A stretch of 64,000 bases of DNA from Leifsonia aquatica (GTDB lineage: Bacteria; Actinomycetota; Actinomycetes; Actinomycetales; Microbacteriaceae): NCBI RefSeq assembly GCF_014190775.1, contig NZ_JACHVP010000001.1, positions 1 through 64,000 on the forward strand, in the 5' to 3' direction. Positions 1-64,000 of the stretch are shown here, one piece after another; position 1 is the stretch's first letter, and the number at the start of each line of letters is the position of its first letter. Both the position numbers and the translations under genes were made by a program. The notes beneath the pieces are model-generated. The model searched no databases and had not been told where the DNA came from. It saw only the letters and a program-made list of their open reading frames with translations.

Positions 1-732
1 TGCGTATCCGAGGTCGAGCGCGAGTGTGGCGAGCGCGGGAGGTTCGGTCGAGCGCAGAGCCGCCGCGGCCTCCTGCAGCCGGTAGCGCTGGATGAGCCAT
101 TTTGGGCCGAAGCCGATGTGCCCGGCGACCAGGCGCTGGAGGTGTCGGACGCCGAGGCCGAACCGCGCGGCGAGATCCTCGACGCGGCGCAGTTCGCGGT
201 CCTCCTCGACGGTTGCGACGATCTCGTCGACGAGCCGGGCCTCCTCGCCCGGCACCGGGAGGCCGCCCAGCCAGCTCTCGACGACGGTGACCGCGGCCGC
301 GTCGTCGCCGTCGGCCATCGCGACGCGGACCACGGGCAGCAGGTCATCCAGCCCGTCGAGGGCGAGCTCGCTCGCGGGAAGGGCGGCGGGCAGCGAACGG
401 AGGGAGGCGCCGGTCCAGCCGCGCGCGACACCCGGGCGCAGCAGCATCCCGAACGCCCATCCCGATCCGCGCAGGGTGCGGCCGCTCACGCCCCGGCTCG
501 CCCGGTGCAGCAGGGCGGAGTCGGGCTCGATCACGAGGTTCGCCGCCGGGTACTCGAGCACCTGCGGGCGCAGGGTCCGCCCCTCCGGCAGGGTCCAGCG
601 CGGCAGCCAGTAGTGCCGGACGAACGCGCTCGCCGCGTCGCCGGGGAAGACCCGGCCGATCCGCACGGGCTCGTCGCCGGTGCGCGTGAGCAGGCCGTTG
701 CTGCGTGGCACGGCGGCGGTGTGCGGACTCAC
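1..732 (-). CDS. AraC-family transcriptional regulator (3' end outside window)
   Basis: The visible 244 codons read from a GTG at 732 to the left edge without a stop. The N-terminal part, with WLPRWTLPEG and YPAANLVIEP, resembles the non-DNA-binding sensor half of small AraC regulators of the DUF6597 type. The C-terminal part begins an AraC helix-turn-helix: VEDLAARFGLGVRHLQRLVAGHIGFGPKW, split here only for reading, followed by LATLALDLGYA at the edge. The second helix-turn-helix is therefore cut off. It is divergent from the acetyltransferase that starts 17 bp away, so both promoters overlap and the regulator could control that neighbour; this last point is inference. No ligand can be assigned. 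Confidence 0.8.
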   Translation of the reverse strand, partial: MSPHTAAVPRSNGLLTRTGDEPVRIGRVFPGDAASAFVRHYWLPRWTLPEGRTLRPQVLEYPAANLVIEPDSALLHRASRGVSGRTLRGSGWAFGMLLRPGVARGWTGASLRSLPAALPASELALDGLDDLLPVVRVAMADGDDAAAVTVVESWLGGLPVPGEEARLVDEIVATVEEDRELRRVEDLAARFGLGVRHLQRLVAGHIGFGPKWLIQRYRLQEAAAALRSTEPPALATLALDLGYA

Positions 733-749
733 GCTGCCATACTTTCACG

Positions 750-1358
750 GTGAGCTCGATCCGTCCCTTCCAGCCGGCCGACCGCGACGATGTCTACGCG
801 ATCTGCGTCCGGACCGGGGCGAGCGGTCAGGACGCGACCGGTGCGTACTCCAGCGACGACCTGCTGCCCGACGTCTTCGCCGGGCCGTACATCGCCTACC
901 AGCCCGATCTCGCCTTCGTCGTCGACACCGGCGATCACGTGGCGGGCTATGTGATCGCCGTCGCCGACAGCCTCGCCTTCGCCGACTGGTACGAGGCGGA
1001 ATGGCTCCCGGCGTTCCGCGCGAAGTACCCGCTGGAGCGGGCCAGGGACGACGCCGAACGCCAGGCGATCGGCTTCGGACTCGACGTGCGCGAGGCGATC
1101 GTGCCCGAGGTCGACCGGTTCCCGGCGCACCTCCACATCGACCTGCTCCCCGAACTGCAGGGCCAGGGCTTCGGGCGCGCGCTCATCCGCACCCTGCTCG
1201 CTGCGCTGCGGGAACGCGGCGTGCCCGGCGTCTACCTCACGATGTCGCCCTCGAACCACGGCGCCCGGGCGTTCTACGAGCGGCTCGGCTTCACCGAGCT
1301 GCCGTCGAGCACACCGGACGCTCCGGCCCTCGGGATCGCGACCGACGCGACGCTCTGA
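750..1358 (+). CDS. GNAT-family N-acetyltransferase
   Basis: This 202-residue protein has a single GNAT fold. It opens with IRPFQPADRDDVYAIC and carries the acetyl-CoA loop LQGQGFGRALI at about residues 147-157, then the late-strand signature NHGARAFYERLGF near the C-terminus. Such enzymes transfer an acetyl group from acetyl-CoA to an amine in the cytoplasm; the acceptor cannot be read from sequence. An insert between the first strands containing WYEAEWLPAFRAKYP recalls the acetyltransferase-like group found with hexosaminidases, but that link is weak. The start is GTG 750; a TACTTT box at 740-745 lies just upstream. It is divergent from the AraC gene. Confidence 0.85.
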   Translation: MSSIRPFQPADRDDVYAICVRTGASGQDATGAYSSDDLLPDVFAGPYIAYQPDLAFVVDTGDHVAGYVIAVADSLAFADWYEAEWLPAFRAKYPLERARDDAERQAIGFGLDVREAIVPEVDRFPAHLHIDLLPELQGQGFGRALIRTLLAALRERGVPGVYLTMSPSNHGARAFYERLGFTELPSSTPDAPALGIATDATL

Positions 1359-1367
1359 CGCCCGGGT

Positions 1368-1940
1368 TCAGCGCCCGACGAGCGCCGGGACCCGCTCGAA
1401 CCAGTAGAGCAGTTCGGGGGAGGTGCGCCGCAGCTGGGCCAGCGTCATCGAGTCCTGCGGGCGCGTCACGGGGATGTCGAGCTCCTCGGCCACGCGCTCC
1501 ATGTCCTCGAGGGACCAGAACTGCCCGCGCATCCGGATCAGGAGGCGGCCGTCCAGCCCGGTGATGAAGAGCTGGGGCAGGGTGTCGAGTGTGCTGCTCT
1601 CGTAGAGCTGCACCAGGAGGACAGATCCGACCTCCGCCGGACGCACGGCGACCACGCGGCCGAAGAAGCCGCGCTCCCGCACCCCGTCGGTGCCCACGGT
1701 GATCGTGACGCTCAGGAACGAGTAGACGCAGAGCACGGTGGCCGCGACGACCAGCAGGTGCGCGATCAGCACGAGCGGCCAGCCGCCGGTCGGGATCGAC
1801 AGCCAGTAGAGCACGGCGAACACGGGGGTCGTCAGCGCCAGGATGGCGATCACGCCGCGCGTGAACAGGTACCGGAAGGGGCGCAGCACTGTTTCGCGCG
1901 TCACGCCTGTCTCCCGTCCGAGTTCCCGTTGCTCTGTCAT
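1368..1940 (-). CDS. two-pass membrane protein with PH-like domain, function unknown
   Basis: This protein of 190 residues has two hydrophobic segments at about 31-48 and 54-75 near the N-terminus, separated by IPTGGW, and a soluble C-terminal half. The arrangement, with a short cytoplasmic lead, a helical hairpin and a beta-rich part (VGTDGVRERGFFGR, LFITGLDGRLLIRMRG), is typical of the small bacterial-PH-like membrane proteins of Actinobacteria. I do not recognise a specific family and propose no function. The end lies 9 bp from the stop of the GNAT gene in convergent orientation. The next gene upstream on the same strand ends 15 bp away, so the two may be co-transcribed. Confidence 0.7.
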   Translation of the reverse strand: MTEQRELGRETGVTRETVLRPFRYLFTRGVIAILALTTPVFAVLYWLSIPTGGWPLVLIAHLLVVAATVLCVYSFLSVTITVGTDGVRERGFFGRVVAVRPAEVGSVLLVQLYESSTLDTLPQLFITGLDGRLLIRMRGQFWSLEDMERVAEELDIPVTRPQDSMTLAQLRRTSPELLYWFERVPALVGR

Positions 1941-1955
1941 CGAACCGAGCCTGAC

Positions 1956-2192
1956 TTATCGGTCGGTGTCTCCGGTAGCGGCATTTTGGGGGACACGGGC
2001 CGCTTTCGCGGCGAGTTCGCGGGCCCGGATGCTGCGCACGCGGAACGCGCTCAGGATGGTCGCGAGCACCCCGACGGCGAAAAGGATGACGGTGCCGGCG
2101 TCGTGCATCGAGCGCCCGATGAGCAGCGTGATCACCGCGATGACCGCGGTGGCGCACAGCTGGGAGAACATCTTCTTGCTCATCGTCCCCAT
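1956..2192 (-). CDS. small membrane protein, function unknown
   Basis: The predicted product has 78 residues, or 75 if the second ATG at 2183 is used, giving MSKKMFSQL. It contains two hydrophobic segments (about 10-25 and 34-49) split by GRSMHDAGT, and a basic C-terminal tail with RVRSIRARELAAKAAR. No family is recognised. It lies 15 bp upstream of the PH-like membrane protein on the same strand, which suggests a two-gene unit. It is divergent from the LacI gene at 2268. Confidence 0.6.
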   Translation of the reverse strand: MGTMSKKMFSQLCATAVIAVITLLIGRSMHDAGTVILFAVGVLATILSAFRVRSIRARELAAKAARVPQNAATGDTDR

Positions 2193-2267
2193 CTAACAGG
2201 AACCGGGTTCGCGGTGCCGACCCGTGAGGTGTGAATAGGATGTCTCCAGATCGAGGAGGGGTGAGAG

Positions 2268-3320
2268 GTGGCGACGCTCCGGGATGTCGCGGCCTTGGCG
2301 GGGGTTTCCGTCAAGACCGTTTCTAACGTTGTGAACGATTTCGAGTTCGTGCGCCCGTCGACCCGTGCGAAGGTCCAGGCCGCGATCGCCGAACTCGGTT
2401 ACCAGCCGAACCTCGCCGCCCGCCAGCTGCGCGCCGGCCGCACGGGTGTGATCGGCCTCGCCGTCCCCGAGCTCCGCTTCAGCTACTTCGCCGAGCTGGC
2501 CGACGCCGTGCTGGAGGCGGCACGCGCCCGCGACTACGTGGTGCTCATCGAGCAGACCGGAGGGGCGCGAGAGGCTGAGATCGCCCTGCTCACCGGCTCG
2601 CGGACGGCCATGATGGACGGTCTCTTGTTCTCGCCCCTCGGCCTCTCCATCGACGACGCGGAGGTGCTCGACGTCTCGTACCCGCTGGTGCTGCTCGGAG
2701 AGCGGATCTTCGACGGACCCACCGATCACGTCGTCATCCAGAACGTGGAGGGCGCCGCCCTGGCCACCCGCCATCTGCTCGACGGCGGCCGGCGGCGCAT
2801 CGCGGTGCTCGGCGCGCACGAGGGGGAGCGGGTCGGGTCGGCTGCGCTGCGCCTCCGCGGCCACCGCAACGCCCTCGATCAGGCCGGGATCGCGTTCGAC
2901 CCGGCGCTCGTGGTCGCGCGGGAGGGGTGGCACCGCCGGGACGGCGCGGAGGCGATGCAGGAGCTGCTGGACAGGGGAGTCCCGTTCGACGCGGTCTTCG
3001 CGCTCAACGACGAGCTGGCCCTCGGTGCCCTGCGCACCCTGGCCCAGCACCACGTGGCCGTTCCGGAGGAGGTCGCCGTCATCGGCTACGACAACGTGAC
3101 CGAGTCGCAGTTCGCGATGCCGAGCCTGTCGACCGTGGACCCGAATCGTGCTCGCGTCGCCGAGATCGCGGTGGAGGCACTGGTCGAGCGGATCGCCGGC
3201 CGTGTTCCGGCCGGGACGGGCCCCCGCCTGTTCGACGTGCCCGCGACCCTGGTGAAGCGGGAGTCCGCTCCCGCGCTCGCTGAAGCCGGCGCCGGGACGC
3301 CGGTCTCCGCCTCGGTCTGA
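2268..3320 (+). CDS. LacI-family transcriptional regulator
   Basis: This 350-residue protein is a full-length LacI/GalR repressor. The N-terminal helix-turn-helix is ATLRDVAALAGVSVKTVSNV at residues 2-21, followed by the hinge (YQPNLAARQLRAGRTG). The periplasmic-binding-like sensor domain follows, from IGLAVPELRFSYFAEL to the end; AVIGYDNVTESQFAMPSLSTV, split in print, is the usual LacI signature near residue 270. Start is GTG 2268 behind the Shine-Dalgarno stretch GAGGAGGGG. It precedes a sugar ABC transporter and two glycoside hydrolases on the same strand and very likely represses them through the operator at 3374-3399. The inducer is probably an oligosaccharide or arabinoside taken up by that system. 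Confidence 0.93.
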   Translation: MATLRDVAALAGVSVKTVSNVVNDFEFVRPSTRAKVQAAIAELGYQPNLAARQLRAGRTGVIGLAVPELRFSYFAELADAVLEAARARDYVVLIEQTGGAREAEIALLTGSRTAMMDGLLFSPLGLSIDDAEVLDVSYPLVLLGERIFDGPTDHVVIQNVEGAALATRHLLDGGRRRIAVLGAHEGERVGSAALRLRGHRNALDQAGIAFDPALVVAREGWHRRDGAEAMQELLDRGVPFDAVFALNDELALGALRTLAQHHVAVPEEVAVIGYDNVTESQFAMPSLSTVDPNRARVAEIAVEALVERIAGRVPAGTGPRLFDVPATLVKRESAPALAEAGAGTPVSASV

Positions 3321-3338
3321 GGCGTCGGGGAACCGACG

Positions 3339-3399
3339 TTGACGGAGCCCGGCGACGTTTGTACAATCGCTTCTACAACGTTGGAATTGCATCGTTGTA
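3339..3399 (+). promoter_or_regulatory. promoter and LacI-type operator of the sugar-uptake operon
   Basis: TTGACG at 3339-3344 and TACAAT at 3362-3367 are separated by exactly 17 bp, a near-consensus housekeeping promoter. Just downstream, over the expected transcription start, lies an inverted repeat TACAACG (3374-3380) and CGTTGTA (3393-3399) with a 12-bp spacer. The left half-site is itself part of the self-complementary core CAACGTTG. Position over the start region fits repression by the LacI protein encoded immediately upstream. The pairing of this repressor with this site is inference from adjacency. Confidence 0.75.
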
Positions 3400-3445
3400 A
3401 ACCCGACCCGATCCACGACGCGATCGGGCACACGAGAGGCATTCA

Positions 3446-4705
3446 ATGAAGAAACTGCTTGCGACGCTCGCCGCCGCGGCCGGCGTCTCCCTGGCGCTCG
3501 CGGGCTGCTCCGGCTCGTCGGGCACGGACTCGTCCGGCCCCGTCACGCTCACCTTCTGGCACGGCTACACGGAGGCCGACGGCAAGGTGCTCGACCAGAT
3601 CGTCGACGACTTCAACAAGTCGCAGGACAAGATCACCATCAAGACCACCACCAAGACCTGGGCCGTCATCGGCGACACCCTCCTCCCGGCGCTGTCGGCC
3701 AAGAAGGGGCCGGACATCGTCGCCATGCCGGCGGAGAATCTCCCGGTCTACGCCTCCAAGGGCGCCTTCGCGAAGCTCGACGACTTCTACTCGAGCGACG
3801 CGACGAAGAACGCCTCGCTGAACCCGAGCGCCGTCGAGATGGAGAAGGTCGACGGGTCGTACTACGGCGTCCCGACCGGCTTCGTCCCGCTCTCGGTCAT
3901 CTACAACAAGACCCTCTTCGACAAGGCCGGGATCAGCAGCTTCCCGACCACGTGGGACGAATGGGTCGCCGATGCCAAGAAGCTCACGGTCGACGAGGAC
4001 GGCGACGGCACCCCCGAGCAGTACGGGCTCGCGCTGCCCGACCACGCCACCGTCGGCAACGGCGTGTGGGCGAGCCTCTTCTACGGCAACGGCGGCGAGA
4101 TCGTCGACGGATCGACGTCCGCGCTCGACTCGAAGGCCAACACCGAGACGCTGACCTACTGGGCCGACGCCGTGCGCAACGGCAAGATCTCGCCCACCGG
4201 CCTCGACGGCGTCGCCTCCGACAAGCTCTTCTCGTCGGGCAAGGCCGCGATGGAGATCGGCGGCCCGTGGATGGCGTCGGTCGCCACCGAGAACAAGATC
4301 GACTACGGCATCGCCGGCATCCCCGCCGGGCCGAAGAGCTCCGCCGCCTCGGCGATCGGCATCTCGGCCGCGGTGACGGCGCAGGCCGACTCGACCAAGA
4401 AGGCCGCCGCCGAGAAGTTCTTCGACTACTTCTTCACCAAGGAGGTCGCCACGAAGTGGTCGCTGGGCTCCGGCTGGCCGCCGCTGCGCACCGACATCCC
4501 GTCGTCCGCGGTGGCGTCGAACCCCGTCGTCGCCTCGCTCACCGACCTCGTCGGCGACGCCCGGCCGCTGCTGCCCGGTGTGGCCAACAGCACGGACGTG
4601 CTGTCGGCGGTCGACGAGGCCACCCAGAAGGCGCTCACCGGCGGCGACCCCGCCGACCTGCTGAAGTCCGCCTCCTCCCAGGTGCAGCAGGCCCTCGGGA
4701 ACTGA
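3446..4705 (+). CDS. ABC transporter sugar-binding lipoprotein
   Basis: This 419-residue protein is a family-1 extracellular solute-binding protein that captures a sugar outside the membrane and passes it to the two permeases that follow. A lipoprotein signal peptide ends in the lipobox LALAGC, with the modified cysteine at residue 21. Family features include VTLTFWHGYTEADGKVLDQI at the start of the mature domain, GVPTGFVPLSVIYNKTLFDKAGI, and FSSGKAAMEIGGPW in the second lobe. The ATG at 3446 has a good ribosome site, GAGAGG at 3434-3439. No ATPase gene is present in the operon, so a shared MsiK/UgpC-type ATPase elsewhere probably energises uptake, as is common in Actinobacteria. Confidence 0.93.
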   Translation: MKKLLATLAAAAGVSLALAGCSGSSGTDSSGPVTLTFWHGYTEADGKVLDQIVDDFNKSQDKITIKTTTKTWAVIGDTLLPALSAKKGPDIVAMPAENLPVYASKGAFAKLDDFYSSDATKNASLNPSAVEMEKVDGSYYGVPTGFVPLSVIYNKTLFDKAGISSFPTTWDEWVADAKKLTVDEDGDGTPEQYGLALPDHATVGNGVWASLFYGNGGEIVDGSTSALDSKANTETLTYWADAVRNGKISPTGLDGVASDKLFSSGKAAMEIGGPWMASVATENKIDYGIAGIPAGPKSSAASAIGISAAVTAQADSTKKAAAEKFFDYFFTKEVATKWSLGSGWPPLRTDIPSSAVASNPVVASLTDLVGDARPLLPGVANSTDVLSAVDEATQKALTGGDPADLLKSASSQVQQALGN

Positions 4706-4723
4706 CACACCCGTGATCCACCC

Positions 4724-4753
4724 GGGCGGCCGTCGCAGTCACGGCGGCCGCCC
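4724..4753 (+). terminator. intra-operon hairpin after the binding-protein gene
   Basis: GGGCGGCCG (4724-4732) pairs perfectly with CGGCCGCCC (4745-4753) around a 12-nt loop, with no U-tract. It sits between the binding-protein and permease genes. Such hairpins often stabilise the upstream message or attenuate transcription, giving more binding protein than permease. The function here is inferred from position. Confidence 0.5.
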
Positions 4754-4768
4754 ACCACGAAAGCGACC

Positions 4769-5716
4769 ATGACCTCACTCACCCGCTCCCGCGAGCGCAA
4801 GCGCGCGTACCGGCCGCCGGCCCCGCTCGGCGGGCGACCGCGCTCGGGGCGCCAGGCGCCGATCGCACTCCTGTTCCTCCTGCCCGCCCTCGTCATCCTG
4901 ATCGCGTTCGTCGGCTGGCCGATGCTGTCGGCGCTCCGACTCTCCTTCACCAACGCCAGCGGCTTCGGGATCGAGGAGTGGGTCGGTCTCGACAACTACG
5001 TGCGCGTCTTCACCGACCCGCGCATCCTGTCGACCCTCGGCAACACCGCGGTCTACACGGTGCTGTTCACCCCGACTGCCCTGATCGCAGCCCTGCTGCT
5101 CGCCCTGCTCCTCGGCAACCGCAGGCTCATCGCCCGCGGGATCTTCCGCACGGCGCTCTTCCTCCCGTTCATCGTCTCCCTCGCCGTCGCCGCATTCGCC
5201 TGGACCTACCTGCTCGACCCGCAGGTCGGCCTCCTCAACTACTGGCTCCGCTCCATCGGCATCCAGCTCGGCAACGTCCTGCAGGATCCCGCGCTCGCGA
5301 TGCCGACCGTCGTGCTGGTGGCGATCTGGAAGAACTTCGGCTTCTACATGGTGATCTTCATCGCGGGGCTGCAAGAGATCCCGGAATCGCTCTACGAGGC
5401 GGCGAAGATCGACGGAGCCGGGGCCTGGCGCCGGTTCATCAGCGTCACGCTGCCCCAGCTCAGCAACACGCTCGCCTTCGTGATCGTGTTCGCGATGATC
5501 GCGGCCCTGCAGGCGTTCGACCAGATCTACGTCATGACCGGCGGCGGCCCGTACCGCTCGACCCAGACCGTCGTGATGGAGATCTATCAGGAGGGCTTCA
5601 AGAAGCTCGACCTCGGCGTCGCCACCGCGCTCTCCTACGTGCTGCTGGCCGCCACCCTCATCCTCAGCCTGGTGCAGTTCCGGTTCTTCGGACGACGCGA
5701 GAAGGACAACGCCTGA
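4769..5716 (+). CDS. sugar ABC transporter permease (MalF/UgpA type)
   Basis: This 315-residue inner-membrane permease has about six transmembrane helices after a basic N-terminal tail rich in Arg. The first helix is APIALLFLLPALVILIAFVG. The cytoplasmic EAA loop that contacts the ATPase is visible as YEAAKIDGAGAWRRFISVTL near residue 211. MTGGGPYRSTQTVVMEIYQEG near the C-terminus is the usual signature of the MalF-like partner. It forms a heterodimer with the next gene, whose ATG overlaps this stop codon by one base. The ATG at 4769 is chosen because it follows the CGAAAG ribosome-site-like stretch. Confidence 0.93.
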   Translation: MTSLTRSRERKRAYRPPAPLGGRPRSGRQAPIALLFLLPALVILIAFVGWPMLSALRLSFTNASGFGIEEWVGLDNYVRVFTDPRILSTLGNTAVYTVLFTPTALIAALLLALLLGNRRLIARGIFRTALFLPFIVSLAVAAFAWTYLLDPQVGLLNYWLRSIGIQLGNVLQDPALAMPTVVLVAIWKNFGFYMVIFIAGLQEIPESLYEAAKIDGAGAWRRFISVTLPQLSNTLAFVIVFAMIAALQAFDQIYVMTGGGPYRSTQTVVMEIYQEGFKKLDLGVATALSYVLLAATLILSLVQFRFFGRREKDNA

Positions 5717-6602
5717 TGACCGCCGCAACCGCAACCACCCCGGCGCCGGCCCGGACCGGAGCCTCCCGCGGGCGCCGCCGGATCGGCCGCACCACCGAGC
5801 GCTGGCTGCTCTTCGCCGCCGTGCTGGCGCTCACCGCGATCGTGCTGCTGCCCGTCGCGATCATCGTGTTCACCGCCTTCAAGCCCGCGGCCGAGGTCAA
5901 CGCGTTCCCGCCGACCCTGGTGCCGGGTACCTGGACGCTGGACAACTTCACGAAGATCTTCAGCGACCTCCCGTTCGCGCGGCTGTTCCTCAACAGTCTC
6001 GTCTTCGCGGGAGGCGTCACGGTCTTCGCGCTGTTCTTCGACTCCCTCGCGGCCTACGCGCTGGCACGGCTCGACTTCCGCGGGAACCGGGTGCTCCTCG
6101 TCGTGATCGTCGCCAGCCTGATGATCCCGTTCCAGGCGACGCTCATCCCCGTCTACCAGCTGGTGGCGCAGCTCGGCTGGGTGAACAGCTTCGCCGGGCT
6201 GATCATCCCGCGCGCCGCCGACGCGTTCGGCATCTTCTTCCTGCGGCAGTTCTTCCTGTCGCTGCCCCGCGACCTCGACAACGCGGCGCGCATCGACGGG
6301 GCGGGGGAGTTCCGCATCTTCCGGAGCATCGTGCTGCCGAACGCGGTGCCCGCCATGTTGACGCTCGCCATCTTCACGTTCGTGAACAACTGGAACGACC
6401 TGCTCTGGCCGCTCGTCTTCACGACGTCGCCCGAGATGGGGACGATCACGTCGGGCCTCACCCTGCTGACCGGCCCGAGCGGCATCATCCCCTACGGCAC
6501 GATGATGGCCGGCTCCCTGATCGCGGTGCTCCCGCTCGCGGTCATGTTCCTGATCATGCAACGGCGCTTCATCGAGAGCGTCGCGACCACGGGGATCAAG
6601 TG

Positions 6603-6603
<1 letters not shown>
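5716..6603 (+). CDS. sugar ABC transporter permease (MalG/UgpE type)
   Basis: This 295-residue permease is the second half of the transporter channel. The start ATG 5716 shares its first base with the stop of the upstream permease (TGATG), a sign of translational coupling. It has a long low-complexity N-terminus, then six membrane spans beginning with LLFAAVLALTAIVLLPVAII. The EAA-loop equivalent is DNAARIDGAGEFRIFRSIVL, and FVNNWNDLLWPLVF is the typical MalG-type motif close to the C-terminus. It belongs to the operon under the LacI-type operator. Confidence 0.93.
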
Positions 6604-9423
<2,820 letters not shown>

Positions 9424-9452
9424 GCGCTTGGCTCCGCGTTGCCCTGAGTAGT

Positions 9453-9503
9453 CACGACACGCCCTTCTCCGCGACAAGACGTCACGGGGGAGGGCGTGTC
9501 GTG
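9453..9503. terminator. bidirectional terminator hairpin between convergent genes
   Basis: CACGACACGCCC (9453-9464) is perfectly complementary to GGGCGTGTCGTG (9492-9503), and weaker pairing (TTCTCC with GGGGGA) extends the stem inwards. It lies between the end of the arabinofuranosidase operon and the convergent secreted-protein gene, so it can stop transcription from both sides. There is no long U-tract, as is common in high-GC Actinobacteria. Confidence 0.75.
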
Positions 9504-9570
9504 CCGTCTCGGTGAGCTCCATTTCCGCAAAGCGCTCATCGCCGGTGGCCCCGACGGCTGACCTCCCGGT

Positions 9571-11673
9571 TCAACCGACCCAGGAGAAGATGTTCCAGCC
9601 GACGCCGATCCGCACCGGGGCTCCCCACCGTCCGGGCGTATAGGGATAGACCCACAGCTGACCGGACGCGTCACGACCGACGACGTCCGGTGCACCGTCC
9701 CCGGTGTCGTCGCCGGCGATGAGGATCCGGTTCATCACATCCCATCCGGTGCCGATGACGGTGGGTGCTTTCCACCCGGCCGGCGTGTGCGGGTAGACGA
9801 GCAGGCGTCCGCTGCTGTCGCGGGCGACGATGTCGGCGAATCCGTCACCCGTGAGATCGGAACCGCCGATGATCGTCGTCATGCCGCTCCACCCGACTCC
9901 TACGACCTGCCCACTCGTGGCGAGATCGCCGAAGCCGTTGCTCTCGAAGAGGAGGAGACGGCCGGCAGCGTCACGCGCGAGGAGGTCCGGGCGGCCGTCG
10001 CCCACGAAATCGCCCGCCGCCACGACCGCCGTCATGCCGCCCCATCCGGATCCGATGCGCTTCGCGGAGAGCCAGCCGTCGTGCCCGTTGCCCCGATAGA
10101 GCATGAGGTCCCCTGCAGTGTTCACGCCGATGACATCCGGGTATCCGTCGAGGTCCCAATCTCCGGCGGAGACGACGAGTCGCATGGCGCCCCATCCCGA
10201 GCCGACCTGCTTCGACGTCGGCGTGCTCCAGCCGAGCCGCCCGTTCGTGCGGTAGCTCAGGAGGCGTCCCGTGCCGTCGATGGTAAGCAGGTCGACGGGT
10301 CCGTCTCCGGAGTAGTCGTGCAGGGGAACCGGCCGCGGGGCATCGGCGAGGATCGCGTCGATGCCGCTGACGGTCTGGCCCCGCATGAGATCGATCGGCG
10401 TCGCCCGTGCAGCCGTGGGCGAGTCGCGCCAGTACTCCGAGACGGCGGGATACAGGAGATCGACACTGACGTTCGGGCTCGACGTGAATTCCACCAGGAC
10501 CTTCGTGGCAGGCAGCCCCCTCATCCGGTATCGGCCGAGACTGTCCGGAGTGGCCGCACCGACGGTCGCCCGCTGGCCGTCAGCGGTGACAGCGTACGCG
10601 AGCACCCCGACAGGCTTCTGACTGAGACCGTGGTACACATAGCTCGTCGTGCCCGTGATCACCGCCTCGTCCGACAGCGTCCCGTCGATCCCCGTGACCT
10701 GCTGGTCGGCCGACACATGGACGAGAGCGGCTCGGGTCGGGAAGACGGTGCCGCCGTAGTAGACCGAGTCGAATCCCGGGCCGGAGAAGTGAACGCGGTA
10801 GTCGCCTGGTGGCACCTGACTGACGGAGTAGCGCCCGGTACTGTCCGCGGTCGCATACAGCTCGACGTCACCGGCCGGCGACTGGAGGAGGATCCGCGTA
10901 TCCACCAGGCGGTGGGTGGGGTCGCTGCCGTTGTAGTGGACCGTCCCCGACACACGTGCGCCGGAGGTCGCCTTCATATCGATACCCGTCACCGCCTGTT
11001 GCGCAGTGACGGTGATCGGCGTCGCGGTCGCGAGGGAGCCTTTGCCGCTCCAGAATTGGGCGGCGATGCCGTACGCGGGGGAGAACTGCACTCGGTACGT
11101 CCCCGGCCACAGGCCGCCGATCGTGTACCGGCCGTCAGCATCGGTGGTGATCGCGACGATCGGCAATGCGGATCCGGTGCTGTCGTACGGGATCACGGAG
11201 GTCGCCTCCACCGGTGCTCCATCGTGGGTCACCCTTCCCGAGATCGTCGCCCCCGCCGGGATGAGGACGGTCGGGACCGTGACACTCGTGCCGTCCGCGA
11301 CGACGATGGGCGTCTCCGTCGAGAGCGACGGGGCGCCGCGCCAGTACGGGGTGAGGAGGTTGCCAGGTCTGTTCCATGACTCGAAGCCGAGCCGGTAGGA
11401 GCCTGCAGGCAGGTTGCCGAAGACGAAGTGGCCGTCGGCCAGCCCGGCGGCGGTGCTTCTCACGCCGCCGGCATCGTAGAGCGTTACGGACACGGCGCTC
11501 AGCGGCGTTCCTGGTGCGGCGGCAGCGGCAACCGTCCCACTGATGCTCCCGGTGCTCGCCGGTACGGCGGCCTGGGCCGGCGGCGTCACCAGAGCGGCGA
11601 GGATCATGGACGCAGCGGCGATGCTGGCCGCACGCGCGAGGCGGGCGCGGAGGATGGGGCGGGGCACGGTCAT
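9571..11673 (-). CDS. secreted protein with Cna-B-like/carboxypeptidase-regulatory repeats and FG-GAP repeats
   Basis: This 700-residue protein has a Sec signal peptide with cleavage predicted after PPAQA at residue 35. Residues about 40-420 hold four to five beta-sandwich repeats of the carboxypeptidase-regulatory/Cna-B kind, each with the pattern ISGxV...DxxGxYxxxxLPxGxYRVxF (for example ADGRYTIGGLWPGTYRVQF). Residues about 445-700 form five FG-GAP/VCBS blades such as GDFVGDGRPDLLARDAAGRLLLF, typical of calcium-binding beta-propellers. It has no sortase motif or membrane anchor, so it is probably released or held by the propeller. A surface adhesion or carbohydrate-binding role is likely, but nothing specific can be claimed. 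It appears monocistronic. Confidence 0.88.
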   Translation of the reverse strand: MTVPRPILRARLARAASIAAASMILAALVTPPAQAAVPASTGSISGTVAAAAAPGTPLSAVSVTLYDAGGVRSTAAGLADGHFVFGNLPAGSYRLGFESWNRPGNLLTPYWRGAPSLSTETPIVVADGTSVTVPTVLIPAGATISGRVTHDGAPVEATSVIPYDSTGSALPIVAITTDADGRYTIGGLWPGTYRVQFSPAYGIAAQFWSGKGSLATATPITVTAQQAVTGIDMKATSGARVSGTVHYNGSDPTHRLVDTRILLQSPAGDVELYATADSTGRYSVSQVPPGDYRVHFSGPGFDSVYYGGTVFPTRAALVHVSADQQVTGIDGTLSDEAVITGTTSYVYHGLSQKPVGVLAYAVTADGQRATVGAATPDSLGRYRMRGLPATKVLVEFTSSPNVSVDLLYPAVSEYWRDSPTAARATPIDLMRGQTVSGIDAILADAPRPVPLHDYSGDGPVDLLTIDGTGRLLSYRTNGRLGWSTPTSKQVGSGWGAMRLVVSAGDWDLDGYPDVIGVNTAGDLMLYRGNGHDGWLSAKRIGSGWGGMTAVVAAGDFVGDGRPDLLARDAAGRLLLFESNGFGDLATSGQVVGVGWSGMTTIIGGSDLTGDGFADIVARDSSGRLLVYPHTPAGWKAPTVIGTGWDVMNRILIAGDDTGDGAPDVVGRDASGQLWVYPYTPGRWGAPVRIGVGWNIFSWVG

Positions 11674-11766
11674 CGGAGCCTCTTCGGGTCGGGCCAGCAG
11701 CGCGCACCGCGCTCGCGAAAAGCTATCACGCGGTATGACCAGATGCCCCGAGACGTTACACGCTGC

Positions 11767-12258
11767 TTACATTCGTGAGAGGTCGCCCGCAGCCCGATCG
11801 TCCGACGCCATCGGCGGCTTCTGGAAGTACAGCGGCGCCAGCCCCAGGGTGACCCCGCACGCCAGCGCGTTCATCGCGGTCAACATTCCGGAGGCGCCGA
11901 CGATGAAGCCGAGGAACGCGACCAGCAGGATCGCCAGGACCGCGAACGGCGCGATCTGCTGCGTGCGGTAACGCAGATCGCGGGGGCCTCGCCGATACCT
12001 CTGGTTGCTCTCCGCCCCGAACCTCCTGCTGGCCCAGCCCATCGCCGAGATCGCCACGATGACGATGAGGGCGAACCACGACCAGTGCGCTCCCAGCGGG
12101 TCGCTGAGCTGGAGTGAGAGCGCCCACAAGTACACGGCGACGACGGCCACCGGGACCGCGAGGTTCAGGTACCCCCATGGCCCGAAGACGATCTGTCCGG
12201 TCGCGGTGGGCCGATCGGCCCCCATGGTCGCCCCGCCGACTTCGCGATTCTGCAACAT
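11767..12258 (-). CDS. four-helix membrane protein, function unknown
   Basis: This 163-residue protein has four hydrophobic segments: about 31-48 (LNLAVPVAVVAVYLWALS), 60-77, 104-124 and 126-144, with a basic loop RRFGAESNQRYRRGPRDLRYR between the second and third (split for reading). No recognised motif. Start ATG 12258 is chosen because a TAGGGT box (12265-12270 on this strand) lies 6 nt upstream, the spacing of a leaderless transcript; ATG 12225 would be an alternative. It is divergent from a double-GNAT gene, and a 58-bp palindromic element fills the shared promoter region. Confidence 0.7.
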   Translation of the reverse strand: MLQNREVGGATMGADRPTATGQIVFGPWGYLNLAVPVAVVAVYLWALSLQLSDPLGAHWSWFALIVIVAISAMGWASRRFGAESNQRYRRGPRDLRYRTQQIAPFAVLAILLVAFLGFIVGASGMLTAMNALACGVTLGLAPLYFQKPPMASDDRAAGDLSRM

Positions 12259-12309
12259 CCACCGACCCTACGCCCCTGCTACGAGTGCGGTACCGCGAGC
12301 GGGCCACGC

Positions 12310-12368
12310 ACATTCGTGCCGAATGTCGACTTTCGCGCCGCCAGAGTCGACATTCGGCACGAATGTCG
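12310..12368. repeat. 58-bp double-palindrome element, copy 1
   Basis: Two 17-bp palindromes with the form ACATTCG-NNN-CGAATGT lie at 12310-12326 and 12350-12366. The two arms are also complementary to one another, so the whole element can fold into one hairpin with a stem of about 22 bp and a 13-nt loop. Two further copies with identical spacing occur at 13410 and 26947. This copy sits between divergent promoters. Confidence 0.9.
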
Positions 12369-12408
12369 GCGCCGTCGCGGCCCTCTCCTCGGCGCTAGGG
12401 TTGCGGGC

Positions 12409-13383
12409 GTGACCGACCTCTCGTGGCGCCCGCTGACCGTCTCCGACGGTGCCGCGATGGCCGACCTCCTGAACGCGATCGACGCGGAGGACCACGTGTG
12501 GGGGCAGTACACCGTGGAGGACGCCGCCGAGGAGTTGGAGTCTCCGGTCGACGACCTCCCGACCTCCACCCTGGCCGTGTTCGAGGGCGCGACGATGGTC
12601 GGCTTCTCGGCGGTGCACTACAAGCCGGCGGCCGAGATCGTCCACCGGGTGCAGGCGGCCGGTGCCGTGCGCCCCACCCATCGCCGCCAGGGACTCGGCA
12701 CGAGGCTCATGCGCCACGGTCTGGAGACCGCCCAGGAGCTGCACGCGCTGCATCACCCCACGCTCCGGCTGGTCGTCGAATCCGTCTACGGCGAGCACGT
12801 CGACGGCGCCGTCGCCCTGTACCGTGCGGCGGGCATGACGGCGACGAAATGGAGCCGGCACCTGCGGCATCCACTCGGCGACGCCATCCCGGACGCCCCG
12901 ATCCCGGACGCCCCGATCCCCGACGGCCTGCGGATCGAGGCGTACACGGTCGAGACCGACGAGGAGTTCCGCGCGGTCCGCAACGAGGTCGCCCTGGCCG
13001 AGGGGAGGTCGCAGCTCAGCGCCGAGGAGTGGACGGTCTGGGCGGTGAACTCCAGCTTCCGGCCCGAGTCGAGCTTCCTGCTCCGCGACGTCGGGAGCGG
13101 GGCGGTGGCCGGGGTGGTGCTGGTGGTCTCGTGGGAGGCGGAGACCGCGGCGACCGGCGTCCGTGACGCCTACTTCCGGGTCATCGCCACGCGGCCCGCG
13201 TACGAGGATCGCGGCGTCGCAGAGGCCCTGATCTCCCACGCCCTGCGGGATGTGCAGGCCCAGGGCTACGGACGCGCCAGCCTCCGTGCCGATGCCGACC
13301 CGTCGAGCGCGGAGCTGCGGCTCTACGAGAGCGCCGGGTTCGTCACCCACGACACCCAGGTGCACTACAGCATCGAGCTCTGA
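12409..13383 (+). CDS. tandem GNAT-domain acetyltransferase
   Basis: This 324-residue protein has two GNAT domains. The first (about 1-150) has RPTHRRQGLGTRLM as its acetyl-CoA loop and ends with YRAAGMTATKWSRHL. The second (about 170-324) has RPAYEDRGVAEALISHAL and LYESAGF. The linker contains the perfect repeat IPDAP-IPDAP-IPDGL, probably a flexible hinge grown by slippage. The double-domain layout resembles mycothiol synthase (MshD), but characteristic MshD residues are not obvious, so I keep a general call. GTG 12409 is preferred because a TAGGGT box at 12396-12401 lies 7 nt upstream; longer starts would read through the palindromic element. Confidence 0.85.
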   Translation: MTDLSWRPLTVSDGAAMADLLNAIDAEDHVWGQYTVEDAAEELESPVDDLPTSTLAVFEGATMVGFSAVHYKPAAEIVHRVQAAGAVRPTHRRQGLGTRLMRHGLETAQELHALHHPTLRLVVESVYGEHVDGAVALYRAAGMTATKWSRHLRHPLGDAIPDAPIPDAPIPDGLRIEAYTVETDEEFRAVRNEVALAEGRSQLSAEEWTVWAVNSSFRPESSFLLRDVGSGAVAGVVLVVSWEAETAATGVRDAYFRVIATRPAYEDRGVAEALISHALRDVQAQGYGRASLRADADPSSAELRLYESAGFVTHDTQVHYSIEL

Positions 13384-13409
13384 CGCGCCCCGGCACGCGT
13401 GGCCGCGAC

Positions 13410-13468
13410 ACATTCGTGCCGAATGTCGGCTTACGCGGCTCCGAAGTCGACATTCGGCACGAATGTCG
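13410..13468. repeat. 58-bp double-palindrome element, copy 2
   Basis: Palindromes of the form ACATTCG-NNN-CGAATGT occur at 13410-13426 and 13450-13466, centres 40 bp apart as in the other two copies. The outer 18 bp on both sides are identical to copy 1; the 20 or so bases between them differ. It lies between the end of the double-GNAT gene and the convergent tRNA-Ser gene and may act there as a terminator. Confidence 0.9.
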
Positions 13469-13497
13469 CGACCGGCGCGCGGCGAGAGAGGGACTAC

Positions 13498-13585
13498 TGG
13501 CGGAGAATGGGGGATTCGAACCCCCGAGGGCTTGCACCCAACACGCTTTCCAAGCGTGCGCCATAGGCCACTAGGCGAATTCTCC
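13498..13585 (-). tRNA. tRNA-Ser(GGA)
   Basis: The reverse strand folds as a type II tRNA with a long variable arm. The acceptor stem is GGAGAAT/ATTCTCC, the anticodon stem CACGC/GCGTG encloses the loop TTGGAAA with anticodon GGA, and the T arm carries GGTTCGAAT. The discriminator is G and the CCA end is encoded at 13498-13500. Confidence 0.96.
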
Positions 13586-13685
13586 TTGGTTGCCACCGCC
13601 TTGCGGGCGACGGCTCACAATATCCTAGCGGACGCGAGGAGGGGGTCCGTGCACGAGCCCCCAGATCGACCCGCTAGACTGTTCG

Positions 13686-13779
13686 ACGGCTCCCCACGTG
13701 GCGCCATCCAGGCCAACTCCCCCAGGGCGGAAACGCAGCAAGGGTAACCGGGCTCTGGCGGGTGCGTGGGGGGTCTTTT
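13686..13779 (+). ncRNA. ffs: signal recognition particle RNA, small bacterial type
   Basis: The conserved SRP core GGCGGAAACGCAGCAAGGG lies at about 13726-13745, and the outer stem pairs CCCCACG near 13693 with CGTGGGG near 13765. A U-run CTTTTT at 13774-13779 ends the RNA as an intrinsic terminator. A TAGACT box at 13675-13680 is placed for a start near 13686-13688. The RNA binds Ffh and targets nascent membrane proteins. Ends are approximate. Confidence 0.93.
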
Positions 13780-13880
13780 TCATTCCATCGCCGCGGGGCG
13801 CCCGCGTAGAGTGAGGGCAGCATCGCCCGCTCTTCTACGTTCTGTAGAATGGGCATCCCGCCGAAGAATGGAATGGTGGA

Positions 13881-15227
13881 GTGACCGAGCAGATGGCCGA
13901 GCTGGCCTCCGAAGCGTATGTCGTGGGCTTCCCCCTGGTGTTCGACCTGGAGCAGGTCGAACGTTTCGTGAGCGCCGGGATCGGAGCCGTCCCTCCCACC
14001 CCGTACAACGTGTTCGGCCACGGGCGCACGCTGGCCGGGCCGGCCGACACGTTCGTGTCGATCAACAACGACACCGTCTACTCCATGGCCCAGGTCGACC
14101 TGAGCGTCGGGCCGGTGCTCCTGAGCGTCCCGGAGGCGGGGGAGCGCTACTACGTGCTGCAGTTCGTCTCGGCGTGGACCGAGAACTTCGCCTACATCGG
14201 CACTCGCGCGACGGGAGGCGGAGCGGGGGACTTCCTGCTGCTCCCGCCCGACTGGGAGGGACCGGAGGCCGACCCGGAGGATCCCGCCGGCGGCCCGACG
14301 CGCATCCATTTCCCGACCCGCATCGCCTCCATCGTCGGCCGCTGGGCCGTGGACGGCGAGGAGGACCTCCCTGCCGTGCACGCCCTCCAGGACGCCCTGA
14401 CGCTGACCCCGCTGCGCCGGTCGCTGACGCCTCCCGACGGCGTGCCCCCGGTGGCGCCCGCGGCGACCGAGGCGCTGACCTTCTTCGAGCGGATGCGGGT
14501 CTGGTCGCAGGCGTTCCCGCCGGCCGAGCGCGATCGCGCCGCGCTGGCGACGTACGCCGGGCTCGGCCTCACCGGGGACGTCCCCGTCGACGCGCTCCCG
14601 GCGGAGGTCCAGGCCGCACTCGAGACCGGCTACGCGGTGGGCAAGGAGGCGCTCGAGGCCTCCCTGCGCACCGGAGCGCCGGTCGTCGACCACTGGCAGC
14701 TCACCCTGCACTCGTTCGACTACAACCTCGACTTCTTCGAGGTCGGGACGCTCGACGACCCGGCCTGGAAGCTCGACGACCCGCGCACCCGGTACGCCGT
14801 CCGCGCCGGCGCGGCCCTCGGCGGGCTGTGGGGCAACCACGGCTACGAGGCCGTGTACTCCGCGACGTACGAGGATGCGGACGGCAACGCGCTCACGGGT
14901 GAGCACGCGTACCGGCTGCGCCTCGCGCCGACCCCGCCGGTCGGCGCCTTCTGGTCCCTCACCATGTACGACCTCCCGGGATACTTCCTCGTCGCGAACG
15001 CGGCGGACCGGTACTCCCTGGGCGACCGCACGAGGGGGATCGTGTACGACGACGACGGAGGACTGACGATCACGATGAGCACCACCCGACCGACCGATCC
15101 CACCGAGGCCGCCAACTGGCTGCCGACGCCGGAGGGGGAGTTCCGCCCGCTGATGCGCATGTACGCGCCGGGAGCCGCCGTGCTCTCGGGCGAGTACCGT
15201 CTGCCGGCCATCGAGCGGATCGGCTGA
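13881..15227 (+). CDS. DUF1254/DUF1214 domain-containing protein
   Basis: This 448-residue protein has the two-domain layout of the DUF1254 family. The N-terminal DUF1254 part has AYVVGFPLVFDLEQ and GPADTFVSINNDTVYSMAQ; the C-terminal DUF1214 part has GAFWSLTMYDLPGYFLVANA, YSLGDRTRGIVYDDDGG and NWLPTPEGEF-PLMRMYAP. The family is widespread and often linked to cell-envelope or stress functions, but its biochemical activity is not established. No signal peptide is apparent, unusual for a family with many exported members. Start is GTG 13881. It ends 3 bp before pta, so it may be the first gene of the pta-ackA operon. Confidence 0.85.
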   Translation: MTEQMAELASEAYVVGFPLVFDLEQVERFVSAGIGAVPPTPYNVFGHGRTLAGPADTFVSINNDTVYSMAQVDLSVGPVLLSVPEAGERYYVLQFVSAWTENFAYIGTRATGGGAGDFLLLPPDWEGPEADPEDPAGGPTRIHFPTRIASIVGRWAVDGEEDLPAVHALQDALTLTPLRRSLTPPDGVPPVAPAATEALTFFERMRVWSQAFPPAERDRAALATYAGLGLTGDVPVDALPAEVQAALETGYAVGKEALEASLRTGAPVVDHWQLTLHSFDYNLDFFEVGTLDDPAWKLDDPRTRYAVRAGAALGGLWGNHGYEAVYSATYEDADGNALTGEHAYRLRLAPTPPVGAFWSLTMYDLPGYFLVANAADRYSLGDRTRGIVYDDDGGLTITMSTTRPTDPTEAANWLPTPEGEFRPLMRMYAPGAAVLSGEYRLPAIERIG

Positions 15228-15230
15228 GAC

Positions 15231-17354
15231 GTGGTCCGTTCGCTGTACATCACTTCGGCCGAGGGGCACACCGGCAAGTCGACTGTCGCGCTCGGCGTCA
15301 TCGAGGCGCTGAGGCACTCCGTGGGCCGGGTCGGCGTGTTCCGCCCGATCGCCCGCTCGACGGTCGAGCGCGACTACGTGCTCGAGCTGCTGCTGGAACG
15401 CGTCACGGCCGACCTCTCGTATGAAGAGGCCATCGGCGTCACCTACGAGGACGTCCACGTCGACGCGGACGCGGCGCTCGCCGAGATCGTGCACCGGTTC
15501 CGCGCCGTGGAGTCCCGGTTCGACACGGTGGTCATCCTCGGCTCCGACTACACCGACGTCGGCAGCCCGACGGAGCTCGGGTACAACGCGCGCATCGCCG
15601 CGAACCTGGGCGCGCCCGTGCTGCTCGTGCTGGGCGGCCGCGTCGGGCAGGGCTTCGGAGAGCGTCTCGGCCAGGCCGAGCCGCGTTCTCCCGAAGACCT
15701 GCAGCACCTCGCCGAGCTCGCTCTCGTCGAGATGCGCGCGGAGCATGCCGGTCTGCTCGCCGTGGTCGCCAACCGCGCCGACGGCTCCCGCCTCGACGAG
15801 ATCGTCGAGGCGATCACCGAGATCGTCCCGGCCGAGCGCGGCGGCGACCGGCCGCCGGTCTGGGCCATCCCGGAGGACGAGTTCCTGGTCGCGCCGAGCA
15901 TCCGGTCCATCGTCGAGGCGACGGGCGCGACGCTCATCGCGGGCGACGAGACCCTCCTCGGCCGGGAGGCGCTCGACGTCGTCGTCGCCGGCATGTCGAT
16001 GGACAACGTCCTCCCGCGGCTCGTGGAGGGCGCGGTCGTCGTGGTCCCCGGCGACCGCACCGAGGTGCTGCTGGCCGTGCTGATGGCGAACGCGTCGGGG
16101 ACCTTCCCGTCGATCGCGGGAATCGTCCTGAACGGAGGGTTCGACCTCCCGGAGCCGATCGAGCGCCTGCTCGCCGGCCTGCGTTCGCCGCTGCCGATCG
16201 TCCGCACCGGGCTCGACACCTACGACACCGTGGTGCGGATCACGCACGCGCGCGGCCGCCTGGCCGCCGACTCGCAGCGCAAGTACGACACGGCCCTCGC
16301 GCTCTTCGAGCGGCACGTCGACGCGGACGCCCTGCTGGGCCGCCTCGACGTGACGCGCCACGACGTCGTCACGCCGCTGATGTTCGAGTACGACCTGATC
16401 GAGCGGGCGCGCGCTGCGAACAAGCACATCGTGCTCCCGGAGGGGGAGGACGACCGCATCCTCCGGGCGGCCGGCACGCTGCTCGCACGTGGCGTCGCGC
16501 GGCTCACGATCCTGGGGGAGCCGTTCGAGGTGCGGTCGCGCGCCATCGAGCTCGGCCTCGACCTTTCGCGGGCCGAGGTCATCAGCCCGTTCGACGACGT
16601 GCTGCGGTTCCGCTTCGCGACCGAGTACGCCAAGCTGCGCGCCCACAAGGGGATCACGGTCGATCAGGCCTCGGACACGGTCACCGACTCCTCGTACTTC
16701 GGCACGATGATGGTGCACCTCGGCCTGGCCGACGGGATGGTGTCCGGCGCGGCCCACACGACCGCGCACACCATCCGGCCGGCCTTCGAGATCATCAAGA
16801 CCACGCCGGGGGTGTCCGTCGTCTCCAGCGTGTTCCTGATGGCGCTCGCCGACCGCGTGCTCGTCTACGGCGACTGCGCCGTCATCCCGGACCCGACTGC
16901 CGAGCAGCTGGCCGACATCGCCGTGTCGTCCGCGCGCACGGCCGACCAGTTCGGTATCGCACCGCGGGTGGCCATGCTCTCCTACTCGACCGGCGACTCC
17001 GGAGCCGGGGCGGACGTCGACAAGGTGCGCGCCGCGACGGCCCTGGTGCGGGAGCGGGCGCCGCAGCTGGCGGTGGCCGGCCCCATCCAGTACGACGCCG
17101 CAGCGGACGCCGCGGTCGGCGCTGCGAAGATGCCGGGCTCCGACGTCGCCGGGCGCGCGACCGTCTTCGTGTTCCCCGACCTCAACACCGGCAACAACAC
17201 CTACAAGGCGGTGCAGCGCAGTGCGGGCGCCGTCGCGATCGGGCCGGTGCTGCAGGGGCTGCGCAAGCCGATCAACGACCTGTCGCGCGGAGCGACCGTG
17301 GAGGACATCGTGAACACCGTCGCCATCACCGCGATCCAGGCGGCTCTGGCATGA
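15231..17354 (+). CDS. pta: phosphate acetyltransferase, long form
   Basis: This 707-residue enzyme interconverts acetyl-CoA plus phosphate and acetyl phosphate plus CoA, the first step of the Pta-AckA acetate pathway. It is the long form: a BioD-like P-loop N-terminal domain (SAEGHTGKSTVALGV at about 9-23), a central DRTGG regulatory domain (about 220-335), and the catalytic PTA_PTB domain from about 385 (HIVLPEGEDDRILRAAGTLL, GLADGMVSGAAHTTAHTIRP, VFPDLNTGNNTYKAVQRSAG). The start is GTG 15231. The stop overlaps ackA by four bases, so the two are translationally coupled. Confidence 0.97.
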   Translation: MVRSLYITSAEGHTGKSTVALGVIEALRHSVGRVGVFRPIARSTVERDYVLELLLERVTADLSYEEAIGVTYEDVHVDADAALAEIVHRFRAVESRFDTVVILGSDYTDVGSPTELGYNARIAANLGAPVLLVLGGRVGQGFGERLGQAEPRSPEDLQHLAELALVEMRAEHAGLLAVVANRADGSRLDEIVEAITEIVPAERGGDRPPVWAIPEDEFLVAPSIRSIVEATGATLIAGDETLLGREALDVVVAGMSMDNVLPRLVEGAVVVVPGDRTEVLLAVLMANASGTFPSIAGIVLNGGFDLPEPIERLLAGLRSPLPIVRTGLDTYDTVVRITHARGRLAADSQRKYDTALALFERHVDADALLGRLDVTRHDVVTPLMFEYDLIERARAANKHIVLPEGEDDRILRAAGTLLARGVARLTILGEPFEVRSRAIELGLDLSRAEVISPFDDVLRFRFATEYAKLRAHKGITVDQASDTVTDSSYFGTMMVHLGLADGMVSGAAHTTAHTIRPAFEIIKTTPGVSVVSSVFLMALADRVLVYGDCAVIPDPTAEQLADIAVSSARTADQFGIAPRVAMLSYSTGDSGAGADVDKVRAATALVRERAPQLAVAGPIQYDAAADAAVGAAKMPGSDVAGRATVFVFPDLNTGNNTYKAVQRSAGAVAIGPVLQGLRKPINDLSRGATVEDIVNTVAITAIQAALA

Positions 17355-18547
17355 GCGCCGTCCTCGTGGTGAACAGCGGCTCCTCGTCGCTCAAGTACCA
17401 GCTGATCGACGCCGGCACCGAGGAGGCGCTCGCGAGCGGCCTCATCGAGCGGATCGGCGAGGAGTCCGGGCACATCCGCCACCGCGGGCCGGGCGGGACG
17501 ACCGAGCGCTCGCTCCCCATCCCGGACCACACCGCCGGGTTCCGCGCGATGCTCGACCTCTTCGCGAGCGAGGGGCCGAGTCTCGACGAGAACCCCCTCG
17601 TCGCGGTCGGCCACCGGGTCGTCCACGGCGGCAAGCGGTTCTTCGAGCCCACCATCGTGACCCCGCTGGTCGAGATCAACATCGAGGACCTCGCCGACCT
17701 CGCCCCGCTGCACAACCCCGCCAACCTGCAGGGCATCCGGGCGGCCGAGAAGGCGTTCCCGGACGTGCCGCACGTGGCCGTCTTCGACACCGCGTTCCAC
17801 CAGACCCTCCCGCCCGCCGCGTACACGTACGCGATCGACGCGGAGCTGGCCGACAAGTACCGCGTCCGCCGCTACGGATTCCACGGGACGTCGCACAAGT
17901 ACGTCTCGGAGACCGCCGCGGAGTTCCTCGGGCGCCCGCTCGCGGAGTTGAAGCAGATCGTGCTGCACCTCGGCAACGGCGCCTCGGCCTGTGCGGTCGA
18001 CGCGGGACGCTCCGTGGAGACGTCGATGGGGCTGACGCCCTTGGAGGGGCTCGTCATGGGCACCCGCTCGGGCGACCTCGATCCGGCGGTCCTGCTCCAC
18101 CTGGCGCGGCGCGCCCACCTCGACACGGATGCGCTCGACGAGCTGCTCAACCGGCGCAGCGGCCTCCTGGGCCTGGCCGGACGCGGCGACATGCGCGATG
18201 TACGCCACGCGGCCGAAGCCGGCGATGCGTCCGCCCGGCTGGCCATCGACACGGTGGTGCACCGGCTGCGGCACTACATCGGCGCGTACACCGCCCTGCT
18301 CGGCGGGCTGGACGTGCTCACCTTCACCGCGGGCGTCGGCGAGAACGACGTGCAGCTGCGCGCGGAGACGCTGGCGGGCCTCGAGGTGCTCGGGATCCGG
18401 CTGGACCCCGAGAGGAACGCGTCCACGTCGCACGAGGCCCGCGTGATCTCCGCCGACGACTCGCCGGTGACCGTGCTGGTCGTGCCGACGAACGAGGAGC
18501 TGGAGATCGCCCGGCAATCCCTCCAGGCGGTCTCGGCCGAGGGCTGA
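17351..18547 (+). CDS. ackA: acetate kinase
   Basis: This 398-residue cytoplasmic enzyme transfers phosphate between acetyl phosphate and ADP to give acetate and ATP. Family signatures are VLVVNSGSSSLKYQL at the N-terminus, the substrate-binding GHRVVHGG near 90, FDTAFHQTLP with the catalytic Asp, RRYGFHGTSHKYV, HLGNGASACAV and TFTAGVGEND near 325. The ATG at 17351 overlaps the pta stop (ATGA). Length is normal for the family. Together with acs at 49.7-51.7 kb this gives both routes of acetate activation. Confidence 0.97.
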   Translation: MSAVLVVNSGSSSLKYQLIDAGTEEALASGLIERIGEESGHIRHRGPGGTTERSLPIPDHTAGFRAMLDLFASEGPSLDENPLVAVGHRVVHGGKRFFEPTIVTPLVEINIEDLADLAPLHNPANLQGIRAAEKAFPDVPHVAVFDTAFHQTLPPAAYTYAIDAELADKYRVRRYGFHGTSHKYVSETAAEFLGRPLAELKQIVLHLGNGASACAVDAGRSVETSMGLTPLEGLVMGTRSGDLDPAVLLHLARRAHLDTDALDELLNRRSGLLGLAGRGDMRDVRHAAEAGDASARLAIDTVVHRLRHYIGAYTALLGGLDVLTFTAGVGENDVQLRAETLAGLEVLGIRLDPERNASTSHEARVISADDSPVTVLVVPTNEELEIARQSLQAVSAEG

Positions 18548-18563
18548 TCGGACAGGATCCAGG

Positions 18564-19952
18564 ATGCGGCGACGGCGCGGCGACGGAGACGGACGGCGAG
18601 AGCCTCCCGCCCGCTCCCCGCAGCGCCGCTCCCTCTCCATTCTCGGCGGAGTGGTCGCGGCCGTCGCCGCGGTCGCCCTCGCCCTGGGCGGGTGCGCGAC
18701 GACGTCCGACGGCGCGACCGGACCGCGCTTCGTCACGCCCCCGCTCATCCACTACACGTCGGTGCTCTGGCCGGTTCCCCTGCAGCTCGTCGGCGCGGAG
18801 CCGGGCAGCCGGGTGAGGATCGTCGCCACCCTCGCCAACGACCGGGGCACCTGGCGGTCGTCCGCGACCTACACCGTGCCAGCCGGAGGGATGCTCGACC
18901 TCGCTACCTCCCGCCCCCAGCTCGCCCCGTTCGCCGAACCCGACTCGGTCGGCCTGTTCTGGTCGCTCGACGGGCCGGACCTCTCCGGAGCGGCGCTCGC
19001 GACGCAGTGGATGCACGACACCCTCCCGGTGACGCTCTCGGCCTTCGACGCGGACCGGCTGGTCGCGTCGCGGACGTTCGAGTTGCAGGGCCTCGCCGAC
19101 GGGCTGCGGCCGCACACGCTGTACACGCGCGACCTGCAGGGCGCGACCCCGTCGCGGTTCCCTCGGGAGACCCACGAGGACCAGCCCGTCGCGCAGTTCT
19201 GGAGTGCGACCACGCAGGAGCGCCCGATCACCCCCGGCGTCCTGATGTTCGACGACCCGGCGCCCGGCGCCTCCTCGGGATTCGCCGCGCCCCTCCTCGC
19301 GCGGTTCGGGGCGTCGGTGCTCGTGCTCCCGGTGTCGTCGGCACCCGACGGCGTGCACGCCTCGAGCGTCGTCGACAGCACGACCGTCGAGCGCGCCCTC
19401 GCGTGGCTCGGTGAGCAGAAGGGCATCGACACCCGCAACATCTACGTCTACGGCACCGGTGTCTCCGAGCCGCTCGCCCTCTGGGCGGCGACGCGGTTCC
19501 CGACGCGGGTGCACGGGGTCTTCGCCGCGGGAGGGGCGCCACAGCTGCTCTGCCTGCCGTCCGGATCGACGGCGCCCGCGTTCGAGGACGGCGCGGGACT
19601 GCCGTGCCGCGTCGATCCCGGCCCCGTCTCCGCCGCCTCGGTGATAGCGCTCGGCCGCGTGGACGGCCCGGTGGTCCTCGCCTGCGGCGCCCGGGATACG
19701 GTGCTGCCGTCGGCGTGCTCCGGCCAGGCCGCGCTCGCCGTGGCGCGCGGGGTGCGGGCCGGCGACAGCATCCAGAGTGCGCCGCGGGCCGGACACGCCG
19801 TGACCGTGCCGCCGGGACTGCCGGTGTCGCTCCCCGAGGGCGGCTCGGGGGCCCCGGCCGGTTCGGGCGCGGACGCGCAGGCGACGGAGCAGGCGCGTGT
19901 CGCCTTCTGGAACGCTGTGGCCCAGATCGTCCTGAGAGCGACGCGCTCGTGA
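18564..19952 (+). CDS. lipoprotein of the acyl-CoA thioesterase/BAAT family, copy 1
   Basis: This 462-residue protein starts with an Arg-rich tail and a lipoprotein signal whose lipobox LALGGC places the modified cysteine at residue 44. The next part (about 54-190) looks like the beta-sandwich thioester hydrolase/bile-acid-CoA transferase N-terminal domain, with AEPDSVGLFWSLDGPDL as its hallmark. The C-terminal alpha/beta hydrolase (BAAT_C) has a weak nucleophile elbow GTGVSEP with Ser300, and a candidate catalytic His in APRAGHAV. The elbow deviates from G-x-S-x-G, so activity is uncertain. It is followed by a paralogue overlapping by four bases. The 16-bp gap after ackA suggests read-through from it. 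Confidence 0.8.
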   Translation: MRRRRGDGDGRREPPARSPQRRSLSILGGVVAAVAAVALALGGCATTSDGATGPRFVTPPLIHYTSVLWPVPLQLVGAEPGSRVRIVATLANDRGTWRSSATYTVPAGGMLDLATSRPQLAPFAEPDSVGLFWSLDGPDLSGAALATQWMHDTLPVTLSAFDADRLVASRTFELQGLADGLRPHTLYTRDLQGATPSRFPRETHEDQPVAQFWSATTQERPITPGVLMFDDPAPGASSGFAAPLLARFGASVLVLPVSSAPDGVHASSVVDSTTVERALAWLGEQKGIDTRNIYVYGTGVSEPLALWAATRFPTRVHGVFAAGGAPQLLCLPSGSTAPAFEDGAGLPCRVDPGPVSAASVIALGRVDGPVVLACGARDTVLPSACSGQAALAVARGVRAGDSIQSAPRAGHAVTVPPGLPVSLPEGGSGAPAGSGADAQATEQARVAFWNAVAQIVLRATRS

Positions 19953-21193
19953 GGGCCTCCCGGATCGTCGCCGCGATCGCGGTCGCCGCCCTCGGCCTCG
20001 CGTCGCTGGCCGGCTGCACGACCGCGCGTGCGGGCGGACCGCGCTTCGTCGTCGAGGCGAACCCGACGGGGGTGTGGGAGCCGGCACGGATCAGCCTCCA
20101 CGGGCTCCCGCCCGGCGGCCGGGTGACGATCACCGCCGTCGCGCAGACGGGCGGCACCTGGTCGTCCCACGCCGTGTACGCCGTGCCTCCGGACGGCGAG
20201 GTCGATCTGGCGCGGCAGGCGCCCGTGGAGGCGCCGTTCTCGGGGGCGGACCCGATGGGTCTCTTCTGGACGATGCGGCGCGCGGACGGCGGCGCCGCGA
20301 CCTCCGACCAGACCTGGGGCGGCGCCACGGTCTCGGTCGGACTGAGTGCGACGATCGGCGGCCTGCGCGTGGCGTCGACGCACGTGCAGCGGGTGGGACT
20401 GACCGCCGCGGCGCCCGCGGCAGCCGTCTTCGACGACGGGCTGAGCGCCGACTACTTCGCGCCCGTGCTGCGCCCGGAGGGCCTCCGCCCCGCGGTACTC
20501 GTCCTCGACGGGACCGACCCCGGTACGCCGACCGGGGTGCTCGCCGCCGCGACCCTGTCGGCGATGGGATACCCCGCCCTTGACCTCTCGACGTTCGGCA
20601 GCGCCGGGCAGCTCGAGCCGCGCCGCACCGTCCCCGCCGAGCGGCTGCTCGCGGCCGTCGACTGGCTGAAGTCGCAGCCGGGTGTGGACGACGAGCGCAT
20701 CTTCGTCATGGGCACCTCGCGCGGCGCGCAGCTCGCGCTCTGGCTCGCGGTCGCGCATCCCGGGCTCGTCTACGGCGCGATCGCACCGGGAGGCACGACC
20801 GGTCTGGTGTGCCCCTCCCCGGTCCCCAACCCGGCGGTCACCGTGGGCGGCGCGTGGGTCCCCTGCACGACCGGCACGACCGACGTGCGGGCGTCGTCCG
20901 TGCTCGACCTCGGACGCATCCGCGGACCGGTCGTCCTCGGCTGTGCGGAGAGCGACGAGCAGCTGACGAACGCGTGCACGTGGATGGATGAGGCGGCGCG
21001 CCTGTGGCCGGCGCGACCGGGTGACACCTACGTCAGGGCCGCCGGTGCGGAGCACCTCTTCTACACCCCGCCATACACTCCGCTGAACCTCCCGGACGGC
21101 GCTGCGGCGCAGGCGACCGAGCGGGGGCGGGAGGCCGTGTGGCGGGCGATCGCGGCGGCCCTGACGGCGCCCTCCACCGTCCCCGGTCACTGA
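19949..21193 (+). CDS. lipoprotein of the acyl-CoA thioesterase/BAAT family, copy 2
   Basis: This 414-residue paralogue of the preceding gene begins at GTG 19949, which overlaps the upstream stop (GTGA). The lipobox is LASLAGC, cysteine 23. The N-terminal beta domain carries GADPMGLFWTMRRADG, and the hydrolase domain has an intact elbow MGTSRGAQLAL with Ser257 and a late His in AGAEHLFYTPP. The well-formed elbow suggests this copy is the active partner. Characterised animal relatives act on acyl-CoA or conjugate bile acids with amino acids; a surface-anchored bacterial version must have another acyl substrate, which is unknown. Confidence 0.82.
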   Translation: MRASRIVAAIAVAALGLASLAGCTTARAGGPRFVVEANPTGVWEPARISLHGLPPGGRVTITAVAQTGGTWSSHAVYAVPPDGEVDLARQAPVEAPFSGADPMGLFWTMRRADGGAATSDQTWGGATVSVGLSATIGGLRVASTHVQRVGLTAAAPAAAVFDDGLSADYFAPVLRPEGLRPAVLVLDGTDPGTPTGVLAAATLSAMGYPALDLSTFGSAGQLEPRRTVPAERLLAAVDWLKSQPGVDDERIFVMGTSRGAQLALWLAVAHPGLVYGAIAPGGTTGLVCPSPVPNPAVTVGGAWVPCTTGTTDVRASSVLDLGRIRGPVVLGCAESDEQLTNACTWMDEAARLWPARPGDTYVRAAGAEHLFYTPPYTPLNLPDGAAAQATERGREAVWRAIAAALTAPSTVPGH

Positions 21194-21227
21194 CCCGCCC
21201 GCCCGCCCGATTGTCAGCGGCGGCAAG

Positions 21228-21240
21228 TAGCATGTGGGAG
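21228..21240 (+). promoter_or_regulatory. leaderless promoter of dnaX
   Basis: A TAGCAT box at 21228-21233 lies exactly 6 nt before GTG 21240, so the transcript probably starts at the GTG. This supports 21240 rather than the in-frame GTG at 21234. The ATG at 21232 leads to a stop after four codons. Confidence 0.6.
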
Positions 21241-23777
21241 TGGTAACCGCTCTCTATCGCCGATATCGGCCCGACACCTTCGCCGACATGATCGGCCAAT
21301 CGCAGGTGACGGAGCCGCTGATGACGGCGCTGCGCACCAATCGCGTGAACCACGCCTACCTCTTCTCCGGCCCGCGCGGCTGCGGTAAGACGACGTCGGC
21401 CCGTATCCTGGCCCGCTGCCTCAACTGTGCGGAGGGTCCCACCGACACCCCGTGCGGAAAGTGCGCGAGCTGCGTCGAGCTCAGCCGTGACGGCAGCGGA
21501 TCCCTCGACGTGGTCGAGATCGACGCCGCCAGCCACAACGGCGTCGACGACGCACGCGACATCCGCGAGCGCGCGATCTTCGCCCCGGCGCGCGACCGCT
21601 ACAAGATCTTCATCCTCGACGAGGCGCACATGGTGACGCCGCAGGGCTTCAACGCGCTGCTCAAGATCGTCGAGGAGCCGCCGGAGCACGTGAAGTTCAT
21701 CTTCGCGACGACGGAGCCCGAGAAGGTCATCGGCACCATCCGCTCCCGCACCCACCACTACCCGTTCCGGCTCGTGCCGCCCGCGCAGATGCTCGAGTAC
21801 GTGCAGAGCCTGTGCGACAGCGAGGGCATGACGGTCGCGCCCGGCGTGCTGCCGCTGGTGGTTCGCGCGGGTGGCGGTTCGCCGCGCGACACGCTCTCGC
21901 TGCTCGACCAGCTGATGGCCGGCTCCGAGGGCGAGGCCATCGAGTACGAACGGGCCGTCGCCCTGCTCGGCTACACCCACGCCGCCCTGCTCGACGAGGT
22001 CATCGACGCCATCGCGGCTCGGGATGCGGCCGGCGCGTTCGCCGCCGTCGACCGCGTCATCCAGACCGGGCAGGACCCGCGCCGGTTCGTCGAGGACCTG
22101 CTGGAGCGCCTGCGCGACCTCATCGTCGTCGCCGCGACCAGCGTCGACGGCGCCGCGGCCGTGCTCCGCGGCGTGCCGCAGGACGAGCTGGACCGCATGG
22201 GAATGCAGGCCATGAAGTTCGGCGCTGCCGAACTCAGCCGCGCCGCCGACATCGTCAACGCCGCCCTCACCGAGATGACGGGCGCGACCTCGCCCCGACT
22301 CCACCTCGAGCTCCTGCTCGCCCGCGTGCTGGTCCCGTCGAGCGACGCCTCCGAGCGCGGTGCGCTCGCCCGCGTCGAGCGCCTGGAACGCCGTGTCGGT
22401 GTCAGCGACGGCGACGGGGGAGTGGCTGCGGCAGCCTCCCGGGCCGCCGCGCCCGAGGCTCCGGTGCGCCCGGCCGCCGCCCCTGCTGCTCCCGTGCGCG
22501 CGTCTGCGGCTCCGCAGCCGGTCGCGGCGTCGGCGCCGGTCTCGAGTCCGAGCGCCGAGGCGGTTCCCGCTGAACCGGCTCCGGCCGCTCCGGCCGTTTC
22601 GGCTCCCGCCGTCTCGGCTCCCGCCGTTTCGACTCCGGCCGAGACGGCTCCCGCTGCGGAGAAGCCCGCGCCCACGGCCGAGAAGGCGGCTCCGGCCGCG
22701 GAGAAGGCTGCGCCCGCACCCGCTGCGACCCCCGCCCCGGTCGGGCCCGTCACCACACAGCAGGTCAAGGACTCCTGGACGCAGATCCTGGATGCCGTCC
22801 AGCGCGCCAAGCGCAGCGCCTGGATGGTCGTCTTCACGGCCCAGGTCCGCGCGCTCGACGGCGACGTGCTCACGCTGTCGTTCCCGAGCGACAACGACGT
22901 GCAGAGCTTCCGGCAGTCGCAGGCTCCCGGCACCCCCGGCGTCAGCGAGTACCTCCGCCAGGCGATCGTCGACATCCTCGGCATCCGCGTGAAGTTCATC
23001 GCGCGCGCCGACGGCGGCCCCGGCGGCGGTCAGCGCCCCGGTGCCGGTGCCCCCACCGCTCCGGTCGCCGACACGTGGCCGGGCGACGCCAACGGCGCCG
23101 GCGCCGCCGGTCAGTCGGCTCCCGCGGCGTCCGCCTCCTCCCCTGCCCCTGCGCCAGCGAATGCTGCCCCTGCCGTTGCCGCTCCGCGGACGGAGCAGGC
23201 CGCAGCCCCGAAGGCGCCCGAGGCGTCCGCGCCGACGGGTCCGGTCACCGACTGGGCGATCGTGAGCATCCCCGGTGCCGGTGCGGCTCCCGCCGCCACG
23301 GCTGTCGCGACGATGGAGCGCCCCGCGGCTCCGGCCGCCGCCCCCGCGCCGACGCGCCCGGCCGCGACCCCGGCCAGCCCGAAGGGTCCCGCGCCGACCG
23401 CTCCCGCGGCGGACGAGCCGCCCTTCGACGACGTGCCGCCGGACGAGACCGAGCCGCCCTTCGAGCCGCCCACGCCCGACGAGCCCGCCGGTGACTGGTC
23501 GGTCGCCCCTGCCTCCACGGACGGCCCGGCTCCTGCCTCGACCCCTTCGGCGCCGCCCGCGCGCGCGGCGTCCGTCTCCGCATCCGCGCCCGCCGCTTCC
23601 ACCACCTCTCCTTCCGCCGCCCCGGCTCCTGCCGCGCAGCGCTCGGCGGCCGCGACCGGTGCCCGCACGCCCACCTTCCAGGAGCCGCAGCGCTACGGCG
23701 AGGCCGTCGTGCGCGAGCTGCTCGGCGCGACGTTCATCGAAGAGATCGACGCCCCGCCCACGATGGGGATGAGGTAA
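21240..23777 (+). CDS. dnaX: DNA polymerase III subunit gamma/tau
   Basis: This 845-residue clamp-loader subunit has the AAA+ region in residues 1-365: TALYRRYRPDTFADMIGQ, Walker A in FSGPRGCGKTTSARIL, four zinc-binding cysteines in the CLNC-CGKCASC stretch, DEAHMV as Walker B and the sensor-1 region FATTEPEKV. From about 380 there is a very long Ala/Pro-rich linker, then a conserved tau-like block (about 500-590, VKDSWTQILDAVQRAKRSAWM) and a second Ala/Pro linker ending in a short conserved tail FQEPQRYGEAVVRELLGATF. It loads the sliding clamp and bridges polymerase and helicase. recR follows 3 bp downstream. Confidence 0.96.
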   Translation: MVTALYRRYRPDTFADMIGQSQVTEPLMTALRTNRVNHAYLFSGPRGCGKTTSARILARCLNCAEGPTDTPCGKCASCVELSRDGSGSLDVVEIDAASHNGVDDARDIRERAIFAPARDRYKIFILDEAHMVTPQGFNALLKIVEEPPEHVKFIFATTEPEKVIGTIRSRTHHYPFRLVPPAQMLEYVQSLCDSEGMTVAPGVLPLVVRAGGGSPRDTLSLLDQLMAGSEGEAIEYERAVALLGYTHAALLDEVIDAIAARDAAGAFAAVDRVIQTGQDPRRFVEDLLERLRDLIVVAATSVDGAAAVLRGVPQDELDRMGMQAMKFGAAELSRAADIVNAALTEMTGATSPRLHLELLLARVLVPSSDASERGALARVERLERRVGVSDGDGGVAAAASRAAAPEAPVRPAAAPAAPVRASAAPQPVAASAPVSSPSAEAVPAEPAPAAPAVSAPAVSAPAVSTPAETAPAAEKPAPTAEKAAPAAEKAAPAPAATPAPVGPVTTQQVKDSWTQILDAVQRAKRSAWMVVFTAQVRALDGDVLTLSFPSDNDVQSFRQSQAPGTPGVSEYLRQAIVDILGIRVKFIARADGGPGGGQRPGAGAPTAPVADTWPGDANGAGAAGQSAPAASASSPAPAPANAAPAVAAPRTEQAAAPKAPEASAPTGPVTDWAIVSIPGAGAAPAATAVATMERPAAPAAAPAPTRPAATPASPKGPAPTAPAADEPPFDDVPPDETEPPFEPPTPDEPAGDWSVAPASTDGPAPASTPSAPPARAASVSASAPAASTTSPSAAPAPAAQRSAAATGARTPTFQEPQRYGEAVVRELLGATFIEEIDAPPTMGMR

Positions 23778-23780
23778 CCG

Positions 23781-24377
23781 GTGTACGAAGGCATCGTCCA
23801 GGAGCTGATCGACGAGCTCGGCCGCCTGCCGGGCATCGGCCCGAAGTCGGCGCAGCGCATCGCGTTCCACATCCTCCAGACCGAGACGTTCGACGTCACC
23901 CGGCTGGCGGAGGTGCTGCTCGAGGTGCGCGACAAGGTCCGGTTCTGCGCGATCTGCGGCAACGTCTCCGAACAGGAGACCTGCACCATCTGCCGCGACC
24001 CGCGCCGCTCGCCCGAGCTCATCTGCGTCGTCGAAGAGGCGAAGGACGTCGTCGCGATCGAGCGCACCCGCGAGTTCCGCGGGCTCTACCACGTGCTCGG
24101 CGGTGCGATCAGCCCGATCGACGGCATCGGCCCCGATGACCTGCGCATCCGTCAGCTGATGCAGCGCCTGGCCGACGGCACCGTGCAGGAGGTCATCATC
24201 GCCACCGACCCCAACCTCGAGGGCGAGGCGACGGCGACCTACCTCAGCCGCCTGCTGACCACGCTCGAGATCCGGGTCACCCGCCTGGCCTCCGGCCTCC
24301 CCGTCGGCGGCGACCTCGAGTACGCCGACGAGGTCACGCTCGGTCGCGCTTTCGAAGGCCGCCGCCAGGTCTCCTGA
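23781..24377 (+). CDS. recR: recombination protein RecR
   Basis: This 198-residue DNA-binding protein acts with RecF/RecO in loading RecA at gaps. It shows a helix-hairpin-helix near the N-terminus ([20 protein letters not shown]), a four-cysteine zinc finger [16 protein letters not shown] at about 54-69, and a TOPRIM domain with [14 protein letters not shown] and [17 protein letters not shown]. Length is the usual 198-200. Start GTG 23781, 3 bp after the dnaX stop, forms the classical dnaX-recR operon. Confidence 0.97.
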
Positions 24378-24483
24378 CCCGCGGCGAGCGGCGCCGAGCC
24401 CCTCCCGCCGTCGCGTCGTCATATGGAGATCGCGGCATGCACCCGGACGGTAGGATGGGAAACCCGTCAGTCCAGGAGTGTCC

Positions 24484-25770
24484 GTGGCCCTTATCGTGCA
24501 GAAATTCGGCGGTTCGTCCGTCTCCGACGCCGAGAGCATCAAGCGCGTCGCGAAGCGCATCGTCGAGACCCGCAAGGCCGGCAACGAGGTCGTCGTCGCC
24601 GTGTCCGCCATGGGCGACACGACGGACGAGCTGGTCGATCTGGCGCACGAGGTCACCCCGATCCCCGCGCCGCGCGAGCTGGACATGCTCCTCACCGCGG
24701 GCGAGCGCATCTCGATGGCCCTCCTCGCCATGGCGATCAAGAGCATGGGCTACGACGCCCGCTCGTTCACCGGCAGCCAGGCGGGCATGATCACCGACGC
24801 GCAGCACGGCGCGGCGCGCATCGTCGACGTCACGCCCGGCCGCATCCAGGACTCCCTCTCGGAGGGGGCGATCGCGATCGTCGCCGGCTTCCAGGGCTTC
24901 AACCGCGACACCCGCGACATCACGACCCTCGGCCGCGGCGGCTCCGACACGACCGCCGTCGCCCTCGCCGCCGCGCTCGGCGCCGAGGTGTGCGAGATCT
25001 ACACCGACGTGGACGGCGTCTTCACCTCCGACCCCCGTCAGGTGCCCCTGGCGCGCAAGATCGACCGCATCACCAGCGAGGAGATGCTGGAGCTCGCCGC
25101 CGCCGGCGCGAAGGTCCTGCACATCCGCGCGGTCGAGTACGCCCGCCGCCACAACGTGACCCTGCACGTGCGCTCCTCGTTCTCGAACAAGGAGGGCACG
25201 TACGTCCTCAACGAAGCAGCTGCGGCCGAGGCCGCGAAGAAGGATGGAACCGTGGAAGAGCCGATCATCTCCGGAGTCGCCACCGATCTGAGCGAGGCGA
25301 AGATCACCGTCGTCGGGGTTCCCGACGTGCCGGGCAAGGCGGCGCAGATCTTCAAGATCGTCGCGAAGGCCAACGCCAACGTCGACATGATCGTGCAGAA
25401 CGTGTCCGCCGCCGCGACCAGCCTGACCGACATCTCGTTCACCCTCCCGAAGTCCGAGGGTCAGCGCGTGCTCACGGCCCTCACGGCGGAGCGCGACGAG
25501 GTCGGCTACCAGTCGCTGCAGTACGACGACCAGATCGGCAAGCTGGCGCTCGTGGGCGCGGGGATGCGCACCAACACCGGCGTCTCCGCCCGCCTGTTCG
25601 AGGCGCTCTACGACGCGGGCATCAACATCGAGATGATCTCCACCAGCGAGATCCGCATCTCGGTCGTCACCCGCGCCGACACGGTCGCCGACGCCGCCCG
25701 CGTCATCCACACCGCGTTCGGCCTCGACGGCGACGAGAAGGCCGTCGTCTACGCCGGCACCGGCCGCTAG
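24484..25770 (+). CDS. lysC: aspartate kinase
   Basis: This 428-residue enzyme phosphorylates L-aspartate, the first step to lysine, threonine, methionine and diaminopimelate. The kinase domain has [20 protein letters not shown] at the N-terminus, [20 protein letters not shown] and [13 protein letters not shown]. Two C-terminal ACT domains begin near 265 ([19 protein letters not shown]) and near 350 ([19 protein letters not shown]), the seat of lysine/threonine feedback. GTG 24484 is preferred over GTG 24478 because AGGAG at 24473-24477 is then 6 nt away. A TAGGAT box at 24451-24456 may be the promoter. As in relatives, an internal start could give a separate regulatory subunit. Confidence 0.96.
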
Positions 25771-26937
<1,167 letters not shown>

Positions 26938-26946
26938 GCACGCGGC

Positions 26947-27005
26947 ACATTCGTCACGAATGTCGGGATGGCGCCGCGCTTTCCCGACATTCGTCACGAA
27001 TGTCG
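26947..27005. repeat. 58-bp double-palindrome element, copy 3
   Basis: ACATTCG-TCA-CGAATGT occurs at 26947-26963 and again at 26987-27003, centres 40 bp apart as in copies 1 and 2. The three central bases differ from those of the other copies but the flanking 7-bp arms are identical. It lies between asd and the convergent MerR-type gene, 10 bp from asd's stop, and could serve as a bidirectional terminator. Confidence 0.9.
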
Positions 27006-27010
27006 CTGCG

Positions 27011-27652
27011 TCAGGCAGGGTCCTCGGAGAGTTGACGCGCCGCGATGTCCTGGTGGGCGAGTCGACGTAGGGCGGCGATGACGGGCTCGTAGAGCGCGGT
27101 GCCCAGCACGGCGTACCCGAGCTGCTCCTCCCGGCCGCCCTCGGGCATCCGCGCGAGGTCGAACTCCGCCATGGCGCGCACGTGCGCCCCGTAGGCGTCG
27201 AGACGGTCGGCCGTCATCGGGATGCCCGCGGTCTCGACGGCCGCCAGCGCCCGCTCCAGTTGCGCGACGGCCGCGAAGCGCGGGTCGTACACCTGCCCGA
27301 GAGCCGTGATCGCGGCGTGGGCGCGCGGATACTCGGGATCCGTCGGCTCCGGCTCGCCGTCCGCGACGTCGTCGGCGTACGGGGGCAGGGCCGCGACGGC
27401 ACTGCCGAGGGACTCGAAGAGTGAGCCGGTGGGGGAGTCGATGAGCCCCAGCACGGTCTTCACCCGCTGCAGCGGCAAGCCGGCGACGTCGGACAGCGCC
27501 CGGATCAACGCCACCCGGCGCACGTGCTCCTCGCCGTACTCGGAGCGCGTGGCTGTGAGCGCCGCGCCCGGCATCAGCATCCCCTCGCGCAGGTAGAACT
27601 TGAGCGTTGCGAGCGGAACACCCGTCCGCTCGACCAGTTCGGAGATCCGCAC
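27011..27652 (-). CDS. MerR-family transcriptional regulator
   Basis: This 213-residue protein has the winged MerR DNA-binding domain at residues 1-70: ISELVERTGVPLATLKFYLREGMLMPGA, divided here for reading, then EYGEEHVRRVALIRALSDVAGLPL. The remaining 140 residues form a helical effector domain of unknown ligand, with no metal-binding cysteines. Start GTG 27652. It is divergent from a small membrane protein, and the 86-bp gap carries two matching inverted repeats, so the pair looks like a regulator with its own target. The effector might be a drug or hydrophobic compound, which cannot be decided here. Confidence 0.85.
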   Translation of the reverse strand: MRISELVERTGVPLATLKFYLREGMLMPGAALTATRSEYGEEHVRRVALIRALSDVAGLPLQRVKTVLGLIDSPTGSLFESLGSAVAALPPYADDVADGEPEPTDPEYPRAHAAITALGQVYDPRFAAVAQLERALAAVETAGIPMTADRLDAYGAHVRAMAEFDLARMPEGGREEQLGYAVLGTALYEPVIAALRRLAHQDIAARQLSEDPA

Positions 27653-27677
27653 GCCGTCACCGTTCCCTCAGAGGCTC

Positions 27678-27727
27678 TTGACATGGATAGTAGCACTATC
27701 TAGTCTTTGGATACTTCAACTATCCAA
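27678..27727 (+). promoter_or_regulatory. MerR-type promoter with two GGATA-N7-TATC operators
   Basis: TTGACA at 27678-27683 and TAGTCT at 27701-27706 form a promoter for the membrane-protein gene. Within the spacer lies GATAGT-AGC-ACTATC (27686-27700), the usual position of a MerR site. A second site, TTGGATA-N7-TATCCAA (27707-27727), covers the transcription start. Both share GGATA-N7-TATC, with starts 24 bp apart. The spacer is 17 bp rather than the 19-20 bp of classical MerR promoters, so repression may be as likely as activation. Confidence 0.7.
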
Positions 27728-27738
27728 GGAGGCGGATC

Positions 27739-28161
27739 ATGTTGCTCCAACCGGCCAGCGCCATCATCGCGGGCGCCGTCCTGCTCACCGTCATCGGGAT
27801 CGCCTACGGCGGCACCTTCATGCTGCGCGTCGTCACGGGCAAGCAGGGGGCCAACGCCCTCCAGAAGAGTTTCTTCCGTGCCGGCCATGCGCACGCCGGC
27901 GTGCTGGTCATCCTCGGTCTCGTCGTCCTCGTGCTGCTGGACGCGGCCGGAGTCACGGGATGGATGCACCTCGCAGCGATCGGCGTGCTGGCGACGGCCA
28001 TCCTCATCCCGGGCGGCTTCTTCCTCTCGGTCCTGGGGCGCGACCCGCAGCGGCCCAGCGGGGTGATCGCCCTCGTCTGGGTCGGGTTCGCCGTGCTGAC
28101 GATCAGCCTGATCGTCGCGGGAATCGCGCTCATCGTCGCCGGTGCTGCCGCGGTGGGCTGA
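27739..28161 (+). CDS. four-helix membrane protein divergent from MerR regulator
   Basis: This 140-residue protein has four hydrophobic segments, about 5-25, 50-68, 76-95 and 111-135. It also has a soluble loop with LRVVTGKQGANALQKSFFRAGHAHAGV between the first and second, split in print. The FFRAGHAHAGV motif with two histidines is suggestive of a small integral-membrane family, but I do not recognise it. ATG 27739 follows AAGGAGG, an excellent ribosome site. Its promoter carries the two probable MerR operators, so it is the likely regulatory target. Confidence 0.75.
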   Translation: MLLQPASAIIAGAVLLTVIGIAYGGTFMLRVVTGKQGANALQKSFFRAGHAHAGVLVILGLVVLVLLDAAGVTGWMHLAAIGVLATAILIPGGFFLSVLGRDPQRPSGVIALVWVGFAVLTISLIVAGIALIVAGAAAVG

Positions 28162-28225
28162 CCGTCCCACGCGGCAGGGCTACGCACCCCTCCACGCGGC
28201 GCTCGCCGACGGCTACCCTGATCGC

Positions 28226-28669
28226 ATGCGCGCCGAACCACTGCCCGCCGAGGTCGCCGAGTACCTCGAAGCGCTGCCCCCGAAACGGCGCGAGGTCTTC
28301 CAGCCCGTGTTCGACACCGTCGCCGCGGCCATGCCCGATGGCTACCGGCTCGGGGTCCAGTGGCGGATGCCCGGCTGGGTGGTCCCGCTGGAGACGTTCC
28401 CCGACACCTACAACCGGCAGCCGCTGGCCTACGTGAGTCTCGCCGCCCAGAAGCACTACACGTCGCTGTACCTGATGGCGCTCTACAGCGACTCGGCCGA
28501 GGAGCGCAGCTTCCGGAAGGAGTGGACGCGTGGCGGGAGGAGGCTCGACATGGGCAAGAGCTGCGTACGGTTCCGCACGCTCGCCGATGTCGACCTCCCG
28601 CTCGTCGCGAAGACCGTGGCCGCCTTCCCGGTCTCCCGGTTCGTCTCGATCTACGAGCGGGTGAACTGA
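28226..28669 (+). CDS. DUF1801 domain-containing protein
   Basis: The 147-residue product fits the DUF1801 (YdhG-like) family: an early helix with VAEYLEALPPKRREVFQPV, then WRMPGWVVPLETFPDTYN, YVSLAAQKHYTSLYLM and the C-terminal MGKSCVRFRTLADVDLPLV. These are small cytoplasmic proteins without an assigned biochemical role; some relatives bind iron or act as chaperones. ATG 28226 lies 7 nt after a TACCCT box (28213-28218), suggesting a leaderless transcript. It is followed by mqo after 86 bp. Confidence 0.85.
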   Translation: MRAEPLPAEVAEYLEALPPKRREVFQPVFDTVAAAMPDGYRLGVQWRMPGWVVPLETFPDTYNRQPLAYVSLAAQKHYTSLYLMALYSDSAEERSFRKEWTRGGRRLDMGKSCVRFRTLADVDLPLVAKTVAAFPVSRFVSIYERVN

Positions 28670-28688
28670 CTCCACTGCCTCCGAATTG

Positions 28689-28702
28689 TCTCGACATCGA
28701 GA
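28689..28702. promoter_or_regulatory. palindrome upstream of mqo
   Basis: TCTCGA-CA-TCGAGA (28689-28702) is a perfect 6-bp inverted repeat with a 2-bp centre, about 60 bp upstream of the mqo start and 40 bp upstream of its TAAGAT box. It is a good candidate for a regulator site. The regulator is unknown. Confidence 0.45.
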
Positions 28703-28755
28703 TACTTTCCCGGGAGAAATCAGGGGATGCGCCGAGGGCACCGTAAGATCGTACG

Positions 28756-30231
28756 GTGAGCAACTCTCCCATCGACGTGGTCCTCATCGGCGGCGGCATC
28801 ATGAGCGCGACGCTCGGAGCGCTCCTGCAGCGCGTGCAGCCCGACTGGAGCATCCGCATCTACGAGAACCTGGGCGAAGTCGCCCAGGAGAGCTCGAACC
28901 CCTGGAACAACGCCGGCACCGGTCACGCCGCCCTCTGCGAGCTGAACTACATGCCCGAGGCGGCGGACGGTTCCGTGGACCCCGCGAAGGCCATCAGCAT
29001 CAACGAGCAGTTCCAGCTCAGCCGCCAGTTCTGGGCGAGCCTGGTCGAGGCCGGCGACCTCCCGGCGCCCGAGACGTTCATCAACCCGACCCCGCACATG
29101 ACCTTCGTGCGCGGCCGCGACAACGTGCGCTACCTGCGCCGCCGCTACGAGTCGCTCAAGGAGCAGCCGCTCTTCTCCGACATGGAGTACTCGGAGGACC
29201 CGGCCGTGATCGGCGAGTGGACCCCGCTGCTCACCAAGAAGCGCAGCGCGAAGCAGCGCATCGCGGCGACGCGCTCCACCTCCGGCACCGACGTGGACTT
29301 CGGCGCGCTGACCCGTGCTCTCGTCGACAACCTCGTCGCCAACGGTGCCGAGATCGCGCTCAACAACCGTGTGCGCAGCATCAAGCGCACCAAGGACGGC
29401 CTCTGGCGCATCAAGGTGCGCCACGAGGTCGGCCACACCCCGCACGAGGTCGAGGCACGGTTCGTGTTCGTCGGCGCGGGCGGTGGAGCGCTGCACCTGC
29501 TCCAGAAGTCCGGCATCCCCGAGATCAAGGGCTTCGGCGGATTCCCGATCTCCGGGCAGTTCCTGCGCACGAGCGACCCGAAGATCGTCGCCCAGCACCA
29601 GGCCAAGGTCTACGGCAAGGCCGCCGTCGGCGCCCCGCCGATGTCGGTGCCCCACCTCGACACCCGCGTCGTCGACGGCCAGGCCTCGCTGCTCTTCGGC
29701 CCGTACGCCGGGTTCAGCCCCAAGTTCCTGAAGACCGGCTCGTGGTTCGATCTCCCGGGCTCCGTGCGCGCCGGCAACCTCGGCCCGATGCTCGCGGTCG
29801 CCCGCGACAATTTCGACCTGATGAAGTACCTGGCGGGCGAGCTGCTCGCCAACCGCGCCAAGAAGCTGAAGGCGCTGCAGGAGTTCATGCCGACCGCGAA
29901 GAGCGAGGACTGGGAGCTCATCACCGCCGGCCAGCGCGTCCAGGTCATGAAGAAGGACGCGAAGAAGGGCGGCGTGCTGCAGTTCGGCACCGAGGTCGTC
30001 GCGGCCGAGGACGGGTCGATCGCCGGCCTCCTCGGTGCATCGCCGGGCGCCTCCACGGCTGTGCCGATCATGGTCGACCTCCTGAAGCGCTGCTTCCCGG
30101 ACCGCTACGACGGCTGGCTGCCGACGATCGAGAAGCTGATCCCGACGGTCGGGACCACGCTCAACGACCGTCCGGACGAGGCCGCGCGCGTACTGGCGCA
30201 GACGGCGGCGACGCTGAATCTCGTCCGGTAG
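28756..30231 (+). CDS. mqo: malate:quinone oxidoreductase
   Basis: This 491-residue FAD-dependent peripheral-membrane enzyme oxidises malate to oxaloacetate and passes electrons to quinone. The dinucleotide-binding motif is [17 protein letters not shown] at about 5-21. Other family blocks are [58 protein letters not shown] and [15 protein letters not shown] near the C-terminus. Length matches the family. GTG 28756 lies 6 nt after TAAGAT (28744-28749), so a leaderless transcript is likely. It replaces or complements the soluble malate dehydrogenase in the TCA cycle. Confidence 0.97.
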
Positions 30232-30447
30232 TCCATCCCGGAGGGTGGACAGCGGCGCGGGCGGCCTGTTATGGTCGTCAACGCTATGAAGTGATCACCT
30301 CCTCTCGTCCCGCGCCCGAGGCGCCGTCGACCGAGTGGGGTGACCCTTCGATTCAGGTCATCGCGTTCATAGCGCTCGCGCGCCGCTCACGACGGACCAC
30401 GCCCGGCGGGAATCCGGTACACCGGAGCGCTCGGAAGGCGGTCATCC
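30232..30447 (+). promoter_or_regulatory. leader region of the ABC-F gene with a possible short leader ORF
   Basis: The 216 bp before the ABC-F ATPase hold no full gene. A 10-codon reading frame beginning with GTG at 30340 and ending with TAG at 30370-30372 (VTLRFRSSRS) could be a leader peptide. Genes for ribosome-protecting ABC-F proteins are often controlled by ribosome stalling on such leaders. The frame has no strong ribosome site, so this is only a candidate. Confidence 0.3.
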
Positions 30448-32070
30448 ATGCCTGCATCCACCACACTCACTCCGCTTCGCGCGGACGGCGTCTCGCTCAG
30501 CTACGGCGCGCGCCGCATCCTCTCCGACGTCTCCCTCACCGTCGGCCCGGGCTCGCGCCTGGGTCTCATCGGTGAGAACGGCGCCGGCAAATCCACCCTG
30601 TTGCGCCTGCTCGCGGGCGTCGAGGCGCCCGACGGCGGCACCATCCGTCGCCCGGAGCGTGTCGGCTTCCTCTGGCAGGAGGTCCGGTTCCGGCCCGAGG
30701 ACACGCTCGAGTCGCTCATCGAGGACGCCCTCACCGGCGTGCGGGCGATCGAGCGCGAGCTGGAGGCGGCGGCCGCGGCGCTCACCGACGGCGACGCCCG
30801 AGCATCCGAACGCTACGACCGGGCGCTGGAGGCCGCCGAGCGGGCCGAGATCTGGACGATCGACGCCCGCCGCGACGAGCTCCTCGCCGGGCTCGGCGTG
30901 GGCGGGATCCCGCTGGGCCGGCGCCTCGGGGAGGTCTCGGGGGGCCAGCGGAGCCGGTTCGCCCTCGCGGCGCTCCTGCTCGGCAAGCCGGACGCGCTGC
31001 TGCTCGACGAGCCGACGAACCACCTCGACGACGCGGCCGCCGCGTTCCTCGAGCGCCGTCTGCGCGAGTGGCACGGGCCGGTGCTGTTCGCCAGCCACGA
31101 CCGGGCCTTCCTCGACGGCGTCGCCACCGGCCTGCTCGACATCGACCCGGCGCGCGGCGGCCCCGTCGCGTTCGGCGGGGGCTACAGCGACTACCTCGCC
31201 GCGAAGGCGGCGGAGCGGGAACGCTGGGAGAAGCAGTTCGCCGACGAGCAGGACGAGCTGGCGGCGCTCCGTTTCGCCGCCGACGTCACGGCCCGGTCGA
31301 TCGCCTGGTCGGGCAAGGTGCGCGACAACGACAAGTTCGCCAAGTCGTTCAAGGGCGGCGCGCTGGACAAGCAGATCAGCCGCCGGATCAAGAACGCGAC
31401 GGGTCGCCGGAAGGATCTCGAACGCACCCAGGTGCGCAAGCCGCCGCCCGTGCTGCGGTTCAGCGGGATCCCGTCCGGGTTCCAGCCGCTCGCGGAGGAC
31501 GGCGGGCTGCTCGTGCACGCGCGCGGTCTCCGCATCCCGGGCCGGCTCGAGGTGCCGTCCTTCGACGTGGCGCCGCAGTCGCGGGTCCTGGTCACCGGCG
31601 CGAACGGGGCGGGCAAGTCGACCCTCCTCGCCGCGGTGGCGGGCCGCCTGGAGCCGGCGTCCGGCACCGTCGGGCGCCGACGCGGGTTGCGCGTCGGTCT
31701 GCTGGAGCAGGACGTGCGGTTCCCGGACCCCGCTGCCTCGCCGCGCGCCGTCTACGAGGCGGCGCTGGGGGAGCGGCGGGCCGAGAGCGTCCCGCTCGTC
31801 GGCCTCGGGCTGATCGCCCCGCGCGATCTGGACCGGCCCGTCGGGGCCCTCTCCGTCGGCCAGCAGCGTCGGCTCGCGCTCGCGCTCATCCTCGCCCGGC
31901 CGCCGCACCTCTTCCTGCTCGACGAGCCCACGAACCACCTCTCGCTGGCGCTCGCGACGGAGCTGGAGGAGGCGCTCGGCGGGTATCCCGGAGCGGTCGT
32001 GGTCGCCAGCCACGACCGCTGGCTCCGCGCGCGGTGGGACGGGGAGGAGATCGCCCTGCGCGCCGCTTGA
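30448..32070 (+). CDS. ABC-F family ATPase
   Basis: This 540-residue soluble protein has two ABC ATPase domains and no membrane domain, the ABC-F layout of translation factors and ribosome-protection proteins. The first domain has Walker A GENGAGKST near 45, signature VSGGQRSRF, and Walker B LLLDEPTNHLDD. The second has Walker A GANGAGKST near 385, signature LSVGQQRRLAL, and LLDEPTNHLS. Between them is the linker (about 250-330) that enters the ribosomal E/P site. ATG 30448. Many actinobacterial relatives confer resistance to macrolides, lincosamides or pleuromutilins; whether this one does cannot be settled from the sequence. Confidence 0.92.
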   Translation: MPASTTLTPLRADGVSLSYGARRILSDVSLTVGPGSRLGLIGENGAGKSTLLRLLAGVEAPDGGTIRRPERVGFLWQEVRFRPEDTLESLIEDALTGVRAIERELEAAAAALTDGDARASERYDRALEAAERAEIWTIDARRDELLAGLGVGGIPLGRRLGEVSGGQRSRFALAALLLGKPDALLLDEPTNHLDDAAAAFLERRLREWHGPVLFASHDRAFLDGVATGLLDIDPARGGPVAFGGGYSDYLAAKAAERERWEKQFADEQDELAALRFAADVTARSIAWSGKVRDNDKFAKSFKGGALDKQISRRIKNATGRRKDLERTQVRKPPPVLRFSGIPSGFQPLAEDGGLLVHARGLRIPGRLEVPSFDVAPQSRVLVTGANGAGKSTLLAAVAGRLEPASGTVGRRRGLRVGLLEQDVRFPDPAASPRAVYEAALGERRAESVPLVGLGLIAPRDLDRPVGALSVGQQRRLALALILARPPHLFLLDEPTNHLSLALATELEEALGGYPGAVVVASHDRWLRARWDGEEIALRAA

Positions 32071-32100
32071 CGATCGTTCGAACATATGTTCGAATGAGGT
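32067..32100 (+). promoter_or_regulatory. LexA-controlled (SOS) promoter
   Basis: The 18-bp perfect palindrome at 32077-32094 has the core CGAAC-ATAT-GTTCG, which matches the actinobacterial LexA box CGAAC-N4-GTTCG. TTGACG at 32067-32072 overlaps the upstream stop, and TCGAAT at 32090-32095 is a -10-like box 17 bp downstream, so the box sits between and over the promoter elements. The radical SAM gene starts at 32102. Damage-inducible expression is inferred. Confidence 0.85.
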
Positions 32101-32101
32101 C

Positions 32102-33277
32102 ATGAGATGGAGCGGGCAGGAACTCACGGCGGAAGCGCCGTCGACGCTGCCCGGGCTCGCGCGGCTCAACAACCTCGTGCGCTCGGTGCGAACGCCCGAC
32201 TTCGCGGGCATCACCTTCCACGAGGTGCTCGCGAAGTCGGCGCTCAACAAGATCCCAGGCGGCGGCGGTCCGATGCCGTTCGGCTGGACGATCAACCCGT
32301 ATCGCGGGTGCTCGCACGCGTGCGTCTACTGCTTCGCGCGTCCGACGCACAGCTATCTGGAACTCGATCAGGGCAAAGACTTCGATCAGGAGATCATCGT
32401 CAAGGTCAACGTGGCCGAGGTGTTGCGCAAGGAGCTGTCGCGGCCGAGCTGGGGGCGGCATCCCGTCGCGCTCGGCACGAACACCGACCCGTACCAGCGC
32501 GCCGAGGGCCGGTACTCGCTCATGCCCGGAATCATCGACGCGCTCGCCGACACGGGTACGCCGTTCAGCATCCTCACCAAGGGATCGCTGATGCGTCGCG
32601 ACCTCGACCACCTGGCGGAGGCGGCGAAGCGCGTCCCCGTCGACGTCGCGATGTCCATCGCAGTGTACGACGACGAGCTGCAGCAGTCGGTCGAGCCGGG
32701 CACGCCCACCACGAAGGCCCGGCTCGCGACCGTCACCGCGGTGCGCGAGCATGGGCTCGACTGCGCGGTCTTCCTGATGCCGATCCTGCCGTACCTGACC
32801 GACACACGGGCCCACCTCGACGAGGCTCTCCGTCAGGCGAAGGAGGCGGGGGCGACCTCCGTCCTGTACACCGCCCTGCACCTCAAGCCGGGGGTGAAGG
32901 AGTGGTACTACCTCTGGCTCTCACGCGAGCATCCCGAACTCCTCCCGCGCTATCGGAGCATGTACGGCCGCGGCACGTACGCGCCCGCCGAGTACCGCAA
33001 GTGGCTGGCCGCGCGGATCAAGCCGCTCATCCGGGCGCATGGGCTGGAACGCGGCGAGGAGGATCCCATGACGGGCGGTGTGCGGTCGTCCGCGCTCGGA
33101 GTGCTGCGCGACACCGAGGGCGAACGGCGCGTCGTGAACGCCGGCACGGGTGCGGGCGCGGGCGGCGCTGGCGCGCGCGCCGGTGAAGGGCCCTCGTCGC
33201 ACGGCGGGGCGCCGGATGCCGAGTCGCTCGTGGGAGCCTCGCTGCTCGCCGCAGGGCTGCAGCCGACGCTGTTCTGA
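32102..33277 (+). CDS. Rv2578c-family radical SAM protein
   Basis: This 391-residue protein belongs to the group typified by mycobacterial Rv2578c, distant relatives of spore photoproduct lyase. The iron-sulfur cluster cysteines are 70, 74 and 77 in RGCSHACVYCFARPTH. The family start MRWSGQEL is intact, and TNTDPYQRAEGRYSLMPGII, GTPFSILTKGSLMRRDL and HEPELLPRYRSMY-like text (here REHPELLPRYRSMY) follow. The last 60 residues are low-complexity Gly/Ala/Arg. A perfect LexA box lies 8 bp before the ATG, so it is probably part of the SOS response, consistent with a DNA-repair role that has not been shown. Confidence 0.92.
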   Translation: MRWSGQELTAEAPSTLPGLARLNNLVRSVRTPDFAGITFHEVLAKSALNKIPGGGGPMPFGWTINPYRGCSHACVYCFARPTHSYLELDQGKDFDQEIIVKVNVAEVLRKELSRPSWGRHPVALGTNTDPYQRAEGRYSLMPGIIDALADTGTPFSILTKGSLMRRDLDHLAEAAKRVPVDVAMSIAVYDDELQQSVEPGTPTTKARLATVTAVREHGLDCAVFLMPILPYLTDTRAHLDEALRQAKEAGATSVLYTALHLKPGVKEWYYLWLSREHPELLPRYRSMYGRGTYAPAEYRKWLAARIKPLIRAHGLERGEEDPMTGGVRSSALGVLRDTEGERRVVNAGTGAGAGGAGARAGEGPSSHGGAPDAESLVGASLLAAGLQPTLF

Positions 33278-33316
33278 GTGCGAGTCTGAGCGCGACGGCG
33301 GGGCGGGCACCGTAAT

Positions 33317-33373
33317 GGGGTACAAGAACGGGGGACGTGCGGGGTACACGCGGTGCCTGGCGGGTGCCATAAT
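33317..33373 (+). promoter_or_regulatory. direct repeats and possible promoter of the sensor operon
   Basis: GGGGTACA occurs at 33317-33324 and again at 33341-33348, 24 bp apart, with a related GGGGAC between them at 33331. A CATAAT box lies at 33368-33373. Direct repeats at near-whole helical spacing just upstream of a promoter are typical response-regulator sites, so the operon's own regulator may bind here. This is inference from position. Confidence 0.4.
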
Positions 33374-33444
33374 TCCCGAGGGAGCCGGGACGATCCGATC
33401 CCTCCGGCTCACGCCGGATCGCCCGCTCTCGCGAAAGGGGTCGC

Positions 33445-34656
33445 GTGTCCCTCGGCCTACCCACCCACCTCTCGCGGGCGGCCAACTCGCGAGCACTCGC
33501 GACGGCGGCCCGCTGGGCCGGGCTCGTCTGCCTGGTGGCGGCGCTCGTCAACGCCCTCTTCTCGGGCTTCGGCCAGGGGGTGAACGGCGCTTCGTGGCTG
33601 ACACTTGCGATGCTGCTGCCGATGGTCGCGCTGCTGGCCGTGCTGGCGCTGCTCGCTCGCGGCCGCACCGTCGCTCTCACGATCGCGTACCTGGCCGTCG
33701 GAACCGTCTGCACCTACTTCTACGTGGTGGCGATCTTTCTCGGGACCCCGGCCTATCGGGACACGAACCTGTTCGTGGTCGCGCTTCCGGTCGTCGCGAT
33801 GACGCTGGTCGGGGGCACCGGTACAGGCGCCCTCGCCGGGATCCTCTGGGCGTCGCTCGGGTTCGCGCTCGCCGAGGCGGCCGTCCTACTCGCCGCCGTC
33901 ACGACGGACCGGGTGTTCACGACCGACGCCATCTCGCTCGGAGCGTACCTGCTGTTGGTGGGGGTGCTGGCCTTCGATGGGCTCACCCGGGGGTCGCGGG
34001 GGCGCACGCAATCCGCCATCCACCGTGCCGTCCGAGACGTCCGGCTGGTCGAGCTGCGACGTTCGCTCGTCGCCGACCTCGCCGCCGACACGCACGACAC
34101 GGTGCTCAGCGAGCTCCTCGCGGTCTCGCGGTCCGAGCCCGGACCGCTGCCCGACCGCCTACGGGAGCGCATCGACGCCGACCTGCTGGCCCTCGGGCGC
34201 GGCCTCCCCTCGCTGACGCAGGCCCTGGCGGCCGAGAGCATCGACGACGACCCCTGGTACCGCAGCGATCTGCACCGCGCCATCGAGGATGCTCGCGACG
34301 AGGGGCTCGCGGTCGACGTCTCCGGCGACCGGGCCTCGATCGCGCGGCTCGACGAGACGACCCTCCGCGCCATCGGACTGGCCGTCCGGCAGTGCCTGGT
34401 CAATGTCATCCGACACTCCGGCAGTGCGACGGCGGAGGTCGCGCTCAGCATCTGCGACGACTCCCTCTCGGTGATGGTCGTCGACGGGGGCCGCGGTTTC
34501 GCACCCGACTCCACCGCCGGCGACCGGCTCGGCCTGCGACAGTCGGTGCACGACCGCATCTCCCGCGTCGGAGGGACGGTCACCGTCTACTCCAGCGCGG
34601 ACGTCGGCACCACGGTCATCATGGTCGTCCCGTGCGCTCCGGAGGTCGTCGCATGA
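33445..34656 (+). CDS. sensor histidine kinase, NarL-type
   Basis: This 403-residue protein has an N-terminal membrane domain of about five or six helices (residues about 22-180). A dimerisation helix follows, with the candidate phosphoacceptor His217 in DLAADTHDTVLSELLAV. The ATP-binding domain shows the N box at Asn320 (QCLVNVIRHSG) and the G1 box DGGRGF at 347-352, then GDRLGLRQSVHDR and the terminal GTTVIMVVP. It probably signals to the response regulator two genes downstream. No extracytoplasmic sensor domain is present, so the signal may be membrane-related. GTG 33445 is used. The stop overlaps the next ATG. Confidence 0.85.
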   Translation: MSLGLPTHLSRAANSRALATAARWAGLVCLVAALVNALFSGFGQGVNGASWLTLAMLLPMVALLAVLALLARGRTVALTIAYLAVGTVCTYFYVVAIFLGTPAYRDTNLFVVALPVVAMTLVGGTGTGALAGILWASLGFALAEAAVLLAAVTTDRVFTTDAISLGAYLLLVGVLAFDGLTRGSRGRTQSAIHRAVRDVRLVELRRSLVADLAADTHDTVLSELLAVSRSEPGPLPDRLRERIDADLLALGRGLPSLTQALAAESIDDDPWYRSDLHRAIEDARDEGLAVDVSGDRASIARLDETTLRAIGLAVRQCLVNVIRHSGSATAEVALSICDDSLSVMVVDGGRGFAPDSTAGDRLGLRQSVHDRISRVGGTVTVYSSADVGTTVIMVVPCAPEVVA

Positions 34657-35870
34657 GCGCCCCGCGCGGGGTCGCGTCCGCCACGATCGTGCGCCTGCGG
34701 TCCGTACCGGTCGAGCGGACGCCGCAGCGGCTCGACCCGCTGGGCGTGCAATCGGCATGGCTCCTCGTCCCGCTGATCGGCGCGACCGCGATCGGCTACG
34801 CCGTCACGTCGACGATCTGGCACCGCGATCAGCTCCGCGCGCCGGCGCTGGCCATCGCCGCGATCGTCGTGCTGGTGCTGGCCGTCGCCGTGGCCGCGGT
34901 GCGCACGCACCCCGGTCTGGCCCCGTTCGGCCGCTGGTCGCACGTGGCCGTGATCGGCCTGGCGATCGCCGCAGCCTGTCTCTTCGACGCGTCAGTGTGG
35001 GGGCACAACCTCCGAATCCAGGATGACTGGGGGCAGATCGCGATCGCGCTCCTCCTGATCGCGATGCCGCTCTACCGGCCGGTGCTCGAGGTGCTCGCCG
35101 CCGCCCTGGCAGGGGCCGTCGTCGTCGGTGCCCTCGCCGCGCTGCAGTCGGGCACCCTCGCGATCCACACGGGCCCGATCGTGTATGCCACCGTCGCCGC
35201 GACCCCCGTGCTCGCGCTCGCACTCGGCGGGGCGGGGTACGCCTGGACGATGACCGGCGAGACGCTCCGCTGGCGGGAGGTCGCCCGCGCGGGCCAGGAG
35301 CGCCTCGAAGGCGAGCTGCGCGACACGGCGCAGCGCCAGCTCGCGCAGGAGAGCACGGCGGCGTTCGAGGAGATCGTCCCCTTCCTCGACGGCGTGCTCG
35401 CGCGCGGCGAGATCACCGCGGCCGACCGCGACAGAGCCGGTGAGCTCGCGTCCGGCCTCCGTGCGCTGGCCGTGTCGTCGGTCGAGCGGACCTGGCTGGA
35501 CGAGACCGTCGAGCTCGCCCTCGCCGGGCGCGGGCACCCGGACGGCACCGTCGCTCCCAGCCGCGTCCACGACCCCGACCGACTGGACCGTGTCCTCACC
35601 GACGAGCAGCGCGCGATCGTGTCCGCGCTCGTCGCCACCGTCTCCGAGCTTCCCGGTCTCGATCCGGGGAGCCTGCGGATCGACGTCGCCGAGCCGGAGC
35701 ACCCCTCCTTCGAGCTCACCGCGCGCCTTGCGCAGCAGCGGCGAGGGATCCGGCGCGAGCTCGTCCCGTATCTCAGCGCCCTCCGATCCGTCTCGATGGA
35801 GACGGGCCTGCGCGTGCGCGCGGGCGAACTGACGCTCCGATTCGCCTATCCTGGAAGCCGCAGACCATGA
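34653..35870 (+). CDS. membrane protein resembling a degenerate sensor kinase
   Basis: The 405-residue product has six or so hydrophobic segments between about 33 and 205, then a coiled region (TGETLRWREVARAGQERLEGELR, divided) and a soluble C-terminal domain. The domain arrangement mirrors the histidine kinase just upstream, yet I find no H box and no N or G boxes for ATP binding. It may be an inactive partner of that kinase, forming heterodimers or sensing a signal. ATG 34653 overlaps the kinase stop (ATGA) and its own stop overlaps the response regulator, so the three are translationally coupled. Confidence 0.7.
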   Translation: MSAPRGVASATIVRLRSVPVERTPQRLDPLGVQSAWLLVPLIGATAIGYAVTSTIWHRDQLRAPALAIAAIVVLVLAVAVAAVRTHPGLAPFGRWSHVAVIGLAIAAACLFDASVWGHNLRIQDDWGQIAIALLLIAMPLYRPVLEVLAAALAGAVVVGALAALQSGTLAIHTGPIVYATVAATPVLALALGGAGYAWTMTGETLRWREVARAGQERLEGELRDTAQRQLAQESTAAFEEIVPFLDGVLARGEITAADRDRAGELASGLRALAVSSVERTWLDETVELALAGRGHPDGTVAPSRVHDPDRLDRVLTDEQRAIVSALVATVSELPGLDPGSLRIDVAEPEHPSFELTARLAQQRRGIRRELVPYLSALRSVSMETGLRVRAGELTLRFAYPGSRRP

Positions 35871-36541
35871 GCACCACCCCCGCATCCCCCGTCCCCGCGC
35901 CAGCACGGCTGGCGATCCTCGACGACCACGAGATCCTCCTCGACAGCCTTGCCACCTGGATCGAGAAGAACGCACCGGAGTTCGATCTCGTTCTGCGTGC
36001 CGGCAGCTGGATCGAACTCGTGCACAGCGACGCGTTCCCCACCGACCTGGTGATCATGGACCTCCAGCTGCGCGAGTCCGTGTCGATCGGCGCGCGGGTG
36101 CGGACCTGCCGGGCGGCCGGCGCCAAGGTCATCGTCCTCAGCGCGGTCGACACCCAGGAGGACCGCGATGCCGCCCTCGCCGCCGGCGCCCTCGCCTACG
36201 TGACCAAGTCCCAGCCGATGAGCGAACTCCTCGACGCTGCGCTCGCGGCGGTCGGTCGCAGCGGCGACCGGGGGAGCCCCGCCCCCGAACTGGTCTGGCG
36301 CCCGCGCCCGATCATCCCGGAGGCTGCACGCCCCCGCCTGAGCGACGGCGAGCGGCAGGCCCTCGTGCTCTACGCCGACGGCCGCACGACCTCCGAAGTC
36401 GCCAAGGCGATGAACGTGCAGTACGAGACCGCCAAGACCTACCTGCGCCGCGTGCGCGAGAAGTACGGAAAGGCGGGGAGGCCGACCAGCTCGCGCGCGG
36501 ACCTCATCCGCCGCGCCGCGGAAGACGGGTACCTCACCTGA
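35867..36541 (+). CDS. response regulator, receiver plus LuxR-like output domain
   Basis: This 224-residue protein has a receiver domain with the acidic pair in LAILDDHEIL, phosphoacceptor Asp65 in DLVIMDLQL, the Ser switch in VIVLSAVD and Lys in AYVTKSQ. The C-terminal domain (about 157-224) is a helix-turn-helix of the LuxR/NarL kind with RLSDGERQALVLYADGRTTSEVAKAMNVQYE, split for reading, and TAKTYLRRVREKYGKAGR. ATG 35867 overlaps the upstream stop. It is the expected output of the kinase at 33445, and may bind the direct repeats near 33317. Confidence 0.92.
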   Translation: MSTTPASPVPAPARLAILDDHEILLDSLATWIEKNAPEFDLVLRAGSWIELVHSDAFPTDLVIMDLQLRESVSIGARVRTCRAAGAKVIVLSAVDTQEDRDAALAAGALAYVTKSQPMSELLDAALAAVGRSGDRGSPAPELVWRPRPIIPEAARPRLSDGERQALVLYADGRTTSEVAKAMNVQYETAKTYLRRVREKYGKAGRPTSSRADLIRRAAEDGYLT

Positions 36542-36570
36542 CACCCATCGTCGCCGTCTAGGATCGTTGC

Positions 36571-37248
36571 GTGGCAAAACTGTATTTCCGCTACGGCGCG
36601 ATGAACAGCGGCAAGAGCACGGCGATGCTTCAGGCGGCCTACAACTACGAGGAACGTGGTCACCGCGTGCTGCTCGCGAAGCCGGCGATCGACACGAAGG
36701 GCGACATGGGCATCCTGTCGCGTCTCGGAGTCACCCGCGACGTCGATTTCCTGATCGCTCCCGAGACCGACGCGTACGGTAAGTTCCAGCAGCTCCGCGA
36801 GCGCACGATCAAGCGCTACGACACGGATGTGAGCGCGCTCCTCGTCGACGAGGCGCAGTTCCTGACCGAGTCGCAGGTCGACGACCTCCTGCGGATCGCC
36901 CTGCTCGAAGGCATCCCGGTGCTCGCCTACGGCATCCGGACCGACTTCCAGACCGTCGCCTTCCCGGGCAGCAGGCGCCTCCTCGAGGTGGCGCACAGCC
37001 TGGAGGAGCTGAAGACGATCTGCCGGTGCGGGCGCAAGGCGATCTTCAACGCGCGCACGGTCGACGGCGTCTTCGTCTTCGACGGCGCTCAGGTGGCGAT
37101 CGACGGGGTGGATGTGGGGTACGAGTCCCTTTGCGGCAACTGCTATCTGCAGGAGAGCCGTGGGGTGCTCAACAACGGTCGGCGGCATTGGCCGGTCGGG
37201 GCCGCAGCGACGGCGTACGACAGCGAACCCGACCCCGATTTCACCTGA
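36571..37248 (+). CDS. tdk: thymidine kinase
   Basis: This 225-residue enzyme phosphorylates thymidine in nucleotide salvage. It is the type II TK1-like form: P-loop FRYGAMNSGKSTAML at about 5-19, DEAQFL as Walker B, FLTESQVDDL, YGIRTDFQTVAFPGS, and zinc-binding cysteines in CRCGRKA and LCGNCYLQ. GTG 36571 lies 6 nt after TAGGAT (36559-36564), pointing to a leaderless message. The response regulator ends 29 bp upstream. Confidence 0.96.
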   Translation: MAKLYFRYGAMNSGKSTAMLQAAYNYEERGHRVLLAKPAIDTKGDMGILSRLGVTRDVDFLIAPETDAYGKFQQLRERTIKRYDTDVSALLVDEAQFLTESQVDDLLRIALLEGIPVLAYGIRTDFQTVAFPGSRRLLEVAHSLEELKTICRCGRKAIFNARTVDGVFVFDGAQVAIDGVDVGYESLCGNCYLQESRGVLNNGRRHWPVGAAATAYDSEPDPDFT

Positions 37249-37274
37249 GCATCGCGCGCGCGAGAAGGGGCGAC

Positions 37275-38582
37275 ATGCGTATTTCCGTGATCGGTTGCGG
37301 CTATCTGGGTGCGGTGCATGCGGCGTCGATGGCCGACCTCGGGCATGAGGTCGTCGGCATCGACGTCGATGAGGTGAGGATCGCCGAGCTGTCGGCCGGG
37401 CGCGCCCCCTTCTTCGAGCCGGGGCTGCCCGAGGTGCTCGCCTCGGCGACGGCGAGCGGGCGGCTGCGCTTCACCACCGACCTGGCTGCGGCCGAAGAGG
37501 CCGACGTGCACTTCGTCGCCGTCGGGACGCCGCAGAGCGCGGACGGCGACGCCGCCGACCTCCGCTTCGTCGACGCGGCCTTCACCGCCCTGCTCGACCA
37601 CGTGAAGCCCGGAGATGTGCTCGTCGGCAAGAGCACCGTCCCGGTCGGAACGGCAACGCGGCTCGCACAGCTCGTCTCCGAACGCGCACCCGAGGTCACC
37701 CTGACCTGGAACCCGGAGTTCCTCCGTGAAGGCTTCGCCGTCCAGGACACGGTGAGTCCCGATCGCCTGGTCTACGGCGTCCCGTCCGGGCCGGCGGGCG
37801 AGCGTGCCGCCGGCATCCTCGACGAGGTGTACGCGAAGGCCGTCGCAGCCGGAACGCCCGTCATCGTGACGGACTACGCGACCGCCGAGCTCGTGAAGGT
37901 CGCGGCCAACGCCTTCCTCGCGACGAAGATCTCGTTCATCAACGCGATGGCGGAGATCGCCGAGGTCACCGGGGCCGACGTCACGCAGCTGGCCGACGCC
38001 ATCGGACACGACGCGCGCATCGGCCGGCGCTTCCTCAACGCCGGTGTGGGCTTCGGCGGCGGGTGCCTGCCGAAGGACATCCGCGCCTTCACCGCTCGCG
38101 CCCGCGAGCTGGGCCGCGGCGACGCGGTGGAGTTCCTCGCCGAGGTCGACAAGATCAACCTCCGACGTCGTGACCGCGTGGTGGAGCTGGTGCGCGAGGA
38201 GGCCGGCGAGCTCGCCGGCCTGCGTGTCGCCGTACTGGGGCTCGCGTTCAAGCCCCACTCCGACGACATCCGCGACTCGCCGGCACTCGACGTCGCGGAG
38301 CGGCTGGCGGATGCGGGAGCGATCGTGACGGCGACGGATCCCGAGGCGATCCCCAATTCGCGTCGCCGCGCGCCGCAGCTCACCTACGCGGCGACCGCCG
38401 AGGAGGCGGCAGCGGGCGCGGACATCGTGGTGCTCATCACCGAGTGGCCGGAGTTCCGGGCGCTCGACCCGGTGGCCTTCGGCGCCATCGTCGCGGAGAA
38501 GCGCGTCATCGACGGCCGCAATGTGCTGGACCCGTCGTCATGGCGTGCGGCGGGCTGGTCCTACCGCGGCCTGGGTCGCTAG
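37275..38582 (+). CDS. UDP-glucose 6-dehydrogenase
   Basis: This 435-residue enzyme oxidises UDP-glucose to UDP-glucuronate with two NAD, supplying acidic sugars for surface polysaccharides. The NAD motif is ISVIGCGYLGAVHAASMA at 3-20, the middle domain holds TWNPEFLREGFAVQD and VKVAANAFLATKISFINAMAE, split in print, and the catalytic cysteine is Cys264 in GVGFGGGCLPKDIR. The C-terminal UDP-binding domain has LGLAFKPHSDDIRDSPALDV. ATG 37275 follows AGAAGGGG. It sits alone between tdk and a DUF4012 gene. Confidence 0.95.
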   Translation: MRISVIGCGYLGAVHAASMADLGHEVVGIDVDEVRIAELSAGRAPFFEPGLPEVLASATASGRLRFTTDLAAAEEADVHFVAVGTPQSADGDAADLRFVDAAFTALLDHVKPGDVLVGKSTVPVGTATRLAQLVSERAPEVTLTWNPEFLREGFAVQDTVSPDRLVYGVPSGPAGERAAGILDEVYAKAVAAGTPVIVTDYATAELVKVAANAFLATKISFINAMAEIAEVTGADVTQLADAIGHDARIGRRFLNAGVGFGGGCLPKDIRAFTARARELGRGDAVEFLAEVDKINLRRRDRVVELVREEAGELAGLRVAVLGLAFKPHSDDIRDSPALDVAERLADAGAIVTATDPEAIPNSRRRAPQLTYAATAEEAAAGADIVVLITEWPEFRALDPVAFGAIVAEKRVIDGRNVLDPSSWRAAGWSYRGLGR

Positions 38583-38623
38583 CGCGGGTGGGCTCACGGC
38601 CCTCGTTTCGGGGGATGCTAAAA

Positions 38624-38652
38624 CATGAGGATTTGTTACATTTGACCTCATG
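38624..38652 (+). promoter_or_regulatory. inverted repeat over the DUF4012 start codon
   Basis: CATGAGG (38624-38630) and CCTCATG (38646-38652) are a perfect inverted repeat separated by 15 AT-rich bases; the second arm contains the ATG. A TTACAT box lies at 38636-38641. The repeat could be an operator over the promoter or, if transcription starts further upstream, a hairpin hiding the start codon. There is no clear ribosome site. Confidence 0.45.
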
Positions 38653-40506
38653 GTGACCGGACTCTCCCAGGAGGAGGCGCCGCCCCTCCCGGCGGAGCCG
38701 CCTCCCCCCGCACGCCGCCGTCGCCGTCGGGTCGCGATCTGGATCGTCGCCGCCGTTCTGCTCGTGATCGTGGGCGTAGCCGCCTGGATCGGGATCCGCG
38801 GCTTCCTCGCACGGCAGGAGCTGAACGCGGCCCTGCCGGCGGCACGCAGCATCCAGCACGCCGTCGTGGCCGGGGACCTCGCGGGCGCCCGATCGGCGGC
38901 GACGACTCTGGAGAAGCGCGCCTCGTCCGCTGCGTCGCTGACGGGCGACCCGATCTGGCGGACCGCGGAGTTCATCCCGTGGATCGGACCGAACCTCGTG
39001 GCGGTGCGCACGGCCGCCGCCGCCACCGACACGGTCGCGTCGCAGGTCATCCAGCCGCTCGTCGGTGTCGCTGCCTCGGCCGACCCGCGCGCACTCGCGG
39101 TCACGCACGGTCGAGTCGACCTCGCGCCTCTCATCGCCGCCCAGCCGGTCGTGGCCAAGGCGCAGGCCGCGTTCCACGGCGCGGAGAAGACCATGGCGGC
39201 GGTGGATGCCTCCGCCACCATCCCGCCCGTCGGTTCGGCCGTCGAGCGCCTGCGCACGCTCTTCGCCGAGGCGACGCCCGCGGTGGACGCCGTGGGCAAC
39301 GGTGCGAAGCTGCTTCCCGCCATGCTCGGCGCGAACGGTCCCCGCAGCTACCTCCTGGTCGCCCAGAATCCGGCTGAGCTGCGCGCGACCGGCGGTCTCA
39401 TCGGATCCGTCGCGCTCATCCAGGCCGACCGTGGAGCGATCTCCTTGACCGCCCAGCAGGCGGGCACATCCATCGGGCCGTGGGACGAACCGGTCGCCTC
39501 GATCCCGGAGGGCCCCACCGGGCTCTACGGTCCACTCGTCGGGCGGTTCATCCAGGACGTGAACTTCACCCCGGACTTCCCGCTCGCCGCCTCCACCGCA
39601 TCCCGGATGTGGACGCTGAAGAACGGTGGGACCGTCGACGGTGTCATCACGATGGACCCGGTGGTCCTCGCGGCCGTCCTGCGCGCCACCGGGCCGGTCG
39701 CCCTCCCGAGCGGTGACACGTTGACATCGGCCAACGCCGTCCACCTCCTGCTGAGCGAGGTGTACCAGCGGTACGTGGACCCGCACCAGCAGGACGCATT
39801 CTTCGCTTCGGCCGCCGCGGCGGTGTTCCAGCGCGTCGCCGCAGGCGGCATCGATGGTTCCACCCTGGTCTCGTCGCTCGCTGCCGCCGGCTCGTCGCAT
39901 CGACTGCTGATCTGGAGTGCGCATTCCGAGGAGCAGGCGGTCCTCGCCTCGACGAGCCTCGCGGGTGGGCTTCCCACATCGACCCCGTCGACCGCGGGCG
40001 TCGGCGTGTACTTCAACGACGCGACCGGCTCCAAGATGGACTACTACCTCGACACCTCCATCGCGGCAGGGGCCGCTGTCTGCCGTGCCGACGGCAAGCC
40101 GACCACGCGCGTCGCGGTCACGCTGGCCAATCGCGCGCCGGCCGATGCCGCGACGTCGCTACCCGCTTACGTCACCGGCGGCGGGATGTCCGGCGTCGGC
40201 CCGGGGCTGATCCAGACGCGGGTGGCCGTGTATGGTCCGTCGGGTGGTCTGCTCGCGGGCACCGCGAACGCGGATGCGACCGTGACGGGGACGGACCGCG
40301 GAAGGCCGGTGGCCGTCCTCACGGTCACGCTGGCGCCGGGGGAGCAGAAGACGGTTCAGGTCGACTTCCTCGGGGTGAAGCAGACGGGGACGGGAGTCGC
40401 GGTGACCACGACTCCGACGCTCCCGGGCAACGGGACGACCCCCGATGTGGGGACAGAATCCACCATCGGTTCGATTGCCGTCGACTGTGCATCCAGCGTA
40501 AAGTGA
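38650..40506 (+). CDS. DUF4012 domain-containing membrane-anchored protein
   Basis: This 618-residue protein has a proline-rich cytoplasmic tail and an Arg cluster (PPPARRRRRRVA). One membrane helix follows (about 29-50, IWIVAAVLLVIVGVAAWIGI), with a large outer domain. The DUF4012 region is recognised by RSYLLVAQNPAELRATGGLIGSVALI, split here, and FIQDVNFTPDFPLAASTASRMW, and GTVDGVITMDPVVLAAVLRATGPV. The family is common near polysaccharide genes in Actinobacteria and Firmicutes; UDP-glucose dehydrogenase just upstream fits such a role. Biochemical activity is unknown. The last 60 residues are Thr/Gly-rich and probably extend into the wall. Confidence 0.88.
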   Translation: MVTGLSQEEAPPLPAEPPPPARRRRRRVAIWIVAAVLLVIVGVAAWIGIRGFLARQELNAALPAARSIQHAVVAGDLAGARSAATTLEKRASSAASLTGDPIWRTAEFIPWIGPNLVAVRTAAAATDTVASQVIQPLVGVAASADPRALAVTHGRVDLAPLIAAQPVVAKAQAAFHGAEKTMAAVDASATIPPVGSAVERLRTLFAEATPAVDAVGNGAKLLPAMLGANGPRSYLLVAQNPAELRATGGLIGSVALIQADRGAISLTAQQAGTSIGPWDEPVASIPEGPTGLYGPLVGRFIQDVNFTPDFPLAASTASRMWTLKNGGTVDGVITMDPVVLAAVLRATGPVALPSGDTLTSANAVHLLLSEVYQRYVDPHQQDAFFASAAAAVFQRVAAGGIDGSTLVSSLAAAGSSHRLLIWSAHSEEQAVLASTSLAGGLPTSTPSTAGVGVYFNDATGSKMDYYLDTSIAAGAAVCRADGKPTTRVAVTLANRAPADAATSLPAYVTGGGMSGVGPGLIQTRVAVYGPSGGLLAGTANADATVTGTDRGRPVAVLTVTLAPGEQKTVQVDFLGVKQTGTGVAVTTTPTLPGNGTTPDVGTESTIGSIAVDCASSVK

Positions 40507-40555
40507 GGATTAATCAAATTCCCGACGTCGAAGCCGGGCGGCGAAAGGCGTGGTC

Positions 40556-41113
40556 ATGCTCAAGAAGATCCTCGCGGCGGCAGCCGTGACCGTGGCGGTG
40601 CTGCTCGCAGCGCCCACTGCGGCGAACGCCGTCGACTACACCCAGGGCTCGCCCTGCCGGTTCGACACCGCCGTCGCACACGCGGGCGACACCGTGCACC
40701 TGGTCTGCCAGCCCGGCACCTGGGCCTCCAAGGAGTTCATCGACTGGACGGGCTCCGGGTCGGACGGCGCCAGCATCACCCTCGCCGTGTTCAAAGCCGC
40801 CACCAGCAGCGTCCACTTCGCGAAGCAGTCGAACGCCGACGGCAGCGATCTCCTCGCGGTGACCCTTCCGGCCGACGCGACCGGCGTCTACTCCTTCGTC
40901 GGCGTGGGGCGCACGAGCAACCACGAGTGCCCGGCCTCCATCACCGTGCTTCCTGCGGACTCCGCCGTCACCGTGTCCGATCCCGGCTCCGGGCTCGCCG
41001 ACACCGGCTCGACCATGGCGATCTGGGCCATCTGGATCGGGGGTGGCCTCCTGGCCGCTGGGCTCGTGACCGTCTCGGTCGTCTTCTGGGCGCGCAAGGT
41101 CCGAGAATCCTGA
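40556..41113 (+). CDS. LAxTG-type sortase-anchored surface protein
   Basis: This 185-residue protein has a Sec signal peptide (MLKKILAAAAVTVAVLLAAP, cleavage near ANA at 23-25). A beta-rich outer domain with four cysteines follows. The C-terminal sorting signal is LADTG at 147-151, the hydrophobic helix AIWAIWIGGGLLAAGLVTVS and the basic tail RKVRES. LAxTG is the motif recognised by class E sortases of high-GC Gram-positives, so wall anchoring is likely. ATG 40556 is chosen over GTG 40550 because GAAAGG lies at the right distance. It follows the DUF4012 gene by 49 bp and the two leaders share the motif TGAGGATT. Confidence 0.87.
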   Translation: MLKKILAAAAVTVAVLLAAPTAANAVDYTQGSPCRFDTAVAHAGDTVHLVCQPGTWASKEFIDWTGSGSDGASITLAVFKAATSSVHFAKQSNADGSDLLAVTLPADATGVYSFVGVGRTSNHECPASITVLPADSAVTVSDPGSGLADTGSTMAIWAIWIGGGLLAAGLVTVSVVFWARKVRES

Positions 41114-41116
41114 GCG

Positions 41117-41158
41117 AACGGGCGCGCGGGATGGAATGACATCCCGCGCCGTCCCGTT
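41117..41158 (+). terminator. hairpin after the LAxTG gene
   Basis: CGCGGGATG (41125-41133) pairs with CATCCCGCG (41140-41148), and the outer AACGGG (41117-41122) pairs with CCCGTT (41153-41158). No U-tract follows. It separates the surface-protein gene from the flavin oxidoreductase 10 bp further on. Confidence 0.6.
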
Positions 41159-41167
41159 GGCCTCAGT

Positions 41168-42184
41168 GTGACCAATCGCAGCATCCCCCTCTCCGTCCTC
41201 GACCTCGCCTCCCGCCCCGCCGACGGTACCAACGCCGACGCGGTCGCCGGCACCGTCCGTCTCGCGCAGGCCGCTGAGGCGCTCGGCTACGACCGGTTCT
41301 GGGTGGCCGAGCACCACGGGATGCCGGCCATCGCCTCCAGCGCCCCCGCCGTGCTGATCGCGGGAGTGGCCGCCGCCACCGAGCGCATCCGCGTCGGGTC
41401 CGGTGGAGTCATGCTCCCCAATCACGCGCCGCTGGTCGTCGCCGAGCAGTTCGGCACGCTGCGCGCCCTCTATGGGGACCGCATCGACCTCGGGATCGGC
41501 CGGGCGCCGGGGACCGACGGTGCGACCGCGATGGCGCTGCGCCGGAGCGAGCAGGGTCTCGGTGTCGACGACTTCCCGCAGCAGCTGCTCGACCTGTTCG
41601 GCTTCTTCTACGGCGGCATGAGCGACGCCAACCCGCTCCACACGATCACCGCCGTGCCGGGCCTCGGCGACGCGCCGCAGGTCTGGCTGCTCGGGTCCAG
41701 CGGGTTCAGCGCCCAGGTCGCCGCCGCCCTCGGCCTCCCCTTCGCGTTCGCCCACCACTTCGCCGGTGAGAACACCGAGGCGGCGCTCGACCTCTACCGG
41801 TCGAAGTTCGAGCCGAGCGACCTGCTCGACGCGCCGCACACGATGATCGCGGTGAACGTCGTGTCGGACGAGGACCCGCAGACGGTCCGTGCGCTGTCGC
41901 TGCCGGGTCAGCTGTCGTTCCTCCGCATGCGCCAGGGGCAGAAGCCGCAGCCGGTGAGCGTGGAGGAGGCGCTGGCGTACGACTTCAGCCCGCTCGAGGA
42001 GGAGTTCATCGCCGCGCGCAACGCCCGTCAGGCGATCGGCACGCCCGACGAGGTGCGCGGCCGTCTCGACGCGCTCCTGGCCTCCACCGGGGCCGACGAG
42101 CTGATGGTGTCGTCGGGGGCTGCGACGGTGGAGGGGCGGATCCGCTCGATCGAGATCGTCTCGGAGCTGTACCCGGCTGCATGA
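41168..42184 (+). CDS. LLM-class flavin-dependent oxidoreductase
   Basis: This 338-residue protein is a luciferase-like monooxygenase. It starts with [12 protein letters not shown] and holds [45 protein letters not shown] and [15 protein letters not shown] (each shown in part), typical of the MsnO8/YhbW group that oxidises small molecules with reduced FMN supplied by a partner reductase. The next gene encodes an FMN reductase-like protein, a plausible partner. The substrate is unknown. GTG 41168 is the start. Confidence 0.92.
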
Positions 42185-42274
42185 CGGTGGATGACGCTCC
42201 GGGAGGAGACCGGCGCAGCACCCGAGTAGCGTGAGGGCGTTCCCGAGCCGAAGACACACGAAGGCGGTCCCCGC

Positions 42275-42868
42275 ATGGCACACGTCCCCACGGTCGTCGG
42301 AGTGAGCGGCAGCCCCACTCATCCCTCCCGCACCACCGTCCTGGTGGACGAGGTCGCGCGGTCGTTCGCTGAGGCGATCGGCGGCTCGCACCGCACGATC
42401 GAGCTCGCGCCGCTCCTGGGCCAGCTCGGGGCCGGCCCGTTCCGGTCGCACCTCGGGCCGGAGGTCGTGGAGGCGTTGGAGGCCGTCGAGGCAGCGGATG
42501 TCATCGTCGTCGGGTCGCCGGCGTATCGCGCCACCTACACGGGCCTCTTCAAGCTCTTCTTCGACCACATCGGGCAGTACGCCCTCGTCGACAAGCCGAT
42601 CGTGCTCACGGCGACCGGCGGCAGCGACCGTCACGCGCTCCTCGTCGAGCACCAGATGCGTCCGCTCTTCGGGTTCTTCCAGTCGTTGACGCTCCCACTC
42701 GGCATCTACGCCGCCGAGAGCGACTTCGCCGACTACGCGATCACCTCGGACGATCTCCGGGGTCGCATCGACACCGCGGTCAACCGGACCGTGCCGCTGG
42801 TGCGCGCCCACATCGACCCGGACTCCCGCTACGCGAACGCGGAGTTCGCGCGGCCGGACGCTTTCTGA
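42275..42868 (+). CDS. NADPH-dependent FMN reductase
   Basis: This 197-residue flavodoxin-like protein has the loop VVGVSGSPTHPSRTTVLVDE at the N-terminus, which binds the flavin phosphate, and DVIVVGSPAYRATYTGLFKLFFDHI in the middle, split in print, with LTATGGSDRHALLVEHQMRP. These are hallmarks of the MsuE/SsuE reductase group that supplies reduced FMN to two-component monooxygenases. The LLM oxidoreductase 90 bp upstream is a likely client. ATG 42275. Confidence 0.92.
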   Translation: MAHVPTVVGVSGSPTHPSRTTVLVDEVARSFAEAIGGSHRTIELAPLLGQLGAGPFRSHLGPEVVEALEAVEAADVIVVGSPAYRATYTGLFKLFFDHIGQYALVDKPIVLTATGGSDRHALLVEHQMRPLFGFFQSLTLPLGIYAAESDFADYAITSDDLRGRIDTAVNRTVPLVRAHIDPDSRYANAEFARPDAF

Positions 42869-42878
42869 CCGGTCCTGT

Positions 42879-43130
42879 CTACCGGGCCGGGTGCGCCGCC
42901 TCGAGGAGGCGGGCGAACGCGTCCAGTCGTTCGGCGTTCTCCCGGTCGTAGAAGAAGCTCAGCTTCGGGCCGTGCTCCGGCTTGATCGTCACCAGCTTCG
43001 CGCTGCGCTGGAGCACCGGCCGGAAAGCGAGGTGGAAGCGTTGCGCATCGGCGAACCCGAAGACCTCGAGCACGCGTCCGTCCAGGGTCAGCAGGGTGGT
43101 CGGGTTCGCCCAGACCTCGTGCGGTTCCAT
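42879..43130 (-). CDS. small conserved-looking protein, function unknown
   Basis: This 83-residue product has no signal peptide or membrane helix. It is beta-rich at the N-terminus (TTLLTLDGRVLEVFGF) and ends in a helix (ENAERLDAFARLLEAA), reminiscent of a small PH-like fold. I cannot assign a family. ATG 43130. It lies 10 bp from the exporter gene that ends at 43140 on the same strand, so both may be in one transcript. Confidence 0.6.
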   Translation of the reverse strand: MEPHEVWANPTTLLTLDGRVLEVFGFADAQRFHLAFRPVLQRSAKLVTIKPEHGPKLSFFYDRENAERLDAFARLLEAAHPAR

Positions 43131-43139
43131 GGGGGCAGC

Positions 43140-44789
43140 CTAGCGAGGGCCAGTGTCCACGCGTCGCTCGTCCGCGCGCCCGTTCCGGCGGGTGCGGGCT
43201 GTCCGCTCCGGTGGATCGGAGGGGAGCCCGCGCGAGAAGACCAGCGAGATCAGCGTGATCGCTGTCAGGCCGAAGAAGGCGATGCGCAACGATGAGACCT
43301 GGGCGTCCCGGTAGATGCCGGTGAGGGTCTGCGCGTCCTCGGACGACAACCCGGCCTCCGCCGCGATCTCATCCACGCTCGACGCCGGCACGATCGCGAC
43401 GCCGCCCTCGGTCCGCTGCTGGATCTCGGACTGCACGGATTGCGGCAAGGAGCTGGCCGCGACGCCGGAGGCGAAGGAGGTGGCGAGGGCGCCGATGAGC
43501 ACGGAACCGATCAGGGCGGTCCCGAGGGAGGAACCGAGGTTCTGGAACACACCCTGAAGGCCGCCGACCTCGCTCGTCTGCGTCTCGTCGACGCTCGACA
43601 TGTTGACGTTCCCGAGCTGGGAGGCGAGCAGTCCGAGCGCGGCCCCGGTGAGGAACATCCCTGCGGCGAAGAGCCCGCTGCGCAGATCCGTCGTCACCGA
43701 GCCCAACAGCAGGAGGGCGCTTCCGACCAGCACGACCTGACCGACGAGCACGATGCGCCGCGGCGACCAGCGGCGGGACAGCGTCGTGCCGACGATCGAG
43801 AACAGGATCAGAGCGATCGATAGCGGGAAGACCTTGATCCCCGTCTGCAGAGCGTCCAGGCCGAGCGTCATCTGCAGGTAGACGGGCACCATGAAGAACA
43901 GGCCGGCGGTCACCGCATACTGCGCACCGAGCACGGTGAGCCCGCTGCGCAGCCGCCGGATCGAGAACACCTCCACGTGGACCAGCGGCGGCCTCCCGGA
44001 CCGCACCAGCTGCGTCTGGCGGCGGACGAAGCCCCAGAGCAGCATCGCGCCCAACAGGATCAGCCAGGCGGTGGGCGAGATCCCCAGAGGAGCGATCGTG
44101 ACGCCGCCGATCTCCGGAGGCTGCAGCGGGATGATCCACCCCCAGACCTTGCTCTGCAGCATCCCGTACACGACGGAGACGAGTCCCGCTGCGGAGAGCA
44201 CCACGCTCCAGATGTCGATGCGCGCCGGTTGCCGCCCGATCGGATCCGGGATGGCGCGGGTGAAGACGACGACGACCGCCATGATCACGACTTCTGCCAC
44301 GAACACGTAGCGCCAGTCGAAGTAGGTGGTCACGAATCCGCCGATCAGCGGACCGGCCGCGACCGCCGCCCCGGAGACCGCGCCGATCACGGCGTAGGCG
44401 GTGATGCGGTCGCGCCCCCGGTAGCTGCCGGCGATGAGGGCGGCGATCGCCGGGATGACCAGCACCGCACCGAGCCCCTCGACGACGGACCAGCCGAGGA
44501 ACAGGACCCCGATGTTCGGAGCCAGCGCGGTGGTGAGCGAACCGACGGCGTAGACGATCGACCCGATGACGAACGCGCGCCGGCGCCCCCACACATCGCC
44601 GAGCTTGGCGCCGACCAGCATGAACGCGGCCATCGTGAGCGTGTAGAACGTGATGGCCGCCTGCATCGCGGTCACGGTCGTGTGCAGGTCCGCCACGACC
44701 GTCGAGATGGAGACGTTCATCACGGTGCCGTCCAGAACCATGACGAACTGCGCGCTGCCGAGGATGAGGACGACGGACCACTTGCGCAT
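43140..44789 (-). CDS. MFS drug exporter, DHA2 type (14 helices)
   Basis: This 549-residue membrane protein belongs to the DHA2 drug:proton antiporters. Motifs are VMVLDGTVMNVSISTV (motif D1) in helix 1, GAKLGDVWGRRRAFVIGS (motif A) between helices 2 and 3, and motif C in helix 5 as AVIGAVSGAAVAAGPLIGG. About 14 membrane spans are visible, and a soluble segment near 440-500 lies between the last helices. Substrate cannot be predicted. ATG 44789 is preferred: longer frames would run back into the repeat array and a low-complexity leader. The gene lies downstream of tRNA-Pro and its triplicated terminator-like hairpins. Confidence 0.92.
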   Translation of the reverse strand: MRKWSVVLILGSAQFVMVLDGTVMNVSISTVVADLHTTVTAMQAAITFYTLTMAAFMLVGAKLGDVWGRRRAFVIGSIVYAVGSLTTALAPNIGVLFLGWSVVEGLGAVLVIPAIAALIAGSYRGRDRITAYAVIGAVSGAAVAAGPLIGGFVTTYFDWRYVFVAEVVIMAVVVVFTRAIPDPIGRQPARIDIWSVVLSAAGLVSVVYGMLQSKVWGWIIPLQPPEIGGVTIAPLGISPTAWLILLGAMLLWGFVRRQTQLVRSGRPPLVHVEVFSIRRLRSGLTVLGAQYAVTAGLFFMVPVYLQMTLGLDALQTGIKVFPLSIALILFSIVGTTLSRRWSPRRIVLVGQVVLVGSALLLLGSVTTDLRSGLFAAGMFLTGAALGLLASQLGNVNMSSVDETQTSEVGGLQGVFQNLGSSLGTALIGSVLIGALATSFASGVAASSLPQSVQSEIQQRTEGGVAIVPASSVDEIAAEAGLSSEDAQTLTGIYRDAQVSSLRIAFFGLTAITLISLVFSRGLPSDPPERTARTRRNGRADERRVDTGPR

Positions 44790-44882
44790 ACCGCCACCGG
44801 CTTCCTCACTCAGAGCATCGTGCGGCCAGTATTCACCATCGCGAGCGTGGGATGGCAGGGGGAACGACGAATCGCCTCCGCG

Positions 44883-45397
<515 letters not shown>

Positions 45398-45460
45398 ATG
45401 GCCTTGAAGGCCTCATCTAGGATACACGAGCGCGAGGGGTGCTGATGACCACTCGGGCCC

Positions 45461-46444
45461 TCACGCCGCCGCCGTCAGCGTCACCAGCGTCGCCTCAGGA
45501 CGGCACGCGAAGCGCACCGGCGCGTAGATCGACGTGCCGAGGCCGGCCGAGACATTGAGGAAGGCGGAGCGGAAGGCATGACGCCAGATGCTCAGGCCCT
45601 TGACCTGCTTGCGCGGGATGTCGCAGTTCGTGACGAGAGCGCCGTAGCCGGGTACGCAGACCTGGCCGCCGTGCGTGTGCCCGGCGAAGATCATCGCCGC
45701 ACCGTAGGTGACGAACGCGTCCAGCACCCGACGATAGGGCGCGTGCACGACCCCGAGCGTGACCGTCGGTCGCGCCACTGCGGGCGCGTCTTCCGGCCAG
45801 GTCGCATCGTCGCTGTACGGATCGTCCTCGCGGAGCTCGTCCAGCGCGCCGGGGATGGCCTCCACTCGGTCATAGCGGATGTGCGGGTCGTTGACGCCGA
45901 ACAGCTCCAGGTGCGTGCCCCGGATGTCGAGCGCGCCGACGGCGTTGTTGAGGTCTAGCCACCCGAGGTCGCGCAAGTATGCCGTCAACGACGCGTTGTC
46001 GAGCCGCGGCGCGGTCGAGCCGTTCTTCTTCGATGGGCCGGAGAAATACTTGAGCGGGTTCTTCAGCTGGGGGCCGAAGTAGTCGTTCGAACCGTGCACG
46101 AATACGCCGGGCGTCCCACGGAAGGCGTCGAGCGCGGCGCGAACGCCCACCAGGCCGTTCTCGTGGCTCAGGTTGTCTCCCGTATCAACGACGAGATCCG
46201 GCTTCAGCGCGGCGAGCGAACGCACCCACTCCTGCTTGTCGCGCTGCCACGGCGCCATGTGCAGATCGGAGAGGTGCAGCACCCGGATCGGCTCCGAACC
46301 GGCCGGCAGCACCGGGACCGAGACCTCACGGAGCGTATAGGCGCGGCGTTCGATGAGCGAGCCGTAGGCGAACGCGGCCGCTCCCGCCGCACCGAGCACC
46401 GCGAGCGCGGTACCCAGCGGGCGGAGGGCGGAGCCGCGTCCCAC
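45461..46444 (-). CDS. membrane-anchored metallophosphoesterase
   Basis: This 327-residue protein has one N-terminal hydrophobic segment (about 9-29) and a calcineurin-like phosphoesterase domain outside or at the membrane. Metal-binding motifs are visible in order: HLSDLHM near 57-63, DTGDNLSHENG near 85-95, HGSNDYFG near 115, then HAPYRR and FAGHTHGGQVCVPGYG near 250. Relatives act on phospholipid headgroups such as UDP-diacylglucosamine, or on envelope phosphoesters. GTG 46444 overlaps the stop of the penicillin-binding protein by one base (TAGTG), so the two are translationally coupled. Confidence 0.92.
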   Translation of the reverse strand: MGRGSALRPLGTALAVLGAAGAAAFAYGSLIERRAYTLREVSVPVLPAGSEPIRVLHLSDLHMAPWQRDKQEWVRSLAALKPDLVVDTGDNLSHENGLVGVRAALDAFRGTPGVFVHGSNDYFGPQLKNPLKYFSGPSKKNGSTAPRLDNASLTAYLRDLGWLDLNNAVGALDIRGTHLELFGVNDPHIRYDRVEAIPGALDELREDDPYSDDATWPEDAPAVARPTVTLGVVHAPYRRVLDAFVTYGAAMIFAGHTHGGQVCVPGYGALVTNCDIPRKQVKGLSIWRHAFRSAFLNVSAGLGTSIYAPVRFACRPEATLVTLTAAA

Positions 46445-48996
46445 TAGCCGTTGCCCGGCGTCGGCGCTGTGGCAGGTGCAGCCGCTACGGTCAGGGTGAT
46501 CTGCGTGCCCTGCTTCGCAGCGGTGTTCGCAGCGGGATCCTGGGACTGCACGATCGCATCCCCTCCGCCGCTGCCGGAGATCTTGACGCTGAAGCCCGCC
46601 CCCGTCAACGCCTTCTGAGCGTCGGACGCTTTCTGGCCGACCACGTTCGGGACGACGGCGAGAGAGCCGTTACTGGTGAAGATCGTCACAACGGTGCCCT
46701 TGCCGACCGAACTGCCTCCGGCGGGATCCGTGGCAGAGACGGTCCCGGCAGGCTGCGCGGAGTCCTGGGGGCCGCCGTCCGCACTCTCGAGGCCGAGCCC
46801 CTTGAGAACGTTCTTCGCCTCGTCCGGCGACTTGCCCGCGAGGTCGGGGACGGTGATCTGGACACCGCGGACGAGCTTGTCCGGCGCGGCCGGGAAGTCG
46901 TCGCCGCCGTACTTTCCGACGGCAGCCGACATCATCGCGCGCTGCACAGCGGTACGGGCGAGCGCAGGAGTGGTCCCGTGCGTCGGGTAGATGCGTCGCA
47001 TGTCCTGGTGACCGGTGATGTTGCCGACCCAGTACGCACCCGCGACCTTCGTCGTGGCGGCGACGAGCCAGAGCTGCTCGTTGCCGTCGGTCGTACCGGT
47101 CTTGCCGAGCATGTCCTTGCCGGTGGTGTTCATCCCGGCAGCGGTTCCGCTCTGGACCGGCCCCTGCAGGGCTTTGGCCATGGTGTTCGCCACGGTCGGG
47201 TCGATGGACTGCGTGCACTTGGTCGCGGGAGGCGCGACCTCCTTGCCGCTGCCGTCGATGATCTTGTCGATGGCGACGGGGGTGCACGTGAGGCCGTTGT
47301 TCGCGATTCCGGCGAACGCGGTGGCCATGGTCAGCGGTGCGATGTTGTTCGTACCGAGCACCGACGCCGGGTCGGAGTTCAGCTCGGCGTTGGTGGCGGT
47401 GTGGACGCCGAACGCCTCGGCGTCGTTCTTGATCTCGCACAGGTCCAGCTGCGACGCCATCGAGACGAATGCTGTGTTGATGGAGTTGGTGGTGGCGTTC
47501 TGCGCGCTGCGCTGACCTTCTTCGCCGCCCGAGTCGTTCGTCGGCCGGTAGGTGCCGCTCCAGTCGCCGGTGCACGAGTTCTTGAACTTCGTGTACGTGC
47601 GGACGTTCGCGTTCACGGTCTCGTTCAGCGAGTGACCTTGCTTGAGCCACTCGGCCAGCGTGAACACCTTGTACGTCGATCCGACCTGGAAGCCTCCGGA
47701 GCCGCCGTAGGCGTAGTCCGTCGCGTAGTTGATCGCGCTGAACCTGGCGTCGCTCGCGGCCTCTTCCCCGTCCTGCGTATAGTCCTTGTTCTGCGCCATG
47801 TAGAGCACGCGTCCGGTGCCCGGCTGCACACCCACGAGCACGCCGCCGAGGTCGACCTTGTAGGTCTTCGGGACGTAGGAGTTCAAGGTCTCCTCGGCGA
47901 CCTGCTGCAGGTCGAGGTCGAGTGAGGTGTAGATCTTGTAGCCGCCGCGGTTGAAGTTCGCCGAGCGGGTGTCGTCGTCCTTGCCGAAGGTCGGGTCGTT
48001 GAGGATGATCTTCTGCACGTAGTCGCAGAAGTACGCCGAACCGCCTGCCGTCTGGCAACCGCGCACTGACGGGGTGATGACCGGCTGGATGGGCGTCTTG
48101 ACCGCCTCGTCATACTGCGCCTTGGTCAGCTTCTTGTACTGGTACATCTTCTGCAGGATGTAGTCGCGGCGCTCTTTGTTCTTGGCGTAGCCGTTGGCGG
48201 CGCCGTTCGTCTCGGAGTCCGGATTGTCCAGCTTGAGCGAGGTGGGCTCGTTCACGATGGCGAGGAGGCTGGCCGACTGCGCCGGCGTCAGGGCGGCCGC
48301 TGTGGTGTTGAAGTAGTAGCGCGCCGCGGCCTCGATGCCGTACACCGAGCCGCCGAAGCCGGCGATGTTGAGGTACCCGACGAGGATCTGGTCCTTCGTG
48401 TACTTCTTCTCGAGACCGATGGCGTACTTCATCTCCTTGACCTTGCGGTCGGGGGTGACGCCCGTCGAGTCGTCGACGCAGTTCTGGTACGCCTTCTTCT
48501 GCTCGTCGGTCTTGACGGGCATCGCCTCGCACTTCTGCAGCAGCACGTTCTTGACGTACTGCTGGGTGATGGACGACCCGCCCTGCACCCCGCCGCCGGA
48601 CACGGTCGACAGGACGCCGCGCATGGTGCCCTGGATGTCGACGCCGCCGTGGCTGTAGAAGCGGGGGTCCTCACCGGCGATCGCCGCATCCTTGGCGGCC
48701 TGGGAGATCTGGCCGAAGGTGACGGGGAGGCGGTTCTGGGAGTAGAAGGTCGCGAGAGCGCGGTCGGAGCCGTCGGAGTTCTTCGCGTAGATGGTGGTCG
48801 GCTGGGCGAGCGTGCCGATCTCGAGGTACTCGGGAAGGCCCTCGAACACGCCGATGCCGTTGTTGGCGGCCATACCGGTCACGGCGATCGCCGGCGTGAC
48901 AGCGGCAGTGACCAAGAGCCCAGCGACGGCGCTCATACCGAGGAATCCCCCGAGTGCGCCGAGCATAACTCTAGCCCGTGGTTTTTTCGCAGACAT
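46444..48996 (-). CDS. class A penicillin-binding protein with two PASTA domains
   Basis: This 850-residue bifunctional enzyme polymerises and cross-links peptidoglycan. A membrane segment lies at about 15-42. The glycosyltransferase domain has its catalytic Glu109 in AAIAGEDPRFYSHGGVD and QGGSSITQQYVKN. The transpeptidase has Ser440 and Lys443 in VGSTYKVF, and the KTGTT motif at 632-636; the SxN triad member is in ATTNSINTAF. Two PASTA domains follow (about 710-775 and 776-842), which bind muropeptides or lipid II. ATG 48996 is chosen because a TACTCT box (49003-49008, this strand) lies 6 nt upstream, a leaderless pattern. It corresponds to PonA-type proteins of Actinobacteria. Confidence 0.96.
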   Translation of the reverse strand: MSAKKPRARVMLGALGGFLGMSAVAGLLVTAAVTPAIAVTGMAANNGIGVFEGLPEYLEIGTLAQPTTIYAKNSDGSDRALATFYSQNRLPVTFGQISQAAKDAAIAGEDPRFYSHGGVDIQGTMRGVLSTVSGGGVQGGSSITQQYVKNVLLQKCEAMPVKTDEQKKAYQNCVDDSTGVTPDRKVKEMKYAIGLEKKYTKDQILVGYLNIAGFGGSVYGIEAAARYYFNTTAAALTPAQSASLLAIVNEPTSLKLDNPDSETNGAANGYAKNKERRDYILQKMYQYKKLTKAQYDEAVKTPIQPVITPSVRGCQTAGGSAYFCDYVQKIILNDPTFGKDDDTRSANFNRGGYKIYTSLDLDLQQVAEETLNSYVPKTYKVDLGGVLVGVQPGTGRVLYMAQNKDYTQDGEEAASDARFSAINYATDYAYGGSGGFQVGSTYKVFTLAEWLKQGHSLNETVNANVRTYTKFKNSCTGDWSGTYRPTNDSGGEEGQRSAQNATTNSINTAFVSMASQLDLCEIKNDAEAFGVHTATNAELNSDPASVLGTNNIAPLTMATAFAGIANNGLTCTPVAIDKIIDGSGKEVAPPATKCTQSIDPTVANTMAKALQGPVQSGTAAGMNTTGKDMLGKTGTTDGNEQLWLVAATTKVAGAYWVGNITGHQDMRRIYPTHGTTPALARTAVQRAMMSAAVGKYGGDDFPAAPDKLVRGVQITVPDLAGKSPDEAKNVLKGLGLESADGGPQDSAQPAGTVSATDPAGGSSVGKGTVVTIFTSNGSLAVVPNVVGQKASDAQKALTGAGFSVKISGSGGGDAIVQSQDPAANTAAKQGTQITLTVAAAPATAPTPGNG

Positions 48997-49048
48997 AGGA
49001 TCAGAGTAGGTGATCAACCTGATAAACGCCCCGAACGCAAGGAGCACG

Positions 49049-49216
49049 ATGCCGCGCTGGGAATACCTCACGACGCCCCTGATGATCCACAACACCGCCG
49101 CCATCCTCAACAACTGGGGCTCGGAGGGGTGGGAGTTGGTCCAGGTGGTGACCGGTCCGGAGGGCGGTCTGGTGGCCTACCTCAAGCGTCCGGTGACCGA
49201 CGGGGCGGACGCCTGA
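49049..49216 (+). CDS. DUF4177 domain-containing small protein
   Basis: The 55-residue product matches the DUF4177 family: RWEYLTTPL at the N-terminus and LNNWGSEGWELVQVV in the middle. These small cytoplasmic proteins have no known role. ATG 49049 is used because AAGGAG lies 8 nt upstream; an in-frame ATG at 49010 lacks a ribosome site. The stop overlaps the ATG of the RidA-type gene by one base, so they are coupled. The pair is divergent from the penicillin-binding protein gene. Confidence 0.88.
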   Translation: MPRWEYLTTPLMIHNTAAILNNWGSEGWELVQVVTGPEGGLVAYLKRPVTDGADA

Positions 49217-49686
49217 TGGGCGCCGTCGAGGCGCGCCTGGCCGAGCTCGGGATCGACATCCCGAGCGTCGTGCCGCCCGTCGCCGCGTACACGCCCGCCG
49301 TGATCGACGGCCACCACGTCTACACGTCCGGCCAGCTGCCGATGGTGTCGGGCGCGTTGCCCGCCACCGGCAAGGTCGGTGAGGGGCACGGTCTGATCCC
49401 GGCCGCCGATGCCAAGGAGTACGCCCGCACGAGCGCCCTCAACGCCCTCGCAGCGGTCAAGAGCGTCCTCGGCTCCCTCGACCGGGTGACCCGCGTCGTC
49501 AAGGTCGTCGGCTTCGTCGCCTCCGACCCGGCGTTCACCGGTCAGCCCGGTGTCATCAACGGCGCCTCCGAGGTGCTCGGCGAGATCTTCGGCGACGCGG
49601 GCGTCCACGCCCGGTCGGCGGTCGGCGTCGCGGTGCTCCCACTCGACTCGCCCGTCGAGGTCGAGATCGTCGTCGCGTTCGAGTAG
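49216..49686 (+). CDS. RidA-family enamine/imine deaminase
   Basis: This 156-residue protein belongs to the RidA (YjgF/YER057c/UK114) superfamily: TPAVIDGHHVYTSGQLPMVSG near residue 28-48, split, then EYARTSALNALAAVKSVLGSLDRVTRVVKV and HARSAVGVAVLPLDSPVEVEIVVAF. Members hydrolyse reactive enamines and imines released by PLP enzymes. This subgroup is the longer YjgF-like type common beside DUF4177 genes in Actinobacteria. The archetypal arginine that binds the substrate carboxylate appears to be ARSAVGVA. The ATG overlaps the upstream stop. Confidence 0.9.
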   Translation: MGAVEARLAELGIDIPSVVPPVAAYTPAVIDGHHVYTSGQLPMVSGALPATGKVGEGHGLIPAADAKEYARTSALNALAAVKSVLGSLDRVTRVVKVVGFVASDPAFTGQPGVINGASEVLGEIFGDAGVHARSAVGVAVLPLDSPVEVEIVVAFE

Positions 49687-49700
49687 AGCGTCTACAACGC

Positions 49701-49732
49701 GAAGGGGCGGTGCCGCACGGCACCGCCCCTTC
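49701..49732. terminator. bidirectional terminator between RidA gene and acs
   Basis: GAAGGGGCGGTGCC (49701-49714) pairs perfectly with GGCACCGCCCCTTC (49719-49732) around a 4-nt loop. It lies between two convergent genes, 14 bp from each side, and its arms start with GAAGG and end with CCTTC, giving short U-tracts on both strands. Confidence 0.9.
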
Positions 49733-49745
49733 GTCGTCTATTCGG

Positions 49746-51695
<1,950 letters not shown>

Positions 51696-51790
51696 GGGGA
51701 GTCTGTTCGCTCCTTTGCGATGCTGATTGTTCTGTCGTGGCGCGACAATGCCTGACTCTACAACCTCACGAAGACCTCCCTCGCGGAGAC

Positions 51791-51818
51791 TTGCGTTTGC
51801 ATTGATTCTGCGTAAACT
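51791..51818 (+). promoter_or_regulatory. promoter of the 6C RNA
   Basis: TTGCGT at 51791-51796 and TAAACT at 51813-51818, 16 bp apart, form a plausible promoter whose start would fall near 51825, shortly before the first 6C hairpin. The region between the acs start and this promoter shows no gene. Confidence 0.6.
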
Positions 51819-51824
51819 TGGACC

Positions 51825-51927
51825 CGGCCGAATGTAAATTCGTGCGTGCGGCGCAAACGATTCCCCCCAATCCTGCGCCGCAGTGGCCGCACCTGTTCCC
51901 CCCAATAGGTGCGGCCCCCCTTTTTTT
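51825..51927 (+). ncRNA. 6C small RNA
   Basis: Two strong hairpins each show six consecutive Cs in the loop, the hallmark of the actinobacterial 6C RNA family. Hairpin 1 is TGCGGCGCA (51847-51855) with TGCGCCGCA (51874-51882); hairpin 2 is GGCCGCACCT (51885-51894) with AGGTGCGGCC (51907-51916), directly followed by CCCC and seven Ts (51921-51927) as intrinsic terminator. In mycobacteria the family member B11 lies beside the homologous tad region and pairs with mRNAs through its C-rich loops. The 5' end is inferred from the promoter. Confidence 0.93.
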
Positions 51928-52033
51928 AACGATCTGTTACATCGCTCGCCTACAACGCTGTGGGGAAACGGGCTTCTCCACAGATCGGCCGCTCGAGCGG
52001 CCCGGACCTCTCGGCATCGGATTGGCTCGGGGG

Positions 52034-53038
52034 ATGTTCACCGAATCACGCCGGCCTCCGCACGCCGATCCGGGGCTCTGGGAGACCTTCGGCGTCCTCA
52101 CGCCGTACCTCCTGCGTCCCGACATCACCGACCTGTTCATCACCGCGACGGGCGAACTGTGGAGCGACGGTGGGCCGGGCGGCTTGAAGCGCATCGACGA
52201 CTGGCAGGCGGACGAACCGGAGGTGCGGCGCCTCGCGGTGCAGCTCATCGCCCGGGGCGGGCGGCACATCGACGAGGCGACGCCGTTCGTCGACGTGCGT
52301 CTGCGCGGCGGAGTGCGCGTCCATGCCGTGCTGCCGCCCGTGTCGACCGGAGGGACGCTGCTCTCCATCCGCATCCCGAGCCCCGAAGTGCTGACGCTGC
52401 CCGATCTCGTGGCGGCGGGATCGCTCAGCCCACCTCAGCGCGCGGTGCTCGATCGTGCGGTCGCCGCCCGCACCAACCTCCTCGTGACGGGCGCCGGCGG
52501 CGCGGGCAAGACGACGCTCCTGGCGGCTGTGCTCGCCCATGCGCCGCCCTCCGAGCGCATCGTGGTGATCGAGGATGTCGCGGAGCTGCGCATTCCGCAT
52601 CCGCATGTCGTCGGGCTCCAGTCGCGGCAGCCGAACCTGGAAGGCGCGGGCGGCGTCGGTCTGCGCCGTCTTGTGCGGGAGGCGCTCCGCATGCGCCCGG
52701 ACCGTCTGGTCCTGGGGGAGTGCAGGGGAGAGGAGATTCGAGACCTCCTGGCTGCGCTCAACACGGGGCACGACGGCGGTGCGGGCACCCTCCACGCGAA
52801 CTCGCTGCTCGACGTGCCGGCACGCTTGGAGGCGCTCGGTGCGCTCGCAGGTCTAAGCGAGCACGCTCTGGCCCGGCAGGCGGTCAGCGCGATCGGTCTG
52901 GTCGTCCACGTCGAGCGCAGCGGGACCAGTCGGCGCGTCGCCGGCTTCGCGCGACTGGCCGTCGGAGCGGACGGACGGCTCGGGGTCCGTGCGCTGACGG
53001 TCACCGAGGACGATGCCTCCGCGGGGAGCGGGGAATGA
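52034..53038 (+). CDS. tadA: TadA/CpaF-type secretion ATPase
   Basis: This 334-residue ATPase powers assembly of Flp/tad pili at the cytoplasmic face. It has an N-terminal domain with PDITDLFITATGELW, and a GSPE core with Walker A GAGGAGKTT at 153-161, the Asp box VVIEDVAEL, and Walker B RLVLGECRGEEIRDLLAALN, with HANS as a conserved loop. It is shorter than most CpaF proteins (400-450), lacking much of the N-terminal region, as in actinobacterial Rv3659c-like members. ATG 52034 is used. The stop overlaps the next gene (ATGA). A tadZ/SsdA-like gene, usual upstream in mycobacteria, is absent. Confidence 0.92.
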   Translation: MFTESRRPPHADPGLWETFGVLTPYLLRPDITDLFITATGELWSDGGPGGLKRIDDWQADEPEVRRLAVQLIARGGRHIDEATPFVDVRLRGGVRVHAVLPPVSTGGTLLSIRIPSPEVLTLPDLVAAGSLSPPQRAVLDRAVAARTNLLVTGAGGAGKTTLLAAVLAHAPPSERIVVIEDVAELRIPHPHVVGLQSRQPNLEGAGGVGLRRLVREALRMRPDRLVLGECRGEEIRDLLAALNTGHDGGAGTLHANSLLDVPARLEALGALAGLSEHALARQAVSAIGLVVHVERSGTSRRVAGFARLAVGADGRLGVRALTVTEDDASAGSGE

Positions 53039-53955
53039 GCCGGCTGCGCGACAGTGAGGAAGAGGCCGAGCGGATCGCGTCCGCGGCCGAAGGGCTGGCC
53101 GTCCTGCTCGACGCCGGCATCGCGCCGTCATCGGCGTGGCGGCATGTCGGGCGAGCGAGCCTGCACCCGGTCATCCGGCAGGTGGCGGCCCGAATCGAGG
53201 GTGGGTCGGCCGTCGAGGATGCGCTCACGGCAGAGGCCGGCGCCCCGGGGCGCGACGGCGGCGTGGCGGCGCTGTCAGCCGTGTGGAGTGTCGCCGTCGC
53301 AGCGGGGTCGCCGCTGAGCCCGGCACTGCGCGGAGCAGCGGCGGCCCTGCGCGACAGAGCAGAGGTCGCCCGCGAAGTGGAGGTCGCCCTCAGTGGACCT
53401 CGCTCGACGGCCCGGCTGGTGGGGTGGCTCCCGCTCGTCGGTCTCGGGTTCTCCCTGCTCCTGGGCGTCGACGTGCTGGGCGTGCTGACCGGCTCACCCA
53501 TCGGACTGGGGCTTCTCGGGGCGGGAGGGGCGCTGGGCGTTGTTGGCCGGGTGTGGACGGCGGCCCTCGTGCGGCGATCGACGCCGCGTGGTGGGGTCCC
53601 CGGACTGGAGGAGGAGCTCATCGTGATCGCGCTGAGTTCGGGACTCTCGATCGAGCGGTCCCGGCGGCTGGCCGCGGAGACGTTCGGCATGGCCGAGCTG
53701 GCGACGGCCGAGAGCTCCGCGGTTGACGGCGTGCTCGAGCTCGCCGAGCGCGCCGGTGCCCCCGCGGCCGAGCTGCTCGCGTCCGCAGCGGAGCAGCACC
53801 GGCGCTCCGCTCGTGCCTCGGGCCGCCGCGCCGCCGCCGACCTCGGCGTCCGGCTCCTTCTACCGCTCGCGCTGTGCGTTCTCCCCTCGTTCCTTCTTCT
53901 GGGCGTCGCGCCGATGGTGCTCGGTCTCATCTCCTCCACCGTCGAGGGCTTCTGA
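53035..53955 (+). CDS. type II secretion F-domain membrane protein (TadB/TadC type)
   Basis: This 306-residue protein is the membrane platform of the tad pilus apparatus. An N-terminal helical GSPF-like region (LAVLLDAGIAPSSAWRHVG) and a first pair of membrane helices at about 123-165 are followed by a second GSPF half (EELIVIALSSGLSIERSRRLA) and two helices near the end. One gene seems to replace the separate tadB and tadC of Proteobacteria, with both halves shortened, as seen for other Actinobacteria. ATG 53035 overlaps the ATPase stop. Confidence 0.85.
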   Translation: MSRLRDSEEEAERIASAAEGLAVLLDAGIAPSSAWRHVGRASLHPVIRQVAARIEGGSAVEDALTAEAGAPGRDGGVAALSAVWSVAVAAGSPLSPALRGAAAALRDRAEVAREVEVALSGPRSTARLVGWLPLVGLGFSLLLGVDVLGVLTGSPIGLGLLGAGGALGVVGRVWTAALVRRSTPRGGVPGLEEELIVIALSSGLSIERSRRLAAETFGMAELATAESSAVDGVLELAERAGAPAAELLASAAEQHRRSARASGRRAAADLGVRLLLPLALCVLPSFLLLGVAPMVLGLISSTVEGF

Positions 53956-54069
53956 CATGTTCTCCACCGATTCAGCCTTTCCGGGCCACCGCGTCCGCCT
54001 GCGTCGAAAGATGGAAACACGCACCGCGACCAACGGAGCGGGCGTCCGAACAGAGGGGGAGCGATCGAC

Positions 54070-54261
54070 ATGGACGGATGGGGACGAGGACGAGTGCGGG
54101 ACGCGCTGCAGGATGAGAAGGGAGCTGCGACGGCGGAGTACGCGATCATCACCGTGGCCGCGGTGGGTATCGCCGGACTCCTCGCGCTCGTGCTCCGCAG
54201 CGACGAGGTCCGGGGACTACTCACGGATCTGGTGCACCGTGCGCTCACCATCGCCGGCTGA
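54070..54261 (+). CDS. DUF4244 Flp-like pilin
   Basis: This 63-residue protein is the probable structural pilin. It has a type IV pilin-like junction: EKGAATAEYAIITVAAVGIAGLL (shown in two parts in the family as K/R-G-A-A-T-A-E-Y), where cleavage would precede ATAEY, followed by one hydrophobic helix. DUF4244 proteins occupy this place in actinobacterial tad loci. ATG 54070 sits after GGAGCGA. No prepilin peptidase gene is found in this window, so the peptidase must lie elsewhere. Confidence 0.9.
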   Translation: MDGWGRGRVRDALQDEKGAATAEYAIITVAAVGIAGLLALVLRSDEVRGLLTDLVHRALTIAG

Positions 54262-54619
54262 GAGCGACCGCGGGAGTGTGACGGCGGAGTTCGCCGCTGC
54301 CCTCCCCGCGGCGCTCGTCTGCCTGGCCGTGGGTGTCGGAGCTGTGCAGGCGGGCGGGCAGCAGCTCCAGTTGATCGATGCGGCCGCCGTCGATGCGCGC
54401 ATGCTCGGACGCGGAGACGAGCCCCGGTCCCTCGGCTCGGATGCGGTGCCGAGAGTGGAGCGGGCGACCGAGCGGCAGCAGGGGATGGTGTGCGTGACGC
54501 TGTCCGCGCCGACCACGGTCCTGGGGCTCGGCGGCGCGGGCCTGCGCGTCAGAGGGCGCGCGTGCGCGCTGGACGAGTCCGCTCAGGAGCCGGGGGCTCA
54601 GCTCAGAGGAGACGAGTGA
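54239..54619 (+). CDS. TadE-like pseudopilin
   Basis: The 126-residue product has the TadE signature RGSVTAEFAAALPAALVCLAVG (two parts) near the N-terminus, one hydrophobic helix and a short outer domain with two cysteines. GTG 54239 is preferred because it retains the conserved SDRGSVTAEFA block; it overlaps the pilin gene by 23 bp. GTG 54278 would start inside that block. The stop overlaps the next start (TGATG). Confidence 0.82.
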   Translation: MRSPSPAESDRGSVTAEFAAALPAALVCLAVGVGAVQAGGQQLQLIDAAAVDARMLGRGDEPRSLGSDAVPRVERATERQQGMVCVTLSAPTTVLGLGGAGLRVRGRACALDESAQEPGAQLRGDE

Positions 54620-55008
54620 TGGTCGCGTCGAACCGAGGAGGGGACTCCGGCGGAGAAGAGGGAGGGGCGAGCGTGCTGGTTCTTGCGATCGTCGGGGCGC
54701 TCGCTGCGGTGCTCGCGGCGACACTCGTCGTGAGCGGCGTCCATGTCGGGCAACGACGAGCGGCCGCGGCTGCCGACCTGGCCGCCCTCGCTGCCGCGGA
54801 TGCGGCCGTCGGCAGAGTGAGCGGGGAGCCGTGCGTGATCGGGGCTCAGGTGGCGGCAGCGAACGGCGCGGTCCTCGATCAGTGCGTCGCGGACGGAGTC
54901 CGCGTGCTCGTCGGCGTCGGTGTCGCACTGCCCGGGGGCCTGCGCGTCACCGGTCGGGCTCGTGCCGGACCGCCTGGAGCGGATCAGTCGAACAGCGTCT
55001 CCCGGTAG
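54619..55008 (+). CDS. Rv3654c-like TadE/TadG-type protein
   Basis: The 129-residue product has one N-terminal hydrophobic segment preceded by GEEGGASVLVLAIVGALAAVLA, split, and a helix RRAAAAADLAALAAADAAVG typical of Rv3654c/TadG-like proteins in actinobacterial tad clusters. It is the last gene of the run. ATG 54619 overlaps the TadE stop by one base. Its 3' end overlaps the convergent small gene at 54984-55235 by 25 bp. Role: probably a minor component of the pilus. Confidence 0.8.
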   Translation: MVASNRGGDSGGEEGGASVLVLAIVGALAAVLAATLVVSGVHVGQRRAAAAADLAALAAADAAVGRVSGEPCVIGAQVAAANGAVLDQCVADGVRVLVGVGVALPGGLRVTGRARAGPPGADQSNSVSR

Positions 55009-55235
55009 CGGTAACCGACCGCGCTCGGCCGATCAGCGTTCGCATCGGCTGATGCGTACTCGGTGTCCGTACCGGAGACACGGATATAGAGGTAGCGCTT
55101 TCCGCCGCCGGCGGCGGTGATCTCCAGGCGGGGGCGCGGGTCGCCGGAGGGGAGGAACTCGGTGGTGATCGTCTTGCCCTCGAGGGGGCCGTCCGTCAGC
55201 TTGGCGGTGTACGTCGTCAGTGATGTCGTTGCCAT
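54984..55235 (-). CDS. small conserved protein, function unknown
   Basis: The 83-residue product has a beta-rich fold with YTAKLTDGPLEGKTITTEFL, PRPRLEITAAGGGKRYLYIRVSG in two parts, and ends YRYRETLFD. No signal peptide or membrane segment. An excellent ribosome site TGGAGG precedes ATG 55235. I do not recognise the family. Its 3' end overlaps that of the last tad gene. It is divergent from topA. Confidence 0.72.
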   Translation of the reverse strand: MATTSLTTYTAKLTDGPLEGKTITTEFLPSGDPRPRLEITAAGGGKRYLYIRVSGTDTEYASADANADRPSAVGYRYRETLFD

Positions 55236-55481
55236 ACCTCCATTGTCCTCAGCCCACCCTCCGCCGCAAGAGATCATCAGTCCCCGAGGCCTGCGCCCGG
55301 AGCGAACGTCGCGGGCCGGATTAGGCACACCGTCGGGCAAGGTGTGTATGGTTTGCCTGTTGGGCCGTCCGGCCCACGCTCGTCCGGCTTTGCGCCGAGG
55401 ACCGGGCTCCGCGGGTGAACCGCGGGAGCGTGCTACCGACATCGGTCGGGGCGACATCGTCGTACATATAAGAGGAGTCAG

Positions 55482-58271
55482 GTGCCTGACACGAAGAAAC
55501 TCGTCATCGTCGAGTCTCCGAACAAGGTGAAGTCGATCGCCCAGTATCTGGGCGACGGATACGAGGTGATGGCCTCCGTCGGCCACATCCGTGACCTGAT
55601 CGAGCCCAAGAACCTGCCGCCGGAGCTCAAGAAGGGGTCGCTCGGGAAGTTCTCGGTCGACGTCGAGAAGGACTTCGAGCCGTACTACGTGGTCTCCGAC
55701 CAGAAGAAGAAGACCGTCGCCGACCTCAAGCGCGCGCTCAAGAACGCGGACGAGCTCTTGCTCGCCACTGATGAGGACCGCGAAGGAGAGGCCATCGCCT
55801 GGCACCTCATCGAGGTGCTCAAGCCGAAGGTCCCGGTCAAGCGCATGGTCTTCCACGAGATCACCCGCGAGGCCATCGAGAAGGCGCGCGACAACACCCG
55901 CGAGATCGACACGGCGCTCGTCGACGCCCAGGAGACCCGCCGCATCCTCGACCGTCTGTACGGCTACGAGGTGTCGCCGGTGCTCTGGCGCAAGGTCGGA
56001 CCGGGCCTGTCCGCCGGCCGCGTCCAGTCCGCCGCCACGCGCCTCGTCGTGGACCGCGAGCGCGAGCGCCTCGCGTTCGTCCCCGCCTCCTACTGGGGCC
56101 TGACCGCCCAGCTCGCCCCGGAGGACGCCTCCTCCTTCCAGGCCCGCCTCGCCCGGGTCGACGGATCCCGCGTGGCGACCGGCCGCGACTTCGACGACCA
56201 CGGCCGCCTCACCTCCGACGCCCGCACACTCGACGAGGACGCCGCGCAGGCGCTCGCCGCGGCGATCCGCCAGCCGAGCACGGTCGTGGCCGTCTCGAAG
56301 GTGGACTCCAAGCCGTACTCGCGCCGGCCGGCCGCGCCGTTCACGACCTCCACGATGCAGCAGGAAGCCGCCCGCAAGCTCCGCTTCTCGGCCCGCCAGA
56401 CGATGAGCGTCGCGCAGACGCTGTACGAGAACGGCTACATCACCTATATGCGCACCGACTCCGCGTCGCTGTCGCAGCAGGCGACGACCGCCGCGCGCAA
56501 CCAGGCGGCCAAGCTCTACGGCCCGGAGACCGTGCCGGAGAAGCCGCGCACCTACGCGTCGAAGAGCAAGAACGCTCAGGAGGCCCACGAGGCCATCCGC
56601 CCCTCCGGCGAGGTGTTCCGCACCCCGGCCGAGCTCGAGAAGGTGCTGCGGGGCAACGAGTTCCGCCTCTACGACCTGATCTGGAAGCGCACCGTCGCCT
56701 CGCAGATGGCCGACGCCAAGGGGCAGACGGCCTCCGTCACCGTCGAGGCGAAGATCGCCGAAGGGACGCTCGACGGAACCGTCGCAGAGTTCACCGCCAG
56801 CGGCACCGTGATCACCTTCCGCGGCTTCCTCAACGCGTACGAGGAAGGCAAGGACGAGGAGCGCAACTCCTCCGACGCGGCGGACGCCAAGCTCCCTCCG
56901 CTCGAACCGAAGCAGACGCTCGCCGTCGCCGAGGTGGAGGCCGACGGCCACGAGACCACGCCGCCGCCGCGCTACACCGAGGCGAGCCTGGTCAAGACGC
57001 TGGAGGAGCTCGGCATCGGCCGGCCGTCCACGTTCGCCAGCATCATCTCCACCATCATCGACCGCGGCTACGTCACTCAGCGCGGCCAGGCGCTCGTCCC
57101 CAGCTGGGTCGCGTTCTCGGTCGTCCGGCTGCTGGAGGAGTACTTCGGCGACCTGGTGCAGTACGACTTCACCGCCGAGATGGAGGACGACCTCGACCGG
57201 ATCGCCGACGGCGCCGCCGAGCGGGTCGACTGGCTGAACAGCTTCTACTTCGGCAGCGACAAGCACAAGGGCCTGCGCCGGGTGATCGACAACCTCGGCG
57301 AGATCGACGCGCGCAGCATCAACTCGATCGCCATCGACGACGGCGTGACCCTGCGCATCGGCAAGTACGGTCCCTACCTCGAGGTGGCGGAGCCCGACGC
57401 GGCCGAGGATGCGACTCCCCGGCGCGTGAACCTCCCGCCGGAGCTCGCCCCGGACGAGCTCACCCCGGCCAAAGCCCACGAGCTGATCGACGCCCCGGTG
57501 CAGACCGACCGTGTGCTCGGCTCCAACCCCGAGACCGGCAAGATCGTGCTCGCGAAGGACGGCCGATTCGGTCCCTACGTGACCGAGGCCGATCCCGAAG
57601 AGGACCCGCAGGCCGACGCGAAGACCGGTGAGGTCGTCGAGAAGAAGAAGCCGGCGAAGAAGGCATCGGCTCCCAAGCCGCGCACCGCCTCCCTCTTCAA
57701 GTCGATGGACATCGCGACCCTCGACCTCGAGACGGCGCTCAAGCTGCTCGACCTCCCCCGGGTGGTCGGGACGGACCCCGACAGCGGCGACGAGATCCAG
57801 GCGGCCAACGGCCGCTACGGTCCGTACCTGAAGAAGGGCACGGACACCCGGTCGCTCACCAGCGAGGACGACATCTTCACGATCGACCTCGCCGGTGCGC
57901 AGGAGCTCTTCGCGCAGCCCAAGTACGGCAACCGCCGGGCCTCCAGCGCTCTCAAGGAGTTCGACGCCGACCCGGTCAGCGGCAAGCCGATCAAGGTCAA
58001 GGACGGCCGGTTCGGCCCGTACGTGACCGACGGCGAGACGAACGCGACCATCCCGCGCGGCGAGACGGTCGAGGAAGTCGACTTCGAGCGCGCCGTGCAG
58101 CTGCTCGCCGACAAGCGCGCCAAGGGCCCCGCCAAGAAGGCCCCCGCGAAAAAGACGACCACGCGCAAGGCGCCGGCGAAGACCACGGCGGCCAAGAAGG
58201 CCACGACCACGGCGAAGAAGACCACCACGGCCGCCAAGAAGGCCCCCGCGGCGAAGCCGGCGGCCGAGTGA
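55482..58271 (+). CDS. topA: DNA topoisomerase I
   Basis: This 929-residue type IA topoisomerase relaxes negative supercoils. The TOPRIM domain has LVIVESPNKVKSIAQYLG at the N-terminus and ATDEDREGEAIAWHL. The catalytic tyrosine is Tyr322 in YITYMRTDSASLS. VGPGLSAGRVQSAATRLVV and GIGRPSTFASIISTI are further family blocks. The C-terminal domain holds repeats of the type GKYGPYL and ends in a Lys/Ala-rich tail (KKAPAKKTTTRKAPAK), as in other Actinobacteria, which aids processivity. GTG 55482 follows AGAGGAG. It begins the topA-tmk-holB operon. Confidence 0.97.
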   Translation: MPDTKKLVIVESPNKVKSIAQYLGDGYEVMASVGHIRDLIEPKNLPPELKKGSLGKFSVDVEKDFEPYYVVSDQKKKTVADLKRALKNADELLLATDEDREGEAIAWHLIEVLKPKVPVKRMVFHEITREAIEKARDNTREIDTALVDAQETRRILDRLYGYEVSPVLWRKVGPGLSAGRVQSAATRLVVDRERERLAFVPASYWGLTAQLAPEDASSFQARLARVDGSRVATGRDFDDHGRLTSDARTLDEDAAQALAAAIRQPSTVVAVSKVDSKPYSRRPAAPFTTSTMQQEAARKLRFSARQTMSVAQTLYENGYITYMRTDSASLSQQATTAARNQAAKLYGPETVPEKPRTYASKSKNAQEAHEAIRPSGEVFRTPAELEKVLRGNEFRLYDLIWKRTVASQMADAKGQTASVTVEAKIAEGTLDGTVAEFTASGTVITFRGFLNAYEEGKDEERNSSDAADAKLPPLEPKQTLAVAEVEADGHETTPPPRYTEASLVKTLEELGIGRPSTFASIISTIIDRGYVTQRGQALVPSWVAFSVVRLLEEYFGDLVQYDFTAEMEDDLDRIADGAAERVDWLNSFYFGSDKHKGLRRVIDNLGEIDARSINSIAIDDGVTLRIGKYGPYLEVAEPDAAEDATPRRVNLPPELAPDELTPAKAHELIDAPVQTDRVLGSNPETGKIVLAKDGRFGPYVTEADPEEDPQADAKTGEVVEKKKPAKKASAPKPRTASLFKSMDIATLDLETALKLLDLPRVVGTDPDSGDEIQAANGRYGPYLKKGTDTRSLTSEDDIFTIDLAGAQELFAQPKYGNRRASSALKEFDADPVSGKPIKVKDGRFGPYVTDGETNATIPRGETVEEVDFERAVQLLADKRAKGPAKKAPAKKTTTRKAPAKTTAAKKATTTAKKTTTAAKKAPAAKPAAE

Positions 58272-58885
58272 GCGGGCTCTTCATCACGCTCGAAGGCGGG
58301 GACGGGGTCGGCAAGTCCACGCAGGCCGCGCTCCTGACGGAGTGGCTGCAATCGGAGGGGCGCACGGTCGTGCGCACCCGCGAGCCCGGCGGCACGGACG
58401 CCGGGGTCGAGATCCGCGAGATCGTCCTCCACCACCGCGGCGACATCGCCCCGCGTGCGGAGGCTCTGCTCTACGCGGCCGACCGCGCGCACCATGTGGC
58501 CACGCTGGTCCGTCCCGCGCTCGAGCGGGGCGACGTGGTCGTCCAGGACCGGTACATCGACTCCTCCGTCGCCTACCAGGGTGCCGGACGCGTCCTGGGC
58601 GGCGACGAGGTCCGCGACCTGTCGCTCTGGGCGACCGAAGGTCTGCTGCCGGATCTCACGATCCTGCTCGACCTCGACGAGACGACGGCGCGTGCCCGCC
58701 TCGACACCTCCCGCACCCGGTACGACCGGCTGGAGGCCGAACGCTCCGAGTTCCACGCACGCGTGCGTGCCGCCTTCCTCGAGCTCGCAGCGGCGGAGCC
58801 GGAGCGGTTCCTCGTCGTGGACGCGTCGCGACCCGTCGACGAGATCGCGGCCGACATCCGTCAGCGTCTCGCCGGCCGGGTCTGA
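58268..58885 (+). CDS. tmk: thymidylate kinase
   Basis: This 205-residue enzyme phosphorylates dTMP to dTDP. The P-loop is LEGGDGVGKSTQAALL at about 8-23, the DRX motif is VVQDRYIDSSVAYQGAG near 96, and RTREPGGTDAG near 38 binds the substrate. GTG 58268 overlaps the topA stop by four bases (GTGA). Normal length. It lies between topA and holB, a conserved actinobacterial arrangement. Confidence 0.97.
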   Translation: MSGLFITLEGGDGVGKSTQAALLTEWLQSEGRTVVRTREPGGTDAGVEIREIVLHHRGDIAPRAEALLYAADRAHHVATLVRPALERGDVVVQDRYIDSSVAYQGAGRVLGGDEVRDLSLWATEGLLPDLTILLDLDETTARARLDTSRTRYDRLEAERSEFHARVRAAFLELAAAEPERFLVVDASRPVDEIAADIRQRLAGRV

Positions 58886-58923
58886 CCGGGCGGGTGTCCG
58901 CCGTGGACGCTAGCCTGGAACGC

Positions 58924-60090
58924 ATGGCGGTGTGGGATGATCTGACGGGGCAGGACGACGCCATCGCGGTCGTCCGCGCCGCGTCCGACGGGGCCGACGC
59001 CCGCAGCATGACCCACTCCTGGCTGATCACCGGCCCGCCGGGATCGGGGCGCTCCAATCTGGCCTACGCCTTCGCCACCGCCCTGCTCAGCCCGGGCACG
59101 CCCGACGGGGATCTCGCGACGCGGCGCCAGGTCGAAGCGCGGACGCATCCCGACCTCGCGGTGCTCAGCACCGAGCGCGTCATCATCTCCATCGACGAGG
59201 TGCGCACGCTGGTGTCGAGCTCCCAGTTCGCGCCATCCGTGGGCCGCTACCGGGTGATGGTCATCGAGGACGCCGACCGCATGAGCGAGCGCACCTCCAA
59301 CGTCCTGCTGAAGGCGCTGGAGGAGCCGCCGGAGCGGACGGTCTGGATCCTCTGCGCGCCGAGCGACGCCGACCTGCTCCCGACCATCCGCTCGCGCGTC
59401 CGCACCGTCCGGCTGAAGGTGCCCAGCGTGGCCGACGTCGCCACGCTCATCGAACGCCGGGACGGCGTCGACGCCGCGACCGCCGAGCGTGCGGCCCGCC
59501 ACGCTCAGAGCCACATCGGCATGGCGCACCGCCTCGCGACGAACGAAGAAGCGCGCCGTCGCCGCTCCGAGACGCTCACGCTCGCCCTCGGCATCCGCTC
59601 CGTCTCCGGCGCCGTCCTCGCGGCGGCTTCGCTGCTCGAGATCGCCGGCGCCGACGCGAAGGCGATCACCGAGGAACGCGACGCCGAGGAGCGCGAGCAC
59701 GCCCTGCGCTCGCTCGGCGTCGAGCCCGGCGGGACGGTGCCGCCGGCCTTGCGCGGCCAGCTGCGTCAGCTGGAGGAGGACCAGAAGCGGCGGGCGACGC
59801 GCAGCCTGCGCGACGGGATCGACCGCATCCTCGTCGACCTGCAGTCCCTCTACCGCGACGTGATGATGCTCCAGCTCGGCAGCGCCAGCGAGCTCGTGAA
59901 CCTCGAGCTGCTGGATCGCCTGCAGGCTCTCAGCGCTCATTCGACTCCCGCCGCTACGCTCGCGGCGATGGACGCGGTCCAGGCGGCCCGCGAACGGATC
60001 GACGGCAACGTCGCGCCGGCGCTCGCGCTGGAGGCGATGCTCACCACCATCCTTCGCGGCACCGCCGCGCGAAAGGGGACCGACCTGTGA
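58924..60090 (+). CDS. holB: DNA polymerase III subunit delta'
   Basis: This 388-residue clamp-loader subunit pairs with the DnaX protein. It has MAVWDDLTGQDDAIAVVR at the start, a modified P-loop ITGPPGSGRSNLAYAF at about 38-53, SIDEVRTLVSSSQFAPSVGRYR, split, then the conserved VIEDADRMSERTSNVLLKALEEPP (in parts) and LLPTIRSRVRTVRL. ATG 58924 is preferred because TAGCCT at 58911-58916 lies 7 nt upstream and relatives start at this Met; GTG 58903 is an alternative. The gene overlaps the next start by four bases. Confidence 0.94.
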   Translation: MAVWDDLTGQDDAIAVVRAASDGADARSMTHSWLITGPPGSGRSNLAYAFATALLSPGTPDGDLATRRQVEARTHPDLAVLSTERVIISIDEVRTLVSSSQFAPSVGRYRVMVIEDADRMSERTSNVLLKALEEPPERTVWILCAPSDADLLPTIRSRVRTVRLKVPSVADVATLIERRDGVDAATAERAARHAQSHIGMAHRLATNEEARRRRSETLTLALGIRSVSGAVLAAASLLEIAGADAKAITEERDAEEREHALRSLGVEPGGTVPPALRGQLRQLEEDQKRRATRSLRDGIDRILVDLQSLYRDVMMLQLGSASELVNLELLDRLQALSAHSTPAATLAAMDAVQAARERIDGNVAPALALEAMLTTILRGTAARKGTDL

Positions 60091-61655
60091 CCACCCGTTC
60101 GGCCCGTCCCGGCGCCCGGCGCCGCACTCTGCGACTGGCGTCCGTCGCGATCGCCGCGATCGCCGCGATCGCGGCCCTCACGCTGTCCGGCTGCGTGACC
60201 TGGTTCATCCCGCCGAAGACGGCGGCGACCTCCACCCCGGTCCAGGAGGACGTCTCCGCCGCCCTCAAGCCCTTCTACGGCCAGGTGTTGAAATGGACCA
60301 GCTGCTCCGGCGGCATGCAGTGCACGACCGCGAAGGCGCCACTGAAGTGGGATGACCCGTCGGCCGGCGAGATCGAGCTCGCCCTCATCCGGCAGAAGGC
60401 CAAGGGCACCAAGCAGGGCTCCCTGCTGGTCAACCCCGGCGGCCCCGGCGCCTCCGGCTACGACTTCGTCAAGGACAGCGTCGGCTACGCGACCGACAGC
60501 ACGCTGCAGGACCACTTCGACGTGGTGGGCTTCGACCCCCGCGGCGTCGGGCACTCCACCGCGGTGAAGTGCTACGACGCGAAGCAGATGGACGGCTACC
60601 TCTACGACATCACGCCCGGGGTGCGCGGTTCCGACGAATGGATCGCGGCCAACACGACATCTTCGACCGAGTTCGGCGCGGCGTGCTCCAAGAACACCGG
60701 GTCATTGCTCGACGAGGTGGACACCGTGAGCGCCGCCCGCGACCTCGACCTCCTGCGCGCCGTGCTCGGCGACACGAAGCTGAACTACCTGGGCTACTCC
60801 TACGGCACCTATCTCGGTGCGGTCTACGCCGACCTGTACCCGGGCAAGACCGGTCGGCTCGTGCTCGATGGCGCCCTCGATCCCGCGGCCAGCAACTTCG
60901 ATGTGACGAAGGTGCAGGCGCAGGGCTTCGAGAGCGCGCTGCGGGCGTACCTGACCGACTGCCTCACCCAGAAGGACTGCCCGTTCGACGGGACCGTGGA
61001 TCAGGGGATGAAGACCATCGCCGCGCTCCTGGCCTCCGTCGAGAAGAGCCCCATCCGCAACGCGGACGGTCGTGAGCTCGGCGCGAACACTCTCGTGACG
61101 GCGATCATCTACCCGCTGTACGACGCGACGGCGTGGTCGTACCTCAGCCAGATGTTCGAGTCGGTCATGCGGGGGAGCGCTTCCGTCGCCTTCACCCTGG
61201 CCGACGCGTACAACAGCCGGGACAGCGACGGCACCTATTCGGACAACTCGACCGAGGCCTTCATGGCGATCAACTGCCTGGACTACTCGTACGACGCCGA
61301 CCCGGCCACGATGCGTGCGCAGGCGGCCGAGCTCGCCAAGGACGCGCCCGTGATCGGCCCGTACATGGCGTACGGCGACATCGGTTGCGCGACCTGGCCG
61401 TACAAGACGACCGTGAAGCGCGGCCCGATCGCCGCGGCGGGGTCCGCGCCCATCCTGGTCGTGGGCACCACCAACGACCCCGCGACCCCGTACGTGTGGG
61501 CGAAGAACCTCGCGGGCGAGCTGGAGAACGGCCACCTCCTCACCTACAAGGGCGAGGGTCACACGGCGTACAACAAGTCGAACTCGTGCGTGAACTCCAC
61601 CGTCGACGACTTCCTCGTGAAGGGGACGCTGCCCGCCGACGGCAAGACGTGCTGA
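60087..61655 (+). CDS. secreted lipoprotein alpha/beta hydrolase with TAP-like C-terminal domain
   Basis: This 522-residue protein has an Arg-rich signal peptide containing a repeated IAAIAAIAA stretch and the lipobox LTLSGC (cysteine 36). The hydrolase domain has LLVNPGGPGASGYDFV near 113-128 (oxyanion region), VVGFDPRGVGHST and nucleophile Ser238 in LGYSYGTYLG. The C-terminal TAP-like domain has GSAPILVVGTTNDPATPY and the catalytic His in KGEGHTAYNKSNSCVN. These proteins are related to Streptomyces tripeptidyl aminopeptidases and mycobacterial CaeA/Rv2223c. GTG 60087 overlaps the holB stop (GTGA). Confidence 0.92.
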   Translation: MTTRSARPGARRRTLRLASVAIAAIAAIAALTLSGCVTWFIPPKTAATSTPVQEDVSAALKPFYGQVLKWTSCSGGMQCTTAKAPLKWDDPSAGEIELALIRQKAKGTKQGSLLVNPGGPGASGYDFVKDSVGYATDSTLQDHFDVVGFDPRGVGHSTAVKCYDAKQMDGYLYDITPGVRGSDEWIAANTTSSTEFGAACSKNTGSLLDEVDTVSAARDLDLLRAVLGDTKLNYLGYSYGTYLGAVYADLYPGKTGRLVLDGALDPAASNFDVTKVQAQGFESALRAYLTDCLTQKDCPFDGTVDQGMKTIAALLASVEKSPIRNADGRELGANTLVTAIIYPLYDATAWSYLSQMFESVMRGSASVAFTLADAYNSRDSDGTYSDNSTEAFMAINCLDYSYDADPATMRAQAAELAKDAPVIGPYMAYGDIGCATWPYKTTVKRGPIAAAGSAPILVVGTTNDPATPYVWAKNLAGELENGHLLTYKGEGHTAYNKSNSCVNSTVDDFLVKGTLPADGKTC

Positions 61656-61692
61656 CCGATCGGCGCGACGTCACACTCGGTCGGTCGAGTGG

Positions 61693-61720
61693 TGCAATTT
61701 TGCAGAGGATGAAATAATCT
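61693..61720 (+). promoter_or_regulatory. promoter and possible operator of the TetR gene
   Basis: TGCAA-TT-TTGCA (61693-61704) is an inverted repeat with perfect 5-bp arms that overlaps the -35 position. TAATCT at 61715-61720 is the -10 box. The placement suits autoregulation by the TetR protein just downstream. Confidence 0.5.
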
Positions 61721-61724
61721 GCGT

Positions 61725-62420
61725 GTGACTGTGGCACCTGATTCAGCGGTGGATACCGAACTCGGCCTGCGCGAGCGGAAGCGGATCGCCACCCGGCGCG
61801 CCATCCAGCTCGCCGCGCTCACCCTGACCAGCGAGCGCGGTTTCGACCGGGTCACCATCGACGAGATCAGCCACGCCGCGAACGTCTCGCCGCGCACGTT
61901 CTTCAACTACTTCCCCTCCAAGGAGACCGCGATCATCGGGGAGCTTCCCGAGCTCCCGAACGAGGACGACATCGAGCGGTTCATCGCGGCCGGTCCGGAG
62001 GAGCCCATCCTGCACGGGATGAGCCTCCTCCTGATCGCGGCGATCGACGGCGGCGACCTCGGCGAGCCCGCCCTCTCCGCGCCCGGCGAGACGGCGGCGA
62101 GCCTGCAGGAGATGCACACCCTCCGCCGGGCCCTCCTCAAGGACAACCCCGAACTCTTCGCGCAGCGGATGGCGAGCATGCACAAGTTCGAGGATGCGCT
62201 GAGCGCGGTCGTGCAGCGCCGCCTCGCTCACGACGACCCGGCTCTCGCGGAAGACGCGGAGGCGCTGCATCAGCGCGCCCGCCTCGTCACCTACGTCGCG
62301 TTCGCCGGCATGCGCCACGCCTGGTCGTGCTGGGCCGACCACGGCGGCGTCGAGCCGCTCGCCGACCGCCTCCGCAGCTCCTTCGACCAGCTGCAGGCAC
62401 TCGGCTCGCAGGTGCACTGA
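61725..62420 (+). CDS. TetR-family transcriptional regulator
   Basis: This 231-residue repressor has the helix-turn-helix in residues about 19-65 with RIATRRAIQLAALTLTSERGFDRVTIDEIS in two parts, then HAANVSPRTFFNYFPSKETAI, the typical TetR_N signature. The C-terminal ligand domain (about 80-231) includes LRRALLKDNPELFAQRM and VTYVAFAGMRHAWSCWADHGG and matches the mycofactocin/MftR-like C-terminal type. GTG 61725 is the start given; GTG 61731 is possible. No divergent or following metabolic gene is present, so the target is unknown. Confidence 0.88.
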   Translation: MTVAPDSAVDTELGLRERKRIATRRAIQLAALTLTSERGFDRVTIDEISHAANVSPRTFFNYFPSKETAIIGELPELPNEDDIERFIAAGPEEPILHGMSLLLIAAIDGGDLGEPALSAPGETAASLQEMHTLRRALLKDNPELFAQRMASMHKFEDALSAVVQRRLAHDDPALAEDAEALHQRARLVTYVAFAGMRHAWSCWADHGGVEPLADRLRSSFDQLQALGSQVH

Positions 62421-62510
62421 CTCGTCCGTCCGAGCCTCCCGGGTGGTCGTGAACACCCCGCCGGATCGGGTAAGCTATCTGACTGTGCGCCGAGCGGAAG
62501 CCCGGCCCAC

Positions 62511-62586
62511 GCCGCCCTAGCTCAGTCGGCAGAGCATCTCACTCGTAATGAGAAGGTCAAGGGTTCGATTCCCTTGGGCGGCTCCA
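62511..62586 (+). tRNA. tRNA-Thr(CGT)
   Basis: Acceptor GCCGCCC/GGGCGGC, D arm with AGCTCAGTCGGCAGAGC, anticodon stem TCTCA/TGAGA with loop CTCGTAA giving anticodon CGT, T arm with GGTTCGATTCC. Discriminator T at 62583 and an encoded CCA at 62584-62586. It lies upstream of a terminator hairpin. Confidence 0.96.
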
Positions 62587-62596
62587 CAGAAACACG

Positions 62597-62633
62597 AACG
62601 GCCCGCGGGTATCCGCGGGCCGTTCGGCTTTTT
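62597..62633 (+). terminator. intrinsic terminator after tRNA-Thr
   Basis: AACGGCCCGCGG (62597-62608) pairs perfectly with CCGCGGGCCGTT (62613-62624) around a 4-nt loop and is followed by CGGC and five Ts. It lies between tRNA-Thr and the convergent transporter genes. Confidence 0.92.
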
Positions 62634-62652
62634 CCTGGTGAGGGACCGAGGG

Positions 62653-63705
62653 CTACCCCGCCAGCACGGCCTCCTCGGCGTGGTGGCATGCCACGTCGCG
62701 CAGGGGGATGCCGGGGCCCGAGAGGGCGTGCAGCGGCGGGACGATCTCGCGGCACTCGTCGGTGGCCATCCAGCAGCGCGGATTGAAGCGGCAACCGGCG
62801 GGCGGGTCGACGGGCGATGGGGGCTCGCCGCCGAGGATGCGCCGCTGCGACAGGCGGCCGCGCCCCTCCCGAGTCGCCGTCGGGGTCGCCGACAGCAGGG
62901 CCTGCGTGTACGGGTGGGAGGGGCGGTCGTAGATCGCGTCGGTGTCGCCGATCTCGGCGATGCGGCCGAGGTACATGACGGCGACGCGGTCGGCGATGTG
63001 GCGGACGACCGAGAGGTCGTGGGCGATGAAGACGATCGAGACGCCGAGGCGGCGGCGGATGTCGCCGAGGAGGTTGATGACCTGGGCCTGCACGGAGACG
63101 TCCAGGGCGGAGACGGGCTCGTCGCAGACGAGCACATCCGGGTCGAGCGCGAGCGCCCGCGCGATGCCGATGCGCTGCCGCTGGCCGCCGGAGAACTGGT
63201 GGGCGAACCGGCCGAGCATGTCCTCGCCCAGGCCGACGAGCTCCAGGAGCTCGACAGCGCGGGCGCGCCGATCGGCCCTGTTCATGGCGTGGGCGGCGGC
63301 GATGGGCTCGGTGACGATGTCGAGCACGGTCATGCGCGGGTCGAGGGAGGCGTACGGGTCCTGGAAGATCATCTGCACGCCCTGACGCAGGTGCTTGCGG
63401 TCGCTCAGCCGGCCGCGGCCGACGTCGCGACCACGGTAGGTGAGCGTCCCGTCGTCGGGGCGTTCCAGTCCGACGAGCATGCGCGCCAGGGTGGACTTGC
63501 CGCACCCGGACTCGCCCACGATGCCGAGCACCTCACCGGCGTGCAGCTCGAGGCTGACGCCGTCCACGGCGGAGACGGTGGCGGGGCGGAGGCGCGAGCC
63601 GGTGGGGAAGCGGCGCGCGAGGCCGGAGGCCCCGAGCACGATCTCGCGGGTGTCACCCTCCGGGCGGGGGAGCACGGCGGCGGGGCGGGGGTCAGACGAG
63701 TTCAC
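62653..63705 (-). CDS. oligopeptide/dipeptide ABC transporter ATPase (OppF/DppF type)
   Basis: This 350-residue cytoplasmic ATPase energises peptide or related uptake. Walker A is GIVGESGCGKSTLARML near 62-78, Q-loop MIFQDPYASLDPRMTV near 112, signature QFSGGQRQRIGIARAL near 170, Walker B DVLVCDEPVSALDVSVQ near 189, and the switch His in FIAHDLSVVRH. The C-terminal oligopeptide/dipeptide domain has HPYTQALLSA and four cysteine-like positions in CRFNPRCWMATDEC, which bind an iron-sulfur cluster in some relatives. It overlaps the next ATPase gene by 14 bp. Confidence 0.96.
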   Translation of the reverse strand: MNSSDPRPAAVLPRPEGDTREIVLGASGLARRFPTGSRLRPATVSAVDGVSLELHAGEVLGIVGESGCGKSTLARMLVGLERPDDGTLTYRGRDVGRGRLSDRKHLRQGVQMIFQDPYASLDPRMTVLDIVTEPIAAAHAMNRADRRARAVELLELVGLGEDMLGRFAHQFSGGQRQRIGIARALALDPDVLVCDEPVSALDVSVQAQVINLLGDIRRRLGVSIVFIAHDLSVVRHIADRVAVMYLGRIAEIGDTDAIYDRPSHPYTQALLSATPTATREGRGRLSQRRILGGEPPSPVDPPAGCRFNPRCWMATDECREIVPPLHALSGPGIPLRDVACHHAEEAVLAG

Positions 63706-64000
63706 CGATGAGCTCCTCGGATCGGAGGCAGGCGGCGCGCCGGCCGATGGCGACCTCGACGAGCGGAGGCCGGGTGGTCGCGCAGGCGTCCACCGCGAGG
63801 TGGCAGCGCGGGTGGAACGAGCAGCCGCGCGGCACCCGCGCGGGGCTGGGCGGAGAGCCGGGGATCGTGAGCAGATCGGAGCCGCGCTGGGCGGCCTGCG
63901 GCACGGATCGCAGCAGCGCCTCGGTGTAGGGATGGGCGGGGTGCGCGAAGACGGTGTCGGCGCTGCCGCTCTCGACGATCCGCCCGGCGTACATGACGGA
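63692..64000 (-). CDS. oligopeptide/dipeptide ABC transporter ATPase (OppD/DppD type), C-terminal part
   Basis: The visible 102 codons are the C-terminal end of the partner ATPase. They contain VMYAGRIVESGSADTVF, HPYTEALLRSVP, IPGSPPSPARVPRGCSFHPRC and TRPPLVEVAIGRRAACLRSEE, the usual oligopeptide-transporter C-terminal extension with its cysteine pattern. The ATP-binding core lies beyond the right edge. The stop lies inside the start of the DppF-type gene, a common coupling of opp/dpp ATPases. Confidence 0.93.
   Translation of the reverse strand, partial: SVMYAGRIVESGSADTVFAHPAHPYTEALLRSVPQAAQRGSDLLTIPGSPPSPARVPRGCSFHPRCHLAVDACATTRPPLVEVAIGRRAACLRSEELIGELV

Follow-up and report, generated by a model that had tools for sequence, protein, structure and literature searches.

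Comparison with relatives establishes that positions 51825-51927 on the forward strand of our window, the whole 64,000-nt stretch of Leifsonia aquatica DNA that was analyzed, belong, as a diverged member, to the actinobacterial 6C RNA family (RF01066), and it likewise establishes the structure of this RNA, the conservation of its promoter and terminator, and an old placement beside tad genes. With good confidence, we read the locus as a 6C-family small RNA of ~100 nt, which has its own promoter, is ended by its second hairpin and most likely acts in trans through its two C6 loops. The 6C RNA as such is already known, and the Leifsonia locus adds to this sRNA family a member that is ordinary and well supported; its value is comparative. 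A first-pass annotation had proposed a 6C RNA with two CCCCCC-loop hairpins, a promoter and a U-tract, located beside acs on one side and 107 bp before an ATPase gene on the other, and all of these elements were confirmed. The features are:

51791-51796, forward strand: -35-like box TTGCGT of the 6C promoter, conserved in the genus
51813-51818, forward strand: -10 box TAAACT (TANNNT) of the 6C promoter, conserved among relatives
51825-51927, forward strand: 6C RNA, predicted transcript of ~100 nt, 5' end placed from the -10 box and 3' end from the U-tract
51827-51845, forward strand: conserved 5' hairpin P1, beyond the Rfam 6C model, recognized by pairing in relatives
51847-51884, forward strand: hairpin P2, apical loop CCCCCC (51863-51868) closed by GAUU/AAUC, from fold, alignment and covariation
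51885-51916, forward strand: terminator hairpin P3, apical loop CCCCCC (51898-51903), from terminator scan, fold and covariation
51921-51927, forward strand: T7 tract of the 6C terminator, from sequence and terminator scan
52022-52027, forward strand: TTGGCT, weak here, at the position where most Leifsonia have TAGCGT, the -10 box of a predicted leaderless tadA promoter, 6 nt before the ATG
52034-53038, forward strand: tadA-family ATPase gene (profile match to TIGR03819, E 1e-119), a neighbor of 6C rather than part of it, starting 107 bp past the 6C end at 51927
49746-51695, reverse strand: divergent neighbor starting at 51695, which we take to be acs (acetyl-CoA synthetase), a name from the first-pass annotation

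The covariance search suggested in the first-pass annotation supported the identity only in part. At permissive settings the best Rfam match was 6C (RF01066) at 51847-51922 on the forward strand, with 39.5 bits and E 8e-4 (E 0.0019 in a whole-genome scan), but this is below the RF01066 gathering score of 47 bits, a curated detection threshold rather than a biological trait, and at gathering thresholds Rfam gave no match over the 6C interval. We assign the locus to the family because stems covary in 81 relatives, the RNA occurs as a single copy in 28 of 28 Leifsonia genomes, promoter and terminator are conserved, and relatives scoring above the cut-off occupy the same locus. Several traits of the family are present: a pair of neighboring hairpins at 51847-51916, whose loops hold about six C apiece; covariation backing this two-hairpin structure (81 of 142 unique sequences used); and a second hairpin that is by its sequence a Rho-independent terminator. 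The ssd/tadZ-tadA locus, a recurrent trait rather than a definition, is present as tadA, without ssd here. Rhizobiales-2 RNA (RF01723) shares a C-rich loop and matched weakly (25.9 bits, E 0.47); it was rejected, being below its gathering score of 40 and outscored by 6C over the same stretch. Elsewhere in the window Rfam recognized three tRNA genes and the bacterial small SRP RNA (13501-13781, 45324-45397 and 62511-62583).

The strict two-loop pattern found one copy in the L. aquatica genome. Two weaker candidates for a second copy were set aside by eye: C3:129937 (29 bits) is a single terminator hairpin with a C7 loop, and C4:305191 (18.9 bits) has no pair of C-loop hairpins. Coding through the interval was likewise rejected. 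In the window no stop codon interrupts the tadA frame as far back as 51818, yet this frame runs through 6C in only one of 28 genomes, so the RNA is not coding and the open frame is a chance occurrence.

Folded alone, 51830-51930 reaches -46 kcal/mol versus -23.0 +/- 3.1 kcal/mol for shuffled sequences (z -7.45), with none of 200 shuffles as good. In alignment A1 (81 sequences hand-chosen for diversity from the 142 unique ones), the proposed 6C structure is paired in 96.5% of cells, and 168 cells carry double-sided changes versus 45 +/- 9 in shuffles (0/500 as good). Sliding the pairing by 1-3 columns lowers the paired cells to 29-52% and abolishes the covariation signal. Both C-loops and their closing UU/AA pairs are nearly invariant in A1, although for the loops this invariance is partly selected because most rows were retrieved by the loop motif. 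The 5' hairpin P1 forms at least five pairs in all 81 relatives versus 58% of shuffles, with a mean energy of -7.8 versus -3.3 kcal/mol; the three outer pairs that the alignment could accommodate vary more (67.5% and 85.8% of cells), partly through misregister. P1 agrees with the descriptions of mycobacterial 6C as having three helices (PMC6582537) and of a C. glutamicum 6C whose 5' end is 27 nt longer (PMC4046766), as far as the available portions of these reports go.

The promoter claimed in the first-pass annotation consists of TTGCGT and TAAACT separated by a 16-nt spacer. TANNNT occurs at the same distance in 137 of 142 unique relatives versus 1/142 and 4/142 in two control windows, and the -35-like box is found in 128/142; a generic sigma-70 scan called no promoter at 6C. 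At the other end, P3 with its T-tract is by sequence a good intrinsic terminator, and the U-tract is kept in 139 of the 142. We also noticed that TTAA (51926-51929) ends or trails the U-tract in 101 of 142 unique relatives versus 4% of shuffles, a conservation which reaches past the expected end of the RNA. On the acs side, TAGAGT (51760-51755, reverse strand) is conserved in the genus and could be the acs -10 box, in which case the 6C and acs promoters would be divergent. An inverted repeat in the acs leader, TGTCG-TGGCG-CGACA (51733-51747), is nearly invariant in the genus and may be an acs operator or leader hairpin.

A pattern of two UUCCCCCCAA-type loops is found once per genome in 28 of 28 Leifsonia, while the reversed-pattern control gives 0. 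Rfam alone matched at E <=1 in 19 of these 28 genomes (17 of these matches being the 6C locus) and above the gathering score in none; across the family it matched at E <=1 in 97 of 150 genomes and above the gathering score in five. The five above-cut-off loci (L032-L036) have the same acs-6C-tadA arrangement, and the strict two-motif pattern is matched by 24 of 30 family loci fetched with the Rfam model, independently of the loop motif. This extends 6C to a family that the Rfam cut-off mostly misses, in a form that has UUCCCCCCAA loops and a conserved hairpin at its 5' end.

We looked at diverged forms in a non-random set of 27 genomes and 14 tadA upstream regions, picked by hand because they were exceptions or had been missed by Rfam. 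A TIGR03819-type ATPase was matched in all 27 genomes (15 over the cut-off), and the strict C-loop pattern lies at or upstream of tadA in 12, while one more (G378) has 6C by Rfam. Among the 14 remaining upstream regions, four have two C-loop hairpins of 4-6 C (L436, L439, L442 and L445), one has a single C-loop hairpin (L438), and nine were by eye without a C-loop hairpin pair. Failure of Rfam to detect 6C thus sometimes reflects divergence, and 6C may be truly lacking from some relatives that carry tadA. The five regions with C-loops carry 4-5 C in one or both loops, are missed by the strict pattern and represent a natural loop-length series.

Three Curtobacterium genomes (L104/L123, L159/L106 and L198/L148) have two 6C-type RNAs each, on different contigs, one at the usual locus and the other without acs alongside. 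Two further Curtobacterium copies (L206 and L127) have no tadA nearby, and second 6C-like copies (L336 and L337) were seen in two related genomes from another family of the same class. Extra 6C copies are known in mycobacteria, according to the accessible part of one report (PMC9569102).

The neighborhood is highly conserved. All 28 Leifsonia loci have a divergent acs on one side and, on the other, tadA downstream in the direction of 6C. Among named genomes, after 10 non-actinobacterial repeats were dropped from 120 loop-pattern rows, 79 of the 85 eligible loci have tadA no farther than 1.1 kb away, and 79 of 87 have acs at such a distance (79/92 and 79/93 before removal). The Curtobacterium copy L206 was omitted from one step of the analysis and kept in the counts of 142 relatives and of named genomes. 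Of the six loci without tadA within 1.1 kb, L207 and L131 carry the gene farther downstream, at 1.8 and 4.2 kb; L127, L148 and L206 are copies from Curtobacterium, and L113 showed no tadA within the stretch of DNA examined around 6C. In four exceptions that we followed (G101, G068, G079 and G378), tadA lies ~1.4-6.7 kb downstream on the same strand.

The first-pass annotation had also said that this placement looks ancient and that the same RNA lies beside tad genes in mycobacteria. A phylum sample of 296 genomes, not selected for their neighbors, gave 24 Rfam matches, and in 20 of 21 credible copies Ssd/TadZ or TadA is encoded co-directionally within 1.5 kb downstream of 6C. Three rows were set aside because by eye they had no C-loop hairpin pair (L325, L327 and L334), as were two second copies from genomes already counted (L336 and L337); without this judgement of credibility the count is 20/24. 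A HAD-IB hydrolase gene is divergent on the other side in 17 of the 21 credible loci, and acs in two, both Microbacteriaceae. In L317, another open frame may sit between 6C and the tad gene. 6C precedes tad genes from Microbacteriaceae to genomes presumed to be mycobacterial and Streptomyces, and in M. tuberculosis B11 runs from 4099478 to 4099386, adjoining Rv3660c, which is tadZ (PMC2764107, PMC9531140; available portions). Both claims are upheld, and the 6C-tad placement is old.

Our literature search found the 6C-tad linkage discussed as such nowhere, none of the matches listed joining both; 6C sRNA and pili co-occurred only within a reference list, and no paper on 6C RNA in Microbacteriaceae was found. 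The adjacency of B11 and Rv3660c is already in print under the gene number (PMC2764107, in the part available). The linkage outlasts a changed upstream neighbor (HAD gene or acs), a missing ssd and spacers of up to 6.7 kb, and this persistence is the interesting part. One speculative and rather improbable reading places 6C, as an ancestral element, at the head of the actinobacterial tad locus, with a conserved core function tied to Tad pili or to a cell-surface state that they need and with genus-specific targets acquired later. A 2025 paper on B11, as far as its accessible text goes, asks why the RNA is conserved though its targets differ between species (PMC12395582), and the tad linkage gives this question a concrete test.

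The pairing of C-rich loops with G-rich ribosome sites, put forward in the first-pass annotation, corresponds to the published mechanism of B11/6C (PMC10470900, PMC12395582; in the portions available), and in Leifsonia it is expected by homology with mycobacteria. The RNA would be transcribed from its own housekeeping-type promoter and terminated by its second hairpin; either C6 loop could then pair with G-tracts at or near the ribosome-binding sites of unlinked mRNAs, which, without Hfq, would block translation and cause the mRNA to decay. For B11 of M. abscessus, one C-loop of the two, whichever it is, is reported to suffice for repression via the eccB4 5' UTR with its G6 tract (PMC10470900), and in M. 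marinum the terminator C-loop is reported to pair with G-tracts beside the RBS, followed by decay (PMC12395582), both from partial texts.

Target prediction on G-rich leaders, also suggested in the first-pass annotation, yielded candidates but no enrichment beyond that expected of Shine-Dalgarno sequences. Within 464 kb sampled from the own genome, with starts called by a crude gene finder and one row disregarded (the antisense of 6C called as a gene start), loop complementarity was not enriched at 357 gene starts: duplexes of -12 kcal/mol or stronger occurred at 32/357 versus 65/357 in mononucleotide shuffles. At starts, G-runs outnumber C-runs only slightly (G5 19 versus C5 11 of 357; G6 four versus zero, one of the four an artefact), matching what Shine-Dalgarno sequences would give. 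The full loop complement TTGGGGGGAA has no occurrence elsewhere in the own genome. GGGGGGN{3,10}ATG gave 34 rows versus 24 for the reversed pattern in the own genome, and 55 versus 24 and 20 versus 14 in two relatives, with overlapping runs counted repeatedly; this excess is not specific because Shine-Dalgarno sequences are G-rich. Among candidate targets, with starts placed by a rough rule for the first two, the leader of a P-type ATPase, located in the own genome at C1:1503219 on the reverse strand, has a G-tract of at least five in 22/28 Leifsonia (six G in only three) and may simply carry a strong Shine-Dalgarno sequence, and a LysM protein has a G-run of at least five in only 7/28. A pspA-like paralog has a near-full loop match in 3/28 genomes (G-runs of 6, 5 and 6) and any match in 8/28; in those three (L302, L303 and L304) this accessory paralog has the leader GGGGG(G)AACGAATC before its ATG.

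The strongest duplex at any genuine start of the 357-gene sample is that of tadA itself: its start in the window, ...GAUUGGCUCGGGGG-AUG, and the 14-nt top of hairpin P2 give -17.0 kcal/mol, a value exceeded only by an artefact row. This favors a trans-acting RNA that has the Tad machinery or coupled cell-surface genes as its conserved core target, a role that would explain the tad linkage seen in 20 of 21 credible copies phylum-wide and agrees with the surface phenotypes of B11 in mycobacteria (PMC10470900, PMC12395582; portions available). We nevertheless consider this unlikely. Of the 28 Leifsonia, only two, L074 and the window, have a G5 run at the tadA start, five further loci having such runs at other places in the region. 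Moreover, the duplex consumes stem bases of 6C, and on these grounds direct pairing with the tadA start was rejected; a leaderless tadA mRNA would offer little leader for pairing, the published B11 targets, in the parts of the reports available, are ESX and lipooligosaccharide genes (PMC10470900, PMC12395582), and synteny may last without functional coupling. It is very unlikely that the C-loops serve a protein partner, as sponge or scaffold, rather than mRNA pairing. The near-invariance of loops and UU/AA closing pairs would suit such a role, and although most rows were selected by loop motif, the Rfam-fetched loci point the same way (24/30); however, some relatives have loops of 4-5 C, and in mycobacteria loop mutations abolish repression of G-tract reporters, as pairing predicts (PMC10470900, PMC12395582; available portions). 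That the locus is nothing but a terminator and a chance hairpin has a negligible probability: P3 with its T-tract is indeed a good intrinsic terminator, but covariation, an own promoter and family-wide conservation stand against a mere terminator, and there is nothing upstream for it to terminate since acs is divergent.

The obvious cis explanation, raised in the first-pass annotation, is that the hairpins form a regulated terminator setting read-through into tadA. In nearly every genome examined, 6C precedes tad genes on the same strand, and the tadA -10 box of the window species (TTGGCT) is weak. Against this, a predicted leaderless-type tadA promoter, TANNNT-N5-7-ATG and usually TAGCGT-N6-ATG, lies in frame between 6C and tadA in 23/28 Leifsonia (mononucleotide shuffles 1.4%), the distance between loop 1 and the projected start of tadA ranges from 166 to 472 nt within the genus, 6C and tadA are 1.4-6.7 kb apart in the four genomes above, and in M. 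tuberculosis RT-PCR gave no product spanning B11 and Rv3660c in the accessible parts of the reports (PMC2764107, PMC9531140). Because of the predicted promoter, the variable spacing and this RT-PCR result, read-through was rejected as the main function of 6C, and we give it little credence as an explanation of the locus. The motif is missing in five of 28 loci (the window, L063, L074, L079 and L087), of which L063, L074 and L079 come from the three genomes closest to the window by two proteins; the window and L074 have TTGGCT-CGGGGG-ATG in the same register. Read-through is probably to be rejected in the main, with the window species, where it may still hold, as the weakest case.

Read as a trans-acting small RNA, the Leifsonia 6C compares as follows with known systems. 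With the RF01066 family it shares consecutive C6-loop hairpins of which the second is the terminator, occurrence in Actinomycetota and a tad/ssd locus; it differs in its score (39.5 bits, below 47), in diverged stems and in having both loops as UUCCCCCCAA closed by UU/AA, and its divergent neighbor is acs instead of the HAD hydrolase gene of the known family. B11, the 6C RNA of M. tuberculosis, M. abscessus and M. marinum, is similar, in the portions of its descriptions available, in length (93 versus ~100 nt), three hairpins, two C-loops, its own SigA-type promoter and co-direction with a tad gene (Rv3660c/tadZ for B11); in contrast, ssd/tadZ and the HAD gene are not beside the Leifsonia 6C. 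Ms1 RNA lies near B11. In large genomes presumed to be Streptomyces, 6C lies between the HAD gene and ssd. The 6C RNA of Streptomyces coelicolor, scr3558, belongs to the same family and its expression is reported as verified (PMC8539372, in the part available), yet it flanks SCO3558 rather than acs and differs in sequence from the Leifsonia RNA.
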